This document shows positions 1-64,000 of a stretch of 64,000 bases of DNA, one piece after another. This stretch comes from Cantharellus purpuraceus (Eukaryota > Basidiomycota > Agaricomycetes > Cantharellales > Hydnaceae), in the NCBI GenBank assembly GCA_025174535.1, contig JALBUN010000008.1, positions 327,633-391,632 of the forward strand. Reading direction: 5' to 3'. The notes under the pieces were generated by a model. That model did not search any database, was not told where the DNA came from, and was given only the letters and a program-made list of their open reading frames with translations. The position numbers and the translations under genes are program-made. The first letter of the stretch is position 1. Each line of letters opens with the position of its first letter.

Positions 1-659
1 TCGGGCTCTGCATTTGTGTCGAGCTCCATATTGGCATCAGGATCTGCCTCCACCTCCACCCTCTCCACCTCTGCCGCTTCATCTTCCTCAGCCACACCCA
101 CTGCAAATAATGGTGAGTCCACCGTAGGGACAGTTGTCAGACAGGTTGTCTCTGTCTGCGTAATTGAGATGATGGTGACCTCAGGGGTCCCTGCCCGTAT
201 TGGCACACTTGGGCTCCCTGGGTGACTGGTCGCCCCTGCCCCAGTCACCTCCTCTACCTCCATGGCGGCTTCTAGCTCGTGCGCCTGCTCCTCCACTTCC
301 TTCAGTCTCGTGGCCTCCATTGCGGCTGCAAGTTCCTTGACCCTGCGGGCTCTCTTGGCTTTCGCTTCCTCCTCTTTCCTTCTCTGTTCCATCTCCGCCA
401 CCTCCTTCCATCTCCGCTCCTCCTCCTCCTCCTTCCATCTTCGCTCCTCCTCCTCCTCCTTCTGTCTCTGCCCCTCCTCCTCCTTCTGTCTCTGTTCTGC
501 CTCCTCCTCCTCCTTCCGTCTCCGTTCTGCTTCCTCCTCCTCTTTCCATCTCTGCTCCTCTTCCTCTTCCTTCCATCGGGCCAAGAGCAACTGCTCAAGC
601 TCGGCCACACTCATGCTTGCCAAAGGGTTTGACATTGTTGAGGATAAGACCTCAATCAT
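1..659 (-). CDS. ChrA antisense accessory protein, copy E (N-terminal part, runs off the left edge)
   Basis: Read on the minus strand from ATG at 657-659, the frame stays open for about 219 codons to base 1, so this is the most intact N-terminal half of the accessory gene in the window. Two later in-frame ATGs precede the conserved start MSVAELEQLLLA. A Lys/Arg/Glu coiled coil of about 100 residues follows, built from 10-residue units such as AERRRKEEEE, then a Pro/Ser/Thr linker (PGSPSVPIRAGTPEV) and an acidic stretch (AEEDEAAEVERVEVEADPDAN). The cysteine cluster and C-terminus would lie left of the window. A TATAAAAG-type box sits just upstream (about 667-674 on the minus strand), and the 3' LTR of the same element begins at 777. 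The function is unknown. The protein is inferred from three other copies to be a nuclear or nucleic-acid-binding factor of the retroelement. Confidence 0.6.
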   Translation of the reverse strand, partial: MIEVLSSTMSNPLASMSVAELEQLLLARWKEEEEEQRWKEEEEAERRRKEEEEAEQRQKEEEGQRQKEEEEERRWKEEEEERRWKEVAEMEQRRKEEEAKAKRARRVKELAAAMEATRLKEVEEQAHELEAAMEVEEVTGAGATSHPGSPSVPIRAGTPEVTIISITQTETTCLTTVPTVDSPLFAVGVAEEDEAAEVERVEVEADPDANMELDTNAEP

Positions 660-776
660 GCCCCTCCTTTTATATGTCTCCAGACCCACAGCATAACTCC
701 GACTGCACCCAACCGTCTCACCTATTCAATCCACGGACATGAGGCCTCAGGGGCTTGGCCTTAAATGGAGAGATAC

Positions 777-1350
777 TGTTATGACTATATTCATTAATGC
801 CCAGATCCCCATCTGATCCACTCAGATCCCTCCACATATGAAATCTATACTCCATTTGGGAACCGTCACATCTCCATTATCTGTCCGATTGTCACCGCCG
901 AATCTTGCCCATCCATGTCTGGTTCCGATTGATGCATCAGCATCACCATAGGAACCCAGACATCAGTCTCCATCAGACTCAGACATACTCATGTAAGGCT
1001 GTCGGCCTCAGAGACCCATCACTGGAGTAATTATTATTAGATTTCAAATATGTATTTAAGTTGCCTGACTGGGACTTCATTCCCCAGTTTGAATATCGAA
1101 TCACGCCTAGTTCCCAAGTCTGATCCTAACTCTCTACGTTGTACTCTGTCTCTGAAATCTTGGACACCGGTATTAGTGAGGGCACAGCATATAAGCTGAA
1201 GCCAAGTCTGTTCTGACCCCCACAATGTACCTGACTCCTTCTCCTTCTCCAACCAGACCTCCAACCAAACCTCCAACCAAACCTCTGATCCAATCTCTGA
1301 CCCAATCTCTGACCCAATCTCTGACCCTGATTTGGACCTAGTGCGTAACA
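777..1350 (+). mobile_element. ChrA LTR (3' LTR of element E)
   Basis: Starts TGTTATGACTATATTCATTA and ends CCTAGTGCGTAACA, the same ends as the other ChrA LTRs. It is about 60 bp longer than the ~512-bp standard because of a short repeated CCAACCAAACCTC / GACCCAATCTCT stretch near 1255-1325. The sequence to its left is the upstream region of the antisense accessory gene, which is the normal internal neighbour of the 3' LTR. Confidence 0.85.
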
Positions 1351-1799
1351 GGGGGTCAGAACAGACTTGGCTTCAGCTTATGTGCTGCGCCCTCACTAAT
1401 ACCAGTGTCTGAGATTTCAGAGATGGAGTACGACTTAGATAGTTAGGATTGGACTTAGGAACTAGGCATGATTTGATATTTGAACTAGGGAATGAAGTCC
1501 CCAGTTGGGCAACTTAAATACATATTTGAAATCTAATAATAATTACTCCGGTGATGGGAATCTGAGGCCGACAGCCTTACATGACTATGTCCGAGTCCAA
1601 TGGGGACGGATGTCTGGGTTCCTATGGTGATGCTGATGCATCAATCAGAACTGGAGACGGATGGGTGAGATCGGTGGTGACAATCAGACAGATAATTGGA
1701 GATGTGATGGTTTCCAAATGGAGTATAGATTTCATGTGTGTGGGGATCTGAGTGGATTGGATGGGGATCTGGGCGTTAATGAATATAGTCATAATAACA
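1351..1799 (-). mobile_element. ChrA LTR, reversed and truncated
   Basis: Abuts the preceding LTR with no spacer, in the opposite direction. It lacks about 60-90 bp of its right (R/U5) end and finishes with the reversed LTR start ...GAATATAGTCATAATAACA. The pair forms a head-to-head inverted repeat with arms of about 450 bp. Confidence 0.8.
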
Positions 1800-1857
1800 T
1801 CTCCCAATGTCCATAGAACTTGAAATTCAAGTTCTTGATCGCTTATCCATCGATGAG

Positions 1858-2886
1858 CTACTCCTGCTCGTCATCATTCCCAAAGTTGTAAAATGACTTT
1901 GCTTCCCATTTTGGGAATCTCACCTCATCATTTGGCACATACGGTTGAATGAGACTGATGTGGAATGTAGGCGTAATACACCTACTAGTCAGTTCTGGTG
2001 GCAGTCCCAGTGTCACCATTGAAGCTTTATTATGGGCTTCGATTATTTTATAGGGTCCGATATACCTGGGCACTAGTTTGCTGGTTCTACCCTTAGGTAG
2101 AGTCAAGTTTTTTGTTGAGAGGTAGACTTTGTCACCTCTCTGGAAGGTTGGACCTTCCCAACATTTCTTATTAGCATAAAATGTCTGAATGATGTGACTT
2201 TCTATAATTGTGTTGTGCACCGCTAGCAGGTTTGTTTGAGCCTGCTGTGCAAATCATTTGACACCCTTGAACTTGGTGTCATTGTTAATGGGCATGCCTA
2301 TTCTAGGCATATACCTGTGGTTAAGCTCAAATGGAGTAAACCCCATTGTTGAGCTTATGTTGGAGTTTAGTGCGAACTCCACCATTGGACACTTGTGTGC
2401 CCAATCTTTCTGATCACTTCGTACAACAGTATGAAGTATTTGGCCAATGGAATAATTCACTTGTTCCATTGCTCCATCTGTTTGCAGATGGAATGCTGTG
2501 GACATGAGGAGTTTCACTCCCATTATCTGCTGTAGTTCATGCCAAAAGATAGATGTGAATTTTGAATCTCGATCAGACACAATTGAGTCTGGTACACTGT
2601 GAAGGTGTACAACTTCTTTAAGGAATAGCCATGCTACTCCTTTTGCTGTTACATGTGTGTCCGTAGGTATTATATGTACCTGTGATGTGAAATGATCTAT
2701 GACTACCAGTATGTAGTCATAGTCATTCAATTTTGGTAATGGACCCATAAAGTCCATACCTATCGATTGCCAGGGCTGCTCCAGTACTGGCAAGCTATGA
2801 AGAAGCCCTGTGGGTTTCTTCATACTGTCTTTATTCATTTGGCACTTCACACATGAAGTGCAGAATGATTTGACATTGGTGGTCAT
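1858..2886 (-). pseudogene. Ty3/gypsy integrase (second gypsy lineage)
   Basis: Two minus-strand segments (2886-2254 and 2220-1858) encode the end of a gypsy polyprotein. The first shows the zinc-binding tail (CTSCVKCQMNK), the core start WQSIGMDFMGPLP with the first catalytic Asp, the second Asp region (DSIVSDRDSKF) and FHLQTDGAMEQVN in place of the usual HPQTDGQTER, so the third acidic region survives with changes. The second segment is the C-terminal SH3-like/GPY region (PRYIGPYKIIEAHNKAS). No chromodomain was seen. It runs in the same direction as the RNase H, RT and protease pieces at 3626-7885 and is broken by stops, so it is a dead copy. Its sequence differs clearly from the ChrA family. 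Confidence 0.8.
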
Positions 2887-3625
2887 GCTTGACCACCAGT
2901 ACGACCATCAATAATTCGCAGTTTTTAGTTGACCAAAATGGCCAACTACTTGGTGCACATGGTCAATTATTATCTCAACCAGCCTCCCCCCCTTCAGGAA
3001 CGCTGAGTGGGGTATACAGACAACATTGTGTTTGTATATATTTTTGGTCCATATTAGACCATCACACACACCAAATCATGCATGCTCTTCAGATGCTTCC
3101 AGCACCTTAGAAAGGACAGTATCCTTTCTATATGTACCTTGTACAATCTGCATGAGGTTGATCCCATGCTTGACATGGGATTGCAATGGTGTTCCATCAT
3201 CATCTGATGAAATCACTCCAATGTCCTCTATTTCTTTAGGGGAATTAGAATCATTGTTCAATGATTCTGTTTGAACATAGAGTGCTTCAGCTTCTAGCAC
3301 TCTGTTTTCTTTTTTCTCAAGCAGTCACCTTTAGATGACTGCTGCTGTCCTAATCTCAACAAACTGTTCCATGGGGAGCAGTTCTCCTTCAGGGTTGAGA
3401 CATTCATCTGCATTTATGTAGATGTAGTTGGGATGACTCTGTTGGGGAGTCATCAGCATAGTAGCGCAATAGACAATCTGCTACTTTGTTCTCTACCCCA
3501 TCTATATGCAGGGTAGTAAAGTTGAAACAGGATAAGAACTCCCATCACCTAATCTGTCTAGGAGACAGGTTCTTTTGGGTCTCAAAGTATTTGAGAGCCT
3601 TGTGGTCGGTTACTAGGATGAACTT
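2887..3625 (-). pseudogene. Degenerate gypsy polyprotein linker (RNase H to integrase)
   Basis: This stretch lies between the recognisable RNase H and integrase of the same minus-strand gypsy element. Minus-strand segments such as 3300-3076 read as short pieces of the linker (KEIEDIGVISSDDDGTPLQ), but stops prevent a continuous frame. No independent gene was seen. Confidence 0.45.
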
Positions 3626-3916
3626 TCATCCTAGTAGCTTATCTTCCCATTTCATTAGGGCTTCAAGCACAGCTATAGTCTTGTGCTTGTGGGTCTTACA
3701 GTGCTGTTGTGCAGCACTAAATTTCTTGGATAGGAATCTGGCAGGCTGACAGGTCTGCCAATCTTTTCCTTGTCCATAGATGGCTCCGACTCCAGTTTTG
3801 GAGCCATCAGTAATAACCCAAATAGTATTGGGGTCATTGACATTGATGGGCTTCAATATTGGAGCCCTACATGCTAGGAGCTTGATGCTTTTGAAGCATT
3901 TCTCTAGCAGTGGCAT
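3626..3916 (-). pseudogene. Ty3/gypsy RNase H domain fragment (second lineage)
   Basis: A 96-residue minus-strand segment carries the gypsy RNase H start (WVITDGSKTGVGAIYGQG), with the catalytic Asp in the usual VxTDAS position, followed by the PARFLSKKFSAAQQ strand and the Glu-containing AVLEALMKWEDKLLG helix. The order with the RT at 4141-4706 and the integrase at 1858-2886 is RT-RH-IN on the minus strand, as in Ty3/gypsy. It is truncated and lacks a start, so it is a relic domain. Confidence 0.75.
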
Positions 3917-4140
3917 CCATAAGAATGGATGATTATTACAAGCACAACCTAATAAAGGGGTTGTGTATGCAGTTATGTTGCACCAGATGCTGCACTAGTC
4001 CAAGAAAATGTTGGACTTCATGGTATGACCTAGGTCATCTCCACTCTTGTATTCACTGCATTTTATCAGTGTCTGCATGCACACCTTGGTCATCTATTAG
4101 GTGACCAGGGCAATCTATACTTGTTGAGTATAGATCAATC

Positions 4141-4706
4141 CTATACTTGCTCAGGAACATATGTGCTTTCCTGAGCTTGGTGAACACCCTCTAGATGGTG
4201 TTTGTGCTCTTGTATAATATGAGAGTACACAAATATGTCATCCAGATATACAAATCTTCTGAAGAAGATGGCAGTCATGAGCCACTGAAATGTCGAGGGG
4301 GCATTGCAGTCCCCTTGCTGCATGACTTGACTGATGAATGTCCCCAAGATGGTTGCAAACACTGTCTTGGGTATATCCATTGCTCTGACACGTATCTGTT
4401 CATACACCTCAGACATATCAAGTTTAGATTGATATGTACAGTGGGCAACATTGTGTCTGATGTTGTCCTGATTGGGGAAGGGCATTATGTCCTTCACCAT
4501 ATTATCATTCTGTTCATGCAAGTTGAACATAGTGCAGAGCTTCCCATTTTTTTTGGGAATGCATAGCATTGGTACAGCCTGCCAGGCTGTAGCTGATACC
4601 CACCATTTAGCAGTGGTGTATCGCAGGACTTTCTCTGAAAGTTCTGCTCAGTAGTGCTCTGGACACTTAGGCAAGTGATAATGTATTTGCTTGTCAGGAT
4701 CCACAA
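4141..4706 (-). pseudogene. Ty3/gypsy reverse transcriptase fragment (second lineage)
   Basis: The minus-strand frame contains RT blocks in order: LCIPKKNGKLCTMFNLHEQN (finger/palm), QSKLDMSEVYEQIRV (catalytic Asp region), TVFATILGTF, and the catalytic box FVYLDDIFVYS at about 4230-4260. The usual block [13 protein letters not shown] is replaced by MQQGDCNAPSTFQWLM, typical of a diverged gypsy RT. Frames change near 4494-4570, where an upstream overlapping segment continues. The upstream part of pol is separated by a nested solo LTR (4769-6543) and an AT-rich insertion (about 6736-7370), after which the protease appears. Confidence 0.8.
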
Positions 4707-5087
4707 GATTAAGCTTGTGGTTAACTTCCCTAAATGGGGGAAGTTCTAAGGGTATGCTGCCGAATAGGTGTCAGGGTTCATATGACTCAGTTTCTATTTT
4801 TAGTACCTTTCTTATCGCCCCTATCAGCACAGCCTGTTAGGGTGCGCTCTCCTATCTCTCCCCTATTGTTCCCCTATCTTGGTTCCCCTATTCCTTGCAT
4901 CATCTAGTATAAAGAACTTGCCTGGTGCAGCACGGTTTCCTCAGCTTGATCCCTGAGAATATCAGGTGAGTCCCATGTATTTATCAGTGACAATGATATC
5001 TGCTGTACCAGCTGGCATTATCTCTTATCAGCTCTCATCTATTGAGTATCTTGTTGTTGTGGCCTCATCATTCAGCATAGCCCTCAC

Positions 5088-6537
5088 TGTATGGGAACTG
5101 GTTTTCCCTTAAAAAAAGATCTTGTTTAAAGTCCCGAAACTGTACAATTTCGCTTCATGGCCTTAAAATATCAGCATATATGTGCTGCTTTCTCTTGATT
5201 CAGGGCCATTCAAATATTCTCTATTTTTTCATATTTTTTTGGGAATTTTCCATGCAGAAATGAGTCTACAAACTTATTGTTCTGCTGGGCGAAGTTTTGG
5301 GACCCACATGGACCCACAAACCTTCCCAGATGTCAGCAGCCCCAAGGTCAGCCGGAGTCACCTGGACAACTGACTCATTTTCAATCACATGACTCATTTC
5401 AATCTCCGACTCAATCTGGTCACCACTGCCAGTAAATCCTCAATATCTTCGCAACCACTGCACCTCCTGACTCCATTTTCAGTGGAGAGTTCAATAGAAG
5501 CTGTGCCTACCCATATCTGTGCTGATCAGCCCAGGAAACGAAGTATTGACCGGGTTATTTGAGTAATGGTGACTCATGCAATGACTCCTGCCATGACTCA
5601 TGCTATGACTCCTTCCATGACTCATACCATGTGTGATTACTCATACTATGACTCCTGCTCTGAGTCACACTATGACTCCATCCATGACTCATGCCATGAG
5701 TCAGAGCAAATCCAAGCAGCTCATTGGCTAGGAAACTTCCACCCCCTTCTCACATATTCCACTAGCTTCCAGTAGTTTCCATCTATTAATAGGTAGAAGT
5801 TTCCAGTAGTATTAGTCAGCTCCTGTAAATACAATATAAAAGGAGCCCATTCTGCCTCTGAATAAATAACCATTTCTACCCCATCATTTGCACATTAATG
5901 TGACTAGAGTGACATATAGTGTCATCCTCTATATCTCAGTAACTGTTGATTGTCCAGTTCAAGGGTCGCTTACAGTTGTGTAACTGTATTCGATTGCACT
6001 CGAAGTAGTGATTGTCCTGCTTTGGGCGTGAGTGTAGTATCTACCTCGCGTGACTATGAATCTACAGGGTGAGATTGTCTGTCGATAGTCCTGCCATTAG
6101 TGCTCTTGTTTAAGTTACTAGTGTGTACTGCCTTTGCAGAGCATTAGAATCTTGAACTCGTGTAAAGCAGTTGCTAGACTACTTCACACATCGCTGTTAC
6201 CCACTTCAGAGTGTCACTGGTTGGACAGTCGGATTCATCCACCTACTTCCTCTAGCCTCTAAGTGCATTCCCCTCTTTTGGGAATATCTGGACCCCTAAG
6301 CGTCCGTGAACTCTAGACTCTGGAAGTCTTATTCATTCCCTACTGCTAAGAAACATATTACCTTCCTGTGTATTGTCTGCATTGACCATTACAATGGATT
6401 GTAACCAAAGTACAAACATTAAATCGTTTCTGGAGTTGTGCTGCAGTAGGATTTGATATTCTTCTCAGCTGTTCATTCACGGAATTGTGGTGATTTAGAG
6501 TTTGCCCTAACACCATAATTTTGCGGGTTCCAAAACA
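5088..6537 (+). mobile_element. LTR-2 solo LTR, copy 1 (1450 bp)
   Basis: Begins TGTATGGGAACTGG and ends GGGTTCCAAAACA; the termini are imperfect inverted repeats (TGTATGGGAAC / GTTCCAAAACA). It is flanked by the 5-bp duplication CTCAC at 5083-5087 and 6538-6542. The body has no long frame. It carries a TATA-like ACAATATAAAAGGAGC near 5830 and shares more than 700 bp with the copies at 26986, 32279 and 37936. Unlike those, it carries an array of TGACTCA motifs at 5371-5703. The TG...CA ends, length and duplication fit a solo LTR. The parent element is not in the window. Confidence 0.85.
5566..5710. repeat. 24-bp minisatellite rich in TGACTCA
   Basis: About six units of a 24-bp repeat alternate ATGACTCAT and ATGACTCC. 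Perfect TGACTCA or TGAGTCA words start at 5570, 5594, 5618, 5661, 5685 and 5697, with two more at 5371 and 5390. This heptamer is the known Gcn4/AP-1 bZIP consensus. The array is absent from the other LTR-2 copies. Confidence 0.8.
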
Positions 6538-6735
6538 CTCACAATAGGTCAGCATACTTTTCTTTCCATTGATCCCTCAACTGAGGGATCTGACCAGCCA
6601 TGTAAGTAGTTGATCCTTCACAAGATGAGGCTATTCACATTGTGCTCTTATTTGGATCCTCCATTGGGGGGTCCTTTACTGAGTCTAGTCCTTCTTTTAG
6701 AAAGGACTGCATTGTGGGTAGCTTGTGTTTAGAGT

Positions 6736-7370
6736 TAGACGCTTGTTCAGAAATACATCAAATATGTATATACAACCCATTTCCTCAAATTTTATATAAT
6801 ATACTTATATTAAAACATATTTTGATATTTCATACATGATTCTCAAATTTATATAATTTACTTAGATTTAAAACATATTTTGATATTTTGACATGATTCT
6901 CAAAAATAATTTTTTTTTTTTTTCATTTACCAGTGGCAACTGCTTCAAGGGAATATTCTACTCCTGCTACACTTAATTTCTTTCACTCATTCTTTCTTAT
7001 ACTATACTGGTCAAATAATCTAATGTACCTTGAATATTCATCTGGTATTTGTATATCTAAATATTCTCTATTATACCAATAATATTAATATATATTACTG
7101 TTATATTCATATAAATAATTATGTTCATCCATAACAAACATCTTATCTTTTAAAGTTTATTAAAATATGAAATATATATTTATATTTATAAAAATTTAAG
7201 ATATCCAAAAAAAACTTGGATATCTGAAATCTTTGAAAATATCCAGATTGTAACTCCCTATTTTTATGATCATTATTAAAATTCTGATGTATATCTCATA
7301 TATCCTGATGTACATCTTGTATACATCAGAATATTGTATAACAGCATCCTTCCGAACAAGTGTCTTACCC
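6736..7370. mobile_element. AT-rich insertion with imperfect terminal inverted repeats (MITE-like)
   Basis: The sequence changes abruptly to very AT-rich. The left end TTAGACGCTTGTTCAGAA and the right end TTCCGAACAAGTGTCTTA are inverted repeats matching at about 15 of 18 positions. Inside are two tandem ~57-bp repeats around AAAACATATTTTGATAT (6785-6900) and a perfect hairpin at 7199-7225 (AGATATCCAA / TTGGATATCT). There is no coding capacity, and no clear target duplication was identified. A motif like the terminus (CTTCTGAACAAGCGT) recurs near 18275-18290. Confidence 0.5.
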
Positions 7371-7495
7371 CCTTGGTGTCATTTATTCGTGCCAATACTC
7401 CTTCTTCGCATCGAGTTTATACCCCATGACAGGGTATGAAGGGCATCAGTATTATGCTCTTCATTGGTGGGGACTTCTTCAGTTCCCATCATGAT

Positions 7496-7885
7496 TCAGT
7501 CTGGGCCATTAAAGTCCAGGCATATTCCTAGCTTTTGTAGGAATGGGGTGCTGAGTATTACATTGTAATACTCAACGTTGGTGACATCAAAATATTCTTC
7601 AATGTCCCAACTACCAAACTTTATGGTAGTGTGAGTACCATAATTTATGGTACTCCTGCTCCCAACCCATACTAATTGCAGTGCAATGGGTTGCTCTAGC
7701 ATGAAGGTTTTCATACCTGTTGTGCATGTGAATTCAGGGGATATCATTATCCCCTTGCTTCCACTGTCTAATAGACAGTGAGCAAGTGTTCCACCAATCT
7801 CCCAATATCCAGAGATTGTTTTATTGTCTATGCATGGTCTATCTGGTTGTGCTGTTGGCTTCTGTCGGCTCCTATGATTATACAT
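7496..7885 (-). pseudogene. Ty3/gypsy aspartic protease domain (second lineage)
   Basis: This 129-residue minus-strand frame has the retropepsin signature CLLDSGSKGIMIS (catalytic Asp in DSG), the flap-side strands (TINYGTHTTIKFGSWDIEEYF) and the closing hydrophobic motif YNVILSTPFLQKLGICLDF. It reads in the same direction as the RT, RNase H and integrase pieces further left, so it is the N-terminal pol portion of that minus-strand element, now separated by nested insertions. No gag was found upstream (8100-7890 is a different fragment). Confidence 0.8.
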
Positions 7886-7914
7886 AGGTTTGGCTGATCT
7901 GTCAATGCTGACAG

Positions 7915-8103
7915 CAGCTATATGCAGCTGTCACCAGAATCTCTGATATCTCATACTATGGTTCTCCATCTATGACAACAGGAGGGACTGGAGTTGGTTC
8001 TTGACCAGAGAATGGATCTGGAGTTGAGGGTTCGAGCATGGAAACGTGGAAGATGGGGTGAATGGAAAGCATGCTTTCTTGTAGATGGAGGGTAAAGGAG
8101 TTA
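7915..8103 (-). pseudogene. Gypsy integrase C-terminal fragment (third lineage)
   Basis: The minus-strand frame reads HPIFHVSMLEPSTPDPFSGQ and then, after one TAG stop, YEISEIL. The same HPVFHISMLEP...YEISEIL signature joins the integrase and chromodomain in ChrA, but the sequence between differs. It is only about 60 residues, cut by element B on one side and joined to the protease relic on the other. Confidence 0.6.
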
Positions 8104-8106
8104 GAG

Positions 8107-8617
8107 TGTTATGACCATATTCATTAATGCCCAGATCCCTGTCCGATCCACTCAGATCCCCATGCATATGAAATCTATACTCCATTTGGAAACCGCCATG
8201 TCTCCATCTACCTGTCTGATTGTCACCGCCGATTCTGCCCATCTGTCTCCGGCTCCAATTGATGCATCAGCATCACCATAGGAACCTGGACATCCATCCC
8301 CATCGGACTCAGACATACTCATGTAAGGCCGCTGGCCTTGGAGATCCATCACCGGAGTAATTATTATTAGATTTCAAAATATGTATTTAAGTTGCCGACT
8401 GGGGACTTCATTCCCCAGTTCGAATATTGAATCACACCTAGTTCCTAAGTCCGATCCTAACTCTCTAAGTTGTACTCCATCTCTGAAATCTCAGACACCG
8501 GTATTAGTGAGGGTGCAGCACATAAGCTGAAGCCCATGATGTGCTCCGACTCCGACCCAACCTCCAACCTGACCTCCGACCCAATCTCCAACCCCCAATT
8601 GGACCTAGTGCGTAACA
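8107..8617 (+). mobile_element. ChrA 5' LTR of copy B (511 bp)
   Basis: TGTTATGACCATATTC...CCTAGTGCGTAACA. Followed directly by GTATATTCGAACTGCC, which also follows the 5' LTR of copies A and D and is where a primer-binding site would lie; the primer was not identified. Confidence 0.9.
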
Positions 8618-8649
8618 GTATATTCGAACTGCCATACTCACTCCTACCA

Positions 8650-9765
8650 ATGCCACAATCCACCGCCAATTCCGAACACGCACGAACCATCGAGGTGCCC
8701 GCTCCCAGCATCGACACCATCCCCGAGGTCATCAAAGAACCGATGGACCACATAGAGGCTGTCAATGAAGAAGATGACACCCCGCCCTCTCCAAATCTGG
8801 CACAAGCATCTCCCTGCTCGCCAGCAGCATCCGTAACCCACAAGCTCCTAAGTCCCGGACCAAGGTCCGAGAACCCAACCCATTCGATGGCTCCGATCCA
8901 TAAAAGCTCTAGCCATTCTTGGTGTAATGCTAGTTGAATTTCCATGACCGCCCTGACGCGTTCACATCCGATCAGGCGAAGGTCACCTTCGCCATGTCCT
9001 ATCTCAAGGGCACCGCACGGACTACTTTGAGCCAGCGCTCATGACAACTCCGATGACCCAATATGGTCAGAGGACTACTCTGACTTCATCTCCAAACTTC
9101 AGACCAATTTCGGTCCTTACAACCCCGAGGCCAATGCTGAGAATGAACTCAATTGACTTTGGATGTAGGAAAATCACAAAATCGCAAAATACATTGTGAG
9201 TTTCCAGCAGCTAGCCCCAAAAGTCCAATGGGGCAACGCCACACTCCGACACCAATTTTATGTTGGACTCCCATCCCGCATCAAGGACAAGATATCACAC
9301 GTCAGTAAGCCAGATACTTTGGTTAACCTCCGCAAACTCACCCAATCCATCAATGCCTGTTATTGGGAACGTCAATCCAAGGTATCCCGCAAAAATTCGG
9401 CCAACAACAAATCGGACAAATCATCGGACAAGACCCCAAAGTCCAACAAGGGGTCTGATAAGAGGACCACCGCCAACTCAGGCCAGAAGTCAAACACTGG
9501 TAATGCTGCCGCTTCCGGTTCCAGTCAGAATAACTCCAGAACCAGCAATAACTCCAGAGCTCGCAAGAGCACTCCGGACCTCTCCACCAAGCTGGGGAAG
9601 GACGGAAAACTTACCCAGCAGGAACCCCAGCGCCACATGGACAACAACCTCTGTCTGTTCTGCGGAAAGCCTGGTCACCAAGCCAAGGATTGCAACAAGG
9701 CAACCTCGTCCACAGCAAAGGCAAAGGGCTGTGCCGCCAACGCCACGATGGACCCAAAAAAATAG
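8650..9765 (+). pseudogene. gag: ChrA gag, copy B
   Basis: ATG at 8650 (MPQSTANSEHARTIEVPAPS) begins the same gag as in copy A. The capsid region (FDGSDP...) is broken by a TAG near 8932 where copy A reads Arg, by small deletions near 9023 and 9043, and by a TGA at about 9153. The second half (9196-9765) is open. It has a Ser/Asn/Lys-rich linker and a single CCHC zinc knuckle, CLFCGKPGHQAKDC, at about 9650-9690. It ends at TAG 9763-9765. In life it would form the virus-like particle and bind the RNA genome; this copy cannot make a full protein. Confidence 0.85.
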
Positions 9766-12700
9766 TAAGCAGTCCTATAGCCTCCGTATGGGCTGAGGGC
9801 TGGGTTGGTACTCCCCATATGACAAACGAGGTCCACCTGAATGCATCCACTCTTTCCACTCCAACTCCCTTACCTTCCTCATCTACTCCGACTCCATTCC
9901 CAATACCACTATTCAAGCATTAATTGACTCTGGTTCTACTCACTGTTTCCTTGATTCCTCTTTTTCCAATCTACATAAACTCCATACATACACCATAACT
10001 CCGATATCACTCTGATTATTTGATGGCACTACTAATGCTGTTATTTCACAAGCTATAGATCTGTCTATCCGTTTTTCTGTCAGAGAAATCCAGAACCTTA
10101 CATTCTATGTTACTCCACTTGACTCCAGCTGTTCTGTAGTTCTCAGACATAACTGGCTCACCCGCTACAATCCGTTGATTGACTGGGCATTGGGCCATAT
10201 CACATTCCATTCTCCAGTACAGGCTGTGTCATCCCTGACGTCACCAGCAACTTTAGGTGCGAAACTATCTTCCACCTCCGCTGACTCTGCTCTGATAGAT
10301 ACTCCGTCTGCCCCGCTGTTTATATCACTGGTGGACACTATGGTCTTCACCAGACTAAGCAAACTGGATGGTTCTCACACATTCCAGGTCCACCTCTCCA
10401 ATCTGATATTCCTCGCCACTCGTTCCACCCGATCAACTCCACCGGACCTATCTATGGTTCCTAAGGAGTATCATGAGTTCGCCGACATGTTCAGCAAGTC
10501 TAAAGCCAACTCCCTAGCAGAACACCGACCATACGATCTCAAGATCGAACTGGATGACAACTCCACCCCTCCGCTTGGCCCTATCTACTCGCTATCCCAA
10601 AAAGAGCTACTGGCTCTCTGAACATTCATAGATGAGAACTTGGCCACAGGCTTCATCCACCCATCCCTATCTCCCCATGGAGCTCCGGTCCTATTTGTCC
10701 GCAAAAAGGATGGATCACTCCGTCTATGCGTTGACTTCCATGGACTCAACAAGATCACCAAGAAAGACCGATACCCAATACCCTGCACCGCAGACCTACT
10801 TGAAAGTCCTTGAAAGGCTAAGATCTATTCCAAAATAGATCTCCAACATGCCTACCATCTAGTCTGCATCTGAGAAGGTGACAAATGGAAAACGACCTTC
10901 CGCACACAATATGGATCTTTTGAGTGGTGCATCATGCCCTTTGGACTAACCAATGTGCTGGCCGCCTTCCAGAGGTTCATGAATGATACCTTCGCTGACC
11001 TCCTCAATGTGACCATCCTCGTTTACTTAGACGACATTCTAATATATTCGGACAACGAAGAAGAACATCGGACACATGTCCAAGAGGTACTCTGATGTCT
11101 CCAAAAACATGGCCTCTTCGCCCACACTGACAAATGCAAATTCCACTCTGACTCAGTTGAGTACCTAGGCTATATCCTCTCCCCGGCAGGACTGACAATG
11201 TCTGATGACAAAATCAAAGCCATACAGGAATGGCCGGAACCCTGGAAAGTCAAAGACGTACAGTCCTTCCTGGGGTTCGCCAACTTCTACCGCCGCTTCA
11301 TTCATGGCTACTCCGATATCACCATTCCGCTCACCCAACTTACTAGGAAGGGTATCCAATGGAATTTCACTGATGAATGTAGACAGAGCTTTGAGACCTT
11401 GAAAAAGGCTTTTACTTCTGCTCTGATACTGACTCATTGGGTTCCAGATGTGCCTATCCTATTAGAGACTGATGCCTCTGACTATGCACTTGCCGCGATC
11501 CTGTCCATCATCTCTCTGGACGATGGACAAGTCCATCTGATCACTTTTCACTTGCGTACATTTACGCCCCCCGAACTGAACTATGATGTCCATGACAAAG
11601 AGCTCCTTGCCATATATGAAGCCTTCTGGATATGGAGACACTACCTTGAAGGCCCCTCCGATCTGGTGGATGTCATAACTGACCACAAGAACTTGGAATA
11701 CTTCTCCACAACAAAACTGCTCACCCAGAGACAAGTCTGATGGTCCGAATACCTATCTCAGTTCAATCTCATTATCCATTTCCGCCCAGGTCGACTTGGA
11801 GCAAAGCCCGACGCTTTAACTAGACGATGGGACGTCTACCCTAAAGAGGGGAATAGTGACTATGCCACTGTAAACCCACACAACTTTTGTCCTGTGTTTA
11901 CTAACGAGCAGCTGGCATTGTCCCTACGAGTGTCCACCCTCATGACTCCCACCCTCTGAGCTGTCACCATTATGGACATCGACCAACTCTGCTCCGACAT
12001 CCGCTCATCACTCCAATCGGATCCTGTTGCAGTTAAACACTTGGACAACCCTTCCGATCCGAAATGGTCACTTGACCCCAAAGGACACCTCCGACACAAC
12101 AACCAGATATATGTCCCCAATGCCAACAGTCTCCGACTTCAAGTTTTGCAGTATTACCATGATCACCCGATCTCAGGCCACTTTGGGCAAAATCACACAC
12201 AAGGATTAATCCGACGGGACTATGTATGGCCTAAAATGCGAGAATACATTCAACACTACTGTAACTCCTGCACCACATGTATGAGCTGCAAATCGCACAA
12301 ACCCTACAGAACGCTTAAGCAACTTCTGGTCCCGGAGCAACCATGGAACTCCATCTCCATGGATTTCATAGAGAAGCTCCCCCCATTGCTCAGATACAAC
12401 ACCATACTTGTGATTGTCGACAGGACAGTCACTATTCATTCCGATGCATGACACTATCACCTCCGCCTCACTAGCTAAATTGTTCGTTCTCCATGTATTC
12501 TCTAAACATGGAGTCCCATCGCATGTCACATCCGATCGGGGCTCAGAGTTTGTGTCCTCCTTCTTCCGCACATTAGGAAAGGCTCTCGACATGAAACTTC
12601 ACTTCACCTCCGGATACCATCCTGAAGGAGACGGACAAACAGAACGAATGAATCAGTCCCTGGAACAATATCTCCGAATCTATTGTGACTATCAACAGGA

Positions 12701-13420
12701 CAACTGGGCTGATCTACTTCCGATAGCAGAGTTTGCCTACAACAACACTCCGAACGCAACTACTGGCGTCTCTCTGTTCTTTGCTAATAAAGGCTATCAT
12801 CCGAATATCTCCATCCACCCTGAAAAAGAACTTGCTTCCACCAAAGCCTGCCAATTTGTAACCGACCTCGACCAACTACTCCAAGAAACCATCTCCGATG
12901 CCCAGAAACAATATCAAGTCTCTGCAGACCAACGCCGCATTCCGGCTCCGGACCTGCAAATCAGAGACAAAGTATTTGTTAAGGCCGAACACTTCCGGAC
13001 CACCTGCCCATCGAAGAAACTCTCTGAGAGATACTTAGGTCCTTATGAGGTGATTGCTCATGCAGGCAGCAGGTCCTTCACCCTCCGCCTCCTGGACCAC
13101 TTCCAAACAGTTCATCCAGTCTTCCATATATCAATGTCGAACCCGCTACTATGAACGAGATCTCCGGTCGCACGCAACCTCCACCTCCCCCGATCATCAT
13201 TGAAGGAGACAATGAATATGAGATATCTGAGATCCTGGACTTGAAGATCGACCATTGATACAAGTGCAAGCTCCAGTACTTAGTCAAATGGGCTGGATAC
13301 AAAGGCCTGATGAAGAGTCTTCATGGATCTCCGCATCCAAACTCGATCATGCATCCGAATCCATCTCTGACTTTCACTCTGCTTATCCAGACAAACCTGG
13401 CCCTCTTATGAATCTTTAAG
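9766..13420 (+). pseudogene. pol: ChrA pol, copy B (protease, RT, RNase H, integrase, chromodomain)
   Basis: Domains in order: retropepsin with ALIDSGSTHCFLDSSF (about 9915-9965); RT from about 10455, with [29 protein letters not shown] and the catalytic [11 protein letters not shown] (about 11025-11060); RNase H with LLETDASDYALAAIL (about 11461); the zinc-binding HHCC region (12170-12290); integrase core starting MDFIEKLP, with TSDRGSEF and the third acidic residue in GDGQTERMNQ; a GPY-type C-terminus (YLGPYEVIAHAGS); and a chromodomain remnant near 13260-13420. At least six in-frame stops interrupt it, mostly TGA (10619, 11093, 11738, 11957), plus a deletion inside the integrase core near 12420. 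The element is therefore a dead chromovirus copy. Confidence 0.85.
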
Positions 13421-13573
13421 TTTGATTACTAATGCTAATTCTATTATTTTGCATCATCATTTTATTACAAGTCACAAGGGAAATTACCAGCCTGCCAAAA
13501 AAACTCCAAAGGAATATCACTCCAACTCATTTTTTTCCACTCCGAAAATTATAATCATTTTCATTTTTTATTT

Positions 13574-15604
13574 TTATACATCACGTTTCCTTTTTCCCTT
13601 CCCCTTATCTACCTCAGGCTCCGTCTCCGACTCATCATCACTCTCTACATCTGACACCCAATCTTTCTCATCCCCCATGTCCAAATCCATCCAAAGGGGC
13701 CATGAACTTCCACAACCGACGTAACTCGGCTGTCCACCGACCCTCCAGAACCTCCTTCCGTTTCATCATCTTCACCAAGTCCACTAGCAACCCCTCCATC
13801 CGCCGGAGGTGCTCCAACTGAAGGTTAACCAGCCGGATAAGCTGGCCCATGGTACTATTGGGTGCAGAGATGCGCCTCGTACCTGCACCGGTCATTGCCC
13901 CTTCCAATCCGACACCACTACCCCCGGCTGCCACAGCACCTGTCTCCGTCCACCACTTTTTGGTCGGATGACCTTCTGATTCTTTCTCTGCCCCTCCTTG
14001 TACCACTAGTCGGGGCTTGACGCTCTGACTCTGGGGATCAAACTTTCCATCGATCCTACACCCTCCTTTCTGACCCCAACAATGATCGCAGGACCAAAGG
14101 CGGCGAGTTGGGCTGGTAGGCCACACGCACTCCACACCCACATCACAACACAAGTTGCAAGTTACACTGGGCCTGCCAAATGGCTCCGCTGGAGCCAGAG
14201 CCTTGGGTGGTCCGCCCCTTCTCACTGCAGCCTCCAAGTGTTCCCTCTCCTCCTCCTTGTCCTGCTGTTCTGCCGCCACCTTCTCCATCTTGCACTTGCG
14301 AAGCTGGATTGCTGACCTCACGACACGTAGCTCCTTCTTACAGGTTGCCAACATGCGACTCTCCGCCTTGCACCATATGGCCCTCCGATCCACCTCCCGC
14401 TTCTCCGTATCAGCACTCGGGTACGCCTTCAATGAAAAGACCGCGACGTCGAGATTCTTCTTAGTGGTAGCAGCATAGAGTTCCACTCTTTTGCAAGCCT
14501 CGACCGTGGCTACCCAAGCCATCTCCTCGTAACAATTTGAAGTTGGATCTGGCTCCGCATTCGTCCTGACATCCACACCTGCCTCAGGCTCCACATTTGC
14601 GTCGAGCTCCATATTGGCATCAGGATCCACCTCCACCTCCGCCCTCTCCACCTCCGCCGCTTCATCTTCCTCAGCTGCACCCAACCCAAATAATGGCCGT
14701 GTCCATGGACGTAACGGCGAGTCCTCTGCAGTGACAGTTTTCAGACGAGTTGTCTCCATCCATGTAATGGAGATGATGGCGACTTCAGGGGTCCCTGTCC
14801 ATATAGGCACGCTTGGACTTCCTGGACTGGTTGCCCCTGCCCTGGTCACCTCCTCCTCTACCTCCATGGCAGCTTCTAGCTTGTGCACCTGCTCCTCCAC
14901 TTCCTTCAGTCTCGTGGCCTTCATCACTGTTATGACTATATTCATCAACGTCCAGATCCCCATCCGATCCACTCAGATCCCTGTGCATATGAAATCTATA
15001 CTCCATTTGGAACCCGCCGTCTCCATCTACCTGTCTGATTGTCACCACCGATTCCGCCCATCCATCTCCGGTTCCGATTGATGCATCAGCATCACCATAG
15101 GAACCTGGACATTTGTCCCCATCGGACTTGGACATACTCATGTAAGGCCGTCGGCCTTGGAGACCCATCACCGGAGTAATTATTATTAGATTTCAAAATA
15201 TGTATTTAAGTTGCCCGACTGGGGACTTCATTCCCCAGTTCAAATATTGAATCATGCCTAGTTCCTAAGTTCGATCCTAACTCTCTAAGTTGTACTCTGT
15301 CTCTGAAATCTTGGACACCAGTATTAGTGAGGGCGCAGCACATAAGCTGAAGCCAAGTCCGTTCCAACCCCCATGATGTGCTCCAACTCCGACCAAACCT
15401 CCAACCCAATCTCCGACTTCCAATCTGACCTAGTGCGTAACAATCGCAGCCGCAAGTTCCTTGACCCTGCAGGCTCTCTCGGCCTTCGCTTCCTCCTCTT
15501 TCCTTCTCCATTCCGTCTCCACCACCTCTTTCCGCCTCTGCTCTTCCTCCTCCTTGTGTCTCCGTTCCACCTCCTCCTCCTCCTTGCATCTCCGCTCTGC
15601 TGTC
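13574..15604 (-). pseudogene. ChrA antisense accessory gene, copy B (split by a solo LTR)
   Basis: This gene lies on the strand opposite pol. Reading minus: part of the coiled coil (15604-15443), a solo LTR (15442-14928), then a 420-codon open stretch down to about 13690. The open part contains the end of the coiled coil, the linker GSPSVPIWTGTPEV, an acidic patch, a second helical region (KKNLDVAVFSLKAYPSADTE; EQQDKEEEREHLEAA) and six cysteines spaced CX2CX6CX12CX2CX6C (CNLCCDVGVEC...SCDHC...C, about 14040-14160). A further helical segment (MGQLIRLVNLQLEHLRRMEG) follows. A small deletion near 13690 shifts the frame before the acidic tail and the basic terminus, whose TAA is at 13574-13576. 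The N-terminal start is missing because the element is truncated. The cluster spacing matches that of Zn2Cys6 proteins; DNA binding is inference. Confidence 0.65.
14923..15447 (+). mobile_element. ChrA solo LTR inside the copy B accessory gene (515 bp)
   Basis: The LTR spans 14928-15442 (TGTTATGACTATATTCATCA...TAGTGCGTAACA). Flanks ATCAC (14923-14927) and ATCGC (15443-15447) are a 5-bp duplication with one change. Removing the LTR restores the coiled-coil coding order seen in the other copies. Confidence 0.85.
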
Positions 15605-17710
15605 AGTTCGCTTAAGGAATAGATCCTATAAGCCTGCGCGCAACGGTCCTAGCAAACAGACGGTGTGTAACGCAGTTGTTCAGCACTCCAAAGATCAATC
15701 AGGTCGAGGGGTAGAGGTAGCACTGAGTAATAGGGAAGTGGGATAGTGCTCTGTGGTTGGATGAGGATGGGAGCAAAAGGTCAATCCCAATGGCTGATCA
15801 TGCTCTGTGACTGGATGACAATGTGGAGCCCGGTTGGGAGGTATGTGAAAGCTGGTTTCAGGAGAAGCGACCTCTCGGTGGCGGAGGGAAATCTGATCGT
15901 TGAACCAAGGTGTTTTACCTCAGTGTAGAGATGATGGATTGTGATGTAGAGCGTAGAGCGTAGACTTAGAGTGTGGACTTTGACTTTAGAGCATTGGCTG
16001 AAAACCTGTTGATTCCTTCCAAAGGCAAAAACTAGTGCCCTTTTATATACAAATCCACAGGACACAATGACACAATATGAGGAGCAAATGATGTGATATG
16101 ATGCAAGAAATGCTGATCAAGCCAGCTGACAAAGCATGTGAAGTTGAACTACTAATGGGGAAATCATAGAGAAATGAAATGACAGATAGGGGTAATCTTT
16201 GTAAGAATAGGAGGTGATGAGTAATAAAAGAACCAAAAATAGAACAAGGATGAGTAAGTCATGTATGAATGAATTAAAAGATGAAACAGGGGTGAGTCAT
16301 ATAAAAGAACAATAGAAACATCCACCAATACCATCTTCCCTACAGCTCCGAAGGTAAATTGACCCTGAGTCACATGAGGACTTCAGTCAGCATCCACAAC
16401 AAATACTCCTTATTGTCTTAGCGATACGTCTCCATATGGTATCCTGTTCCAAGGGTATTCGGTCCCTTTGCCTGACACGATGTAACCTGAGTTGGATTGA
16501 AGTGGGAGGATGGGTCAGTGATGGCGACTGAAATTCTACCTCACGTTCAACTCTTCTATCCATGTTACGATATAGAGGTGAAATGCTGAGGAATGTATAT
16601 GGTTCAACGGAATTGTGAAAGAATATGGGATCGCCAATGGCATAAGAGAGACATGGTGGGGATCTTGGACGTTGAAAGAGTTTTGGAAGTATTTTGACAC
16701 GTGGAGGTGGCTTAACATGCCCATGGAGCTTGGCGTATTTTTGATAGTCCTCTGTGTCCAGAGACCAGTGTGATGTATTATTAGAAGAGATGTTGGAGAG
16801 GGGAATAGAATTGGAAGCCATGTGAATGATGATGAAAGGATGTTCTGGAACCGTGAACTTCAACCTAAACTGTGGTGTTAATTGTTATTTGGAAGACTGG
16901 ACTTCTAGGGAGAAAGGGGAGAGGGGAACAGAGGGGGAACAGAGGTGATAGGAGGGACAGGAGCACATAGGAGGCTCAGGAGGTTGAGGGGGAGGTAGGA
17001 AAGCGAGGGGAAATGGTTAGGAGGGAAGAGGAGAAGCCCCTGTAAGCTCCACACCCATCAGATCATTCTCCTATATTTCTTTTATATTTTATTTCATCAT
17101 TTTTCCCCTATTGGCTCCACCCCCCATTTCGTTTTTATCACAAGTTTCTTTCCCATGTTTCAAATGACTCAGGACTTTTATCACATGTTTTAAAGACACA
17201 TATCCTGTATAAAACACGCTTAGCTAGATATGAAATTGACTAGAGAATTTCCTCTCACCTGTTTCTCTTGTCTGTGTTTGAACTATTCGTGGAATAACTC
17301 CAGAACGAACACGTATCCCATCACTTCCTCTGTCCCTACTCGAAATCTACTCTCCACTCACCCCCAGCAAGGTGAAAATTTTGTTTTTCAACATTAATCA
17401 CAATCTAAGTTTAGCCCAAGGATGTATGACCTTTCAAGGCTAGCAATAAGCTTGAAACTATTTTAACGGAGAACCCAATTAAGAAATTATACTCCGGTGA
17501 ACAATCACAATCAATGTTGCCACAGGAAGTGAAGCAATAGAGATTTATGCTTGTCATGTGTAGTTCACGCTTTACTGCTGATGCAATGTAAAGTCAAAGA
17601 TTGACAGGCGTTCAAGGGTTCAGATACTTCAAAGGGGGAAGTAACCTAGTGCCTTAGTACCATGAGTTAAGTGGATTAAAGCTAACAATAATCCCTTCAA
17701 TGTAAAAAGA
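15605..17710. other. Unclassified non-coding stretch, likely transposon debris
   Basis: I recognise no gene here. One minus-strand frame of 158 codons (16863-16387) is open but resembles nothing I know. A TATATAC-type box on the minus strand (near 16040) and purine-rich or AT-rich blocks (16160-17000) suggest an old LTR or MITE, but no matching termini were found. Confidence 0.3.
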
Positions 17711-18256
17711 TGTTACGCACTAGGTCCGATTGGGGGTTGGAGATTGGATCGGAGGTTGGGTTGGAGTTAGGGTCGGAGGTTGGGTCGGGGTCGGAGTACG
17801 TCGTGGGGGTTGGAACAGACTTGGCTTCAGCTTATGTGCTGTGCCCTCACTAATACCGGTGTCCGAGATTTCGGAGACGGAGTACGACTTTAGAGAGTTA
17901 GGATCGGACTTAGGAGCTAGGCATGATTCGATATTCGAACTGGGGAATGAAGTCCCCAGTCGGACAACTTAAATACATATTTGAAATCTAATAATAATTA
18001 CTCCGGTGATGGGTCTCCGAGGCCAACGGCCTTACATGAGTATGTCCAAGTCCAATGGGGACAGATGTCCAGGTTCCTATGGTGATGCTGATGCATCAAT
18101 CGGAACCGGAGACGGATGGGCGGAATCGGTGGTGACAATCGGACAGGTAAATGGAGACGTAGCAGTTTCCAAATGGAGTATAGATTTCATATGCGCGAGG
18201 ATCTGAGTGGATCGGATGGGGATCTGGTCATTAATGAATATAGTCATAACAAAAGA
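17706..18256 (-). mobile_element. ChrA solo LTR with perfect target duplication
   Basis: The reversed LTR spans 17711-18251 (TGTTACGCACTAGGTCC...ATATAGTCATAACA, 541 bp) and is flanked by AAAGA on both sides (17706-17710 and 18252-18256). This is a clean solo LTR formed by LTR-LTR recombination. Confidence 0.9.
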
Positions 18257-18410
18257 TAGATATGCACTTGAACACTTCCTTCTGAACAAGCGTATTCACT
18301 GTACGTGTTTATCCGTGATAGAATCAACAGTCAAGGGATATCAATCTCATCTCAAAGAGGTGAGTTAATAGACTGTGTTGTTGATTTATTGAAATGCCCA
18401 CAATTGAACC

Positions 18411-18625
18411 AACCAATCAATAGCAAAGTATGTGTTAACCTGACTAACCTCAGAGTCTCAATTAAATGTGCAGTATTCTTGACCAATCAATAGCCTAGTA
18501 TGTATTAACCTGACTAACCTCAGAGTCTCAATTAAATGTGCAAGATTCTTGATTATAACCAATAGCCTGATACGTGATAATTTGGCTAACCTCAGTCATT
18601 ACATGTGTAAGGTTCTTGATCAATG
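18411..18625. repeat. Three tandem copies of a ~70-bp unit
   Basis: Units start near 18412, 18481 and 18555 and share AACCAATAGC...TAACCTCAG...ATGTG...TTCTTG. The first two are nearly identical (TAACCTGACTAACCTCAGAG in both) and the third is diverged. They lie in an AT-rich stretch without genes. Confidence 0.75.
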
Positions 18626-19485
18626 AATAACAATTAATACACTTCAAGTTACTGCTCCGAGTGGGCTTGTAGTGTGTTAATTACTAATCAGTTACTCCAT
18701 ATTAACCTCTTCTCCGAGTTTGAATAATATTAGAGCCTGCTGTGCTTGTAATATAATAACTTCTGGCTTCTCCGAGAGTCAATCAAAGTTAATATACACT
18801 AAGAGTAGCTGATATAAGTGTGATGCTTATGTGATGATTACTCAATGCTTGAGTAGACACTGCTGTGTGTGTGTGGTAAAAAGATATTATTTTTGCACTG
18901 CTGTTGCAGCCCTTTTTATATACATGGACTATCTAGCTTATGTAACTAATCAGAGAACATTCCTGGCACTTAGGGAAGCCCCTGGAAGGAAAGAGAAGGC
19001 CAGGGAACCTTGTGGAAGGTCCAGGAAGGTGTCAGAAGCTTCTGTGGCCGCTTTTGGCTGAAGTGTGCAAACTCCAATGATTATGTAATGCACACGTCGT
19101 TCGCTCGGGCACGAGTGCTCGTCGGAGTTGAATGACAGATTATATCAGCAACCGACCCCTTGTGTACACTTGTACACTTGTGGGCTCAAATACACAAAAA
19201 AGCAAATATAAGTACATTCAATAGAACATTTGAAATACCTTTAAACTACTAAATAATAGTCCTTATTTGAAGTAGTTTAGAACTGCATATACCCCAACAA
19301 AGGATCGGTGTGAATAGAAGGCTGATAATGATTGATGGCGATGAAACATGAGTGACGATTGATGGCTAGAATTAGAGACTGAGGTGGAGAGGGGAATTGC
19401 GGTGCTATTTAAAAGTTGATACGAAAAGACGCTAGCGGAGTTGGACTGTCAGAGTGGTTCGATATATGTCCTCGAGGTGTCCTGG
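18626..19485. other. Non-coding stretch, possible old LTR end
   Basis: No gene was found. A TTTTTATATACATGG box (about 18910) and a terminus-like GCATATACCCCAACA near 19285-19299 look like parts of an LTR of another family. The other terminus was not found, so this is a suggestion only. Confidence 0.25.
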
Positions 19486-19742
19486 CTCATCACCGCCTCC
19501 TCCTCCTTGCGTCTCCGTTCCGCCTCCTCCTCCTCCTTGTGTCTCCATTCCGCCTCCTCCTCCTCCTTCCGTCTCCGTTCCACCTCCTCCTCCTCCTTCT
19601 GTCTCCGTTCTGCTTCCTCCTCCTCTTTCTGTTTCCGCTCCTCTTCCTCTTCCTTTCATCGGGCCAAGAGCAACTGCTCAAGCTCGGCCACGCTCATGCT
19701 TGCCAAAGGGTTTGACATCGTTGAGGATAAGACCTCAATCAT
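19486..19742 (-). pseudogene. ChrA antisense accessory gene fragment left of copy A
   Basis: The ATG at 19740-19742 starts the conserved N-terminus (MSVAELEQLLLAR), but a TGA (Trp TGG in copy E) follows at once. Then about 60 codons of the Glu/Arg/Lys coiled coil survive before the sequence breaks off at about 19486. The TATA box and the 118-bp leader to the LTR at 19860 are intact. The fragment therefore sits as if the LTR at 19860 were its own 3' LTR. Confidence 0.7.
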
Positions 19743-19859
19743 GCCCCTCCTTTTATATGTCTCCAGACCCCCAGTATAACTCTGACTGTGCCCCACCGTC
19801 TCACCTATTCAATCCGTGGACATGAGGCCTCAGGGGCTCGGCCCTACATGGAGAGATAC

Positions 19860-20372
19860 TGTTATGACTATATTCATTAACAACCAGATCCCCATCCGAT
19901 CCACTCAGATCCCCACGCATATGAAATCTATACTCCATTTGGAAACTGCCACGTCTCCATCTACCTGTCCAATTGTCACTGCCAATTCCACCCATCCATC
20001 TCTGGTTCCGATTGATGCATCAGTCACCATAGGAACCTGGACATCTGTCCCCATTGGACTTGGACATACTCATGTAAGGCCGTCGGCCTTGGAGACCCAT
20101 CACCGGAGTAATTATTATTAGATTTCAAATATGTATTTAAGTTGCCCGACTGGGGACTTCATTCCCCAGTTCGAATATTGAATCACGCCTAGCTCCTAAG
20201 TCCGATCCTAACTCCCTAAGTCGTACTCCGTCTCCGAAGTCTTGGACACTGGTATTAGTGAGGGTGCAGCACATAAGCTGAAGCCAAGTCCGTTCCAACC
20301 CTCACGACATACTCCGACTCCAACCCGACCTCCAACCCGATCTCCGACCCCAATCGGACCTAGTGCATAACA
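19860..20372 (+). mobile_element. ChrA 5' LTR of copy A (513 bp)
   Basis: TGTTATGACTATATTC...CCTAGTGCATAACA. The end reads GCATAACA instead of GCGTAACA, a CpG-to-CpA change. Confidence 0.9.
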
Positions 20373-20404
20373 GTATATTCGAACTGCCATACTCACTCCT
20401 ACCA

Positions 20405-21523
20405 ATGCCACAATCCACCGCCAATTCCAAACACGCCCGAATCGTCGAGGTACCCGCCCCCAGCATCGACACCATCCCCAAGGTCGTCAAAGAACCGACG
20501 GACCACATAGAGGCCGTCAATGAAGAAGACGACACCCCACCCTCTCCAAATCTGGCGCAAGCCATCTCCCTGCTCGCTAGCAGCATCCGTAACCCACAAG
20601 CTCCCAACTCCCGGACCAAGGTCCGAGAACCCAACCCATTTGATGGCTCCGATCCACGAAAGCTCCAGTCATTCTTGGTGCAATGCCGGTTGAATTTCCG
20701 CAATCGCCCCGATGCATTCACATCCGATCGGGCAAAGGTCACCTTCACCATGTCCTATCTCAAGGGCACCGCACTGGACTACTTTGAGCCAGCGCTCATG
20801 GATGACTCCAATGACCCGATATGGTCAGAGGACTACTCCGACTTCATCTCCGAGCTTTGGACCAATTTTGGTCTGTACAACCCCGAAGCCGATGCCGAGA
20901 ATGAACTCGATTGACTTCGGATGAAGGAAAATCACAAAATCGCAAAATACATTGTGAGTTTCCAGCAGCTAGCTCTGAAAGTCCAATGGGGCGACGCCGC
21001 ACTCCGACGCCAATTTTACGTTGGACTCCCATCCCGCATCAAGGATGAGATATCACGCGTCAGTAAGCCGGATAGTTTGGCTACCCTTCGCAAGCTCGCC
21101 CAATCCATCGACGCCCGTTATTGGGAACGTCAATCTGAGGTCTCCCGCGAAAATTCGGCTAACAACAAATCGGACAAATCATCGGACAAAACTCCAAAGT
21201 CCAACAAGGGGTCCAATAAGCAGGCCACCGCCAACTCAGGCCAGAAATCAAACACTGGTAACGCTGCCGCTTCCGGTTCCGGTCAGAACAACTCCGGCAC
21301 CAGCAATAACTCCAGAGCTCGCAAGAGTACTCCGGACCTCTCCACCAAGCTGGGAAAGGATGGGAAACTTACCCAGCAGGAACACCAGCACCGCATGGAC
21401 AACAACCTCTGTCTGTTCTGCGGGAAGCCTGGTCACCAAGCCAAGGATTGCAACAAGGCAACCTTGTCCGCAGCAAAGGTGAAGGGCCGCACCGCCAACG
21501 CCATGACGGACCAAAAAAAATAG
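20405..21523 (+). pseudogene. gag: ChrA gag, copy A (one internal stop)
   Basis: ATG at 20405 (MPQSTANSKHARIVEVPAPS) gives about 372 codons to TAG 21521-21523 with a single TGA at 20912-20914, where Arg or Trp is expected. Order: an acidic N-terminus, a capsid-like retrotransposon gag domain (FDGSDPRKLQSFLVQCRLNF, YLKGTALDYFEP, FVSFQQLALKVQWG-type blocks, about residues 75-230), a low-complexity Ser/Asn/Lys linker, and a CCHC zinc knuckle CLFCGKPGHQAKDC near residue 345. Gag packages the element RNA into cytoplasmic particles. Protease follows in another frame after the TAG, so pol expression would need recoding or a frameshift. It is the best preserved gag in the window. Confidence 0.85.
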
Positions 21524-24500
21524 TAAGCAGTCCTATAGCCTCCGTACAGGCTGAGGGCTGGGTTGGTACTCCCCATACGACAGACGAGGTCTGCCTGAAC
21601 GCATCCACTCTTTCCCACTCCGACTCCCTTACCCTCCTCGTCCACTCCGACTCCATTCCCGATACCACTATTCAAGCATTAATTGACTCCGGTTCTACTC
21701 ACTGTTTCCTCGATTCCTCTTTTTCTGATTTACATAAACTCCATACATACACCATAACTCCAATACCACTCCGATTATTTGATGGCACTACTAATGCTGT
21801 TATTTCACAAGCTATAGATCTGTCTATCCGTTTTTCTGTCGGAGAAATCCAGACCCTTACATTCTATGTTACTCCGCTTGACTCCAGCTGTTCTGTGGTT
21901 CTCGGCCATAACTGGCTCACCCGCTACAATCCGTTGATTGACTGGGCATTGGGCCATATCACATTCCATTCTCCAGTACAGGCTGTGTCATCCCTGACGT
22001 CACCAGCAACTCTAGGTGTGAAATTATCTTCCGCCTCTGCTGACCCCGCTCCGATAGATGCTCCATCTACCCCTCCGTTTATATTGATGGTGGACGCTAT
22101 GGTCTTTGCCAGACTAAGCAAGCTGGACAGTTCTCACACATTCCAGGTCCACCTCTCCGATCTGATATTCCTCGCCGCTCGTTCTGCCTGATCCACTCCA
22201 CCGGACCTCTCTATGGTTCCCAAGGAGTATCATGAGTTCGCCAACGTGTTCAGCAAGTCTAAAGCCAACTCCCTAGCAGAACACCGACCATATGATCTCA
22301 AGATCAAACTGGATGACAACTCCACCCCTCCGCTTGGCCCTATCTACTCGCTATCCCAAAAAGAGCTACTGGCTCTCCGGACATTCATAGATGAGAACTT
22401 GGCCACAGGCTTCATCCGCCCATCCCTATCTCCTCATGGAGCTCCGGTCCTATTTGTCCGCAGAAAGGACAGATCACTCCGTCTATGCGTTGACTTCCGT
22501 GGGCTCGAGTGGTGTGTCATGCCCTTCGGACTAACCAATGCTCCGGCTGCCTTCCAGAGGTTCATGAATGATGCCTTTGCCGACCTCCTCGACGTGACCG
22601 TCCTCGTTTACTTAGACGACATTCTGGTATATTCGGACAACGAAGAAGAACATCGGACATGTCCAAGAGGTACTCTGACGTCTCCGAACACCTGTGCTGA
22701 CAAATGCGAATTCCACTCTGACTTGGTCGAATACCTAGGCTATATCCTCTCCCCGGCAGGATTGACAATGTCCGACGACAAAATCAAAGCCATACAGGAA
22801 TGGCTGGAACCCTGGAAAGTCAAGGACATACAGTTCTTCCTCGGGTTCGCCAACTTCTACTGCCGCTTTATTCACAGCTACTCTGATATCACTGTTCCGC
22901 TCACCTGACTCACTAGGAAGGGTATCCAATGGAATTTCACTGATGAATGTAGACAGAGTTTTGAGACCTTGAAAAAGGCCTTTACTTCTGCTCCGATACT
23001 GACTCATTGGGTTCCAGACGTTCCCATCCTTTTAGAGACCGACACCTCCGACTATGCACTTGCCGCGATCCTGTCCATCATCTCTCCAGATGACGGACAA
23101 GTCCACCCGATCGCTTTTCACTCGCGTACATTTACGCCCTCCAAACTGAACTATGATGTCCATGACAAAGAGCTCCTTGCCATATATGAAGCCTTCTGGA
23201 TATGGAGACACTACCTTGAAGGTCCCTCCGATCTGGTGGATGTCATAACTGACCACAAGAACTTGGAATACTTCTCCACAACAAAACTGCTCACCCAGAG
23301 ACAAGTCTGATGGTCCGAATACCTATCTCAGTTCAATCTCATTATCTGTTTCCGTCCAGGTCCACTCAGAGCAAAGCCTGACGCGCTAACTAGACGCTGG
23401 GACGTCTACCCTAAAGAGGGGAATAGCGACTATGCCACTGTAAACCCCCACAACTTTTGTCCTGTGTTTACTAACGAGCAGCTGGCATCATCCCTACAAG
23501 CATCCACCCTCATAACTCCCACCCTCTGAGCTGTCACCATTATGGACATTGACCAACTCCATTCCGACATCCGCTCATCACTCCGATCCGATCCTGTTGC
23601 AGTTAAACACTTGGACAACCCTTCCAATCCGAAATGGTCACTTGACCCCAAAGGACACCTCCGACACAACAACCGGATATACGTCCCCAACGCCAATGGC
23701 CTCCGACTCCAAGTTTTGCAGTATTATCATGATCACCCGATCTCCGGCCACTTCAGGCAAAATTGCACACAAGGATTAATCCGATGAGACTATGTATGGC
23801 CAAAAATGCGGGAATACATTCAACACTACTGTAACTCCTGCACCACGTGTATGCGCTCAAAATCGCAAAGGCACAAACCCTATGGAACGCTCAAACAACT
23901 TCTGATCCCAGAGCAACCATGGAACTCCATCTCCATGGACTTCATAGAGAAGCTCCCCCCATCACTTGGATATGACACCATACTCGTGATTGTTGACAGG
24001 TTCACCAAACAGTCACTATTCATTCTGACGCATGACACCATCACCTCCACCTCGCTAGCTAAATTGTTTGTTCTCCACGTATTCTCTAAACACAGAGTCC
24101 CGTCGCATGTCACATCTGATCAGGGCTTGGAGTTTGTGTCCTCCTTCTTCCGCACATTAGGAAAGGCTCTCGACATGAAGCTCCATTTCACCTCCGGATA
24201 CCACCCTGAAGGAGACGGACAAACGGAATGAATGAATCAGTCCCTGGAACAATATCTCTGAATCTATTGTAACTATCAACAAGACAACTGGGCTGATCTA
24301 CTTCTGATCGCAGAGTTTGCCTACAACAATGCTCCAAACGCGACTACCGGCATCTCTCCGTTCTTTGCTAATAAAGGCTACCATCCGAACATCTCCGTCC
24401 ACCCCGAGAAAGAACTTGCCTCCACCAAAGCCTGCCAATTCGTAACCGACCTTGATCAACTACACCAACATCTCCAAGAGACCATCTCCGATGCTCAGAA

Positions 24501-24957
24501 ACAATATCAAGTCTCCGCAGACCGATGCCGCATCCTGGCTCCGGACCTGCAAATCAGAGACAAAGTATTCGTTAAGGCTGAACACTTCCGGACCACCCGC
24601 CCATCGAAGAAACTCTCCGAGAAATACTTAGGTCCTTATGAGGTCATTGCTTGCGCGGGCAGCAGGTCTTTCACCCTCCGCCTCCCAGACCACTTCCGAG
24701 CAGTTCATCCGGTCTTCCATATATCAATGCTCGAGCCTGCTACCACGAATGAGATCTCCGGTCGCACGCAACCTCCACCTCCCCCGATCATCATCAAAGG
24801 AGATAATGAATATGAGATCTGAGATCCTGGACTTGAAGATTGACCGTCAATACAAGTGCAAGCTCCAGTACTTAGTCAAATGGACTGGGTATGAAGGCAC
24901 CGATGAAGAGTCTTCATGGACCTCTGCATCTGAACTCGATCACACATCCGAATCCGT
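21524..24957 (+). pseudogene. pol: ChrA pol, copy A (RT core deleted)
   Basis: Protease ALIDSGSTHCFLDSSF and closing motif CSVVLGHNWLTRYNPLIDW (21600-22190). RT begins with the [13 protein letters not shown] region at 22213. At about 22507 the frame jumps from LCVDFRGL directly to [13 protein letters not shown], losing the ~60-residue block that holds the first catalytic Asp. The [11 protein letters not shown] box follows at about 22605. Next are RNase H (ETDTSDYALAAIL), the HHCC zinc region, the integrase core (MDFIEKLP; TSDQGLEF; GDGQTE then TGA), the GPY-like C-terminus (YLGPYEVIACAGS), and a frameshifted chromodomain YLVKWTGYEGTDEESSW (24866-24945). The chromodomain identifies a chromovirus, a group known to target heterochromatin. 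In-frame TGA codons include 22676, 23308, 23527 and 24230. Confidence 0.87.
24866..24956 (+). other. Integrase chromodomain, copy A
   Basis: The frame YKCKLQYLVKWTGYEGTDEE has the aromatic and acidic pattern of a chromodomain (YLVKWxGY...E.SW). It is in a different frame from the rest of integrase because of a 2-bp loss near 24818. The equivalent in copy D is in frame (about 34380-34480, minus). Confidence 0.75.
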
Positions 24958-26341
24958 CCACCTCTTTTTGGTCAGACGACCCTCCGATTCCTTCTCTGCC
25001 CCTCCTTGTACCACTAATCGGGGCTTGACGCTCCGACTCCGGGGATCAAACTTCCCATTGATCCTACACCCTCCTTTCCGACCCCGACAATGATCGCAGG
25101 ACCAAAGTCGGCGAGTTGGGCCGGTAGGCCACACACACTCCACACCCGCATCATGACATAAGTCGCAAGTAAAGCCGGGTCCACCAAATGGCTCCGTTGG
25201 AGCCCAGAGCCTTGGGTGGTCCACCCCTTCTCGCTGCGGCCTCCAAGTGTTCCCTCTCCTCCTCCTTGTCCTGCTGTTCTGCCGCTGCCTTCTCCATCTC
25301 ACGCTTCCGAATCTGAATTGCCGACCTTGCAACATGCAGCTCCTTCTTACGGGTTGCCAACACGCGACTCTCCACCTTGCACCATATGACCCTCCAGTCC
25401 GCCTCTCACTTCTCCATATCAGCACTCAGGTAGGCCTTCAGGGAAAAGACCACGATGTCGAGTTTCTTCTTAGTGGTAGCGGCATAGAGCTCCGCTCTTT
25501 TGCGAGCCTTGACCACAGCTACCTAAGCCATCTCCTTGTAAGAATTCAAAGTAGGATCCGGCTCCGCATCCATCCCAACATCCATGCCCACCTCGGGCTC
25601 CGCAGTTGCATCGAGCTCCATATTGGCATTGGGATCTGCTTCCACCTCCACCCTCTCCATCTCCGCCGCATCATCTTCCTCAGCTGCCCCTAACTCAAAT
25701 AAGGGCCATGCCCGTGGGCGTAACGGCGAGTCCTCCGCAGTGACAATCCTTGAACAAGTCGCCTTTGTCCGTGTAACGGAGATGATGGCAACTTCTGGGG
25801 TCCCTGGCCGTATTGGCACACTTGGACTTCCTGGGTGGCTGGTTTCCCCTGCCCCGGTCACCTCCTCCTCTACCTCCATGGCCGCCTCTAACTCGTGCGC
25901 CTGCTCCTCCACTTCTTTCAGTCTCACAGCCTCCATCGCTGCCACAAGTTCCTTCACCATGCGGGCCCTCTCAGCCTTCACTTCCTCCTCTTTCCTTCTC
26001 CATTCCGTTTTCACCGCCTCTCTCCGTTCCGCCTCCTCCTCCTCCTTGCGTCTCCATTCCGCCTCCTCCTCCTCCTTGCGTCTCCGTTCCGCCTCCTCCT
26101 CCTCCTTCCGTCTCCGTTCCATCTCCTCCTCCTCCTTCCGTCTCCGTGCTGCCTCCTCCTCCTCCTTCCGTCTCCGTTCTGCCTCCTCCTCCTCCTTCCG
26201 TCTCTGTTCTGCTTCCTCCTCCTCTTTCCGTTTCTGCTCCTCTTCCTCTTCCTTCCGTTGGGCCAAGAGCAACTGCTCCAGCTCGGCCACGCTCATGCTT
26301 GCCAAAGGGTTTGACATCGTTGAGGACAAGACCTCAATCAT
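24958..26341 (-). pseudogene. ChrA antisense accessory gene, copy A
   Basis: The minus-strand gene is convergent with pol and read from 26341. The first 272 codons are open: three possible starts (26341, 26317, 26296), MSVAELEQLLLAQ, then eight or more 10-residue units of the AERRRKEEEE type, the linker GSPSVPIRPGTPEV and an acidic block. A stop at about 25523 and a frameshift near 25190 follow. Beyond them come the second helical region and the cysteine cluster (CDLCHDAGVEC...SCDHC...C, spacing CX2CX6CX12CX2CX6C), ending at KPRLVVQGGAEKESEG. A deletion joins this to the chromodomain at about 24957, removing the C-terminal ~150 residues seen in copy D. A TATAAAAG box lies at 26349-26356, about 32-60 bp before the two inner ATGs. 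That placement suggests translation starts at 26317 or 26296 rather than at 26341. Confidence 0.7.
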
Positions 26342-26348
26342 GCCCCTC

Positions 26349-26356
26349 CTTTTATA
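26349..26356 (-). promoter_or_regulatory. TATA box of the antisense accessory gene
   Basis: TATAAAAG on the minus strand, conserved upstream of the accessory gene in copies E (667-674), the 19742 fragment (about 19750-19757) and D (30869-30876, plus). It supports an independent promoter inside the element, outside the LTR. Confidence 0.6.
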
Positions 26357-26458
26357 TGTCTCCAGACCCCCAGTATAACTCCAACTGCGCCCAATCGTCT
26401 CACCTATTCAATCCACGGACATGAGGCCTCAGGGGCTCGGCCTTAAATGGAGAGATAC

Positions 26459-26985
26459 TGTTATGACTATATTCATTAACGCCCAGATCCCCGTCTGATC
26501 CACTCAGATCCCCACACACATGAAATCTATACTCCATTTGGAAACCGCCACGTCTCCATTTACCTGTCTGATTGTCACCGCCGATTCCACCCATCCATCT
26601 CCGGTTCCGATTGATGCATCAGCATCACCATAGGAACCCGGACATCCGTCCCCATCAGACTCAGACATACTCATGTAAGGCCGTTGGCCTCGGAGACCCA
26701 TCACCGGAGTAATTATTATTAGATTTCAAATATGTATTTAAGTTGCCCGACTGGGGACTTCATTCCCCAGTTCGAATATTGAATCATGCCTAGCTCCTAA
26801 GTCCAATCCTAACTCCCTAAGTCGTACTCCATCTCCGAAGTCTCGGACACTGGTATTAGTGAGGGCGCAGCACATAAGCTGAAGCCAAGTCCGTTCCAAC
26901 CCCCACGACATACTCCGACTCCAACCCGACCTCCAACCTGACCTCTGACCCAATCTCCGACCCCAATCGGACCTAGTGCGTAACA
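26459..26985 (+). mobile_element. ChrA 3' LTR of copy A (527 bp)
   Basis: TGTTATGACTATATTCATTA...CCTAGTGCGTAACA. It differs from the 5' LTR at scattered sites, mostly CpG positions, plus a few extra bases in the CCAACCTGACC repeat. Confidence 0.9.
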
Positions 26986-27982
26986 GTGGATACCCTTCTT
27001 TTTGCCTGATCAGTGCCTAGTTCAGGGATCAGATCAGGTGATTGCCTTGAAATATTCTACCCCTTTCCATAACATTCTAGCTGTTTCCTTCTATTATTAG
27101 ATAGAACATTCCAGAACCATTATTCAGCTCCTGATCAGTGTCATTGCAGTGATCAGAACCTGTGATTGGCTTGGAATATTCTACCCCTTTCTTCCACCTT
27201 CCACAACTTTCCAGTATTTCATCTATTAATAGGTATAATATTCCAGAAGCATTAGTCAGCTCCTGTAAATACAATATATAAGGAGGTCATTCTGCCTCTG
27301 AAAGAAGAACATATTCAACCTATTCTACCCATCTTCTGCACACCAGTGTGACTAGAGTGACATACAGTGTCATCCTCTATCTCAGTAACTGTTGATTACC
27401 AGTTCAAGGATCTTTTACAGTTGTGTAACTGTACTTGATTGCACTCAAAGTAGTGATATTCCTGCTTTGGGCATGAGTGTAATATCTGCCTCACGTGACT
27501 ACGAATCTACAGGGTGAGATTGTCTGTCGATAGTCCTGCCATTAGTGCTCTTGTTTAAGCTACTAGTGTGTACTGCCTTTGCAGAGAATTAGGATCTTGA
27601 ACTCGTGTGAAGCAGTTGCTAGACCACTTCACACATCACTGTTACCCGCTTCAGAGTGTCACTGGTTGGACAGTCGGATTCATCCACCTACTTCCTCTAG
27701 CCTCTAAGTGCATTCCCCTCTTTTGGGAATATCTGGACCCCTAAGCGTCTGTGAACTCTAGACTCTGGAAGTCTTATTCATCTCTTGCTGCTAAGAAACA
27801 TATTACCTTTCTGTGTATAGTCTGCATTGACCAATACAAAGGATTGTAACCAAAGTACAAACATTAAATTGTTTCTGGAGTTGTGCTGCAGCAGGGTTTG
27901 ATATTCTTCTCAGCTGTTCATTCATGGAATTGTGGTGATTTAGAGTTTGCCCTAACACCATAATTTTGCAGGTTCCAAAACA
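26986..27982 (+). mobile_element. LTR-2, copy 2 (5' truncated)
   Basis: Starts within LTR-2 (GTGGATACCCTTCTTTTTGCC, matching 32692 onward) and runs to the true end GGTTCCAAAACA. About 415 bp of the left end is missing, cut by the ChrA 3' LTR. On the right it abuts the RT of the gypsy relic at 27983. Confidence 0.85.
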
Positions 27983-30262
27983 GGAAGGCTTGATTCTTCA
28001 CCAAAATTGATCTCCAGCATGCTTACCATCTTGTCCAGATTCACAAAGGTGATGAATGGAAAACTGTGTTTCGCACTTGATATGGCTCATTCAAGTAGTG
28101 CGTTATGCCCTTCAGACTTACCAATGCTCCAGCAGCATTCCAACATCTTATGAATGACATCTTCTCTGACCTCCTGGATATATGCATCCTCATGTACTTG
28201 GATGATATCCTGATATACTCTGACAACTCCAAAGAACACAGCAACCATGTCTGTGAAGTCCTTCTCAGACTCCAGAAAAACAAGCTGTATGCTCAAGCTG
28301 ACAAATGTTCTTTCCATGAAAGCACAGTTGAGTACCTCAGATATATATTGTCTCCAAACAGACTTACTATGGACTCCAGCAAAGTCCAGGTAATGCAAGA
28401 TTGGCCAGAACCCCACAAAGTCAAAGATGCACAATCCTTCTTAGGATTTGCCAATTTCTATAGGTGTTTCATATTCAACTACTCCGATCTCACATGTCCA
28501 CTGACTTGTTTAACTCATAAAGGAACTCCATGGGAGTTCTTGGACTCCTGCCAGACATCCTTCGAAATGTTAAAGAGAGCTTTCACTACAGCTCCAGTCT
28601 TATCACAATGGAACCCAGGATCTCCAATCATTGTAGAGACCAATGCCTCTGACTATGCACTAGTGGCCATTCTATCAACCATCTCTCCAGCAGACAACAA
28701 GGTTTATCTGATAGCTTTCCATTCTTGGACTTTCACTCTGGCAGAACTCAACTATGATGTCCATGATAAAAAACTACTTGCAATCTTTGAAGCTTTCAAG
28801 TCCTGGCAACATTACCTTGAAGGATCTCCAACTCCAGTCGATGTCATCACAGACCACAAAAACCTCAAATATTTTTCAACTACCAAACTCCTTACTAGGT
28901 GGCAAGCCCACTGGTCCAAATTCCTGTCCCAGTTTAATCTGGTAATCTGTTTCCATCCCAGAAAACTCAGTACAAAACCAGACTCATTAACTAGATGATG
29001 GGACATCTATCCTAAAGAGGGAGGAAATGATTACACAGCAGTAAATCCACATAATCTTAGGCCTGTGTTCACTGACGAACAGTTAACCACTTCCCTCTGA
29101 GCAATGGCATTCTATTCCCCAGTCCTCCAAGCAGCCATCACTATGGACATCAATACACTCCACTCTGATATCTGATCTGCACTCCAATCAGATCCAGCCA
29201 TCTCCAGACATCTCATTAAACTGACCAATCACTGGTCCATTGACCCAGAAGGCTTACTCTGTCTTGACAACCGCATCTATGTTCCTGATGTGAACAATCT
29301 CCAGCTCCACATACTCCAGAACAAACATGACCATCTGGTCTCCAGTCATTTTGGACAGAACCGAACTATAGAACTAGTCAGGTGGGACTATGTCTGGCCT
29401 GAACTCCATAGTTCTGTTAAGTCCTACATCAAGTCTTGTACCACTTGTATGCACTCAAAGTCACAGAGACATCATCCTTATGGACTACTCAAGCAACTCC
29501 CCATTCTGGAGAGTCCATGGAACTCCATATCCATGATCTTCATCAAGAAGCTTCCAGCATCCTCCGGTTATGACACCATCTTAGTTATTGTGGACCACCT
29601 TACCAAACAGTCCATTTTTATTCCTACAGTCGACACCATCACAGCTCCTATGCTTGCAAAACTATTTGTGCTCCATGTCTTTTCCAAGCATGGAGTTCCA
29701 TCACACATTACCTCCAACTGTAGTACAGAGTTTGTGTCCTCCTTTTTCTGAACCCTTGGAAAAGCTTTGGACATCAAACTCCATTTCACCTCTGAATACC
29801 ACCCGGAAGCCAATGGACAAACCAAATGAATGAACCAGACCATGGAACAGTATCTCCAAGTCTACTGCAACTACCAACAGGACAACTGGTCTGACTTACT
29901 TCCCATCGCAGAATTCGCATATAATAATGCTCCAAACACCACTACTGGCTTATCTCCATTCTTTGCCAACAAGGGTTATCACCCAAACATCTCCATACAT
30001 CCCAAATGAGACCTTGCTTCCTCAAGAGCTTAAAACTTTACTGTGGACCTCAATGAACTCCATCAGCATCTCTGAAAGACCATCTCCGATGCTCAACTCT
30101 GATACTCCACCTCTGCTGACCACCACCAATCCCCAGCCCCAGACTTCAAGGTTGGAGACAAGGTTTTCATCAAATCTGACAATATCTGTACAACAAGACC
30201 TTCCAAGAAACTATTGGAAAAATACCTCGGTCCTTTCAAAATCATCACTCAAGCGGGCTCTA
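27983..30262 (+). pseudogene. pol: Gypsy pol fragment C, a diverged relative of ChrA (RT to integrase)
   Basis: Starts inside the RT palm ([19 protein letters not shown]). It then shows [13 protein letters not shown], the catalytic [11 protein letters not shown] (about 28196-28230), thumb, RNase H (ETNASDYALVAIL, with Asn in place of the catalytic Asp), the HHCC zinc region (CTTCMHSKSQRHH), and an integrase core with SMIFIKKLP replacing SMDFIEKLP. The first integrase catalytic Asp is therefore also lost. Stops occur at about 28078, 29098, 29748 and 29827, many TGA. It is cut at 30262 by the LTR of copy D. It is recognisably the same lineage as ChrA but much diverged, so it is an older family. 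Confidence 0.85.
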
Positions 30263-30765
30263 TGTTACGCACTAGGTCCGATTGGGGGTCGGAGATTGAG
30301 TTGGAGGTTTGGTCGGAGTCAGAGTACGTCGTGGGGGTCAGAACAGACTTGGCTTCAGCTTATATGCTGTGCCCTCACTAATACTGGTGTCCGAGACTTC
30401 AGAGATGGAGTACAACTTAGAGAGTTAGGATTGGACTTAGGAACTAGGCGTGATTCAATATTCGAACTGGGGAATGAAGTCCCCAGTCAGCAACTTAAAT
30501 ACATATTTTGAAATCTAATAATAATTACTCCAGTGATGGATCTCCGAGGCCAGCAGCCTTACATGAGTATGTCCGAGTCCAATGGGGACAGATGTCCAGG
30601 TTCCTATGGTGATGCTGATGCATCAATTGGAGCCGGAGACGGATGGGCGGAATCGGCGGTGACAATCAGACAGGTAGATGGAGACATGGTGGTTTAGATT
30701 TCATATGCGTGGGGATCTGAGTGGATCAGATGGGGATCTGGGCGTTAATGAATATGGTCATAACA
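30263..30765 (-). mobile_element. ChrA 3' LTR of copy D (503 bp)
   Basis: TGTTACGCACTAGGTCC...GAATATGGTCATAACA, reversed. Interrupts the integrase of relic C at 30262. Confidence 0.9.
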
Positions 30766-30916
30766 GTATCTCTCCATTTAAGGCCAAGCCCCTGAGGCCT
30801 CATGTCTGCGGATTGAATAGGTGAGATGGTTGGGTGCAGTCAGAGTTATACTGGGGGTCTGGAGACATATAAAAGGAGGGGCATGATTGAGGTCTTATCC
30901 TCAACGATGTCAAGCC

Positions 30917-33900
30917 ATGAGTGTGGCAGAGCTTGAGCAGTTGCTCTTGGCCTGACGGAAAGAAGAGGAAGAGGAGCGGAAACGGAAAGAGGAGGAGGAA
31001 GCAGAACAGAGACAGAAGGAGGAGGAGGTGGTGGAATGGAGACGGAAAGAGGAGGAGGAGGCAGAATGGAGACGCAAGGAGGAGGAGGAGGCAGAATGGA
31101 GACGGAAGGAGGAGGAGGAGGTGGAACGGAGATGCAAGGAGGAGGAGGCGGAACGGAGACGCAAGGAGGAGGAGGAGGCGGAATGGAGACGCAAGGAGGA
31201 GGAGGAGGCGGAACGGAGACGCAAGGAGGAGGAGGAGGTGGAACGGAGACGGAAGGAGGAGGAAGAGCAGAGGCGAAAAGAGGCGGCGAAGATGGAACGG
31301 AGAAGGAAAGAGGAGGAAGTGAAGGCCAAGAGAGCCCACAGGGTCAAGGAACTTGCGGCCGTGATGGAGGCCACGAGACTGAAGGAAGTGGAGGAGCAGG
31401 CGCACAAGCTAGAAGCTGCCATGGAGGTAGAGGAGGAGGTGACCGGGGCAGGGGCAACCAGTCCAGGAAGCCCGAGTGTGCCTATACGGACAGGGACCCC
31501 TGAAGTCACCATCATCTCCATTACATGGACGGAGACAACTCGTCCGAAAACTGTCACTGCGGAGGACTTGCCATTACGTCCACGGGCACGGCCATTATTT
31601 GGGTTGGGTGCAGCTGAGGAAGATGAAGCGGTGGAGGCGGAGAGGGTGGAGGTGGAGGCGGATCCCGATGCCAATATGGAGCTCGACGCAAATGCGGAAC
31701 CCGAGGCGGGTGTGAATGTCAGGACGAATGCGGAGCCAGATCTAACTTCAAATTTTACGAGGAGATGGCTTGGGTAGCCACGGTCAAAGCTCGCAAAAGA
31801 GCGGAGCTCTATGCCGCTACCACTAAGAAGAATCTCGACGTCACGGTCTTTTCATTGAAGGCATACCCGAGTGCTGATACAGAGAAGCAGGAGGTGGATC
31901 GGAGGGTCATATGGTGCAAGGCGGAGAGTCGCGTGTTGGCGACCCGTAAGAAGGAGCTGTGTGTCGCTAGGTCGGCAATCCAGCTTCGCAAGTGCAAGAT
32001 GGAGAAGGCGGTGGCAGAACAGCAGGACAAGGAGGAGGAGAGGGAACACTTGGAGGCTGCAGCAAGAAGGGGCAGACCACCCAAGGCTCTGGCTCTAGCG
32101 GAGCCATTTGGCAGGCCCGGCGTAACTTGCAACTTGTGTCATGATGCAGGCATGGAGTGTGTGTGGCCTACCGGCCCAACTCGCCACCTTTGGTCCTGCA
32201 ATCATTGTCGGGGTCAGAAAGGAGGGTGTAGGATCGATGGAAAGTTTGATCCCCAGAGTCGGAGCGTCAAGCCCTGACTGTATGGGAACCACCTTTTCCC
32301 TATCAAATTCCATTTATGCAGCACCAATGTGCTATTCTTTGCTTTTCCATTCCTAAATATCAGCATATATTTGATGCTTGTACCTGGAATGGACTTATTC
32401 AAATATTCTCTATTTTTCCATATTTTTTCGGGAATATTCCATGCAGAACTCAGCTCAGAATCATTTATTTCTGCTGTGCTACAGTTGTGGACCCATAGGC
32501 GCCCACAAACCTTCGCGCAGCCGGCTCTCCCCTTTTGGACCAGGCATTTGGCCTGAATTCAAGCTCAGATGTCTCTGATCAATAAATATTCTGTAACTTA
32601 ACAACCACAGCCTCTCAGGGCACTATTTTCCGTGCAGATCATCACCTGACATGTGGCTATCCATGGCTGTCCAAACCAGTGCAGAAAACAGGGTGGACAC
32701 CCTTCTTTTTGCCTGATCAGTGCCTAGTTCAGGGGTCAGATCAGCTGATGGGTGATCAAATCAGGTGATTGCCTTGGAATATTCTACCCCTTTCCATAAC
32801 ATTCTAGCTGTTTCCTTCTATTATTAGATAGAACTTTCCAGAACCATTATTCAGCTCCTGATCAGTGTTAGTGCTGTGATCAGATCCTGTGATTGGCTTG
32901 GAATATTCTACCCCTTTCTTCCACCTTCCACAACCTTCCAGTAGTTTCCATCTATTAATAGGTACAATATTCCAGAAGCATTAGTCAGCCCCTGTAAATA
33001 CAATATATAAGGAGGCCATTCTGCCTCTGAAAGAAGAACATATCATCATCATATTCTACCCATCTTCTGCACACCAGTGTGACTAGAGTGACATACAGTG
33101 TCATCCTCTATCTCAGTAACTGTTGATTACCAGTTCAAGGATCTTTTACAGTTGTGTAACTGTACTTGATTGCACTCAAAGTAGTGATATTCCTGCTTTG
33201 GGCATGAGTGTAATATCTGCCTCACGTGACTACGAATCTACAGGGTGAGATTGTCTGTCGATAGTCCTGCCATTAGTGCTCTTGTTTAAGCTACTAGTGT
33301 GTACTGCCTTTGCAGAGCATTAGAAGCTTGAACTCGTGTGAAGCAGTTGCTAGACTACTTCACACATCACTGTTACCCGCCTCTGAGTGCCACTGGTTGG
33401 ATGGTTGGATTCATCCACCTACTTCCTTTAGCCTCTAAGTGCATTCCGATCTTTTCAGAATATCTGGACCCCTAAGTGTCCGTGAACTCTAGACTCTGGA
33501 AGTCTTATTCATTTCTTGCTGCTAAGAAACATATTACCTTTCTGCGTATAGTCTGCATTGACCAATACAAAGGATTGTAACCAAAGTACAAACGTTAAAT
33601 TGTTTCTGGAGTTGTGCTGCAGCAGGGTTTGATATTCTTCTCAGCTGTTCATTCACGGAATTGTGGTGATTTAGAGTTTGCCCTAACACAATAATTTTGC
33701 GGGTTCCAAAACACTGACTAGTGGTACAAGGAGGGGCAGAGAAAGAATCAGAAGGTCATCCAACCAAAAAGTGGTGGATGGAGACAGGTGCTGTGGCAGC
33801 CAGGGGTAGTGGTGTCGGATCGGAAGGGGCAACGACCGGTGCAGGTACGGGGTGCATCTCTGTGCCCAATAGTACCGTGGGCCAGCTTATCCAGCTGGTT

Positions 33901-34167
33901 AACCTTCAGTCGGAGCACCTCCAGTGGATGGAGGGGTTGCTAGTGGACTTGGTGAAGACGATGAAATGGAAGGAGGTTCTGGAGGGTCGGCAGACAGCCG
34001 AGTTACGTCGGTTGCAGAAGTTCATGGCCCCTTTGGATGAGGATTTGGACATGGGGGATGAGAAAGATTGGGTGTCAGATGTAGAGAGTGATGATGAGTC
34101 AGAGACGGCATCGGAGGCGGAGCCTGAGGTAGATAAGGGGAAGGGAAAAAGGAAACGCGATGTATAA
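30917..34167 (+). pseudogene. ChrA antisense accessory gene, copy D (complete but split by LTR-2)
   Basis: This is the only copy in the window with both ends. ATG at 30917 (MSVAELEQLLLA) is preceded by TATAAAAG at 30869. The frame has a TGA after residue 12 and a frameshift within the repeats, then an open stretch of 10-residue charged units (about 30960-31320), the GSPSVPIRTGTPEV linker, acidic EEDEAVEAERVEVEADPDA, a second helical part from 31765, and the six-cysteine cluster at about 32130-32230 (CNLCHDAGMEC...SCNHC...C). LTR-2 splits the gene at 32279-33713. After it come a helical region (LIQLVNLQSEHLQWMEGLL), an acidic stretch (DEKDWVSDVESDDESETASE) and a basic end KGKGKRKRDV before TAA 34165-34167. 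Without the insertion it is about 600 codons. The basic end resembles a nuclear localisation signal; this is inference. Confidence 0.7.
32274..33718 (+). mobile_element. LTR-2 solo LTR, copy 3 (1435 bp, intact, with target duplication)
   Basis: Spans 32279-33713 (TGTATGGGAACC...GGTTCCAAAACA; inverted 12-bp ends with two mismatches). The duplication CTGAC lies at 32274-32278 and 33714-33718. The uninterrupted accessory gene in copy B reads CCCCGACTAGTGG at this point, confirming the insertion. A TATA-like CAATATATAAGG occurs near 33000-33011. There is no coding frame. Confidence 0.92.
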
Positions 34168-34320
34168 AAATAAAAAATGAAAATGATTATAAATTTCAGA
34201 GTGGAGGAAAATGAGTCAGAGTGATAATCCTTCGGAGTTTTTGGGCAGGCTGGTAATTTCCCTTGTGACTTGTAATAAAATGATAATGCAAAATAATAGA
34301 ATTAGCATTAGTAATCAAAC

Positions 34321-37300
34321 TTAAAGATTCATAAGAGGGCCAGGTTTGTCTGGATAAGTAGAGTGAAAGTCGGAGACAGATTCGGATGCATGATCGAGTT
34401 CGGATGCGGAGATCCATGAAGACTCTTCATCGGTGCCTTCGTATCCAGTCCATTTGACTAAGTACTGGAGCTTGCACTTGTATTGATGGTCAATCTTCAA
34501 GTCCAGGATCTCAGATATCTCATATTCATTGTCTCCTTCGATGATGATCGAGGGAGGTGGAGGTTGCGTGTGACCGGAGATCTTGTTTGTAGTAGCGGGT
34601 TCGAGCATTGATATATGGAAGACCGGATGAACTGCTCGGAAGTGGTCCAGGAGGCGGAGGGTGAAGGACCTGCTGCCTGCACGAGCAATCACCTCATAAG
34701 GACCTAAGTATTTCTTGGAGAGTTTCTTCGATGGGCGGGTGGTCCGGAAGTGTTCGGCCTTAACAAATACTTTGTCTCCAATTTGCAGGTCTGGAGCCGG
34801 AATGCGGCATCGGTCTGTGGAGACTTGATATTGTTTCTGGGCATCGGAGATGGTGTAGTTGATCAAGATCAGTTACAAATTGGCAGGCTTTGGTGGAGGC
34901 AAGTTCTTTCTCAGGGTGGACGGAGATATTCAGATGATAGCCTTTATTAGTAAAGAACAGAGAGACGCCAGTAGTCGCGTTCGGAGTGTTGTTGTAGGCA
35001 AACTCTGCGATCGGAAGTAGATCAGCCCAGTTGTCTTGTTGATAGTTACAATAGACTCGGAGATATTGTTCCAGGGACTGATTCATTCGTTCTGTTTGTC
35101 CGTCTCCTTCAGGATGGTATCCGGAGGTGAAGTGAAGTTTTATGTCGAGAGCCTTTCCTAATGTGCAGAAGAAGGAGGACACGAACTCCAAGCCCCAATC
35201 AGATGTGACATGCGATGGGACTCTGTGTTTAGAGAATACGTGGAGAATGAACAATTTGGCTAGTGAGGCGGAGGTGATGGTGTCATGCGTCGGAATGAAT
35301 AGTGACTGTTTAGTGAACCTGTCAACAATCACAAGTATGGTGTTGTATCTGAGCGATGGGGGGAGCTTCTCTATGAAATCCATGGAGATGGAGTTGCTCT
35401 GGGACCGGAAGTTGCTTAAGCGTTCTGTAGGGTTTGTGCCTTTGCAATTTTGAGCGCATACACGTGGTGCAGGAGTTACAGTAGTGTTGAATGTATTCTC
35501 GCATTTTAGGCCATACATAGTCCCATCAGATTAATCCTTGTGTGTGATTTTGCCCAAAGTGGCCTGAGATCGGGTGATCATGGTAACACTGCAAAACTTG
35601 AAGTCGGAGACCGTTGGCATTGGGGACATATATCTGGTTGTTGTGTCGGAGGTGTCCTTTGGGGTCAAGTGACCATTTCGGATCGGAAGGGTTGTCCAAG
35701 TGTTTAACTGCAACAGGATCCGATTGGAGTGATGAGCGGATGTCGGAGTAGAGTTGGTCGATGTCCATAATGGTGACAGCTCAGAGGGTGGGAGTCATGA
35801 GGGTGGATGCTCGTAGGGACAATGCCAGCTGCTCGTTAGTAAACACAGGACAAAAGTTGTGTGGGTTTACAGTGGCATAGTCACTATTCCCCTCTTTAGG
35901 GTAGACGTCCCATCATCTAGTTAAAGCGTCGGGCTTTGCTCCAAGTCGACCTGGGCGGAAATGGATAATGAGATTGAACTGAGATAGGTATTCGGACCAT
36001 CAGACTTGTCTCTGGGTGAGCAGTTTTGTTGTGGAGAAGTATTCCAAGTTCTTGTGGTCAGTTATGACATCCACCAGATCGGAGGGGCCTTCAAGGTAGT
36101 GTCTCCATATCCAGAAGGCTTCATATATGGCAAGGAGCTCTTTGTCATGGACGTCATAGTTCAGTTCGGGGGGCGTAAATGTACACGAGTGAAAAGTGAT
36201 CGGATGGACAGGATCATGGCAAGTGCATAGTCGGAGGCATTGGTTTCTAATAGGATAGGCACATCTGGAACACAATGAGTCAGTATCGGAGCGGAAGTAA
36301 AGGCCTTTTTCAAGGTCTCAAAGCTCTGTCTACATTCGTCAGTGAAATTCCATTGGATACCCTTCCTAGTGAGTCAGGTGAGTGGAATGGTGATATCGGA
36401 GTAGCTGTGAATGAAGCGGCGGTAGAAGTTGGCGAACCCTAGGAAGGACTGTACGTCTTTGACTTTCTGGGGTTCCGGCCATTCCTGTATGGCTTTGATT
36501 TTGTCATCAGACATTGTCAATCCTGCCGGGGAGAAGATATAGCCTAGGTATTCGACCAAGTCGGAGTGGAATTCACATTTGTCAGCACGGGTGAAGAGGC
36601 CATGTTTTTGAAGACGTCAGAGTACCTCTCGGACATGTGTCCAATGTTCTTCTTCGTTGTCCAAATATACCAGAATGTTGTCTAAGTAAACGAGGACAGT
36701 CACATCGAGGAGGTCAGCGAAGGTATCATTCATGAACCTCTGGAAGGCAGCCAGAGCATTGGTTAGTCCAAAGGGCATGACGCACCACTCAAAAGATCCA
36801 TATCGTGTGCAGAAGGTCGTTTTCCATTTGTCACTTTCTCGGATGTGGACTAGATGGTAGGCATGTTGGAGATCTATTTTGGAATAGATCTTAGCCTTTC
36901 AAGGACTTTCAAGTAGGTCTGCAGTGCGGGGTATTGGGTATCGGTCTTTCTTGGTGATCTTGTTGAGTCCACGGAAGTTGACACATAGATGGAGTGATCC
37001 ATCCTTTTTGCGGACAAATAGGACCGGAGCTCCATGGGGAGATAGGGATGGGCAGATGAAGCCCGTGGCCAAGTTCTCGTCTATGAATGTTCAGAGAGCC
37101 AGTAGCTCTTTTTGATAGCGAGTAGATAGGGCCAAGCGGAGGGGTGGAGTTGTCATCCAGTTCGATCTTGAGATCGTATGGTTGGTGTTCTGCTAGGGAG
37201 TCAGCTTTAGACTTGCTGAACATGTCGGCGAACTCATGATACTCCTTAGGAACCATAGATAGGTCCGGTGGAGTTGATCGGGTGGAATGAGTGGCAAGGA

Positions 37301-37915
37301 ATATCAGATCAGAGAGGTGGACCTGGAATGTGTGAGAACCATCCAGTTTGCTTAGTCTGGTGAAGACCATAGTGTCCACCAGTGATATAAACGGTGGGGT
37401 AGATGGAGTATCTATCGGAGCAGAGTCAGCAGAGGCGGAAGATAGTTTCGCACCTAAAGTTGCTGGTGATGTTGGGAATCACACAGCCTGTACTGGAGAA
37501 TGGAATGTGATATGGCCCAATGCCCAGTCAATCAATGGATTGTAGCAGGTGAGCCAGTTATGTCTGAGAACCACAGAACAGCTGGAGTCAAGCAGAGTAA
37601 CATAGAATGTAAGGTTCTAAATTTCTCCGACAGAAAAACGGATAGACAGATCTATAGCTTGTGAAATAACAGCATTAGTAGTGCCATCAAATAATCGGAG
37701 TGATATCAGAGTTATGGTGTATGTATGGAGTTTATGTAAATTGGAAAAAGAGGAATCAAGGAAACAGTGAGTAGAACTGGAGTCAATTAATGCTTGAATA
37801 GCGGTATCGGGAATGGAGTCGGAGTGGATGAGGAAGGTAAGGGAGTTGGAGTGGGAAAGAGTGGATGCGTTCAGGTGGACCTTGTTTGTCGTACGGGGAG
37901 TACCAACACAGCCCT
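34321..37915 (-). pseudogene. pol: ChrA pol, copy D
   Basis: Minus-strand order: protease (IQALIDSSSTHCFLDSSF, where the active-site Gly of DSG is Ser), RT (FADMFSKSKADSLAEH from about 37230; catalytic YLDNILVYL region near 36690 altered from YLDDILVYS), RNase H (about 36275-35990; the start with the catalytic Asp is damaged), HHCC region (35768-35480), integrase core (SMDFIEKLPP; TSDWGLEF; GDGQTERMNQ, all three acidic regions present) and a C-terminal GPY region. An in-frame chromodomain (YLVKWTGYEGTDEESSWISA) ends in a proper stop near 34321. Shared TGA codons occur at 36617, 36000 and 35781. The integrase-chromodomain reading frame is the best preserved of the three copies. Confidence 0.85.
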
Positions 37916-37935
37916 CAGCCCGTACGGAGGCTATA

Positions 37936-38238
37936 TGTTTTGGAACCCACAAATTTATGGTGTTAGGGCAAACTCTAAATCACCACAATTCTGTGAATGA
38001 ACAGCTGAGAAGAATATCAAACCCTGCTGCAGCACAACTCCAGAAACAATTTAATGTTTGTACTTTGGTTACAATCCGTTTTAATGGTCAATGCAGATGA
38101 TACACAGGAAGGTAATACGTTTCTTAGCAGTAGGGAATGAATAAGACTTCCAGAGTCTAGAGTTCACGGACGCTTAGGGGTCCAGATATTCCAAAAAGAG
38201 GGGAATGCACTTAGAGGCTAGAGGAAGTAGGTGGATGA
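37936..38238 (-). mobile_element. LTR-2 fragment, copy 4
   Basis: Starts with the reversed end TGTTTTGGAACCC and runs 303 bp, matching the right-hand part of LTR-2, then stops at GTGGATGA. It replaces the C-terminal half of gag in copy D, so insertion was accompanied or followed by a deletion. Confidence 0.85.
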
Positions 38239-38523
38239 ACAGCATTGCACCAAGAATGGCTGGAGCTTTCACGGATCGGAGCCATCAAATGGGTTGGGTT
38301 CTCGGACCTTGGTCCGGGACTTAGGAGCTCGTGGGCTACGGATGCTGCTGGCAAGCAGGGAGATGGCTTGCACCAGATTTGGAGAGGGCGGGGTGTCATC
38401 TTCTTCATTGACAGCCTCTATGTGGTCCGTTGGTTCTTCGACAACCTTGGGGATGGTGTCGATGCTGGGAGTGGGCACCTCGACGGTTCATGCATGTTCG
38501 GAATTGGCGGTGGATTGTGGCAT
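38239..38523 (-). pseudogene. gag: ChrA gag N-terminal remnant, copy D
   Basis: The minus-strand frame from ATG 38521-38523 (MPQSTANSEHA...) reaches the capsid start VREPNPFDGSDP and is cut at 38239 by the LTR-2 fragment. The rest of gag, including the zinc knuckle, is missing. Confidence 0.8.
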
Positions 38524-38555
38524 TGGTAGGAGTGAGTATGGCAGTTCGAATATAC

Positions 38556-39610
38556 TGTTATGCACTAGGTCCGATTGGGAGTTGGAGATTGGGTCGGAGG
38601 TTGGGTCGGAGGTTTCGTTGGAGTCGGAGAATGTCGTGGGGGTCAGAACAGACTTGGCTTCAGCTTATGTGCTGTGCCCTCACTAATACCGGTGTCCGAG
38701 ATTTCGGAGACAGAGTACAACTTAGAGAGTTAGGATTGGACTTAGGAACTAGGTGTGATTCAATATTCAAACTGGGGAATGAAGTCCCCAGTTGGGCAAC
38801 TTAAATACATATTTTGAAATCTAATAATAATTACTCCGGTGATGGGTCTCTGAGGCCGATGGCCTTACATGAGTATGTCCAAGTCCGATGGGGACAGATA
38901 TCTGGGTTCCTATGGTGATGCTGATGCATCAATCGGAACCGGAGACAGATGGGCAGAATCGGCGGTGACAATCTGTTATGACTATATTCATTAACGCCCA
39001 GATCCCCGTCCGATCCCCTCAGATCCCCGCGCATATGAAATCTATACTCCATTTGGAAACCGCTACGTCTCCATTTACCTGTCCGATTGTCACTGCCGAT
39101 TCCGCCCATCCGCCTCCAGTTCCGATTGATGCATCAGCATCACCATAGGAACCTGGACATCCATCCCCGTCGGACTCGGACATACTCACGTAAGGCCGTC
39201 AGCCTTGGAGACCCATCACCGGAGTAATTATTATTAGATTTCAAATATGTATTTAAGTTGCCCAACTGGGGACTTCATTCCCCAGTTCGAATATTGAATC
39301 ACGCCTAGCTCCTAAGTCTGATCCTAACTCTCTAAGTCATACTCCATCTCCGAAATCTCGGACACCGGTATTAGTGAGGGCGCAGCACATAAGCTGAAGC
39401 CAAGTCCGTTCCGATCCCCACAACGTACTCCGACTCTGACCCAACCTCCAACCCAACCTCTGATCCAATCTCCAACCCCCAATCGGACCTAGTGTGTTCG
39501 GACAGGTAGATGGAGACGTGGCAGTTTCCAAATGGAGTATAGATTTCATATGCGTGGGGATCTGAGTGGACCGGACGGGGATCTGGTCGTTAATGAATAT
39601 AGTCATAACA
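38556..39610 (-). mobile_element. ChrA 5' LTR of copy D, interrupted by an oppositely oriented LTR
   Basis: The minus LTR occupies 38556-38973 and resumes at about 39498-39610 (...GAATATAGTCATAACA). Between them (38974-39497) is a plus-strand ChrA LTR that starts TGTTATGACTATATTC and ends CCTAGTG, having lost its last bases. The two LTRs are inverted copies of each other. Confidence 0.82.
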
Positions 39611-39774
39611 AAGAAGAGGTTTGTTCCATAAGAAGAAACTACTTATGGAGAACAATAAGAAAAGGAGTTCAGAGTTGATGGAGGTGGAGTAGAAAGATGG
39701 AGATGGAGTTGGAGATGGAGTCTGGAGATCGGACTTGGTGTTACAGGATGTAACAACCATTGTTTCTGCCTATA

Positions 39775-40172
39775 CATCTCCAGTTTTGTTGATACATCAG
39801 CATCACCATAGGAACCCAGACACCCATCCCCATTGGACTCAGACATACTCATGTAAGGCTGTCAGCCTTGGAGACCCATTAACCAGAGTAATTATTATTA
39901 GATTTCAAATATGTATTTAAGTTATACTACTGGGGACTTCATTCCCTCAGTTTGAATATTGAATCACATCTGGGTCCCAAGTCTGATCTGAAACTATCTA
40001 AGGCATACTCTGTCTCTGAAACCTTGGACACCAGTATTAGTGAGAGCACAGCACGTAAGCTGAAGCCAAGTCTGTTCTGACCATCACAACTTTACCCCAA
40101 CTCTGACTCTGATTCTGACTCTGACTTTGACTCCAAAGATCTGACCCCTCCCATTGGACCCAGTGCATAACA
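39775..40172 (+). mobile_element. Diverged, 5'-truncated ChrA-type LTR
   Basis: Aligns with the LTR from the GATGCATCAGCATCACCATAGG region to the end CCCAGTGCATAACA, but with many substitutions and a different CT-rich repeat (GACTCTGATTCTGACTCTG). It is older than the others and marks the right edge of the transposon nest. Confidence 0.75.
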
Positions 40173-41229
40173 ATGGTGTGGCAGGTAAGCCTACCAAAAC
40201 ATCACACCACACTAACTTCACTTGTTCTCCATGCCTGGAGAACATACCATCAACAATATGTTATGATGGCCCCTTCCACCTTTCTATTCCAGCACTCAAT
40301 GTTTGTACCTGTCCCTGCCTTCATTTCAGCTCTCACCTGCTCTTGCATTCATCCTTGCCCCTGCATCTGCCCTTGCAATTGCTTTTGTTCCAGCTCTCAC
40401 CTTCATTCTGACACTTGGCACTCAGACTCACTCTTGTGCATGCTTGCTTATGTACTCAACACTTGCAGTTGCTCTCATCATATGAGGGACTGCTACTTCA
40501 TAATAGTAAATGTATTTTTATGACCTAAATCAAAGTATAATGTCACTTTCTTGAGCCCCCAAGTTGCTCATACAGCTATAATGTGCACTAAAAAAAAGGC
40601 GCTAGGGGCACTTCTTGTGCAGTCAGTACTACTAAAGCTCTGTACACAGTAAAGGGAAGAAAAGTACTGAATTTAAGTGTCTTATGTACTGAAGATGGTC
40701 AGTGCAAACAGTACTGAAATTTAGTGCGAGTTTTTTCTACAGTGGCTACAGATGAAAGGTCTGTCTCCGACAGCGGCAATACGGCATCGATTCCCAAAAT
40801 TGCACGTATCGGATTTCCAAAACTTAGAGGGCTACAGGGCACGGATTCGTCACGCCATGACACATTGAGTGACCTCGAATGTAGTACTGGGGAGGATCTG
40901 GGTGCAGCGGGGGCTACGGTGACATAGTTTTTGATCATTCATTCAAGGTGAGAGCGACTGGAAATGAAGGAGAGTCTCCACCCCGATGATAAAATATAAC
41001 CAGAGAATTGTTCAATTACATGCGAGGGAGATCCTTGGATCGCTGTCAGTCCAGTGGATCATCTGGTTACAGTAATGGCGTATTTGGCCCTGTATTTCCA
41101 CCTATTTATCTCTCCACTCTTAACATTATATTTCCAACCATACACTCTCAGCTATAATATGTGGTTCCGACCCAATATGCCATTGAAATAGATGGGTTCG
41201 ATGACCAGGACATCTAAATAGCATTTGCC
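40173..41229. other. Intergenic stretch without a recognised gene
   Basis: No gene could be supported. A CT-rich segment (40290-40420), an A-run at 40591-40598 and overlapping short frames on both strands at 40700-40938 are present; neither frame resembles a known family. Confidence 0.4.
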
Positions 41230-41747
41230 TGAACACCTCGTTCATACCGATCTGTTACAGCGCGTCCCTGTCCTCCCAGAGATACTCGCGCTTGGTAAGG
41301 TTGCAGAACACCAGGGATTGTGGTAGTGCGTCGAGCACAGGCCACTCGCTGCTGTCAGAATGAAGCCTCCGCGGTATTGAACTGTCCGGCACCTGAACTC
41401 CTGGAACGTCACACGGAGAACGCGCATAACATCCTCCGTGGATGCACATTATCGTCATAACTACGTCTTGAGCTCCGCGAAGTCGGCATCAGTGAGCATA
41501 TCGGGTGGTGTGTTAAACACTCAATCGCTGACGTAGCTGATGACCAAAGCATGGTGTATTTGTCTGGGAGGAGCACAAACACTTCTTCCCAACCATCCAG
41601 AAGGCGGAGCAAGTAAGTGCGAGCATCGTCACGCTGGAAATCCTTGAGCATCGCAAACATGATGTCCGCAGGAAGCATGTCCAGCGTAGCCGGACGACGC
41701 GCCAAGAAAGGGTCTGTCGCTGTAGTGCTATCATGCGTTAGGATCAT
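41230..41747 (-). pseudogene. F-box-like protein relic (tentative)
   Basis: The minus-strand ATG at 41747 starts a 112-codon frame with LDMLPADIMFAMLKDFQRDD, which resembles the first helix of fungal F-box proteins (LPxEI...I). Further on, in another frame (41458-41255), comes LVFCNLTKREYLWEDRDAL. That resembles the CNLTKREYVR-type motif I associate with large families of F-box-like proteins in agaricomycetes. The two parts could be exons of one gene or a frameshifted relic; no convincing splice pair was found and both frames end early. If real, it would have been an adaptor for SCF ubiquitin ligase. The family assignment rests on two short motifs and is weak. Confidence 0.3.
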
Positions 41748-42388
41748 TCCGTCAGGGTCACTCCCAACATGTCAAGGGAGGCATCTACTCATGTTCTTTC
41801 GAACCTTATAATATTTCCGCCCTCGGGAAAGAAGTGGTTTAAAGGGGCCTCTCATGCCTTCGCAGGAAGAAGACTAGTAGCTAATTCTCGTGTCCCTGAC
41901 ATCAGCGTGAGTTATACGCACCTTTAGTAGAGCAGTGTTATTTTGTACATCTCAGCGCTGAGTTGTCTACCGGATCAAATCTTTTAAGGAGATGTTGTCT
42001 ACTTCTAGTTAGCTGAGATCGACGGTAAGCTCTTTCTGCCGGCGCGAAGGGTTCCCAGAGCGGGCCGGCGCGTATGTCGAAGCCTGGGAGGTGAATTGAT
42101 ATACCATCATTCGACTGGTATATAATGAGTCCCACCATGACTAGGGTCTTTCTGGGCTATATCTCACAATCATTGCGTGACTGAGTGCACGACGGAGGGT
42201 ACTCTATTCCGGAGTAGCTCAAGGCACAACTCAAGTTCCTGGTCTGCAACTGGGTTCTCTTCGGAAATCAGCACAGGTACGGAGGGTGAGCGAGTCCGAT
42301 GCGAGTTCCAATAGCAGTTGTATTATAACTCTCCCATGTCTTGACTGCTGCTGCTCCCTCCCAATCCCTTCTAGTCGTCACTATACCC

Positions 42389-45300
42389 ATGCACCTTCTT
42401 CTGGTCATCCCCACCGCAGCTCTCCTAACCTCCGTACAGGCGGTAACACATGACCAAACACCCTTCTCCTTACATTACAATGCTACTCCACCTATCCTTG
42501 CAGTGTCTCCAGCCAGATGGGCCACACTCAATGCATCCGTAGGTGGTAGACTCGTCTCAGGAGTTCCTTTCGCGAGGCCGTGCTATGCAGCGTATCAGGG
42601 GTTGGCGCCAGGTGTTGAAACAGAGGAGTGTGTGCGAGTGCGGAAGGCATATCGGAATGAATGCAAGTCACCAATTCGCATTTAGTGGTGCTCTGTGTTA
42701 ACTGTGGTAACGTTGCTAGCGATACGAACAAGTACTCCAGGCGCCCATATCAATACCCAGTGGGAGACGTGTCAGGCTCATAGCCAAGCATGCCTCCTCG
42801 ACTTTGCGGATCCGTTCGACCCGGAGGCAGCCACGCCGCCTAACAAATGCCATCAGGGCAGTGTGTCTAGTTATTATGTACCGCCTCTCATATCCCTGCC
42901 ATCGAGTTTGCATTGACTCTCTACAGATAGACGTTCGTACTTCAGGCGACATCCAAGCAGCCCTCGCCTTTGCGCGTGCAACTGCTGTACCCCTTGTCAT
43001 CAAGAACACAGGCCACGATTACAAGGGCCGCAGTAGTGCCCCATATTCCCTTGCCTTATGGATGCATAATCTCAAAGAGGTGAATATTGTGATGTCAGGC
43101 ACAGGTTGAAGTTCCGGATAACCGTGTCATTTCAACGATTCACTCTCTATGATTTTCACCCTGGCGTGCGGAATGACGTTTTACCTTCTTTGCGTACTTC
43201 CCATGTGACGCATTGGGTGAGGCGTGCACGTTGACTGTTTAAATATGTCTTTGTGTATTTTTACCGTCTCTCTTTTTCAACCAGATCACAATCATCTTCC
43301 ATGTTTCTTTTCTTCCCCAGCTCGCTATGAGCTTCTTCCTACTCCTCATTCCTATTGCTTTGCAGTACGGCTAATTTCCACCTGTAGATGTTGTACCACG
43401 CCGTGTTTGCGCCTACCTGTCCTGACCATGACACTGAATACGGTAAGGGGGCGGCCGTAACCCTCGGTGCGGGAGTGCAATGGTTCGAGGCGTACGCATT
43501 TGCGGAGAAGAAGGGTATTACACTGGTTGGAGGTGAGAGTCATTCCCTTGCTTCATCGTTATCATGTTTTCGTTGGGGAAGCATTTGAGGAGATGTTTGA
43601 CCAGGGGGTGTTTGCAAAACTTGGCAGTGAAATGTGCAGGGTAACATTTTATGTGTTGTACTGCGAACTTCTGCGTCACTGCCTTGCTCATGATTTCATA
43701 CACTCAATGTGGTCGTTTTCTATCTTTCCCGTGATTGGTCGCATTTTCTTTCAATTCATTCCGTGTTTACTATCGATACCTATCATTGTTGACACACTCA
43801 AATCATTTCTAGGCGCAGATAGAACAGTTGGTGCTGTTGGTGGATGGTTGCAGGTGAGTGCGCATGGATGTGGGTGGCTTTGATCACAGGCTCGACGTCT
43901 GATACGTGTGACCATGGTCTTGGTCTGGTGAGCTATGATGTGAGGATGGCCGTCTGCACGGAGCACAATGTAACATTTTGCCATGACGCAGACGTTGCGC
44001 AAAAAGGCTGCAGAGGTCATAGTATAGTCTAGCCCAGACCAAACATTTCTGCCATTTTTCAACCCATTTGACCAACTTTTGCTAATCCGCAATTGTCCCC
44101 AGGGTGGCGGCCACGGAGCCCTCTCCAATACGCTTGGCATGGGTGCTGACCGTGTCGTACGTACATTCCACTCCCCCCAATGTCTCACGCAAAACTTCTA
44201 ATAACCGATCGTTATCTAGCTGGAATTTGTGGTTGTAACACCGGATGGAGAGGTGCGCATCGCGAATCACTGCCAAAATCAGGTGCGTTTGTCATATCGT
44301 CACAACTTATGCTTGCTTCATCCCTGTGCTCTCTAGGACCTCTTCTTTGCCCTGCGCGGAGGTGGTGGTGGGACTTTTGGCGTCGTACTGTCAGCCACAA
44401 TACGTGCAGATCCAAAAGTAACGATTCAGGCTGTCTTGGTGCAGTTTCCGCCTGGACTGCGTGCCGAGGGTGGGTATCATGATTATCCTTGTTTTTTATC
44501 TATTGTAAAGGGTTACAGGGAGCACAGGTGTGAATGATAAAGGAGACCTAAGTGGTGATAGTCATGAATCGGACGACCCCCTTGCTTTTACTCGATCCCT
44601 CTGGTCTCTCCTAATAACACATGCTCTTCGATGGGTTACTGAAGGTTGGGGCGCGTATGTCAATGCGAATTCCGCTTTGTATATCAATCCTGTCCTCGGA
44701 AAGGAAGAATCACAGGAGAGCATGCGAGAGCTGGTTGAATGGGCCCAGAAGCTTAAAACCTCTGCTGGCGGACCAGAAGGGAAAGGAAAGGAGGGAGTGG
44801 TGGTGATCCAAGGCGAATATGACTCGTGGGCCCACTTTTACAATCTTTTTGCGGATGGGAATTCTGCAGTAAGTCCTACCATCCGACAAGAACAACCGTC
44901 AATGTTGACACGTCTGCCCGTAGGATCTTGGCCAACCACTTGCACTGGCCTCTCGTCTCATCCCCGCTTCGTCGTTCGCGACTAATGAGTCCCGCGCTGA
45001 GCTCCTGGATGCACTCCTTGCTGCTGAACGAGATGCTCCTGGTGTGAGGTTGCTGAAAACCACGCCATTTAATTATCCGAAATCCAGCACATCTTCGTAT
45101 GACGTGCAGGAGTTAGCGATTAACCCAGCCTGGCGCTCGTCTGTCATTCATGTGACGGCCGTCGCACCATGGAACTGGAACGCGACGCTCACGGAAGTGC
45201 ATGCACAGTACGAGACTGCGAGCAGGGCGATTGAACATCTTAGGAAGATTACTGGCAAGGAAATGGGTGAGGGGGCCGCTTATGTGAATGAGGCAGATGT

Positions 45301-45697
45301 TTATGAAGTCGATCATGAGCGTGGGTGATCACTTCACTTTGACTCTCCACAATCCTCGTATTTTTCCGTTCTTTGCTTTTGCTTATTCGTTCAGATCTAA
45401 TGTGACATGGATTGACGCACACATTCGTGTTATAGAGACGTTCTGGGGGAAACATTATCAACGGCTGTTGGAAATTAAAAACAAGTAGTGCGTTTCACCC
45501 TCAAATACGGCTCCGTTCTTGCACTTACTGTCTCTTTCGGGGCAACTTAGCGATCCTGATCGTTTGCTTGATTGTTGGCATTGCGGTAAGTTTGTTTGAC
45601 TTATTATCGACGTCTCGTTGTTAAGTTCATCACCGGTTTCATCTTGTGTCTAGTTGGATGGAACCCAGATTCGTCGCGATTCTCATGTTACCTATAG
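42389..45697 (+). CDS. Secreted FAD-linked oxidoreductase (berberine-bridge-enzyme-like), 13 exons
   Basis: Exons by frame and splice sites: 42389-42666, 42733-42877, 42927-43079, 43388-43532, 43813-43853, 44103-44156, 44220-44282, 44337-44469, 44528-44868, 44924-45320, 45436-45484, 45551-45585, 45654-45697. Together they give about 625 residues and phases agree throughout. It begins with a signal peptide (MHLLLVIPTAALLTSVQA). The FAD-binding PCMH domain shows QWETCQ, VPLVIKNTGHDYKGRSSA (its His is the usual covalent FAD site), VTLGAGVQW, VGAVGGWLQ-GGGHGALSNTLGMGADRV and DLFFALRGGGGGTFGVVLSA. The C-terminal BBE motif is DPDRLLDCWHCVGWN, ending FSCYL. The Cys that makes the second flavin bond in plant BBEs is not visible. 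Such enzymes oxidise alcohols, sugars or alkaloids with O2; the substrate is unknown. The first and the 11/12 junctions are the least certain (AAC|AAG, and a Lys-to-Asn at the second). Confidence 0.85.
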
Positions 45698-46839
45698 AGT
45701 ATACAAGCAAATGGTCGTGTAGGTTGTAACGGGTGACGGACGGAAGATTTACGCATGGTGGGTGACATTGATATCGATGCGAAACACGTTATTCTATTAG
45801 ATCTGTGCAGTCAGAAGATTTGACTACTGTACGCCTCCGGTTTGTCGGAGCACTTTGTCAGCATGTTATATCGCGTTTATATCTGTGGCTAAAGCGGTCG
45901 ACACGTGGCTATCGTAAGGGAGGGTCGTGGTGAACAATTGACCGATATAGCAATCAAATTAAAGACGTCGGTTTTGAAAACTTAAGCAAGGTCCAATTAT
46001 ATCAAGCATTCTATATTCAAGCTCAGGCTGAATGGAACGTATGTCTACCAAGGAAACAAGCACAGCGTCATAGTGAGAACAGTGCCACTTGCTTTTCTAT
46101 GCCTCAATTCGTGCACGATTCAAAGCCACCGACGACAGCGCTTGATATCACCCTTCTCGGCATCCGGCACCCCTGCATAGACAGCATCGAGATCCGTGTT
46201 TTAGAGATTAGTGAACACATTGTGGATTTATTGGCTTTTGCCACAAGGGCGTGATGGTTGCGGTGATCAAGGCATTGGTGAAGCTGGATCACCTGTGCGT
46301 TTCTCGAGTCCCTTTTGATTTGGGGCCGGAGAGACTGGATAGGATTTCCATATATACATTACTAGCGTCATCAGGATCAAATCCAGGGGGCCGGACGAGC
46401 CGGGTGGCCCAGATAGACAAGTGGTTTGTGAGCGCATGTGCATGTTGGTTTTCTACAGATGCAGGTCTTCTGCTGATAGTTGGATGTTCTTCCGGCGATA
46501 GAATACCCATGTGATGTTCACGCCTTGGAGAGCAAAGCGATTAGGCAGCCCAATTGTCATGATCTAGACTACGGAGATCAGCAGGGTTGGCGTGATGCGG
46601 CTAGAGCTGCTCAAGTTTCGACAGGAGAGCTACAGGCTTTGCCCGTCTGCCGGCAATCATAAGTGTTAACGGTAGGAAGTTACATGTGCGTTTGAAGGGC
46701 AGACGACGAGGAGAGTGGTGATTGATGGCGGTATGAATGCTGGAATTGTGCAACGATGAATGAGGATGCAATTTAGGCGGGAATGATGGCGCATATGGGC
46801 GTGGGAGTGCTGGGTTGAATTTGTTTGTCAGAGGGTCTG
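45698..46839. other. Intergenic, no recognised gene
   Basis: A minus-strand frame at 46510-46289 reads WATRLVRPPGFDPDDASNVY and looks protein-like, but has no continuation or family match I can support. Nothing else was seen. Confidence 0.35.
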
Positions 46840-46958
46840 CCCTCCCTTTGTCTTCTTTTCTTCCCCCAACTTGAGCGCCGCCTCCCTTTGGCTTGCGCAC
46901 CCGCTCTTTAGACCCATCCATCTCTCCAACTACTCTTCTTTCTTGTCCCTTCTTCACA
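46840..46958 (+). promoter_or_regulatory. Pyrimidine-rich leader of the G-alpha gene
   Basis: About 120 bp of CT-rich sequence (CTTTGTCTTCTTTTCTTCCC and similar) runs up to the ATG, with the start context TTCTTCACAATGG. Such CT stretches are common at fungal transcription starts of well expressed genes. No TATA box was identified. Confidence 0.5.
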
Positions 46959-48663
46959 ATGGGTTGTACACAATCTCACGCCGTCGACGACGAGGCAAAA
47001 GCCCGTCAGTCCATCCGCCTTTCTCCCACATTTTCTCAAGCTAACTTGCACTAGGGAATGACGAGATCGAGTCCCAGCTCAAGCGTGACCGTATAATGGC
47101 GAAGAACGAAATCAAGATGCTCCTCCTCGGCGCCGGAGAATCAGGCAAATCCACCGTTCTCAAGCAGATGAAGCTCATTCACCATGGTGGATACAACGAC
47201 TCGGAACGGGACTCATACAAGGAGATTATCTTTAGTAACACCATTCAAAGCATGCGGTACGCCCACGTTCCTACCCTTTGAAGTGCCTACCAACCTCTTC
47301 TCCTAGTGCTATTTTAGAGGCCATGCCGACGCTGGATTTGTCCCTTCACCCGTCGAACGACCCCCGCAGAGCCTGTATTATGGCTCTTCCAGCTCAAATC
47401 GAAGGTGCGCTCGGTTGCGCTCATGTGGTTCCGTCCCGCTCGCTCAGCGCTGTTTATTCTTTCTCAGGTGAATCTCTCCCCCGCGATGTCACTGACGCCA
47501 TCCGTGGCCTTTGGAGGGACCCTGGTGTAACAGAAGCCGTCCGTAGGTCAAGAGAATTCCAGGTATGCTGCCCCACGAGCCTGTGCGAACGAGATGGCGT
47601 CTGAGGGGGATTGCGGCGTCATCCCCCTCATTTCGCCCTCTTGCTACGCACAACCACCCTTGTCCATTCATTAATCGCCCCTTTTTGCTAGCTCAACGAC
47701 TCTGCAACGTATTACTTCAACGCCATCGACCGAATGAGTGCCCCTGGATACCTCCCCACGGATCAAGACATTCTTCGATCGCGCGTCAAAACTACTGGAA
47801 TCACAGAGACCATGTTCCGAGTACGTGTTCTTACATTACAAATGCAGTTACTGACCCTACTCCTGTGTCTGCTGCTGTTATAGGTTGGCGAGCTAACTTA
47901 CAAGCTTTTCGACGTCGGTGGACAACGGTCGGAGCGTAAGAAGTGGATTCACTGCTTTGAGAACGTCACAGCACTCGTGTTCCTCGTGTCCCTTAGCGAG
48001 TATGATCAGATGCTATATGAGGATGAGAGCGTCGTAAGCATGGTGTCCATCCCCAATTGGTGCTAAATGACATTCCCTGCGTAGAACCGCATGCAAGAGG
48101 CATTGACACTATTTGACTCGATTTGCAATTCGCGATGGTTTGTCAAGACGAGTATCATCCTTTTCTTGAACAAGATCGATCTTTTCTCGGAGAAGCTGCC
48201 ATATTCACCCCTGGGCGACTACTTCCCAGACTACACCGGGTAAATGATCTATAACCCTTCTCTTTATGGCGTTGCAGGTTTCTGACCTTTGAGTCTGCAG
48301 AGGTGACAACTATGATGCAGCCTGTGACTACTTATTGCACCGCTTTGTGAGCCTCAATCAAAGCGCGGCGAGCAAGCAAATCTATGCCCACTACACTTGT
48401 GCCACGGACACTCAACAGATAAAATGTTAGTGTTTTTTTGCTTGTGGGACGTCTGACCTTAAATGGCTGTGGCAACGTTGATTGATGGGATGCCATGTGC
48501 TTGTCACCCGTCATGTGATCCTCTTGGGATTCATGTTTCATTCACTTGAAACGCTTTGTTGCGGAACATAACTGACGTCGCTTCTTCCTCTTTTACAGTC
48601 GTGCTGTCGGCTATCCAGGACATCCTTCTCCAGCTTCACCTGCGAGAATGCGGCCTTCTCTAG
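46959..48663 (+). CDS. Heterotrimeric G-protein alpha subunit (G-alpha-i-like), 9 exons, 354 aa
   Basis: Exons: 46959-47004, 47055-47256, 47307-47404, 47468-47562, 47692-47820, 47884-48033, 48085-48239, 48301-48425, 48599-48663. Together they make 355 codons including TAG. The N-terminus MGCTQS carries the myristoylation Gly2 and palmitoylation Cys3. Key parts: P-loop GAGESGKST (residues 41-49), switch I Arg178 in SRVKTTGIT, switch [14 protein letters not shown] with Gln204, NKID from Asn269, TCAT near residue 325, and C-terminus ECGLL with Cys351. The last is in the position ADP-ribosylated by pertussis toxin in animal Gi. Length and residue numbers fall where they do in animal Gi and fungal group I subunits. 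It would bind GTP at the plasma membrane and relay signals from seven-helix receptors such as pheromone or nutrient receptors. All introns have GT-AG ends. The gene appears intact. Confidence 0.95.
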
Positions 48664-49058
48664 TCACTCTGCTTTACCCATCTACCAGCTCTGATACTTA
48701 TATCCGATCCACTCCTGCGTACATTCTTTGTTTCGCGTACAAGCTGGTTGTGTTTATCCCTTACTTCTCGTACCTTACTTTATGATCTACTACGCCTTAG
48801 TACCATCCGGAGCTTACTTTCCAGTTTCTCCTCTCTTATGAACGATGCCCGATGTACGATTTTTACCCATGCTCTTTGTAGATGTGAGCATGGAATATGG
48901 AGCGTTATCATGCATTTGGAATATTGCGACTGCTCAGTGACGACTAGTGGGGTGCAGGGAGGTCGATCGCTAGATTCCTGAATTTGACGCCAGCAGCCAC
49001 ATTCATATACGGCTTGGTTTCTTCTCCTACTCGTTCACTACAGCATCGCTGGACCTTC

Positions 49059-50711
49059 ATGTCACTGAAATCTAGGATCATCCTTCACATTGTTTATATC
49101 CACGGTTTTCAAGGTTCGTTGTAATGGTGCTACCCAAAGGCATCTTCATGGTAACCAACATACAAGTCCCCCCTACTTTTCCCAGGCGACCATACCACCT
49201 TCCAGTCCTTTCCGACTGATCTTCATCACGCACTTCATCCAACCATTCCATCGCACATTGAGCTGCGCAGCATCTTATATCCTACTTATAAGAGTAAACG
49301 GCCTATCGCTGTCGCTACTGAGAAATTCCTTCAGTGGTACGTGTGCTACGGATCCAAACCTGGCTCCTCATACATACTGCAGATGCGTGTAGGCTAGAGA
49401 CGCTACCAGCAGGGCCTGTCATTTTATGTGGACATTCCATGGGGGGGCTCCTCGCAGCCGAAGCCGCTACATCGTCCCTTCATGTTTCCAAGCGCGTCGT
49501 CGCGCTGATCGCCTTCGATGTTCCGCTTTTGGGTATGCATCCCCATGTCGTGGTCAGCGGCATCGCGTCACTACTGCCGCACCAGAAACGAGAGAAGGAA
49601 GGGCATGGCAACGTTAAGGCAGGTCTGAAGACTGAGAAGGAAATGAATGATGCAAATCATGTGGAGGTATCACCAGTGACACAGTCAAGCTGTAAGAACA
49701 CCTCAGTCTCCAGTGATGCCTCACTAGCCTAATGATTACACAACCTCAGCACCTTCACCAAACGCGTCACATACAACCTTATCACCGCCAGCTTCAATGA
49801 CACCCTCACCATCTACCAATCCATCACTGACACCTCCACCGCTACCGCCACGGCCGTCGTCGACCCCGCTGACATCCTCCAGTGACAAGCAACTGGCATC
49901 ATCGTCTCATACGTCTGCCGTCATGTCTCGTACTTTTGATTTCCTCCAATCTCACGCCGACAATCGACTTGTCCATTTCATCGCCAAACACCGTTCCGAA
50001 CCTATTGCGGCTGCCAGACGCTGGGTAATTGAGAGTCTCGAGTTTGGAGTATGTATGTTTGATCCAAAAGGGTTGAGAGACCGGTATGCATCTCTTGAGC
50101 GGTGGCATGGGTCATGGGTTGCCTTTTGGACTGAGACAGTTCCTGGCGATAATGAGAGGGGTGAAATGCAGACGGCAGAGAAAGTGGAGACGGAGGATGG
50201 TGAGAATCAAGCATCGATGCAAGAGCCAGAAGCTATGATGTCGTCCGAAACACTCCTAGAAGAAGCTTCTAGTACCAACCTACCACCTCGGCTCACGCCA
50301 CATTCTCTTTCAACTACATCGTCATTCGAGCTCAATGTAGATGCAGCCGTCTCGGGGCCAATCACTAAATCTGAGGACAGGGCCATCAAGAAACAAGCCA
50401 AAGTCGATCAAAAAATGCGCGAGAAGGAATCAGCGTCTCTGGCAAAAGCAGACCAGATTCATCAGAAGGCTGAACTCAAGGCGCTGCAAAAGCAACGGAA
50501 CAAGCATTCACCACATCATTTCGTTGTACGCCCTTTTCGCGACCCGCCGAGTCCGAAGCATCGTTGGGAGCAGGTCAAGATCCGAGCAGCAAAGGATGAG
50601 GTGGAAGCGCATTGTGGTTTGTTCATAAGAGACATCAATCTAGACTATGACGTTTTCCTCCGCAGGGTAGCGGAAGTTACCAAAGGCTGGGTGGATAACC
50701 TGGTCGCTTGA
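49059..50711 (+). CDS. Alpha/beta hydrolase (DUF676/lipase-like), 4 exons, 488 aa
   Basis: Exons 49059-49113, 49186-49336, 49393-49691 and 49750-50711, total 1467 nt, in phase. The N-terminus LHIVYIHGFQGDHTTFQSFP is the oxyanion-hole strand (HGFxG). The nucleophile elbow is VILCGHSMGGLLAAE (Ser in GHSMG, residue ~95). The middle is a long Ser/Pro/Thr-rich and then Lys/Glu/Ala-rich low-complexity insertion (about residues 165-400). A conserved C-terminus HHFVVRPFRD...EVEAHCGLFIRDINLDYD supplies the likely catalytic His (EAHCGLF), a motif I associate with a fungal family of such hydrolases. The substrate is unknown; an esterase or lipase-like role in the cell is inferred. A stop at 49731 in the read-through frame is avoided by the 58-bp intron at 49692-49749. 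It lies about 400 bp downstream of the G-alpha gene on the same strand. Confidence 0.82.
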
Positions 50712-53700
50712 CAGTTCTATTGTTGTTGCAGTGCGTATAGATCTAACTACACATTTCTGGTCACATCCTTTCTATCCTGTACGTCCCCCGATCCGTTCTT
50801 TAATACCTCACGTGCTATAATCACAAGGCAGTAAGGCAGTTGATGCAACTTTCGACGAAAATATTCAGAGACGAGTGTAGAGAAATGTCGTAGGGTGACA
50901 TGTAGAGTGGCAGCTCCAATGAGAACACATACTCGAAGCTCCAGCCGGCACATGCTTTTGCTGATGACTAGATCCAAATCAGAATCCACCATCGTTGACA
51001 CAAGGCCCAAATAAGATGATTATGTGCAAAGAATCAACCCTGAAAGTGCGAGCACAGCAGCATCACTCAGACCAGTGACGACGCTCATACGGCTTGCTGC
51101 ATAATGAGTCCGGCTTATCTAGCTTTTGCGGCGGAGTTATAATTCTCTCTATTTGGGTCGTGACAGCCACAGCTTGCTGGCGACTATCTGAAGGCCAGAT
51201 CTTTGAAACTGGGTATCTTGACGCTGTTGATCGTTGCTCAGATGCTCCACTTGGGTTTTACAATCTCGAAATTACATGATAAGCGTTGCAAAATAACGTG
51301 TGGTTGATTAGATACCAGAACGGTGTATGCCTCAATTCTTTCTGTCCATACGCACTGATCCTGATGATCACCAAGTCCTCCACTTCAACCTGTTGCACGA
51401 GTCAAATGTGGCGGTGGCGGCGGCAGCCCGTTTTACACCTTCTGCAACTTCCGAGCAATCACTTTTAACTCACTACTCATGAAAAAAAAAAATACGAAAT
51501 TAATGAGTTTTCATGCATCAACGAAGTGCCCCAGAATTTGATTGTTGGAATGCAATCAATTTTAAGCTTGACAACTGCATCTGCGCGTGACATGCACGGG
51601 TCTGTTGGCCTGCGCCCTTCTGTCAGTAAGTACAGCTTGTTTGAGAGTGTTGAACAAAACTGAAAGACGTCCTGTGATGGTGACAGTACACCAGACAGTA
51701 TCAAACAAACCTGCAGGCTCAGACTGTGCCGCACCACACGTTCTGAGCGACACTCATTACTGTGGCCACGAGACAGGATCGGTCGATACTCCTCCCTATA
51801 TCACTGAGTCTGATCCCACGGAAGAGTACCGTTGGGCTTAAATCTCCGGGGTGACTCTTCCCAAGATGTATTTAGTTTCTTCCGCACTAAATATACGGCT
51901 ACTATCGATGTCTGGTGTGCAATATCACATACATTTCTCTGCGTGACACAGCAGAATAGACCGTTCAGACATTTGTCAACGTGGATATGAAATATGGCGC
52001 TGAGACTTATCTTATAATGATTCTCGCCCTCAGGTACTAATTTGACGTGGTTGTGTATTTGCCTGTTGATCATCATGTCCAAGGTCAGTGAATCTGCATC
52101 ATAGAAACCGACTCTGTTGAAGTTAAGTGGACATAATGGCCAACTCCACATCACCCAGTACATCCATGGCTTCTACAATGTGCGTGTGTCCATTGACTTC
52201 AATTATAATGCTTAGATGCAGGTACTGTGGTCAACGCGACGCCAAAGCATTGTAGATTAGTGGGTCTCGAGGACTAGGCAGTGAAGGTGTTGACAGAATG
52301 GAAATTCAGTAACCTGGTGATGATCAGAGATGACGGTCTATCAGTGCATGATTCATGAAAAATTTAATGATATCGCTAGTCCATGATCGGATGTGGTCTG
52401 TTACTTATTCCCACGTTGGTCTGAAAATGGGCTTGAGTCTGGTTATATTCACCCATCCACCTAGTATAATGTCGACAGATGCGAATTTCGTGCTTCTGTA
52501 TTTCTCAGCAGGGGCAATAGACGAGATTGATATTGTGGAACTTGAGTTCCAGCAACCAGGTAATGAGCCTCCTGCATATGTGCAGGGGGTGGCGTTTCTT
52601 ATTTGCATAAGATGAGAGATACAGTGCACATCTTGTTTAACGCGGGCTGGTTGATCTGACTGAACATTCACATCATCTCTTAGGTACTCTTGTCATGATA
52701 CACACAGAGGTAACAGTTGTGCTGCGCTTGGATCCTTAACTTTTTGCTGTAAATTGGCGATGAGATATCGTCTGTGAAGTCATCTTTTGGCTTCTCACCC
52801 AAAACTAGCGTTACATGGTACTGGGGTCCTAAGTTCAGAGTTGCAGAGTATCAATCTTAATGTGGTACGGATCCCATTCAATCATTTGGAAGCGTGTTGA
52901 GGCTCAATATATTAAATCTCACAAAGTGATGAGATGGCCCTGTAGATACGCAGAAATAAACACGATTCCAGCTGTTTCTGTAGAGGTCTGGTGAGTTATG
53001 AAGTACAGAGAAGTCTCGTCGGAGCTGTAGCGGAGGTCGGATCTATCCGTTTTGCACTGTACCGACCTGCACGCAAATGCATTTGTGGCACAGCATCCAC
53101 TCTACAGATGCCATCACTCTTCGTTCAGCACTTGCACCTCGAATATTCCTCCCGCCCATCTATTTTCCAGTTGCCATCACGGATGATGCCTAGTCCCGCC
53201 CTGTCTTGCCTTGTGCACACTAATCCAGCATGGCTCTCCGTGGTATAATATTGTTATTATTCTGGTTGACTCTGAAGGATGTCTCACTGAACGTTACAGG
53301 ACTAATCCAATCTTCTAGTTAGGATACCTATTTCTGCAGTGGTCTCAGACGTCTTGCAAAAGCTCCAGTCTGATGTTGATTCGGCATGAATCGACTTTCT
53401 GATTCAGATTTGGCCCACTCGGCTTCCCTTGCGGCGCACCAACATCGTGCGCCTAGCTGTCACATACAGTCGTGTGCACGTCAATCATTCCAATGCCTAT
53501 GATTTCCTAATCTGGGAACAAAGTGTACCGTACACCATCACGACTTGCGAGCGCACATTATCATAACAACGAGGGTCGGCCGGGTCTTTTGCTGTGGCAT
53601 CTTTCTTTGGGCACCTTTTTTGGAATTTTTAATCAGTATGTTGTTGATACAGGTGGACATCCTTTCAGCCTATAAATTCGTGTCAACTTCGTCCATGTTA

Positions 53701-53788
53701 TGCCTTCCATACCCACCTGTGCCACAGAGCCAACATTTTTGTCTATTTTGTCCATTTGGTTCACCCTATCCGTCATAATTTCATCCCC
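50712..53788. other. Long stretch without a supportable gene
   Basis: Several frames of 60-120 codons occur (for example 52163-51801 minus and 52355-52615 plus), but none shows a domain, a start context or a splice chain I can defend. There is an A-run at 51482-51491. It may hold a decayed gene or the distal promoter of the DUF6533 gene. Confidence 0.35.
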
Positions 53789-55444
53789 ATGTCGTCTCAG
53801 TCAGCACAAGATACGAGTCAAGCGATATCAGACACGTAAGTGCTGCTCACAGTGGAGGCATGGGTGTCTGAAACAGGTGTACTGCACAGTATTACCGTCA
53901 GCTACGTTGAGATTTCTGCGTTCGGTGAGCCCTCGATCGTGTACACGACCCCTCTAACAAACTATCCCTTGAAAAAAGTGGTTCTTGCATACGATACTGT
54001 TCTAACACTGCCGCATGAAATTGAATATTTATGGAATAAGAAAATCAAGTTGGGGACCGCTCTATACTTTTTGGCGCGATACCCAGCCCTATGTGTTCTC
54101 TCGCTGAACATACTGTCACAGTTTTTGAATCAATCACTTCAGGTCAGTCCCTTTTTATGATTTTCGTCGGTTGTCATAGATAACATCTGAGAATATAGTA
54201 AGTCCAATCTACTTTTCCATAGACGCAAGATCCTATGGGAATCCAGGACATGCACTGCATTGTTTCACTTTGAGGATACTATTGGTATCATGCCGCTCAT
54301 TGGGGTCCAAGGTCATGACAATCTCCATTGGCCAAGGGACATTGATAGTTGATGATACTGATCATGCAGGCCTTCTTCTTGCACGAACGTACGCCATTGC
54401 AGATCACAAATACCTGGTGTTAGTAGTCCTTGGGGTTCTTGGTTGCTGTTCCATGTTCCCAACGATAGTATGTTTGCAGGCGTGTATGTATGACAACACC
54501 TAACAGAACCCCATTACAGGCAGTAGCGATTTTAGATCGATGTGACATTGCCTATTCGCAAGGCAGCATTATCAGAAGGTGCGCTCGACATACAACAGTT
54601 CCCAGTACAGAGCGCTCAATAGTCCATTAGACGTAAGGCTTATAAAAAGTTACATTTATTACAATATGGTTTAGTCTTTTGCTTCAGTCAATGATATCAA
54701 TACGATTGGGGTCGTATTGTTTGACACAATAGTGGTTTCTGTCATACTCGTTAATACTCTTGGAACCTGGAGGGTTTACAAACGATCAGTATGGCACAAG
54801 CTGTCACTAACACACCTTCTTGCCCAACAAAGTGAGTTGTGGTTTCAATTATATGTTGAGTCTTATATGAAAATATCAAAACTAGGTCTCCTGAGACTCG
54901 GGTATGTAGTTATCTCTGATGGATGGCGAAACTGATAACTCTCAGATTTGTACTGACTGTGACTGTTGCGGAGGCAATTTTGCCAGTGGTACTCTTCTTG
55001 TTCCACTCTCTATATCTTGCTTAGTACTAATCAAACGTGTTAGATTTTGAGAGTGAGTATTGCTTTAATATCGACTCGATTTCCCCTTCCCACGCTGCCT
55101 GTAGCCCGCCATCGGATCCATTGTTGGACCTATGCAGAATAGGTGAGTTGGACTCAGATCCCACCAAATTCGACTCTAGTCTCAATCATCCTAGCTTGTC
55201 CACTATTATTATTTGTCGCTTTCATCTCGAGCTCCAACAAAGAAACGCACACCCCAATACCAACACTTCTCTGGGATTACCTACGATTTCCCTTAAAAGT
55301 TTCCATGCAGCCACCCGAAGGATGCACGACAACGTTATGGCAGAGTTTGGTAATTCAAGCTCTGACGAGCGTGTAGAAAATGAAACATCGCGAGAGGAAC
55401 TTGTGCTTCCGGAGTCGCATATGCCGTCAGGGATGATAGAGTGA
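53789..55444 (+). CDS. DUF6533-family seven-helix membrane protein, paralogue 1
   Basis: ATG 53789 (MSSQSAQDTSQAISDT). Likely early exons are 53789-53835, 53890-53924 and 53979-54142. The last encodes VVLAYDTVLTLPHEIEYLWNKK followed by LGTALYFLARYPAL, the signature of the DUF6533 domain. Further exons encode RTCTALFHFEDTIGIMPLIG, LLARTYAIADHKYLVLVVLG, AVAILDRC, VVLFDTIVVSVILVNTLGTW, RSVWHKLSLTHLLAQQ and FVLTVTVAEAILPV, alternating with 50-90-bp introns. The last ~75 codons (to TGA 55442-55444) are a cytoplasmic tail with FHAATRRMHDNVMAEFGNSSSD. At least six hydrophobic segments are visible. The family is abundant in agaricomycetes and has no established function. Exact borders of the later exons are uncertain. 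Confidence 0.75.
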
Positions 55445-55866
55445 CATTGCTTTACTGGAAGTTCACCCCCAGCCACAGGTTGATGAGATACCTGCAGGCG
55501 GAGATCTTAGCAGCACCACTACAGCAATCTCGAGGAGGCCTTTGGTTAGACGTTGAGAGCTTGAATCTGTGGATGTTAGAATGATGACGCGAGTAACATG
55601 CACATTATTAAAACTATAAGGCCAGAACGGGAATAAGCAGCTCGAGAGGTCCGCTCCGAGATTGCCAATACCTTACAGGGGTCATTTATAACTAGCGTTT
55701 TGTGAACGGCACCTTATTTCCTCAGCTATACATGGTACGCATTTGTTTGGATAGTGTCGTGTGAGGTGCTAATCAGCGTCATCGTAATCCCTATGGGACT
55801 GAGACATATTGTTTCATTCATCACAAGACAACAGGCATGGGTTCAAGTACAATTGTGGCTTCAAGC

Positions 55867-56462
55867 TTAAGCAGGAGTGAAGTGGACGAAGAAGCGCTCC
55901 TTGGGTGAGCCGTAAAGGACCGGTACTTCAAAGCGATCCAACTTTCACACCTCGTCCTTGCCAGGAATATGGAATTTGTTATTCACGGTAGGATCGTGGC
56001 ATCAACGCTAAGGGAACCGTAGAGTAACAGAACGTACCGCATTTCCTGCACACCAGCCTGTTCTATGGAAAATTCGACAGGAGGGTCGAGAGTACTGGGA
56101 AAAAGGAGGCCGTCCTAGGTCGTAAAAACAACATGTGAGCAGAAGGGCAGGAGGAAGCGATAGTTTTGACACCATGACACACCCTAACAATAATTTTGCA
56201 TTCCTCCTGGTCAGCAAGAGGGATTGTGTAGAGATTGACGGCAGGGTTGACGGGCAGGATGTGCCACTGAAGAAAGAGGACAAATAAAATCAGTGAAAAT
56301 GAGTATGATTGGAATGGACAGGGAAATTCGATACAGACTTTGGTAAGTGGGGAACTCGGGAGTCCTATGACGGGTACAAGAGGGGCCATTGTCAGCGGGT
56401 ACCAGATGGACGTTGGGGTCGAAAATGGCGGAAATGATGTAGTTGCCTTCAGGGATGGGCAT
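55867..56462 (-). pseudogene. Small protein, possibly a beta-trefoil protease-inhibitor-like relic
   Basis: Minus-strand pieces in order: MPIPEGNYIISAIFDPNVHL (start 56462), a frame change near 56395, then GLPSSPLTK joined by a GT-AG intron (about 56340-56269) to WHILPVNPAVNLYTIPLAD. The end is KLDRFEVPVLYGSPKERFF then VHFTPA, TAA at 55867-55869. A TGA stands where Trp would fit, just before KLDRF. The layout (short, no signal peptide, PxGxYxI opening, W-based repeats, NLYTI) resembles the mushroom I66/clitocypin-type inhibitors. That similarity is my impression of pattern only. The frameshift and stop suggest a decayed copy, unless there is a very short unrecognised intron. Confidence 0.35.
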
Positions 56463-56810
56463 CGTAATGATCTGGATGAGCTGGTGTAGTTTGAATGGTG
56501 GGGATGTGATAGATGCCATGCAGCTGTCTTGAGTTTTATACTACATGGGGCGTTTCTCATGCCAGAGCACTCCGGAATAGAGTAGGTGGCGACATTGAGA
56601 TGACAAAACGTGTCACTGTTGCGATATGGAACATATCTGCGTCTATGGCTCACATGCGCTGTGTGATTTATCCACATTAATGTCCGTCACGGTGTGTCAT
56701 GCCCCAACAGTGCCGTTGTTTCATGCGTTGTCACACCTTGCACATTACATAAAATAGTTTTCACCACTGCAGACGTATATAACATGTCTGCAGCTGGTCA
56801 CTCATCCTCA

Positions 56811-56965
56811 GCTGTATCCACAATATACGGACTGAGGTGAGAGACATCAGTTCACTTTTTTCTCCAATCCATATTTATATTTGTGTCTGTAGATTGTCCT
56901 GTTCAGGTAACTACGCTAAGCCGTATCCACAATATACGGACTGAGATTGTCCTGTTCAGATTACA
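56811..56965. repeat. Duplicated segment containing a perfect hairpin
   Basis: TATCCACAATATACGGACTG occurs at about 56815-56834 and again at about 56922-56941. AGATTGTCCTGTTCAG also occurs twice (about 56891 and 56945). The second copy contains the inverted repeat CCGTAT-CCACAAT-ATACGG. No gene was recognised around it (56463-58575). Confidence 0.7.
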
Positions 56966-58575
56966 ATAGTCACCACTCGCGGAAGACGACACTGCAGTTG
57001 ACAGAGGCAAAAGCATAATGCTGAGAGTGAGGCAATAGGACAATTGCAACGCCTGAGAATTGGGGTGTCATCTAGCGTGCTGTGTTGATGAAATTAATAT
57101 GACATGCACTGTAAAAACATCAGCTTTCTTATTAAATTCAGTTACCCCGGCTTCTCGCACAAATGTTGAAATTTAGTCAGAGGAAATGAAACGCGAGAGT
57201 GTCTACTTTCAAACGGAAAGTGCAGTGCAGAACAGAGCAGTTTTGACAGTCCAACCTTGCAACAATGGTAGTTTTGCTATTCTCGTTATGGAAGCGTCAT
57301 TTGGTTAAGATTTTACTTGTAGGTCAATATTAACCCTCACACGCGTGCTTCCTTTGAGGACGGTTTGTGTATCTGTAGGCAATCCATCCAGGCTGCTCAT
57401 GCAGAGCAACCCTACCCATATTGCATTGGGCACATTTATTTTCTAGATAGAAGACACCTTTTATACGGTCCGAGGTGTAGAAATGCTCATGAGGAACTCG
57501 GAGGCAGATGCCTAACAAGCACCCCACTGACATGGCTTGATTGTCGTGAGACCGGGTTTGATGGTACCTTCTTTCAATGAAATTCATTAATGGTGAACTT
57601 GAATAATGCGTTATTATAATGTATCCTCGGTCGGTGAATATACCGAAAATGCTTAATGTACTTATAAGATGGCGAATTTTCGTTAGATGTATCATATGTT
57701 GTAGCTTTAAATTGTTGTATGTGAGTTAACAGCAAGCATTCCTAAAACATTGGGAACAGTTACAATTATCAGTTACAATTACCATCACTGTAATCCTCGT
57801 TGACTGAGACGCCATCGCGCGTTATAACACTACGCACACAAGCGAATGTTCGACAAGGGGTCGTAATAGAGGGTATGATTGATCATAATGATGGTATTGA
57901 GTGAAACTCCTCGCCACCGACGAACAGCCCGGGTCTCTGTATGCAGTACTCTTCGTTCTCGATGCCTGCACATTGCAGGTCTTTGATTATCAGAAACATC
58001 CATTGATGATTCCCAAAATTTGGTGCAAGCATTCAAGTCGATGATGGGGTACTTATTAAACTAGCTCCCGGAGGACTCTAGGCTGTCGAATCGACGTTTA
58101 GCTGTAAAGAACCTTCAGAGGGTGAAGGGTGATTGGTCCCATCGTTCATTAAGAATGTGGCATTTCCATCGTCTCAAGCTCTCACTTTACGACAGCTAAC
58201 ATCGTACACCTCTCTGCCTGGAGCTGCTCTGCCAGCTGAGAGGGGATCTGAATTGCGGTAGTGACCAGCTGTGGGGTTCAAGTTGGACCAATATTGTAGA
58301 CAGGTGTATTTTCTTGAACGATGCCCCGGCTTTGATTTTGAGACCCTCTCTCTACCCACATTGCCGCTATAATCCACCGGCTCGAGCGTGAGAGCACACA
58401 GAAATCATGTCGACCCTTGCTCAGCAGATCTACCATCGAGTTCAAAGCCTCATGAAATCATCTAATTTCAAACATATCCATGTACTAGCATCGATGTCTT
58501 CGCTCATGCTGACCGTCCTGCAAACGCATCATAGACACTCCGCTTCATCCGGACTCAAACATATCCGCCATGGAT
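56966..58575. other. Intergenic, no recognised gene
   Basis: Short frames only (for example 57695-57330 minus), without domains. Nothing is supported. Confidence 0.4.
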
Positions 58576-60541
58576 TCACACCCCCTCTACCTGTGCTGCT
58601 CCCGCCTCATCCCGCTTGCTCTCCCCCAAACGACAGTCCGCCTTACCGCTACCTTCACCAACACCCTCACCCTTACTTTCGTGCTTCCTCCCCTCAGCCA
58701 CAGCGACCACACTACTAGCATCATCATCATCCCCGCCCTCCCCAATCAACTCCCGCATCCGCCGCAACGCATCCTCAAACTCACCCCGCACCGCATTCCG
58801 TGCGCGCGGCGACACGGGTAACACGCTCCAACGGTGCACGCTCCCCTGAGCATCAGTGTGTGGTCCAGGTGTGGGTGCAAGTTGTAGTGTAGGAGAGAGC
58901 GTGTGCGATGGCGTGTTGGGTGACCCTGACGCTGTCGTTGGTAACTCGCCATCCGTCCTTTCCGAGTCCGATAGCGGCGTCACAGGGCTCCAGAATGACT
59001 TCAATTTACTTGACGTCGCCAGGTGCGGGTCTGAAACAGTCACGTCGGGAATGGGCCGGGCGTGTGGATGTGAGGAGGGTACGGAACGGGTGGGAATGGG
59101 TGACGGCCTAGGACGCAATTTGGATGGTTCCTGACCCGTCTGAACAGCATCATGGGATCCCAGGCCGCCCTCGTTCCCCGTCACGCCCCGTGCATCAAAT
59201 TGTTCCCGTTTCACGTCCGCTTCACGTTCAACCGTATTCCCTCTGAGTGCACCATTTTCCCCTTCTACTATTCGTAATGCGCCACGGAGGGCCTCCTTCT
59301 GCTCCGTTGCAATGCGTAGTTCCTCCTCCGTCTCCGCCAACTTTCGGTTGGCTATTGATACCATCTTGTTTGCCTAGGGCGATGAGCATGTGAGTTAGGT
59401 GGAACCGCGGATCGAGCAAGTAAACAAGAGATAGGAAATGTCAAAGCACCGCCCACCCGATAAAAATGGCGGCAGTAATAGGATTCACCTCTTCAAATAA
59501 CGCTTGACTTAGGCTCTCCAGCTCGTCCTCCACCTGCGCTTTGGCTGCAGCAAGAGCTTTAAGCGATGCACGCTCCTTGTCCAGCAAAGCGGTGAGCTCT
59601 TTTTCACGCGCAGTGGGGGCGGTGGAGTGGGTCGCTGAGTATGCGGAAGCGTGGAATTGAGTTGCAGGTTGTGAGTTACGGACATGTGTCGGAGACGGGG
59701 ATGAAGTACGTGATGAGGATGGGACGGATGATGCTACGGTTGTTGTTGAAGGTGGGGGCGGTGGTGCCGGGCTTTGACTGCGAGACGTGGAAGGGATGCT
59801 GATGGAAGGGAGGAGGGAGGATACAGAGGCGGAGGCAGATGCAGATGCATACGGTGGGGATGCACTGGTCGTGGTCGGCGAAGTATTTGTGCTCGAAATG
59901 CGTTGAAGAGGGGATTTGAAATTGAAAAATCGCGAGGGTGCACTCGGTGGCTGTTGCTGCTGTTGCGGTATATCTGCAAGACTGTTCGGACGATCAGCAG
60001 AACCATAGTCCTTGACAGATCCTGAGCGTCGCACGCCTTCACGCTCGCTCCAACGACGCCATCCAACATCCTGTCCACCGCCACCGCCACGTTTGAGGGC
60101 CTCTTCGAGCATTTCATTGTTGGCGAGTGCCAGCTGAAGGTTGGAGCGCGTAAGCGTAAGCGCGGTTTCAAGGTCCGTTTGGTCCTTGTACGCCTGCTGG
60201 AGAAGTGTGGCCTAGCGAGAGTGCCATCGGATAAAAACTCTCTTTATAAGAGCAATGGAGGAACTTACGAGTTCCTCAACCCAGCCCGTCATACGACTTA
60301 GCATCTCTGTGAGCTGCCTCTCGCGATCATCCCGTCGACTTGCGTTCTCCACCGCGTTGGCTTGCAGATTCTTGTTCTCATTCGTGGCAGGTGTGCCAAG
60401 GAAGATCCTTGCTAGTGCGGCATCTTCTCGAGACTGGATAAGCGGGCTGCTTGGCTTGGGCTTTGCGATGCTGGTGGAGAGGGAGTCTGTGCGACGGGGA
60501 AGAGGAGACGGCTGACGAGCAGGTGCGTATGTAGATAGCAT
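58576..60541 (-). CDS. Sec2-like Rab GDP/GTP exchange factor, 3 exons, 597 aa
   Basis: Exons on the minus strand: 60541-60269, 60211-59489 and 59373-58576 (1794 nt, in phase), with good GTAAGT and GTGAAT donors. The N-terminal region (about residues 60-125) and residues ~290-370 form coiled coils. The diagnostic Sec2p/Rabin8 motif LESLSQALFEEANKMVSIAN spans the second exon junction, followed by RKLAETEEELR. Between them is a long low-complexity Ser/Thr/Pro/Gln linker, and the C-terminal ~200 residues are also disordered-looking. In yeast, Sec2p activates the Rab Sec4 on secretory vesicles during polarised exocytosis; here that role is inferred from the motif. ATG at 60541 fits (MLSTYAPARQPSPLPRR) and no upstream in-frame extension was seen. 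It lies 308 bp downstream of the DUF6533 paralogue on the same strand. Confidence 0.82.
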
Positions 60542-60848
60542 CCTACTACAACCCGTCGTGGGAATTCATTACATCAGTTGCTTCATTTCACATCTTCACG
60601 GCGCTAACGCAAATGGCCTAATGTCTTTGACTGCTTACCCTATCAGGCATCATTGTAAATTTTTAGAGATTGTACACAAGCATAAACCTCGAAAACTTGG
60701 TCCTAATTCTGAGCTTCATTTAACAATAGGTCTTCCTGAGTTTCGCAGTAATAATACATGTCCCAATGTCCTTGCACGTCTTCCTCCACAGTCTCAGGGG
60801 TGCCGTGATGACACAAAACCATGCCGCCTGCAGTTTCCATCCTATCAG

Positions 60849-62584
60849 TCAATCCCAACCGGACATGAAAAGGACTACTAACTTATGGCCAATCACTTCC
60901 TGTGGCAGGAACTGAATTTCTACAACCTGAAGAGCGATATCATCCTCCTTCGTTACTCCTGGATCCTCAGGCTCAACCGCCTCCCCCGACTCCTCAGTTA
61001 TAACAGATACATCAGCGTCCGAATCACCAAACTCTGCCATAACGGCGTCATGCATGCTTCGAGTGGCCGCGCGGAAGGTTCCAATCGAGAGCGTAGGTAA
61101 CGAGGTATTGCTATTATGGTGTGCGTTTCTCCTTTGGAGGTCGAGGTGAAAGCGACCAATGATGATCGCGGACAGACTGCATATTTTTAGTCGTCGATGT
61201 ATTCAATGCCTGATTGCGACTCACCTGTTTTGCATTGGTGCGAGGGCACTTTCAACGCTAGGCTAATATACAAGTCGGACAGGCAATGCAGCAGATATCA
61301 GCATGACGTACTCTCAACATCTAGGGTGGTTGGTTAGTCAAGGTATAAAAAATAGATATATTATAGTACCAATGGCACGACCACTCCAGTAAGAGTGATG
61401 GTTAACACAAATCTGATAGTTATCAACTCTGTGTTCATGGATATATGCGGAGAACATACCCAAATCTCATAACACCTAATATTTTAAATTGACATTTGTG
61501 CATGAGCCTTATTCTGCAACAGAGACCATGACTTACTTTGTTGAGCAAGTAGATGAATGAGTGATAGCTTATTCCATACTGATCGTCTATAAATTCTCCA
61601 GGTGCCCACCGTGCTGGCCAGCGTCACAACGACCACTACTGTATCAAACAGTATTGTGGGGATAGTAGTGAGGTCACTGACTGACGAAAGGGACTCAGTC
61701 AAGTGACGAATACAAGTGGACGTGTCTTACGTCTGGTGGTCGTTGAGCGTATATCGTATGAGATTATGCTGTACTCACATTATGAGACTGTGCACGGCGG
61801 TGACGGAACATCTATCCAAAATTGTTCCAGCCTGAGATGGGTGTCCAAGTTTGTTATGTGCCGCCACAGTAGTGCATACAGGAAAAGCTTACCAGATCCG
61901 GAACAAGTGTACAAATCCCAAGAATGGCAAGTACTGCTAATACTAGTCTTCTATGATCGGTAACAGAATATGCTCGCGCTAGCAGAATACCTGCATAGCT
62001 AGTGTCATTTCAATAATGTATTGCTGCAAAGATAGATAATTACCATGACCACCGATGAGGGAAAGCGTGTTAATGATATCCGCGAAGTGAACAATTGCAT
62101 CACACGTCCTGCCCTGCTATTAACTCTTACTTGAGCTGCGAAAAATATGTTTAAGCTCACTACATTCACCAAGTGTCATCAATATATCAATATACGTCAA
62201 TTAAAGTCGTCCAAAAGCAACAAACCTGAATCGATGGAATACCCACAACTCTCCCGATCCCTACTATCCAGAGGTATAGTAGCGTTGCGAATCGGGTTAG
62301 AAGGTAAAGGACTGTTCCCAATTTAAACTTCTTTTGCCATATATACTCAATGTCATATGACAGTGTCAAAAGGCTATCATATGTGAGAAGCACTTGTACA
62401 AGCGGTATTGTGTCAGTTTGGTTGTGCACAATAGCCATGAGCTCACCAGAGCCAGCTATGCTGATGTGCGTTAGGGCCGTGCTGTTGCAGTAACATGGTT
62501 TTAGACATCAATGCGTCCATTCTAAGCCGTCACGTACATATCTGAAACTGCCTGAATTGCGGCCTGTTCAGACTGCGATGACAT
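60849..62584 (-). CDS. DUF6533-family seven-helix membrane protein, paralogue 2
   Basis: ATG 62582-62584 (MSSQSEQAAIQAVSD), closely matching the start of paralogue 1. Exon 2 carries ALTHISIAGS. An intron (GTGAGC...TACAAG) leads to LLTYDSLLTLSYDIEYIWQK then FKLGTVLYLLTRFATLL, the DUF6533 core. Later exons read RTCDAIVHFADIINTLSLIG, ILLARAYSVTDHRRLVLAVL, GTILDRC, ILFDTVVVVVTLASTVGTWR and RSVWNKLSLIHLLAQQ. The tail is MHDAVMAEFGDSDADVSVIT and ends at TGA 60849. Each exon has a counterpart in paralogue 1, including the intron positions. It is predicted to be an integral membrane protein with about seven helices and a cytoplasmic acidic tail. The function is unknown, and the exact later exon borders are uncertain. 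Confidence 0.75.
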
Positions 62585-64000
62585 GGCGACACAACGGGGA
62601 GGGACGTGAATATCGATTCTTGATGTGAACTGGGTAAATCATTCTTATATTGGAAAACTGGTGAGCGTTGCCTGTGCCAACAGCATTCCGATTATTCAAA
62701 CTGTGCGCGGTGTGTTCGGCGACGACATTAGCTCCTATAATTCAAGCCCTGGTGCAGCAGCGGAAGCATGAAAAAACGTGACTAGCTAGAGAAGTTAGTA
62801 AACTGAAGGTGACCACTGACAGCTGTCTCGGCAACTGGGACTGACAGGGAATGGTATTTCCAACAGCCACCAGAAGGGGTAATGCACAGCCATGCGATTC
62901 GCAAGACTTGCACTTGTTGCCACTCTGAGCATTCTTATTGAATGTAGCCGGGCTCAACTGAAAGGGCGGCGATCACGGTGCTGAAATAAGCAACGCAAAA
63001 TGAGGATGCGTCGATACGGTACTTATGATCGAGTCTTTCGCGCATTAGATAGGTACGGACTGGTTGTCTCTTGATTACTGAATTTGCATTGTGTCAACAT
63101 ATTTCAAAGCTGCGTGCCACCCTTTGGACCTGCTGGTTCTCTTACTATGATCCGCGTCGCGCCGACCACGATATCTGTATCTAAGCATTTCCAATTCACG
63201 GACACCTGCAAGTCGTAGATGGAAAGTGCGGGGCAGCTACTAGGTGGACTCGGCAGTTGTCCGTTTAACTTGAGCGGAGTTGGTTTCCAGCGTGCCCGCC
63301 CCTGGGGGTGGACGACGACACTCCATCGCCCACGCCCATGCAGCGTATGCCGCGTAGGGTGCGTGGTGGACCATTGGGCGCCCCTGGTAAGCAATTGCCA
63401 TGCGTTATGAAGCATGCGGCGTTTGGTTGTTAATCGCATTGCCTGGAAGGACTTGGAAGGATCTTCCCACTGTCGGTCATGTCACATGTGACCTTCAGCC
63501 ACGTGACCTTGATAAAGAGTCTCCTTCAGTCCATGTCCATCATTCTCTGCGCCGGTCTTTCATGGGTCTCTACGTCGTCTGTCAAATTAGTGGTCGAGCA
63601 GTTCCGTCAAACAATTTGTGCTTCCAGCCACGTTTGCATGCGGCAAGTGGCTAGCAACAAGAGGCATGCTAAGGTATAATCTGATAGCCCATCGGATCCT
63701 CCAAAGTTAAGGATCTTCCTCCACAGCGCACTTTCTCTGACACGGAAATCATTTTTCTGTATAGGAATAGTGTTTAGAGTCCAGATCGCGGACATCGCCA
63801 CGTTTATTCACCTTATCGCTTCTGAGCGACGGAAGGCGAAGATGGTAGGTAGCACTCTAGTGGCTCCAAGTCCCTCGCGATATTGCAACGATGGCTAACA
63901 ATGCGCTCTATATCTTGACGTTGCTAACTAACTAAGAAGACAAGGTGTATGTAGGAATTGAAGAAACGCTAGGTTGACGCCCGGTGTCGTAGGCATGACA
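62585..64000. other. Right-edge stretch without a recognised gene
   Basis: Frames up to 111 codons (63439-63104 minus) show no domain, signal or splice chain I can support. It may include the promoter of the DUF6533 paralogue 2 and an unrecognised gene that continues past the edge. Confidence 0.35.

What the first reader, a model, noticed from the sequence alone, without database searches (positions are those of the whole stretch)
24958..26341. A chromovirus that carries its own antisense gene for a coiled-coil, Gal4-spaced cysteine-cluster protein
Seen: in copies A, B and D (and partly E and the 19742 fragment) the region between the chromodomain and the 3' LTR encodes, on the strand opposite gag-pol, one protein of about 600 residues. 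It has a 10-residue-periodic charged coiled coil, a Pro/Ser linker, an acidic patch, six cysteines spaced CX2CX6CX12CX2CX6C, an acidic tail and a basic KGKGKRKR end. All six cysteines are kept in A, B and D although neighbouring residues vary. Known: CX2CX6CX5-12CX2CX6-8C is the spacing of fungal Zn(II)2Cys6 DNA-binding domains; chromoviruses normally encode only gag and pol. Inference: the element carries a candidate nuclear regulator that could control its own transcription, target its integration or counter host silencing.
Basis: partly seen in the sequence, partly recalled or inferred. Interest (0 to 1): 0.85.

Follow-up and report, generated by a model that had tools for sequence, protein, structure and literature searches.

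The report
Antisense zinc-cluster gene in fungal retrotransposon
A very abundant jumping gene in a fungal genome carries, on its opposite strand, an extra protein gene with its own start and end signals that selection has kept intact; similar antisense genes are known in other retrotransposons, but this protein family, with six regularly spaced cysteines, was not found described.

Summary
In a Ty3/gypsy chromovirus the stretch between chromodomain and 3' LTR encodes one antisense protein of about 480-760 aa. In the window it is damaged; elsewhere in the genome it is open end to end in 22 of 79 fetched copies (7 of the 39 not chosen for openness). A TATA box lies 39 nt before the likely ATG in 62 of 71 scored copies, AATAAA sits at the stop in 14 of 22 intact copies, and the gene runs tail to tail with pol. 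Non-CpG variants shared by four or more copies are depleted in amino-acid changes (pN/pS 0.10 and 0.08; integrase-chromodomain 0.04 and 0); one overlapping sense frame in the same codon register is also lowered, less so. All six cysteines are kept in 66 of 69 copies and in 16 of 17 metagenome relatives spanning them, 27-45% identical. So it is a selected accessory gene. Gal4-type Zn2Cys6 membership is not established: Pfam's cut-off is not reached. Precedents exist: Boty (brtn) in Botrytis and plant Retand/Grande/RIRE2. Best reading: a nuclear zinc protein regulating its own element; function inferred. New variant of a known kind.

The parts
26348..26356 (-). Antisense TATA box (TATAAAAGG), copy A
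   Evidence: present in 72 of 79 copies; 39 nt before the MSNPL ATG in 62 of 71 scored copies; 111 nt from the LTR edge motif in 63 of 79
25523..26341 (-). N-terminal part of the antisense gene in copy A (272-aa ORF: start motif, charged E/K/R repeat helix, Pro/Ser linker, acidic patch)
   Evidence: open through to the C-terminus in other copies
26021..26253 (-). 30-bp tandem repeat (7.8 units) encoding the 10-residue charged repeat
   Evidence: number of EEEE runs 1-34 among 22 intact copies
24955..25522 (-). Broken C-terminal part of copy A: in-frame stops, a frameshift, last ~120 residues missing
25066..25167 (-). Six-cysteine cluster CX2CX6CX12CX2CX6C, copy A
   Evidence: Cys in 69, 69, 69, 68, 69 and 67 of 69 copies
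31172..34146 (+). Copy B antisense gene (31172-32283 and 33718-34146), split by a ~1.43-kb TG...CA insertion
   Evidence: cysteines 32128-32229 (+); TATA at 30868 (+)
13595..14936 (-). Copy D antisense gene, C-terminal ~430 residues
   Evidence: cysteines 14058-14159 (-)
3..659 (-). Copy E, N-terminal part at the window's left edge; TATA 666-674
19662..19757 (-). Start fragment of a further copy, with TATA 19749-19757, close to the 5' LTR of copy A
20363..24967 (+). gag-pol of copy A (interrupted by stops): capsid-like, CCHC, protease, RT, chromodomain at about 24821-24967
   Evidence: ORFs searched piece by piece; the integrase core of copy A was not scored
26460..26988 (+). 3' LTR of copy A (about 528 bp)
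   Evidence: 93.4% identical over 497 bp to 19861-20355 (5' LTR)

Best explanation
The region is a real accessory gene of a high-copy fungal chromovirus. It is encoded on the strand opposite gag-pol between the chromodomain and the 3' LTR, tail to tail with pol, with its own TATA box about 110 nt inside the LTR edge and poly(A)-type signals at and after its stop (shown by sequence). Its protein has a conserved start motif, a charged repeat helix of variable length, an acidic linker, a predicted helical region, a six-cysteine cluster, a basic KKRR stretch, a further predicted helix, and an acidic plus basic tail. Selection keeps the protein sequence in the lineages that multiply (shown). Most likely (inferred) it is a nuclear, zinc-binding, oligomeric nucleic-acid-binding protein, expressed independently of the sense transcript, that acts back on its own element, at the LTR or on the sense RNA, to tune transcription or resist silencing, as has been proposed for plant antisense ORFs and is known for HTLV-1 HBZ (recalled).
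For: Open frames of 477-760 aa in 22 of 79 copies, 7 of the 39 that were not picked for openness. pN/pS on 69 copies, non-CpG variants: shared by >=4 copies 0.10 (transitions, 8 N:41 S) and 0.08 (transversions, 7 N:20 S); singletons 0.77 and 0.45; Fisher p 3.6e-10 for shared against singleton. The other two frames of the strand and two of three sense frames give 0.92-6.9 in the shared classes, one value undefined at 12 N:0 S. Integrase-chromodomain control, 29 of 40 loci: 0.04 and 0 of 6 in the most shared class. Metagenome relatives with the same start motif, charged stretch, middle region, cysteines and C-terminal region; 16 of the 17 that span the cluster keep all six cysteines. Chromodomain on the opposite strand in 39 of 40 loci with enough flank; LTR edge motif at the TATA spacing in 63 of 79. 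Read-through of a TATA-like VYK upstream of the start in P0006, P0021, P0036.
Against: No transcript or protein data. Zinc binding, nuclear entry and nucleic-acid binding are not shown. Pfam and PDB give no significant match for the cysteine region; its predicted structure has pLDDT of about 40-60. One sense frame (f1), which shares third codon positions with the gene, also shows lowered ratios (0.21 and 0.41 in the most shared class), though weaker. In the pol control, singleton transversions ran the other way (29 N:1 S, ratio 6.3), so single cells of this count are noisy. Genomic context of the metagenome relatives could not be seen. Cysteine conservation inside the window family is partly just low divergence.
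Confidence: 0.6

Rival explanations
1. The antisense product is an RNA regulator (dsRNA/RNAi trigger or brake), and the open frame is incidental.
For: An antisense transcript would be fully complementary to the 3' part of the genomic RNA; antisense promoters without coding function are known in other elements (passages of PMC7264820).
Against: Depletion of amino-acid changes in this frame and conservation of the protein at about 40% identity call for a protein; an RNA role could exist in addition.
Confidence: 0.08
2. The protein is a structural or replication helper (Gag-like assembly factor, nucleocapsid-like RNA chaperone, integrase partner), not a regulator.
For: A long charged helix plus a cysteine cluster also suits an assembly or RNA-binding factor; constraint is close to that of pol.
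Against: A separate antisense promoter argues for expression uncoupled from gag-pol; the basic KKRR and KGKGKRKR stretches suggest the nucleus (inference).
Confidence: 0.2
3. A host gene picked up by some copies (transduplication), not an integral part of the element.
For: Zn-cluster-like cysteine spacing is typical of fungal host regulators (recalled).
Against: At least 124 places, chromodomain on the opposite strand in 39 of 40 loci, conserved TATA-LTR spacing, and relatives with the same architecture. The search for a single-copy host relative was not exhaustive, since only the best candidates are scored.
Confidence: 0.05
4. An open antisense frame produced by chance from the base composition of a biased repeat.
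For: The 30-bp repeat is open in several frames; a sense ORF of 264 aa overlaps it.
Against: Constraint was measured outside the repeat, in the C-terminal 321 codons; conservation in metagenome relatives.
Confidence: 0.02

Closest known systems
Boty / BcGypsy1 with antisense gene brtn (Botrytis cinerea; Zhao et al. 2011 Virology 417:248, seen only as a citation and through passages of PMC7264820, PMC8365987, PMC5987419, PMC4227169)
   Same: Fungal Ty3/gypsy element with a chromodomain and an additional antisense gene between pol and 3' LTR
Plant Retand lineage, maize Grande gene23, rice RIRE2 antisense ORFs (PMC11963269, PMC7264820, passages)
   Same: Antisense ORF between pol and 3' LTR; own promoter (Grande); nuclear (Grande) or predicted DNA-binding protein (Retand); tandem repeats in the region in about half of the Retand elements
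   Different: Plant; Retand is non-chromovirus; TRP28 domain (PF04195) in most Retand clusters, not matched by our protein
HTLV-1 HBZ (recalled; PMC10186651 on retroviral antisense genes seen in a search listing)
   Same: Antisense gene at the 3' end encoding a nuclear regulator
   Different: bZIP protein, promoter in the 3' LTR; no sequence relation tested
Fungal Zn(II)2Cys6 domain (PF00172)
   Same: CX2CX6CX12CX2CX6C spacing, basic second half, predicted helix further downstream
   Different: Below the Pfam cut-off; signature residues of the first half missing in the window family; long charged helix N-terminally
VANC anti-silencing proteins of VANDAL DNA transposons (recalled)
   Same: Possible analogy: element-borne protein with a motif spread over its own element
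   Different: DNA transposon, plant, no relation tested

Membership tests
Ty3/gypsy chromovirus | Capsid/CCHC, protease, RT, chromodomain at the end of pol, flanked by LTRs | tested here: met
   (DUF4939, zf-CCHC, RVP_2, RVT_1, Chromo above cut-off; Ty3_capsid below it); LTRs.
[quoted passage not shown]
Retrotransposon antisense accessory ORF (aORF-3R kind) | Transcribed from its own antisense promoter | not testable with these tools
   TATA box conserved; no RNA data
Fungal Zn(II)2Cys6 (PF00172) | Six cysteines at CX2CX6CX5-12CX2CX6-8C | tested here: met
   66 of 69 copies and 16 of 37 metagenome proteins carry the exact motif (17 of the 37 span it)
Fungal Zn(II)2Cys6 (PF00172) | Pfam gathering score (21 bits) | tested here: not met
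   No Zn_clus hit in three whole proteins at E<=1; 2 of 24 members, best E 9.7; exact domain pieces 12.0-12.5 bits in 3 of 6 and none in 3 of 6. A 14.9-bit hit was on a piece I had mistyped and does not count
Fungal Zn(II)2Cys6 (PF00172) | PROSITE-type residue signature (pattern recalled) | tested here: inconclusive
   Full pattern in 0 of 66 copies with six cysteines and 2 of 16 metagenome proteins; 15 of 16 without its first residue
Fungal Zn(II)2Cys6 (PF00172) | Binuclear zinc fold | tested here: inconclusive
   Low-confidence models; one search covered only the C-terminal helix
Plant Retand TRP28 (PF04195) antisense proteins | PF04195 domain | tested here: not met
   no such hit in three proteins at E<=1
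Boty BRTN | Sequence homology to BRTN | not tested
   No BRTN sequence at hand

The most novel reading that the evidence does not exclude
The antisense protein is a self-recognition factor: a divergent, possibly rearranged zinc cluster that binds a short motif (CTCCGA-like) accumulated along the element's sense strand and in a 12-bp array at the end of the LTR, so that the element marks, protects or regulates its own copies. CTCCGA is the most over-represented 6-mer of the gag-pol sense strand of copy A (18 against 2.3 in dinucleotide shuffles) and strand-biased (18:1 in A; 9:1, 11:0 and 17:4 in three further stretches that also hold some inserted DNA; 1:2, 0:1 and 2:6 in three control stretches). 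Against the reading: much of the excess shrinks at higher Markov order (13-16 expected in A), so composition or CpG context may explain it, and no binding was tested.
Probability: 0.1. Interest if true: 0.82.

Novelty: new variant of a known kind. Interest (0 to 1): 0.56.

Why it matters
Antisense accessory genes of LTR retrotransposons are known in plants and in one ascomycete element family, with functions only proposed in the passages read. Here is a large family in a fungal genome with many intact copies, strong protein-level selection and relatives in environmental DNA. It makes the question of what such genes do testable in a fungus, and suggests that the arrangement arises with different protein families in separate lineages. 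A second chromovirus family in the same genome shows no such gene in the two stretches examined, a natural comparison.

Tried and rejected

Considered and rejected: that cysteine conservation in A, B and D alone proves function. Copies differ by about 10%, largely CpG decay of Arg codons, so the argument rests on shared-variant pN/pS and on metagenome relatives. 10 of 79 copies were dropped before the selection count because no single frame covered 300 of 321 codons. 40 of the 79 were picked from rows without listed stops, so openness counts are given separately for the other 39. In one search, 11 of 40 loci were dropped (fewer than 200 codons in one frame).

Literature: the rows listed (3 to 20 rows each, of up to 370 papers) showed no report of this protein family or of a cysteine-cluster antisense gene in a fungal retrotransposon; the library holds only open papers. 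The 2011 brtn paper itself was not read. Passages searched in PMC2864245, PMC5408684 and PMC3248453 gave nothing on antisense genes of fungal elements.

Full report
What is there. Copy A is a Ty3/gypsy chromovirus: Pfam finds capsid-like (DUF4939), CCHC, protease, RT and chromodomain pieces on the sense strand, between LTRs at about 19861-20388 (end estimated) and 26460-26988 that are 93.4% identical over 497 aligned bases. Between chromodomain and 3' LTR lies the antisense frame of the finding. In copy A it is broken by stops and a frameshift and lacks its last ~120 codons.

Copies elsewhere are intact. I fetched 39 copies ranked by DNA similarity and 40 more chosen from rows free of listed stops. 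In the first set 7 of 39 have one open frame from MIEVL to the KGKGKRKR end; in both together 22 of 79, 477-760 aa. tblastn scored 124 of 858 first-look candidates and all 124 matched, so the family is large.

Gene signals. TATAAAAGG occurs in 72 of 79 copies, 111 nt from the LTR edge motif in 63 of 79. Among 71 copies scored, the MSNPLASMS ATG lies 39 nt after it in 62 and the upstream MIEV ATG 15 nt after it in 67. A start site 25-30 nt after the TATA box would favour MSNPL (inference). Three metagenome proteins (P0006, P0021, P0036) read through the upstream region as ...(E/K)VYKDWHF...PKMSSS, and P0005 in another frame as ...RYIRTG..., which together fit a TATATAAG box about 41 nt before the same start motif (back-inferred from protein, not seen as DNA). 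The stop is TAA in the 22 intact copies; AATAAA overlaps or follows it at once in 14 of 22, and TTGTAATAAA follows within 180 nt in 21 of 22. pol ends in ...PGPLMNL* (or close variants) about 150-160 bp from the antisense stop in loci such as L043 and L044, so the two genes converge.

Selection. On 69 of 79 copies with one frame over at least 300 of the 321 C-terminal codons, I counted single-step codon variants outside CpG-type transitions, by how many copies carry them. In the antisense frame, variants in four or more copies give pN/pS 0.10 (transitions) and 0.08 (transversions), those in two or three 0.31 and 0.13, singletons 0.77 and 0.45. The contrast of the most shared class with singletons has Fisher p 3.6e-10. 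Frames +1 and +2 on the same strand and two sense frames give 0.92 to 6.9 in the shared classes (one undefined, 12 N:0 S). The third sense frame, which shares third codon positions with the gene, gives 0.21 and 0.41 in the most shared class and 0.24 and 0.52 in the next. The integrase-chromodomain region of the same elements (29 of 40 loci) gives 0.04 and 0 of 6 in the most shared class; its singletons give 0.47 and, on 29 N:1 S, 6.3, so single cells are noisy. I conclude that the protein is constrained nearly as much as pol while the element multiplies, and that copies then decay, largely by CpG deamination (242 variants in the CpG class, 163 of them amino-acid changes). Part of the shared class may be recurrent mutation, which should work against the result (inference).

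Relatives. Three protein searches found only JGI metagenome proteins: 1, 22 and 31 hits, together 37 proteins P0003-P0039; P0003-P0024 are 27-45% identical to the L036 C-terminal half. In the longer ones one sees the start motif MS...NMS(I/V)ADIEKLL, a charged stretch, EKEWVxxHKExKSAEI, EKAAAEQQxKEE, the six cysteines, DPRSRVLKPK, a KRR stretch, a Gly-rich linker and TxGQLxRLVAAQSEHM. Of 37, 17 span the cluster and 16 of these have all six cysteines; P0014 lacks the first. In the window family the six columns are Cys in 69, 69, 69, 68, 69 and 67 of 69 copies. Whether the metagenome genes also lie in chromoviruses could not be seen.

What the protein is. Pfam gives no Zn_clus or other significant hit in the three whole proteins scanned (one Nrap_D5 match at E 0.17); among 24 members the commonest weak matches are helical families such as DUF948 (10 of 24, best E 0.0044) and SlyX (7 of 24, best E 0.007), and Zn_clus in 2 of 24 at best E 9.7. 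Exact 40-41-aa domain pieces reach 12.0-12.5 bits for Zn_clus in 3 of 6, cut-off 21. The spacing is that of Zn2Cys6; the PROSITE-type residue pattern (recalled) is met in full by 2 of 16 metagenome proteins and 0 of 66 copies, and without its first residue by 15 of 16. The second half (SCDRCRSRKAGC in relatives) looks like the DNA-contacting first half of host regulators, and in the P0006 piece it is this half that aligns to Zn_clus positions 1-13, so the order of halves may be unusual; this is a lead, not a test. AlphaFold gave moderately to well predicted helices at residues 2-36 and 42-107 and, less surely, 229-283 of the C-terminal half, but not the cysteine region. I therefore describe it as a six-cysteine, probably zinc-binding protein that may work like a Zn2Cys6 regulator but is not filed as one.

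How it probably works. Own TATA box, separate strand, acidic and basic segments, conserved cysteines with a predicted helix further on, and strong constraint fit a nuclear regulator expressed apart from gag-pol. That it acts on its own element, and whether on DNA or RNA, is inference by analogy with plant antisense ORFs, where a regulatory role is only proposed, and with HBZ (recalled). An RNA-only role does not explain the selection on this frame. A structural role is the main rival.

Known or new. [quoted passage not shown] PMC4227169 (passage) says a Boty-like element has a CHROMO domain and brtn. PMC11963269 (passages) finds TRP28 antisense ORFs in 97% of Retand clusters. So the arrangement, even in a fungal chromovirus, is known. 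The protein family was not found in the rows of the paper searches listed nor in Pfam. In another chromovirus family of this genome, L085 shows one antisense ORF of 80 aa or more (145-483, overlapping pol) in 3.5 kb, and L086 none in its first 1.8 kb; where their 3' LTRs lie was not determined.

A lead that may be composition. CTCCGA is enriched and strand-biased in the gag-pol sense strand, and a TCCGA-rich 12-bp array (4.2 units, 26915-26963) lies at the LTR end. CTCCG exceeds synonymous-codon shuffles in protease, RT and integrase-chromodomain pieces but not clearly in the two gag pieces, and the CTCCGA excess shrinks against higher-order Markov expectation. I report it as unexplained.

Noticed in passing
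window 20363-24958, 26461-26988; L080-L082: CTCCGA/CTCCG over-represented and strand-biased in the element's sense strand (copy A CTCCG 37 forward, 1 reverse). Control stretches have far fewer per kb (CTCCG 4:5, 6:4, and 16:31 in window 40-64 kb). Partly explained by base composition or CpG context.
   Followed up: partly
window 26915-26963: 12-bp tandem array (CCGACCTCCAAC-like, 4.2 units) at the end of the LTR; similar TCCGA-rich ends in the six other LTRs printed.
   Followed up: partly
window 32283-33718: Copy B's antisense gene is split by a ~1.43-kb TG...CA insertion with a 5-bp TGACT duplication, apparently a solo LTR of another family; a related sequence abuts the gene about four codons away in L086.
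   Followed up: partly
window 19662-20388: The 5' LTR of copy A lies directly next to the start fragment of another copy's antisense gene, as if neighbouring elements shared an LTR.
   Followed up: no
L085, L086: A second chromovirus family with open pol frames up to 1342 aa shows no comparable antisense ORF after its chromodomain in the stretches read.
   Followed up: partly
L061, L005, L055, L069, L078: The charged 10-residue repeat varies greatly between intact copies (1 to 34 EEEE runs), suggesting a freely expanding spacer helix.
   Followed up: partly
69 copies, C-terminal half: CpG decay dominates: Arg codons turn to W, Q, C, H or stop, and 17 of 18 stops are TGA, suggesting methylation-linked silencing of the family (inference).
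   Followed up: partly
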